Assembly: GCA_027364495.1 (NCBI GenBank)
Contig: DAHXPE010000202.1
Span: 1-8,735, forward strand
Direction of reading: 5' to 3'
Length of the DNA stretch: 8,735 nucleotides
Origin: Candidatus Heimdallarchaeota archaeon
GTDB taxonomy: Archaea > Asgardarchaeota > Heimdallarchaeia > Hodarchaeales > LC-3
Part shown: positions 1-8,735 of the stretch, piece after piece
How positions within the stretch are numbered: the first letter of the stretch is position 1
How the letters are laid out: the number at the start of each line of letters is the position of its first letter
Translations under genes and position numbers: made by a program
Notes under the pieces: model-generated
What the model saw: only the letters and a program-made list of their open reading frames with translations
Told to the model about the DNA's origin: nothing
Databases searched by the model: none

Positions 1-398
1 AGAGCAAACTTGTTATTTAGAAAAAAATTATTAATAATTTTGAAATAAGAAAAAATTTTTAAATAAAATTATTAATGATTTAATTAGCCTATAAATAAAT
101 TTTTTATTGTTTTTGAAAAATTGAAACTTATTAGGGTAAAAGTTTAGTTTCATTTTATTTAAAAAAAAATGATTTCTTCTTGATTATAAATTACATTTTA
201 TGGCTATATTAGTTGTCAAACTTATTAAAGATTAGATATTTTCAAAAATAGGTTTAACACAATAATAAATTACATGACGAGAAGTTTATAAAAAATTCAC
301 CTTCTAAAAAATTAGTAATTTAAGTCTCACCTAAAAATAAATTAATATCATGCAACTAATCTTTAATTACTTGTAAATAAATTAAAAACTGATTAAAT
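1..398. other. AT-rich non-coding stretch upstream of the methyltransferase gene
   Basis: I see no convincing gene here on either strand; the longest starts, such as the ATG near 200, stop within about a dozen codons. The region is almost entirely A/T. An 11-bp direct repeat (ATAAATTACAT) occurs at 186-196 and 265-275. A 12-bp inverted repeat pairs 224-235 (ATTAAAGATTAG) with 356-367. Both are weak in DNA this AT-rich. The right end carries the likely promoter of the methyltransferase. The left end may be the flank of a gene outside the window. Confidence 0.6.
372..382 (+). promoter_or_regulatory. TATA-like box of the methyltransferase gene
   Basis: TGTAAATAAAT is centred about 22 nt before the ATG at 399 and no Shine-Dalgarno motif lies between. 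This fits an archaeal TATA box driving a leaderless or nearly leaderless transcript. In DNA this AT-rich the motif alone is weak. Confidence 0.35.
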
Positions 399-998
399 AT
401 GTCTTTCTTTGATAATGCTTATATTGGAGTCCCGCCATGGGATATTGGCAGAGCTCAAGGTGCTTTTCAAAAAATTGCAAACAATAGTCAAAAATATAAT
501 CTTAAAGATCCCTTGTTAGATATCGGATGCGGAACTGGAGAAAATTCACTCTTTTTTGCTGAAAAATTAGGCTTTTCATGTACAGGTATTGATACATCAC
601 CACGTGCTATTTCTAAAGCTATTGAAAAAGCAAAAAAACGAAATTTAACGGGAAACACATCTTTTTTAAACTACAATTTATTTGAATTAAATTCCTTTAG
701 CAAGAAATTTAATACTATTATTGATTGTGGCGTTTTTCATATGTTCGATGCAGAATCCAGAAAAGAATATGAACACAGTATTAAATCTGTTTTAAACGAG
801 AAAGGGAGGTTAATAATTCTTGCTTTTAGTTATCTAGAACCATCAGGTGTAGGTCCAAGCCAGAGATTGACCGAAAAAGATTATAATGCTATTTTTAAAG
901 ATGGATGGAAAATTATAGCTTTTGAACATGAGAAATTTGAGACTAATGTCGGAAAAAATGAATCCAAAGCACTATTGACAATAATAGAAAAAGAGTAA
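399..998 (+). CDS. class I SAM-dependent methyltransferase (small-molecule type)
   Basis: A 199-aa soluble Rossmann-fold methyltransferase. Motif I, the glycine-rich SAM loop, is LDIGCGTGENS at residues 40-50. The acidic residue binding the ribose is D65 in GIDTSP. DCGVFHMF at 109-116 is the motif IV region, and GRLIILAFS at 136-144 forms the next strand. The N-terminal PPWDIGRAQGAF (12-23) and the later GPSQRLTEKDY...F..GW pattern are typical of the subfamily that includes thiol and heterocycle methyltransferases and TehB-like proteins, which usually act on small toxic or secondary compounds. The substrate cannot be read from sequence. It starts at ATG 399 with an A/T box about 22 nt upstream. 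It converges on ligA with only 5 bp between the stop codons. The SAM-dependent call is firm; the small-molecule substrate class is inference. Confidence 0.9.
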   Translation: MSFFDNAYIGVPPWDIGRAQGAFQKIANNSQKYNLKDPLLDIGCGTGENSLFFAEKLGFSCTGIDTSPRAISKAIEKAKKRNLTGNTSFLNYNLFELNSFSKKFNTIIDCGVFHMFDAESRKEYEHSIKSVLNEKGRLIILAFSYLEPSGVGPSQRLTEKDYNAIFKDGWKIIAFEHEKFETNVGKNESKALLTIIEKE

Positions 999-1003
999 CC
1001 TTC

Positions 1004-3070
1004 TCATGATGTTTGAATGTTTTCTTTTTCCTTTATTTTTTGAATGAATTTTTCCCAAGAAATTACTTTTATTCCAACTTTTAATGCCTTATCGATTTTT
1101 GCTTGACCTGGTTTGGTTCCTAGAATTAAGTAGCTTAGCTTACCACTTACTGATGTTGACCATTCATAACCTTCCTGCTCTATAAACTCTTGTATCTGTT
1201 CTTTCGTCATATTTGCTACTGAACCCGTCACGTATACCTTACCTTTAGATTCCTCAATAGTCCTTTTATCTTGAATTGTTTTGCTAGCCTTTGGTATTTG
1301 AGAATTATTGGTACTATCTTCTTCTTCTTCTTCTTCAGCATTTGAATCTTTTTCAGTCGATGGTAAATTCAAAAAATCAGTTAGTTTAGGAGAGGGTTTA
1401 GATTTTTTAACCGTTTTTAAATTTCCTACTGTTACGCCATTTTTCAGTAGATCTTCTAAAATAACATTATTCCTTATGCCTGTAATTATCTTATCTGCGG
1501 ATATATCTGATATTCCTTCTATTTTTAATAAGTCTTCTTTTTTTGCATTTTGAAGATCATTCAATGTTGGAAAATATTTAATCAAAACTTTAGCAGTTGT
1601 TTTCCCTACTCCTTCAATTCCTAATCCGGTTAGTAGTATATCTAATGGTAAAACTTTTTTATTTTGAATTTCTTCATAAATTTTCTTACCATTCTTTCCT
1701 AGTAATGAAACCAAAGATAAAATAGTTATTTTTTTACTATACAAATCTCCAATTGTTTTTAAATAGCCCTTAGACATCAATTTCTCAACATTTTTATCAC
1801 CAAGGCCTTTAATATCTACCACTCGAATCCAATACATTATTATTTGTTTAATTCTTTCAGAACATTGCTCATTTGGACAGACCAGTGTAACATTATTTTC
1901 GGTTAAATCTGTCTCACAATAAGGACATTTTGAAGGAGGAACATAAAACCTACCAATTTTTTCAGTTACACCAGTTATTTTAGGAATAACGTCACCCGCA
2001 CGTTCTACGGTTACTAAATCACCTATTGAAATATCATTTAATTTTACAAATGCATAATTATGCATGGTTGCTCTGCTAATAGTGGCCCCAGCAACATCAA
2101 CCGGTTCTAGTTCAGCAACGGGTGTTAAAACTCCGGTTCTACCAACTTGCCAAGTTATGCCTTTTAGTGTAGTAACTGTTCCTTGATTTTCAAATTTTAA
2201 TGCTATTTGTCCACGAGGAGAATGTGCAGTAGTTCCTGCTTCTTCAAATTCTTTTCTATTATCCCAACGATACACAATTCCATCTATTTCAAAATCCAAG
2301 TCATTTCTTTTGTTCTTAAGTTCTGTATAAACACGTTCTAACTCTTGTAAAGAAGGATTCCTTAGAATTTCAAGGATAACAGTTTCAAACCCCCAGGAAG
2401 AAATAACTCCTAATTGTTGAGAGGTGTAAGTATAATTATTTAATCCAATTACATCAAAAACCATCAAGTGCAATTCTCTATTGGCCGAATCAATAGGATT
2501 CTTTTGTTTAATAGTTCCTGTGGCTAAGTTTCTAGGACTAGAAAACATTTCAGGCATTGACCCTTTTAATCTATTGAATTCAGATTTTTTCATATATAAT
2601 TCCCCTCGAATATTAACTGTTTCTTTTATGGGGATTATTTTTGGAATACTATCGACTTTCATAATGTTAGCAGTAACATTTTCACCAAGTTGCCCATTAC
2701 CTCTTGTCGAAGCTAATTTTAAAAACCCATTTTCAAAGATAATCGACATAGATAATCCATCTACTTTGTAAGAAGCTAAGATTTGCTTATCCTGAACTTT
2801 TTCAAACCAGGAATAGACTTCACTTATTCCTTCAGTTGCTTTCCTACAAGATAACATAGGAGGTTTATGTTCAACTGTTCCCTTTATTTCGTTTGATCCC
2901 ACAAGGAAAAGGACCGGATTATCTGGATCTAGCTCGCGGAGTTTATTTTCGAGATTATCAAATTCTCGATCATCAATTTCTGGCTCTCCACGATAATAGA
3001 GTGCTTTATGATAAAGGATTTTATCTGCTAATTCTTTCATCTGTTCTTGATCTTTTTTATCCTTAATCAT
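1004..3070 (-). CDS. ligA: NAD+-dependent DNA ligase, divergent active site
   Basis: A 688-aa protein of near-standard LigA length that seals nicks using NAD+. Domain Ia lies at about residues 10-60, with YY at 25-26 and D34, F37, D38 forming the NMN-binding patch. The adenylation domain follows, with catalytic K102 in KVDG. Other active-site residues are E157, R180, R255, D263 and K292. An OB fold (about 300-370), a four-Cys zinc finger (C382, C385, C398, C403), helix-hairpin-helix repeats (about 415-535) and a C-terminal BRCT (about 608-678, W672 conserved) complete the protein. A linker with six consecutive Glu (579-584), encoded by a trinucleotide run at 1318-1335, precedes the BRCT. Compared with E. 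coli LigA, E113, R208 and K290 appear as S100, K188 and R268. It starts at ATG 3070 with AGGA close upstream. It is a bacterial-type enzyme, so lateral acquisition is likely if the host is an archaeon. It is divergent from tag. Confidence 0.95.
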   Translation of the reverse strand: MIKDKKDQEQMKELADKILYHKALYYRGEPEIDDREFDNLENKLRELDPDNPVLFLVGSNEIKGTVEHKPPMLSCRKATEGISEVYSWFEKVQDKQILASYKVDGLSMSIIFENGFLKLASTRGNGQLGENVTANIMKVDSIPKIIPIKETVNIRGELYMKKSEFNRLKGSMPEMFSSPRNLATGTIKQKNPIDSANRELHLMVFDVIGLNNYTYTSQQLGVISSWGFETVILEILRNPSLQELERVYTELKNKRNDLDFEIDGIVYRWDNRKEFEEAGTTAHSPRGQIALKFENQGTVTTLKGITWQVGRTGVLTPVAELEPVDVAGATISRATMHNYAFVKLNDISIGDLVTVERAGDVIPKITGVTEKIGRFYVPPSKCPYCETDLTENNVTLVCPNEQCSERIKQIIMYWIRVVDIKGLGDKNVEKLMSKGYLKTIGDLYSKKITILSLVSLLGKNGKKIYEEIQNKKVLPLDILLTGLGIEGVGKTTAKVLIKYFPTLNDLQNAKKEDLLKIEGISDISADKIITGIRNNVILEDLLKNGVTVGNLKTVKKSKPSPKLTDFLNLPSTEKDSNAEEEEEEDSTNNSQIPKASKTIQDKRTIEESKGKVYVTGSVANMTKEQIQEFIEQEGYEWSTSVSGKLSYLILGTKPGQAKIDKALKVGIKVISWEKFIQKIKEKENIQTS
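1019..1041 (+). terminator. T-rich terminator of the methyltransferase, inside the ligA 3' end
   Basis: On the + strand, 21 nt after the methyltransferase stop, there are T runs at 1020-1023, 1025-1029 and 1036-1041 with no hairpin, the pattern of archaeal U-tract terminators. The same bases encode the Lys/Glu-rich C-terminal tail of LigA on the other strand, so the T richness may be partly a by-product of Lys and Glu codons. Confidence 0.4.
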
Positions 3071-3073
3071 CTT

Positions 3074-3088
3074 TTCCTAGTATCCTTT
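3074..3088 (-). promoter_or_regulatory. ribosome binding site of ligA
   Basis: Reading the minus strand there are two purine-rich candidates, AAAGGA (3083-3088) and AGGA (3074-3077), 12 and 3 nt before the ATG at 3070. Together they support this start and imply a leadered mRNA. Confidence 0.45.
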
Positions 3089-3125
3089 CAAAGATTCAAA
3101 TCAATTTTTTTGAATAATAAACGTA

Positions 3126-3135
3126 ATTTATAAAT
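3126..3135 (-). promoter_or_regulatory. TATA-like box in the ligA/tag divergent region
   Basis: ATTTATAAAT is itself palindromic and sits about 60 nt before the ligA ATG. Initiation about 25 nt downstream would give a leader near 35 nt carrying the AGGA motif. Because the box is symmetric it could also serve tag. An inverted repeat ATTCAAA (3094-3100) / TTTGAAT (3109-3115) falls in the predicted ligA start-site region and could be an operator. Confidence 0.35.
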
Positions 3136-3177
3136 CATGCTATCATCTGAGCAAGTCTGTTATTACTTTAAATACTA

Positions 3178-3185
3178 TTTTAAAT
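3178..3185 (+). promoter_or_regulatory. TATA-like box of tag
   Basis: TTTAAATA is centred about 29 nt upstream of the tag ATG at 3211. A second copy of the same octamer lies at 3167-3174. Either could be the TATA box; the choice depends on the true transcript start. Confidence 0.35.
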
Positions 3186-3196
3186 AGCTTATATTC

Positions 3197-3204
3197 AGAG
3201 GTTA
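3197..3204 (+). promoter_or_regulatory. ribosome binding site of tag, deciding the start
   Basis: AGAGGTTA has its GAGG core 9 nt before ATG 3211, good Shine-Dalgarno spacing, but only 3 nt before the in-frame TTG at 3205, which is too close. The site therefore favours the ATG. Confidence 0.55.
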
Positions 3205-3210
3205 TTGAAA

Positions 3211-3789
3211 ATGGAGAAAAAAAGATGCCAATGGGCAGGTTCAAGTAACCCATTGATGATTAAATACCATGACGAAGAGTGGGGAAGACCAGTACATGAT
3301 GATCACTTGCTTTTTGAATTCTTAATTTTAGAAGGAGCCCAAGCAGGGCTTTCTTGGAGTACTATTTTGAACAAAAGAGAAAACTATCGTAAGGCTTTTG
3401 ATTATTTTGATCCCATCTTGGTTGCCTTTTATGACGAAGCTAAATTTACGAAATTACTTGAAAATGAAGGAATCATTCGTAATAAACTTAAAATAAGAAG
3501 TGCAGTCAATAACGCGAAACAATTTTTATTAATTCAACAAGAATTCGGTTCTTTTGATAAATACATTTGGCAATTTGTTGAAGACAAGCCTATTCAAAAC
3601 AAAATCGAAGCAATGACTGATATTCCAGCCTCGACAGATCTAAGTTCCATAATCAGTAAAGCTCTGAAGAAAAGAAAATTTAGCTTTATTGGAACCACCA
3701 TCATCTATGCCTTCATGCAATCGATTGGTATGGTTAATGATCATATGACTTCTTGTTTTTGCTATGAAGAAATCAAGAATCTCAAATAA
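3211..3789 (+). CDS. tag: DNA-3-methyladenine glycosylase I
   Basis: A 192-aa HhH-superfamily glycosylase that excises N3-methyladenine from alkylated DNA, leaving an abasic site for base-excision repair. From ATG 3211, the zinc ligands of the Tag family are all present: C6, H20, H178 and C182. Catalytic Glu is E41 in LEGAQAGLSW, with W49 and Y19 of the base pocket. The C-terminal GMVNDHMTSCF signature and the KRENYR segment are typical, and the length matches the usual 185-195 aa. An in-frame TTG six bases upstream would add two residues, but the GAGG site and family N-termini favour the ATG. It is divergent from ligA with about 140 bp between, suggesting co-regulation of two steps of one repair route. 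It converges on the small gene at 3817-3972. No strong terminator is visible after it. Confidence 0.95.
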   Translation: MEKKRCQWAGSSNPLMIKYHDEEWGRPVHDDHLLFEFLILEGAQAGLSWSTILNKRENYRKAFDYFDPILVAFYDEAKFTKLLENEGIIRNKLKIRSAVNNAKQFLLIQQEFGSFDKYIWQFVEDKPIQNKIEAMTDIPASTDLSSIISKALKKRKFSFIGTTIIYAFMQSIGMVNDHMTSCFCYEEIKNLK

Positions 3790-3816
3790 AGGAATTTACT
3801 ATTTAAACATAAATCT

Positions 3817-3972
3817 TTAAGGATATCTATGTTTAATTGGTGTATCAAAATCTTGAGCCAATTGATGCATTAATCTAGACATATTCAGAAAATCTATATC
3901 TTTATTATCCATAAATTGCTCTATTTGATTTTTTAATTGCTTATGTACATTTTTTATTGATTCATCATTCAT
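3817..3972 (-). CDS. small hypothetical protein, 51 aa
   Basis: The minus strand has an ATG at 3972 and runs 51 codons to TAA. GAGG lies at 3982-3985, nine bases before the ATG, and an A/T box (TTATTTAAT, near 3991-3999) about 23 nt upstream. The product is polar and probably helical, about residues 4-44 (for example MNDESIKNVHKQLKNQIEQF, then an MSRLMHQLAQDFD stretch), ending in a basic PIKHRYP tail. It has no Cys pair, TM segment or recognisable family. The same frame stays open without stops back to 4092, adding a basic, protein-like stretch with no ATG; that could be a longer gene with an unusual start, or the remains of one. Mild support for coding: the reading frame plus both initiation signals. 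It lies downstream of the 4212-5212 gene pair on the same strand. Confidence 0.45.
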   Translation of the reverse strand: MNDESIKNVHKQLKNQIEQFMDNKDIDFLNMSRLMHQLAQDFDTPIKHRYP

Positions 3973-4092
3973 TATGGTATGCCTCAAATTAAATAACGAC
4001 CCAATTAAACTCGTTCTTAAAGCTAATTTTCTGTTTCGAAAATATTTTTTTTTTATTAAATTATTATAATCATCTATAAAAACGAAGATCTC

Positions 4093-4160
4093 TCAAAATT
4101 TTGAATGAATTTACCTAATATAGTCTAATTAGACCAGTAATTGCTTTGAGATATCTGGTC
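4093..4160. repeat. cluster of inverted repeats upstream of the small gene
   Basis: Three symmetrical elements sit in the gap between the small gene and the H-like gene. TCAAAATTTTGA (4093-4104) and GTCTAATTAGAC (4123-4134) are perfect 12-bp palindromes. GACCAG (4132-4137) pairs with CTGGTC (4155-4160) around a 17-nt loop. GCTTTGAG at 4143-4150 also occurs in the palindrome at 5294-5313. They could be operators for the small gene or structure in a read-through transcript. Confidence 0.4.
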
Positions 4161-4211
4161 AATAATTTTTAAACTAAAATGAACATAGAATGATCAGTAT
4201 TATATATTTTT

Positions 4212-4763
4212 TTAATTACTTTGGAGTCTCCTAACTACGGAAGAATCAAATAAATTGGGACAGCATCTATCCCTGAGTTTTTTGTCCCTTTTTATTATCA
4301 TCTTAATTAGCTTTTCAAATTTTTTATCTTCCGGAATTAACCATTCATGACTTAGGTCCAAATTTTCAGAATATTGCAGTTTAATAATCCAATATTCATC
4401 ATAAACTGACTCTTGTGTTAAAACTACGGGCCTCTCTTCTGAACATTCTTTTAAAATGGGATTAATTTCTAATATTTTTGCAGTAAAGGGAGCAAATAAA
4501 TTCATTTCATAATTGAATCCTTTTAAAAAGAGAAAAATTTCATTTTCAATCAATTTACTGGTATTTTTAAATATGTCCAATAATGTGAACTTTGATAATT
4601 TCTCCAATTTAAGCGCACCTAAGGAGGAAATACCCAAGATATAAACATCACTATAATTGGCATCTTTTTTAATCCATACTGCACCATTAGGATCATTAAG
4701 TGAAAATAAATAATCTTTTTTAGGAAAAATTAAATTTTCTATTGTAATGTATTCTGCTTTCAT
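4212..4763 (-). CDS. GcvH-like (lipoyl-domain fold) protein lacking the lipoyl lysine
   Basis: A 183-aa protein. Residues about 18-150 follow the pattern of glycine-cleavage H protein: an N-terminal strand region, a VYILGISSLGALKLEKL segment (40-56) where H proteins have the GITDYAQ..LGDIV stretch, the central hairpin (76-101), then YDEYWIIKLQYSE (121-133) matching the family's GWLIKI.LS end, and a final helix. Aligning on the Pro of FAPF (P92), the position of the lipoylated Lys is N84, eight residues before it; the nearest Lys is K81. It is therefore probably not lipoylated and cannot work as a normal H protein. A basic tail with CC (167-168) extends beyond the family's usual 125-130 aa. 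The ATG at 4763 overlaps the upstream stop as ATGA, so I prefer it to the GTG at 4775. No other glycine-cleavage gene is in the window. Fold assignment is by eye. Confidence 0.6.
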   Translation of the reverse strand: MKAEYITIENLIFPKKDYLFSLNDPNGAVWIKKDANYSDVYILGISSLGALKLEKLSKFTLLDIFKNTSKLIENEIFLFLKGFNYEMNLFAPFTAKILEINPILKECSEERPVVLTQESVYDEYWIIKLQYSENLDLSHEWLIPEDKKFEKLIKMIIKRDKKLRDRCCPNLFDSSVVRRLQSN

Positions 4764-5212
4764 TCTACGAACCACGCAGATCTTTCAATTCCATCAATGT
4801 CAATACTAATCCATTTATTTTTTTTAATTATATCATATTCCTTTAATAATCTTGCATACAAAAAACTTTCTGGTTCATAAACATAACATTCAAACAAATT
4901 TGCTTTTAAAACCTTGAAATATTCAATTCCTTGATCTAGTATTTTTCCCTGACTTGTATCATAAAATATAACCTCCCCATTCTTTGCCAACTCTTTAAAT
5001 TCAAATTTTAATAATTCGAGTAGCTTGTCTAATGTTTGATCAATATTCTCTTCTTCTGGATAAATATTATAACTGATGTTATAATTATTCGCTGTCCTTC
5101 GATAAGTCGGTCCAGTAAATTTTAAATGCAGATCAAACTCAAATAAAGTCTTATTTATCGAAGTTACAATTTTTGTCAAATAATTTTCTATAAACAATTG
5201 TTCTGAAATCAC
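4760..5212 (-). CDS. hypothetical protein, 150 aa, coupled to the GcvH-like gene
   Basis: I do not recognise this family. It is a soluble alpha/beta protein with no TM segment or signal peptide. An N-terminal helix (about 4-22) is followed by strand-like stretches (about 25-32 and 44-50), an acidic helix (56-76, DQTLDKLLELLKFEFKELAK), a strand ending in FYD (82-85), and a C-terminal region with KWISIDIDGIERSAWF. It has one Cys (C109). The start is GTG 5212; an in-frame stop lies four codons upstream and a TTG at codon 6 is the only nearby alternative. An A/T box (GATAAAATAT, 5231-5240) is centred about 24 nt before the GTG, fitting a leaderless transcript. Its TGA overlaps the next gene's ATG by four bases, so the two products are probably made together and may interact. 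Confidence 0.75.
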   Translation of the reverse strand: MISEQLFIENYLTKIVTSINKTLFEFDLHLKFTGPTYRRTANNYNISYNIYPEEENIDQTLDKLLELLKFEFKELAKNGEVIFYDTSQGKILDQGIEYFKVLKANLFECYVYEPESFLYARLLKEYDIIKKNKWISIDIDGIERSAWFVE

Positions 5213-5230
5213 TTTTTTTGGTTAATATCA

Positions 5231-5240
5231 ATATTTTATC
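5231..5240 (-). promoter_or_regulatory. TATA-like box of the two-gene operon
   Basis: Read on the minus strand the element is GATAAAATAT, centred about 24 nt before the GTG at 5212. It fits a leaderless archaeal promoter for the 150-aa gene and the GcvH-like gene behind it. Confidence 0.35.
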
Positions 5241-5293
5241 TTTCTATATTTATTTTAAAAAACTTTTATTTTGGCTTAATTAAAAGACACATT

Positions 5294-5313
5294 TTGCTCA
5301 AAGCTTTGAGCAA
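5294..5313. promoter_or_regulatory. perfect 20-bp palindrome, candidate operator
   Basis: TTGCTCAAAGCTTTGAGCAA reads the same on both strands with no spacer. It is the most GC-containing element in an otherwise A/T-only intergenic region, between the divergent two-gene operon (start 5212) and the kinase gene (start 5415), about 80-100 bp from each start. A dimeric regulator could bind here. It is not followed by a T tract and points toward no gene end, so a terminator is unlikely. Confidence 0.55.
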
Positions 5314-5387
5314 TGAAATTAAAATTCCAATAATAAATAAAAAAACTAAATTCTAATTTATAGAAAATACTCTATATGGTACCCTAA

Positions 5388-5398
5388 TTTAAAATATA
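5388..5398 (+). promoter_or_regulatory. TATA-like box of the histidine kinase gene
   Basis: TTTAAAATATA is centred about 23 nt before the TTG start at 5415 with no Shine-Dalgarno motif between, fitting a leaderless transcript and supporting this start codon. Confidence 0.4.
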
Positions 5399-5414
5399 TT
5401 ATAGTTGATAGCCT

Positions 5415-6872
5415 TTGACAAGCCCATTACGAAGTAGAGATTTCAATAACTTTCTCCAATTTATCTACGAACATCTGATAAGTGTTATAGTTCTAGCTTC
5501 TATCATTCTCTACCTTCTTTGGAATCTAACAAGATTCATTTTTAAGTTAGTTTTGACAGAAAGTCAACAAAATGTAGCTTATGCCTTACAAGAATTTCTT
5601 AATAGCGTCTTAATAACTTTAATAATTGTTTTTTTTGTTATTAGTATCCAGCGCCGAGAATTTTCTTATTTTGAGCATATGTCTCTTATTAGTAATGGTA
5701 TTATTAAAACAACCAGCTATCCATATAGAATTATTTATGCTAATCAACAATTACTTGATCTCTTAAATTATTCTGAAGAAATAATATTTAATATGAATTT
5801 AATATCTCTATGCCATCCGAATGATCAATTAAAGATTGAGAGTTTCATAAAAAATCAAGCCATACCATCTATAAAAAACATTGAATTAGAACTACTTACA
5901 TCAGATGGAAAAACAAATCCTGTATTATTATCCATTTCACGAATGTTTTCTATGTTTACAAAAAAAGAAAAGGGTCTTTTTATTGTAGTGAATGATATTA
6001 AAAACCTTCGAGAAGCTCAAAAACAAGTTGAACATTTAATGCAAGTAGAAAAAGACTCATTTCTAAATAATTTTGTTCAAAAGGTTGGTCATGAGATTAA
6101 TAATCCATTATCATTCATGATGTATGATTCAGAACGACTAATTGAATATGTCAGTAAAATGATTGGGATGTTAAAAATTTATGATGAAGTTGAAAAGAAA
6201 ATAAAAATGAGCTCTGAAAATCCAGAAATAGTCAATAACATGGTTAGAATTGAACAAATGAAACGTGAAATGAATTATGAATCTGCTGTTTCTGATTTAG
6301 AAGAAATTTTGACTGCAACCAAGGAGGGCATCAATAGAATTGCTAAAGTTGTAAAAGAGGTAAGGACATATCCATTCCAGGGATCTGAAAAATATAGACA
6401 ATCATTAAATAACATTTTAAAACTAACGATTGACCTAATAAAAGGTTATTATCTAAAAGATAAGCCAGATATTTTAATTCAATCAGATCTGGATATAAAC
6501 TTACCTCAAATACCTTTGAAAGCAGGCGAAATAGCTCAAATATTACTCAATATGTTAATAAATTCCATTCAAGCAATAGAGGAAATAAGAGATTCTGGGA
6601 AAATAATAATTAAAACAAAATTACTTAAAAGTACTCAATTAGTTATGGATGAGAATCCTCTAATAGAATTATCAATCGAGGATAATGGAATTGGCATTAA
6701 AAATATTGATTTACCAAAAATATTTGATCCTTATTTTACAACTAAAAAAGATGGAACAGGACTTGGTTTAAGTAACGTAAAGAAAGTAATTGAAGACCAT
6801 AATGGTACAATTGATATTAAATCAGAATATCTGAAAGGAACAATAATAATTATTACCTTACCAGCATATTAA
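5415..6872 (+). CDS. membrane PAS-domain sensor histidine kinase
   Basis: A 485-aa kinase. Two hydrophobic helices (about 20-46 and 63-78) with a short loop anchor it; there is almost no extracytoplasmic domain, so sensing is probably by the membrane part or the PAS domain (about 92-195, with IIYANQQLLDLL and ending in DIKNLREAQK). A coiled coil leads to the HisKA helix, where H226 in VGHEINNPL is the phosphoacceptor. A long helical hairpin (235-320) follows. The HATPase domain is complete: N box LLNMLINSIQAIEE (N379, N383), G1 box DNGIGI (D423), F box IFDPYFTTK, and G2 box GTGLGLS (447-453). It lacks a receiver. The start is TTG 5415; an in-frame stop lies two codons upstream and the first internal ATG would remove both TM helices. 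It converges on the RHH-receiver gene, the likely phosphotransfer partner. Confidence 0.93.
   Translation: MTSPLRSRDFNNFLQFIYEHLISVIVLASIILYLLWNLTRFIFKLVLTESQQNVAYALQEFLNSVLITLIIVFFVISIQRREFSYFEHMSLISNGIIKTTSYPYRIIYANQQLLDLLNYSEEIIFNMNLISLCHPNDQLKIESFIKNQAIPSIKNIELELLTSDGKTNPVLLSISRMFSMFTKKEKGLFIVVNDIKNLREAQKQVEHLMQVEKDSFLNNFVQKVGHEINNPLSFMMYDSERLIEYVSKMIGMLKIYDEVEKKIKMSSENPEIVNNMVRIEQMKREMNYESAVSDLEEILTATKEGINRIAKVVKEVRTYPFQGSEKYRQSLNNILKLTIDLIKGYYLKDKPDILIQSDLDINLPQIPLKAGEIAQILLNMLINSIQAIEEIRDSGKIIIKTKLLKSTQLVMDENPLIELSIEDNGIGIKNIDLPKIFDPYFTTKKDGTGLGLSNVKKVIEDHNGTIDIKSEYLKGTIIIITLPAY
6146..6165 (+). repeat. 20-bp exact direct repeat, copy 1 (inside the kinase gene)
   Basis: These 20 bases, within the codons for YVSKMI of the kinase (residues 245-250), recur exactly at 8716-8735, the last bases of the window. 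The flank before the repeat differs, and nothing follows the second copy. Confidence 0.6.
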
Positions 6873-6909
6873 TAGAGAATGCTGAATAATTACCTTTTAA
6901 AAAGATTTA

Positions 6910-6915
6910 TTTTTT
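6910..6915 (+). terminator. oligo-T terminator of the kinase gene
   Basis: A T6 run (within ATTTATTTTTTC) lies about 38 nt after the kinase stop in the 93-bp convergent gap. It has no stable GC hairpin, as expected for archaeal termination. Confidence 0.4.
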
Positions 6916-6944
6916 CATTCAAAGTAATATAATTATAAAATAGG

Positions 6945-6950
6945 AAAAAA
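6945..6950 (-). terminator. oligo-T terminator of the RHH-receiver gene
   Basis: On the minus strand this A6 reads as T6, flanked by further T-rich sequence, 15 nt after the stop at 6966. It pairs with the opposing T6 at 6910-6915 to insulate the convergent genes. Confidence 0.4.
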
Positions 6951-6965
6951 GAATAAATATTTATA

Positions 6966-8603
6966 TTACTGATTGGGATTTCGTTTTTTCAATATTTCCT
7001 GTTTGATAATGTCTCTTAACACTTGTGCTTCGGGAGGTTTTTCGATAAAGAAATGAATGCGTGCTTTATTAATTGCATCTCTAGCAATTTCAAGCTCTGA
7101 ATAACCGGTAATAAGAATTCTGATAATAGAAGGATCATATAAACGAACTTTTTCTAATAATTCAACCCCTTTCATACCTGGCATATTATGATCTGAAAGG
7201 ACTAAATCAAAAGGTCCTTCTTTTTCTAATTTTTCTAGTGCTTCTTCTCCAGATTCAGCAGTAACAATTGAATAGGATAGTTCTTCTTCCCTTTCCAAAG
7301 TTTTTGCTAAACTTTGTAAAATTCTTTTTTCATCATCAACAATAAGGATGGAAGTAGCTGTTCTATTGATAATATATTCATTTCTATAATGTCCTTCCTC
7401 TACTGAACGTTTAAGAGATACATTATAGCCACTATTCAGTAAATAACCAGAAATTATTTCTAATAATGAATTACCACTTAATAGAGGATTTTGAATGGTT
7501 AATAATGCTCCATCTCTCTTCAAGGATAGTTCAGTTTTACCAAAACCAAAGTAATCATTGAAAATAATTTTCAAATTCGTAAGTGCTGTATCTAGAACAA
7601 AATTTTCAGTTGTTTTTTCAATAGCTGGTAAATGGATATCATGTATTTTTTTACCGATTTCTCTCAGTAGTTCATTTAATTTTTCAGTGTTGGAAATATT
7701 AACAGCATCAAAAAAGTCAACCAGAAATTCCTGTGGAAGGTAACTAAATCGCCTATTGCCAGTTGTGAATAAACCCTGTTCCCATCTAGGAATTTCAAGT
7801 AATGATGCAACATTTATAATGTCTTTTATAATTTCTTTTTCAGATTTTGCAGTATCTTCAGTAAAACCTTCCAATTTCGCACGTAAATCTTTATACATAC
7901 CTATTCTTGAATCAACATCAAGAACCTCTTCTTCTAACTCTTTCAAATCTTGTTTAATAGAATCAGATTCGGCATTTTCTTCTGAAGACGCTCCATCTTC
8001 AGTTTGCCATTCAAGGAGAATTCTATCATTTACGATTCTATAATGAATATTAAAACCCAGAAAATCTAAAATTCCCTGGATTTGCCCAGCAATTCGCTCA
8101 GGAAACTTATGAAGAAAATTAGGATGGATAACAACTTTTTTTTCTGGTTCAGATGAGGCTAACACATAAAAAGATCTGAATGTATCAGAAACTTGTTGAA
8201 TAATCTCCACTAGTGAAGCGAAATTTTTTGAGTAATTTTGTGCCAATTTAGACATGGTTTTTTGAATTTCAAGGTCCTGAAGAACCCAATTTCGCTGTTT
8301 TTTGACAAATTCATTAAGACTGGCATTATCGAGAAGAACTTCTAATAGTTCATCGATTGTCTGGCTCCGGACTAGGATAAAGCCACTAAATGAAGACAAG
8401 GCATCAAATAATTCTGACTTTCTTCGTAAGTCTCTTATCTCTTCCTCTGACTCTACGATATCAGTTTCGACTTCCATTTCTTCAAGAATTTCGATTCCAC
8501 GTTCAATGACTTCATTCATTGTTCCATATCGTCTAGTTAAATTATCAAGCTTTTTCCTGTGCAAAGGACTAATTACAGTCTGAATTCTGCTAGTTCGTTT
8601 CAA
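6966..8603 (-). CDS. RHH DNA-binding, sensor-like middle and C-terminal receiver fusion (response regulator)
   Basis: A 545-aa soluble protein. Residues 5-44 form a ribbon-helix-helix: strand RIQTVIS (6-12), helix PLHRKKLDNLTRRYG, turn TMN, helix EVIERGIEILEEME, as in CopG/Arc/MetJ DNA-binding proteins. Residues 45-410 are helical and unrecognised; two stretches (157-190 and 368-398) share a pattern ending G(F/Y)N(I/V), and an acidic coiled coil (about 205-260) separates them. The second resembles V4R ligand-binding domains only vaguely. Residues 417-540 are a full receiver: D423/D424 acidic pocket, D471 phosphoacceptor in LSDHNMPG, T499 and K522. The likely donor is the kinase encoded at 5415-6872. 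The start is TTG 8603, immediately before KRTSRIQ; no ATG exists upstream before the stop at 8628. The order is unusual, since most DNA-binding response regulators have the receiver first. Confidence 0.88.
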   Translation of the reverse strand: MKRTSRIQTVISPLHRKKLDNLTRRYGTMNEVIERGIEILEEMEVETDIVESEEEIRDLRRKSELFDALSSFSGFILVRSQTIDELLEVLLDNASLNEFVKKQRNWVLQDLEIQKTMSKLAQNYSKNFASLVEIIQQVSDTFRSFYVLASSEPEKKVVIHPNFLHKFPERIAGQIQGILDFLGFNIHYRIVNDRILLEWQTEDGASSEENAESDSIKQDLKELEEEVLDVDSRIGMYKDLRAKLEGFTEDTAKSEKEIIKDIINVASLLEIPRWEQGLFTTGNRRFSYLPQEFLVDFFDAVNISNTEKLNELLREIGKKIHDIHLPAIEKTTENFVLDTALTNLKIIFNDYFGFGKTELSLKRDGALLTIQNPLLSGNSLLEIISGYLLNSGYNVSLKRSVEEGHYRNEYIINRTATSILIVDDEKRILQSLAKTLEREEELSYSIVTAESGEEALEKLEKEGPFDLVLSDHNMPGMKGVELLEKVRLYDPSIIRILITGYSELEIARDAINKARIHFFIEKPPEAQVLRDIIKQEILKKRNPNQ

Positions 8604-8621
8604 AATGGTTGAATCCTGAAA

Positions 8622-8632
8622 TTTTAATTAAC
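8622..8632 (-). promoter_or_regulatory. TATA-like box of the RHH-receiver gene
   Basis: The minus strand here reads as an A/T box (GTTAATTAAAA) centred about 24 nt before TTG 8603. A weak AGGA lies between, so either a leaderless start here or a leadered transcript from the A/T palindrome further upstream is possible. Confidence 0.3.
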
Positions 8633-8675
8633 ATTACAGATTTGTTTTGGTTAATGTTTCAACGATAAAGTTGTA

Positions 8676-8696
8676 ATTTAAATAATTTATTTAAAT
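8676..8696. promoter_or_regulatory. 21-bp A/T palindrome, candidate operator or distal promoter
   Basis: Ten bases are perfectly mirrored around a central T at 8686. Each arm holds an ATTTAAAT octamer (8676-8683 and 8689-8696) that is itself palindromic, so two small palindromes sit 13 bp apart. RHH dimers often bind tandem short palindromes cooperatively, so autoregulation by the adjacent RHH protein is possible. Pure A/T composition makes chance symmetry more likely, and it could simply be a TATA region. Confidence 0.35.
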
Positions 8697-8715
8697 CTAG
8701 CATTTTGAATTATTC

Positions 8716-8735
8716 ATATGTCAGTAAAATGATTG
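8716..8735 (+). repeat. 20-bp exact direct repeat, copy 2 (window end)
   Basis: An exact match to 6146-6165 that ends precisely with the window. In the kinase frame it is open, but a stop lies about 11 codons upstream (8681-8683) and no protein similarity continues leftward. It may be an assembly-graph edge (a shared k-mer at a contig end) or the start of a related sequence beyond the window. Confidence 0.6.

Follow-up and report, generated by a model that had tools for sequence, protein, structure and literature searches.

Receiver-last response regulators have been described in archaea before. FilR1 of Methanosaeta harundinacea combines an N-terminal DNA-binding domain and an uncharacterised middle with a C-terminal receiver (PMC5847659, PMC3991700). 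It was reported to be phosphorylated by FilI, to be present at its own promoter in vivo and to bind DNA better when phosphorylated (PMC3991700). A census of archaeal two-component systems gives its architecture as wHTH-DUF1724-REC and also describes the HTH-REC protein LtrR, four Arc-type RHH-HisKA-REC proteins of Lokiarchaeum GC14_75, and the REC-MetOD1 proteins of methanogens, in which a receiver (REC) is joined to a domain described as V4R/HNOB-similar; receiver-last order, the pairing of REC with ribbon-helix-helix (RHH) domains in Asgard archaea and its pairing with V4R-like domains have thus each been published (PMC5847659).

In a stretch of 8,735 nucleotides from a Candidatus Heimdallarchaeota archaeon (the window), we analysed a response regulator with a predicted RHH domain in front, a receiver behind, and a middle predicted to hold two units of the TRAPP/V4R fold (Table 1). 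An earlier note on this DNA had considered the domain order itself exceptional, which the proteins above contradict. Rather, it is the combination of RHH, V4R-like and REC domains that appears new, its separate pairings being known; no report of it was found in the literature searched, outside which most subscription journals lay.

The order of FilR1 is shared by the regulator and, by analogy, shows that an N-terminal DNA-binding domain can work with a C-terminal receiver. FilR1 contains a wHTH and a DUF1724 middle, whereas the regulator has an RHH, and neither wHTH nor DUF1724 was among the six Pfam families listed for it. The Lokiarchaeum proteins likewise place an RHH before a receiver in one Asgard protein, but with HisKA in the middle, where the regulator has a predicted TRAPP/V4R fold and gave no HisKA match at E ≤ 10. 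REC-MetOD1 has its receiver first, a single V4R-like domain with conserved cysteines and no RHH, and the regulator differs in each of these respects. PoxR, MopR and DmpR are phenol-responsive bacterial sigma-54 activators without a receiver and are in this unlike the regulator. TRAPPC3/Bet3 proteins, which include a TRAPPC3 in Thorarchaeota, are in eukaryotes subunits of trafficking complexes. To our knowledge, no RHH or receiver is attached to any of them.

Table 1. Features of the window, with coordinates and residue ranges
Feature	Coordinates	Strand	Details
Perfect 20-base palindrome, possible operator	5294..5313		Upstream of the kinase gene
Histidine kinase, 485 aa, candidate partner	5415..6872	+	PAS, HATPase_c; N-terminal hydrophobic segments by eye
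Response regulator gene	6966..8603	-	545 aa, TTG start at 8603; open reading frame list and full-length relatives
Predicted RHH DNA-binding domain, residues 1–46	8466..8603	-	HHalign, ParD matches (weak), helices, conservation
First TRAPP/V4R/HNOB-superfamily-like unit (probable), residues 66–202	7998..8408	-	
Low-confidence stretch between units, residues 203–284	7752..7997	-	Invariant W274 and G277; pLDDT mostly <60; 38% mean pairwise identity
Bet3/TRAPPC3-V4R-fold domain, residues 285–415, putatively ligand-binding	7359..7751	-	
Receiver domain, residues 416–536, predicted phosphoacceptor D471	6996..7358	-	

Gene, relatives and receiver domain

The open reading frame was recovered at exactly the position given in the earlier note, on the minus strand with a TTG start, while the plus strand over the same interval contained many stops in frame 1. 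A protein search of approximately 5.8 billion sequences, with scoring limited to the 7992 candidates that had most words in common with the query, returned 531 matches at E ≤ 0.001. Among the 120 matches listed, 21 (P0001–P0021) matched 66–100% of the query; coverage was ≤27% for the remaining 99. Identity to the full-length relatives went down to 36–37%. With a profile of residues 1–412, the same 21 proteins and the fragments P0121 and P0122 were found, and no others at E ≤ 0.001 (23 proteins). A search with residues 1–62 yielded 17 proteins, all within the 21 (45 candidates at E ≤ 10). These searches find relatives that share exact short words, and remoter relatives may exist. P0121 carried the precomputed Pfam accession PF27315.1, which is absent from the Pfam release used; a different release may contain a name for part of the family.

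Organism names were attached to 4 of the 23 relatives: Candidatus Hodarchaeales (P0008, P0018), Heimdallarchaeota (P0013) and Kariarchaeaceae (P0122), all in the Asgard kingdom Promethearchaeati and together covering three phyla. In the census, bacterial-type regulators on metagenomic Asgard contigs were suspected as possible contamination (PMC5847659); the presence of named relatives in three Asgard phyla, from several sources, argues against this here. A scan of genome contigs gave five loci, each with a bacterial record title and a match within or close to the receiver, and none of the 16 candidate stretches from viral contigs was confirmed. With tblastn against plasmids, none of 116 records spanned 80% of the query; the best 10 of the 116 matched residues 374–542. 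The five PHROGs matches of the regulator with E < 1e-6 were all on the receiver.

The earlier note had assigned a complete receiver and had named D423, D424, D471, T499 and K522 correctly. Pfam Response_reg matched residues 419–533 (E 2.5e-22, 79.6 bits, gathering score 30.2) and was found in 19 of the 22 alignment rows, the regulator of the window included. Among rows with a residue at the column, D423 and D424 were kept in 20/20, D471 and T499 in 19/19 and K522 in 20/20, the last count including P0016, whose C terminus is disrupted and whose lysine may be there by chance. Compared with solved receivers, the best Z was 22.3. The receiver was disrupted in P0016 and absent from P0017 and P0020. 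These three proteins are likely truncated, their contigs being 1.1–4.1 kb at most, although P0017 (4.1 kb contig) could be a receiver-less relative. The order of RHH, middle and receiver was computed to be conserved within the family.

The N-terminal domain

The N-terminal RHH of the earlier note was supported by profile comparison. Pfam RHH models gave no match to the regulator at E ≤ 10, but a 17-row profile of residues 1–60 resembled a set of 21 RHH sequences in HHalign (score 24.2, probability 65%, aligned residues 11–46). In 200 column shuffles, a control that removes helical periodicity and is therefore lenient, scores averaged 8.3 with a maximum of 13.0, and none reached 24.2; the reversed set scored 9.7 and other regions of the protein 11.9–15.9. 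Pfam ParD_antitoxin matched 3 of the 22 alignment rows (best E 0.0097), its match to P0008 (14.5 bits) lying under the cut-off of 21. In the AlphaFold monomer, helices were placed at residues 13–26 and 29–45 with low to moderate confidence; the N-terminal strand was unformed, with pLDDT <50 for residues 1–12.

Residues 1–46 were the best-conserved region of the family, with 78% mean pairwise identity (this and the other mean identities were computed on nine divergent members). Five of the 22 rows (P0004, P0005, P0006, P0009, P0015) start at the internal Met29 and so lose half of the RHH. These starts were probably mis-called and look like a choice of the gene caller, because P0006 equals P0002 exactly, minus the first residues.

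The RHH fold works as a dimer whose N-terminal strand contacts DNA, so that conservation is expected in this strand. Within it, R3, R6, Q8 and T9 were kept in 17/17 rows, as would suit a DNA-contacting strand, and we infer that the N terminus is a DNA binder. It could instead be an antitoxin-like or oligomerisation module in a protein whose phosphorylation and ligand sensing govern protein partners rather than genes. The top two of six matches in a PDB sequence search with the N-terminal profile were RHH antitoxins of the ParD type, aligned in the same register (weak, E 0.15 and 0.23), and according to the census REC-associated domains of archaea may receive input, mediate dimerisation or bind partners (PMC5847659). 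The conserved strand speaks against this alternative, as does a Pfam scan of seven proteins of the window, in which no toxin family was matched, although the window ends before the gene upstream of the regulator; we consider it improbable.

The middle region

The earlier note had recognised nothing in the middle of the protein. At the level of curated families this stands, since none matched convincingly; the predicted structure, however, resembles the known TRAPP/V4R superfamily fold. A structural search with the model of the full-length protein returned receivers in all top rows listed, and the middle was therefore modelled separately. AlphaFold confidence was moderate (mean pLDDT 63.6 and 69.5, pTM 0.36 and 0.44 for the two models). 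Residues 285–415 (unit 2) were predicted as a helical layer on a four-stranded antiparallel sheet, as in the TRAPP/V4R superfamily, and in the model they clearly have this fold. Residues 66–202 (unit 1) probably share the superfamily fold, and the modelled units show the same order of structural elements.

None of the six Pfam families listed for the regulator at E ≤ 10 was V4R (PF02830), and neither was any of the 25 of 40 families listed for the other alignment rows. The HHalign probability against V4R was only 13%; the reversed profile in this test scored low (15.4). For unit 1 against the V4R profile, 46 of 200 shuffles were as good, which is no similarity. The profile of residues 1–412 had two matches among PDB sequences (E 1.3 and 1.4), judged to be chance. 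An internal duplication relating the two units was not supported (HHalign 16.2, 29 of 200 shuffles as good, reversed profile 17.8). A reading of unit 1 as a heme-binding H-NOX domain was rejected, no histidine being conserved in >70% of rows within residues 66–202.

The regulator has no cysteine, and hence no zinc site of the type present in the V4R domain of PoxR; mouse TRAPPC3 likewise lacks this site (PMC10933270). Relatives contained 0 to 4 cysteines each, and no alignment column was >70% cysteine. Helices 2 and 5 of Bet3/V4R are described as carrying paired glycines (GxxxG) (PMC2253512). One glycine of each pair was kept in the family (G317 in 21/22 rows, G386 in 20/21), the partners being missing from the regulator; the complete GxxxG in helix 5 was found in P0008 and P0009 only.

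An origin of the middle by decay of a histidine kinase, which would make the regulator akin to the RHH-HisKA-REC proteins already reported from Lokiarchaeum GC14_75 (PMC5847659), is very improbable. Neither HisKA nor HATPase matched the regulator at E ≤ 10, and the structural search of the middle gave TRAPP/V4R chains; in this comparison the Lokiarchaeum proteins are known by description only.

The TRAPP/V4R-fold units could also be ligand-free dimerisation or scaffold modules, in an RHH repressor or activator that is switched simply by phosphorylation. The dimer that an RHH requires and the missing metal-site cysteines agree with this, and V4R/TRAPPC3 domains are reported to homodimerise (PMC10933270). 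Two units nevertheless exceed the need of a dimer interface, and unit 1 was well conserved (54% mean pairwise identity, versus 34% for unit 2), so we regard a ligand-free scaffold as rather unlikely. For a ligand-binding middle, the described precedents are PoxR, whose V4R fold binds phenols, and mouse TRAPPC3, which binds palmitate (PMC10933270), and the fold is thought to hold hydrophobic ligands generally (PMC2253512).

Genomic neighbourhood and proposed mechanism

The earlier note had suggested testing phosphotransfer from an adjacent kinase. A kinase gene does adjoin the regulator gene, but the two are convergent (tail to tail), 93 bases apart and not in an operon, so that adjacency only weakly supports their pairing. 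The HisKA match of this kinase was below its cut-off.

The palindrome listed in Table 1 sits between the divergent open reading frames 4760–5212 (minus strand) and 5415–6872 (plus strand) and is unusually G+C-rich for the window (29% G+C). A gapless palindrome with 10-base arms and at least 8 G+C, limits chosen once this one was known, occurred in none of 100 shuffles. The window contains no further copy, even when 3 mismatches are allowed. An AT-only inverted repeat at the regulator promoter (8676–8696) is not claimed as an operator. Open reading frame 4760–5212 had no Pfam or NCBIfam family match and lies upstream of 4212–4775 (minus strand), overlapping it by 16 bases; the latter weakly resembled glycine-cleavage H-protein (Pfam 21.2 bits, cut-off 22.2; PDB E 0.00036). 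Positions 1004–3070 (minus strand) encode a NAD-dependent DNA ligase with adenylation, OB, HHH and BRCT domains, on a contig of apparent archaeal origin. Ligases of this kind are typically bacterial.

Profile, Pfam and predicted fold together agreed with the earlier note in placing the RHH first, the receiver last and, between them, a region able to be a sensor. For a protein built in this way, the simplest mechanism would be a homodimer whose hold on DNA responds both to phosphorylation of D471 and to the presence of a bound ligand. D471 would be phosphorylated by a histidine kinase, possibly the one encoded convergently next door, and the two TRAPP/V4R-fold domains would bind an intracellular small molecule, probably a hydrophobic one. 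Both events would alter the homodimer and thereby change the grip of the RHH dimer on its operator. We infer in this way DNA binding, phosphorylation by the convergent kinase, ligand binding and their coupling, through which the regulator probably links an internal chemical cue and a kinase signal to gene control. As part of a joint explanation that includes the kinase and ligand inputs, we consider it fairly likely that the protein is a lineage-specific response regulator of Asgard archaea with the order RHH – V4R-like – V4R-like – REC. More tentatively, it may possibly be a two-input switch in which receiver phosphorylation and a lipid-like or isoprenoid-like ligand in the tandem TRAPP-fold domains together determine DNA binding by the RHH; a fold that tethers vesicles in eukaryotes would then serve gene regulation by sensing membrane or hydrophobic metabolites.

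According to published accounts, archaea rarely have DNA-binding response regulators, and the way in which such bacterial-like parts meet the archaeal transcription machinery is not fully understood (PMC5847659, PMC11784639). The family provides a concrete, conserved candidate for such a regulator in Asgard archaea, which relate to the ancestors of eukaryotes. Work on the TRAPP/V4R fold in archaeal lineages treats it as a precursor of eukaryotic trafficking (PMC10933270), and whether it was a sensor first or a trafficking component first has been raised as a question (PMC2253512). If the ligand step holds true, the fold would serve as a regulatory sensor in those lineages, and the order of the two roles would become open to a direct ligand test.
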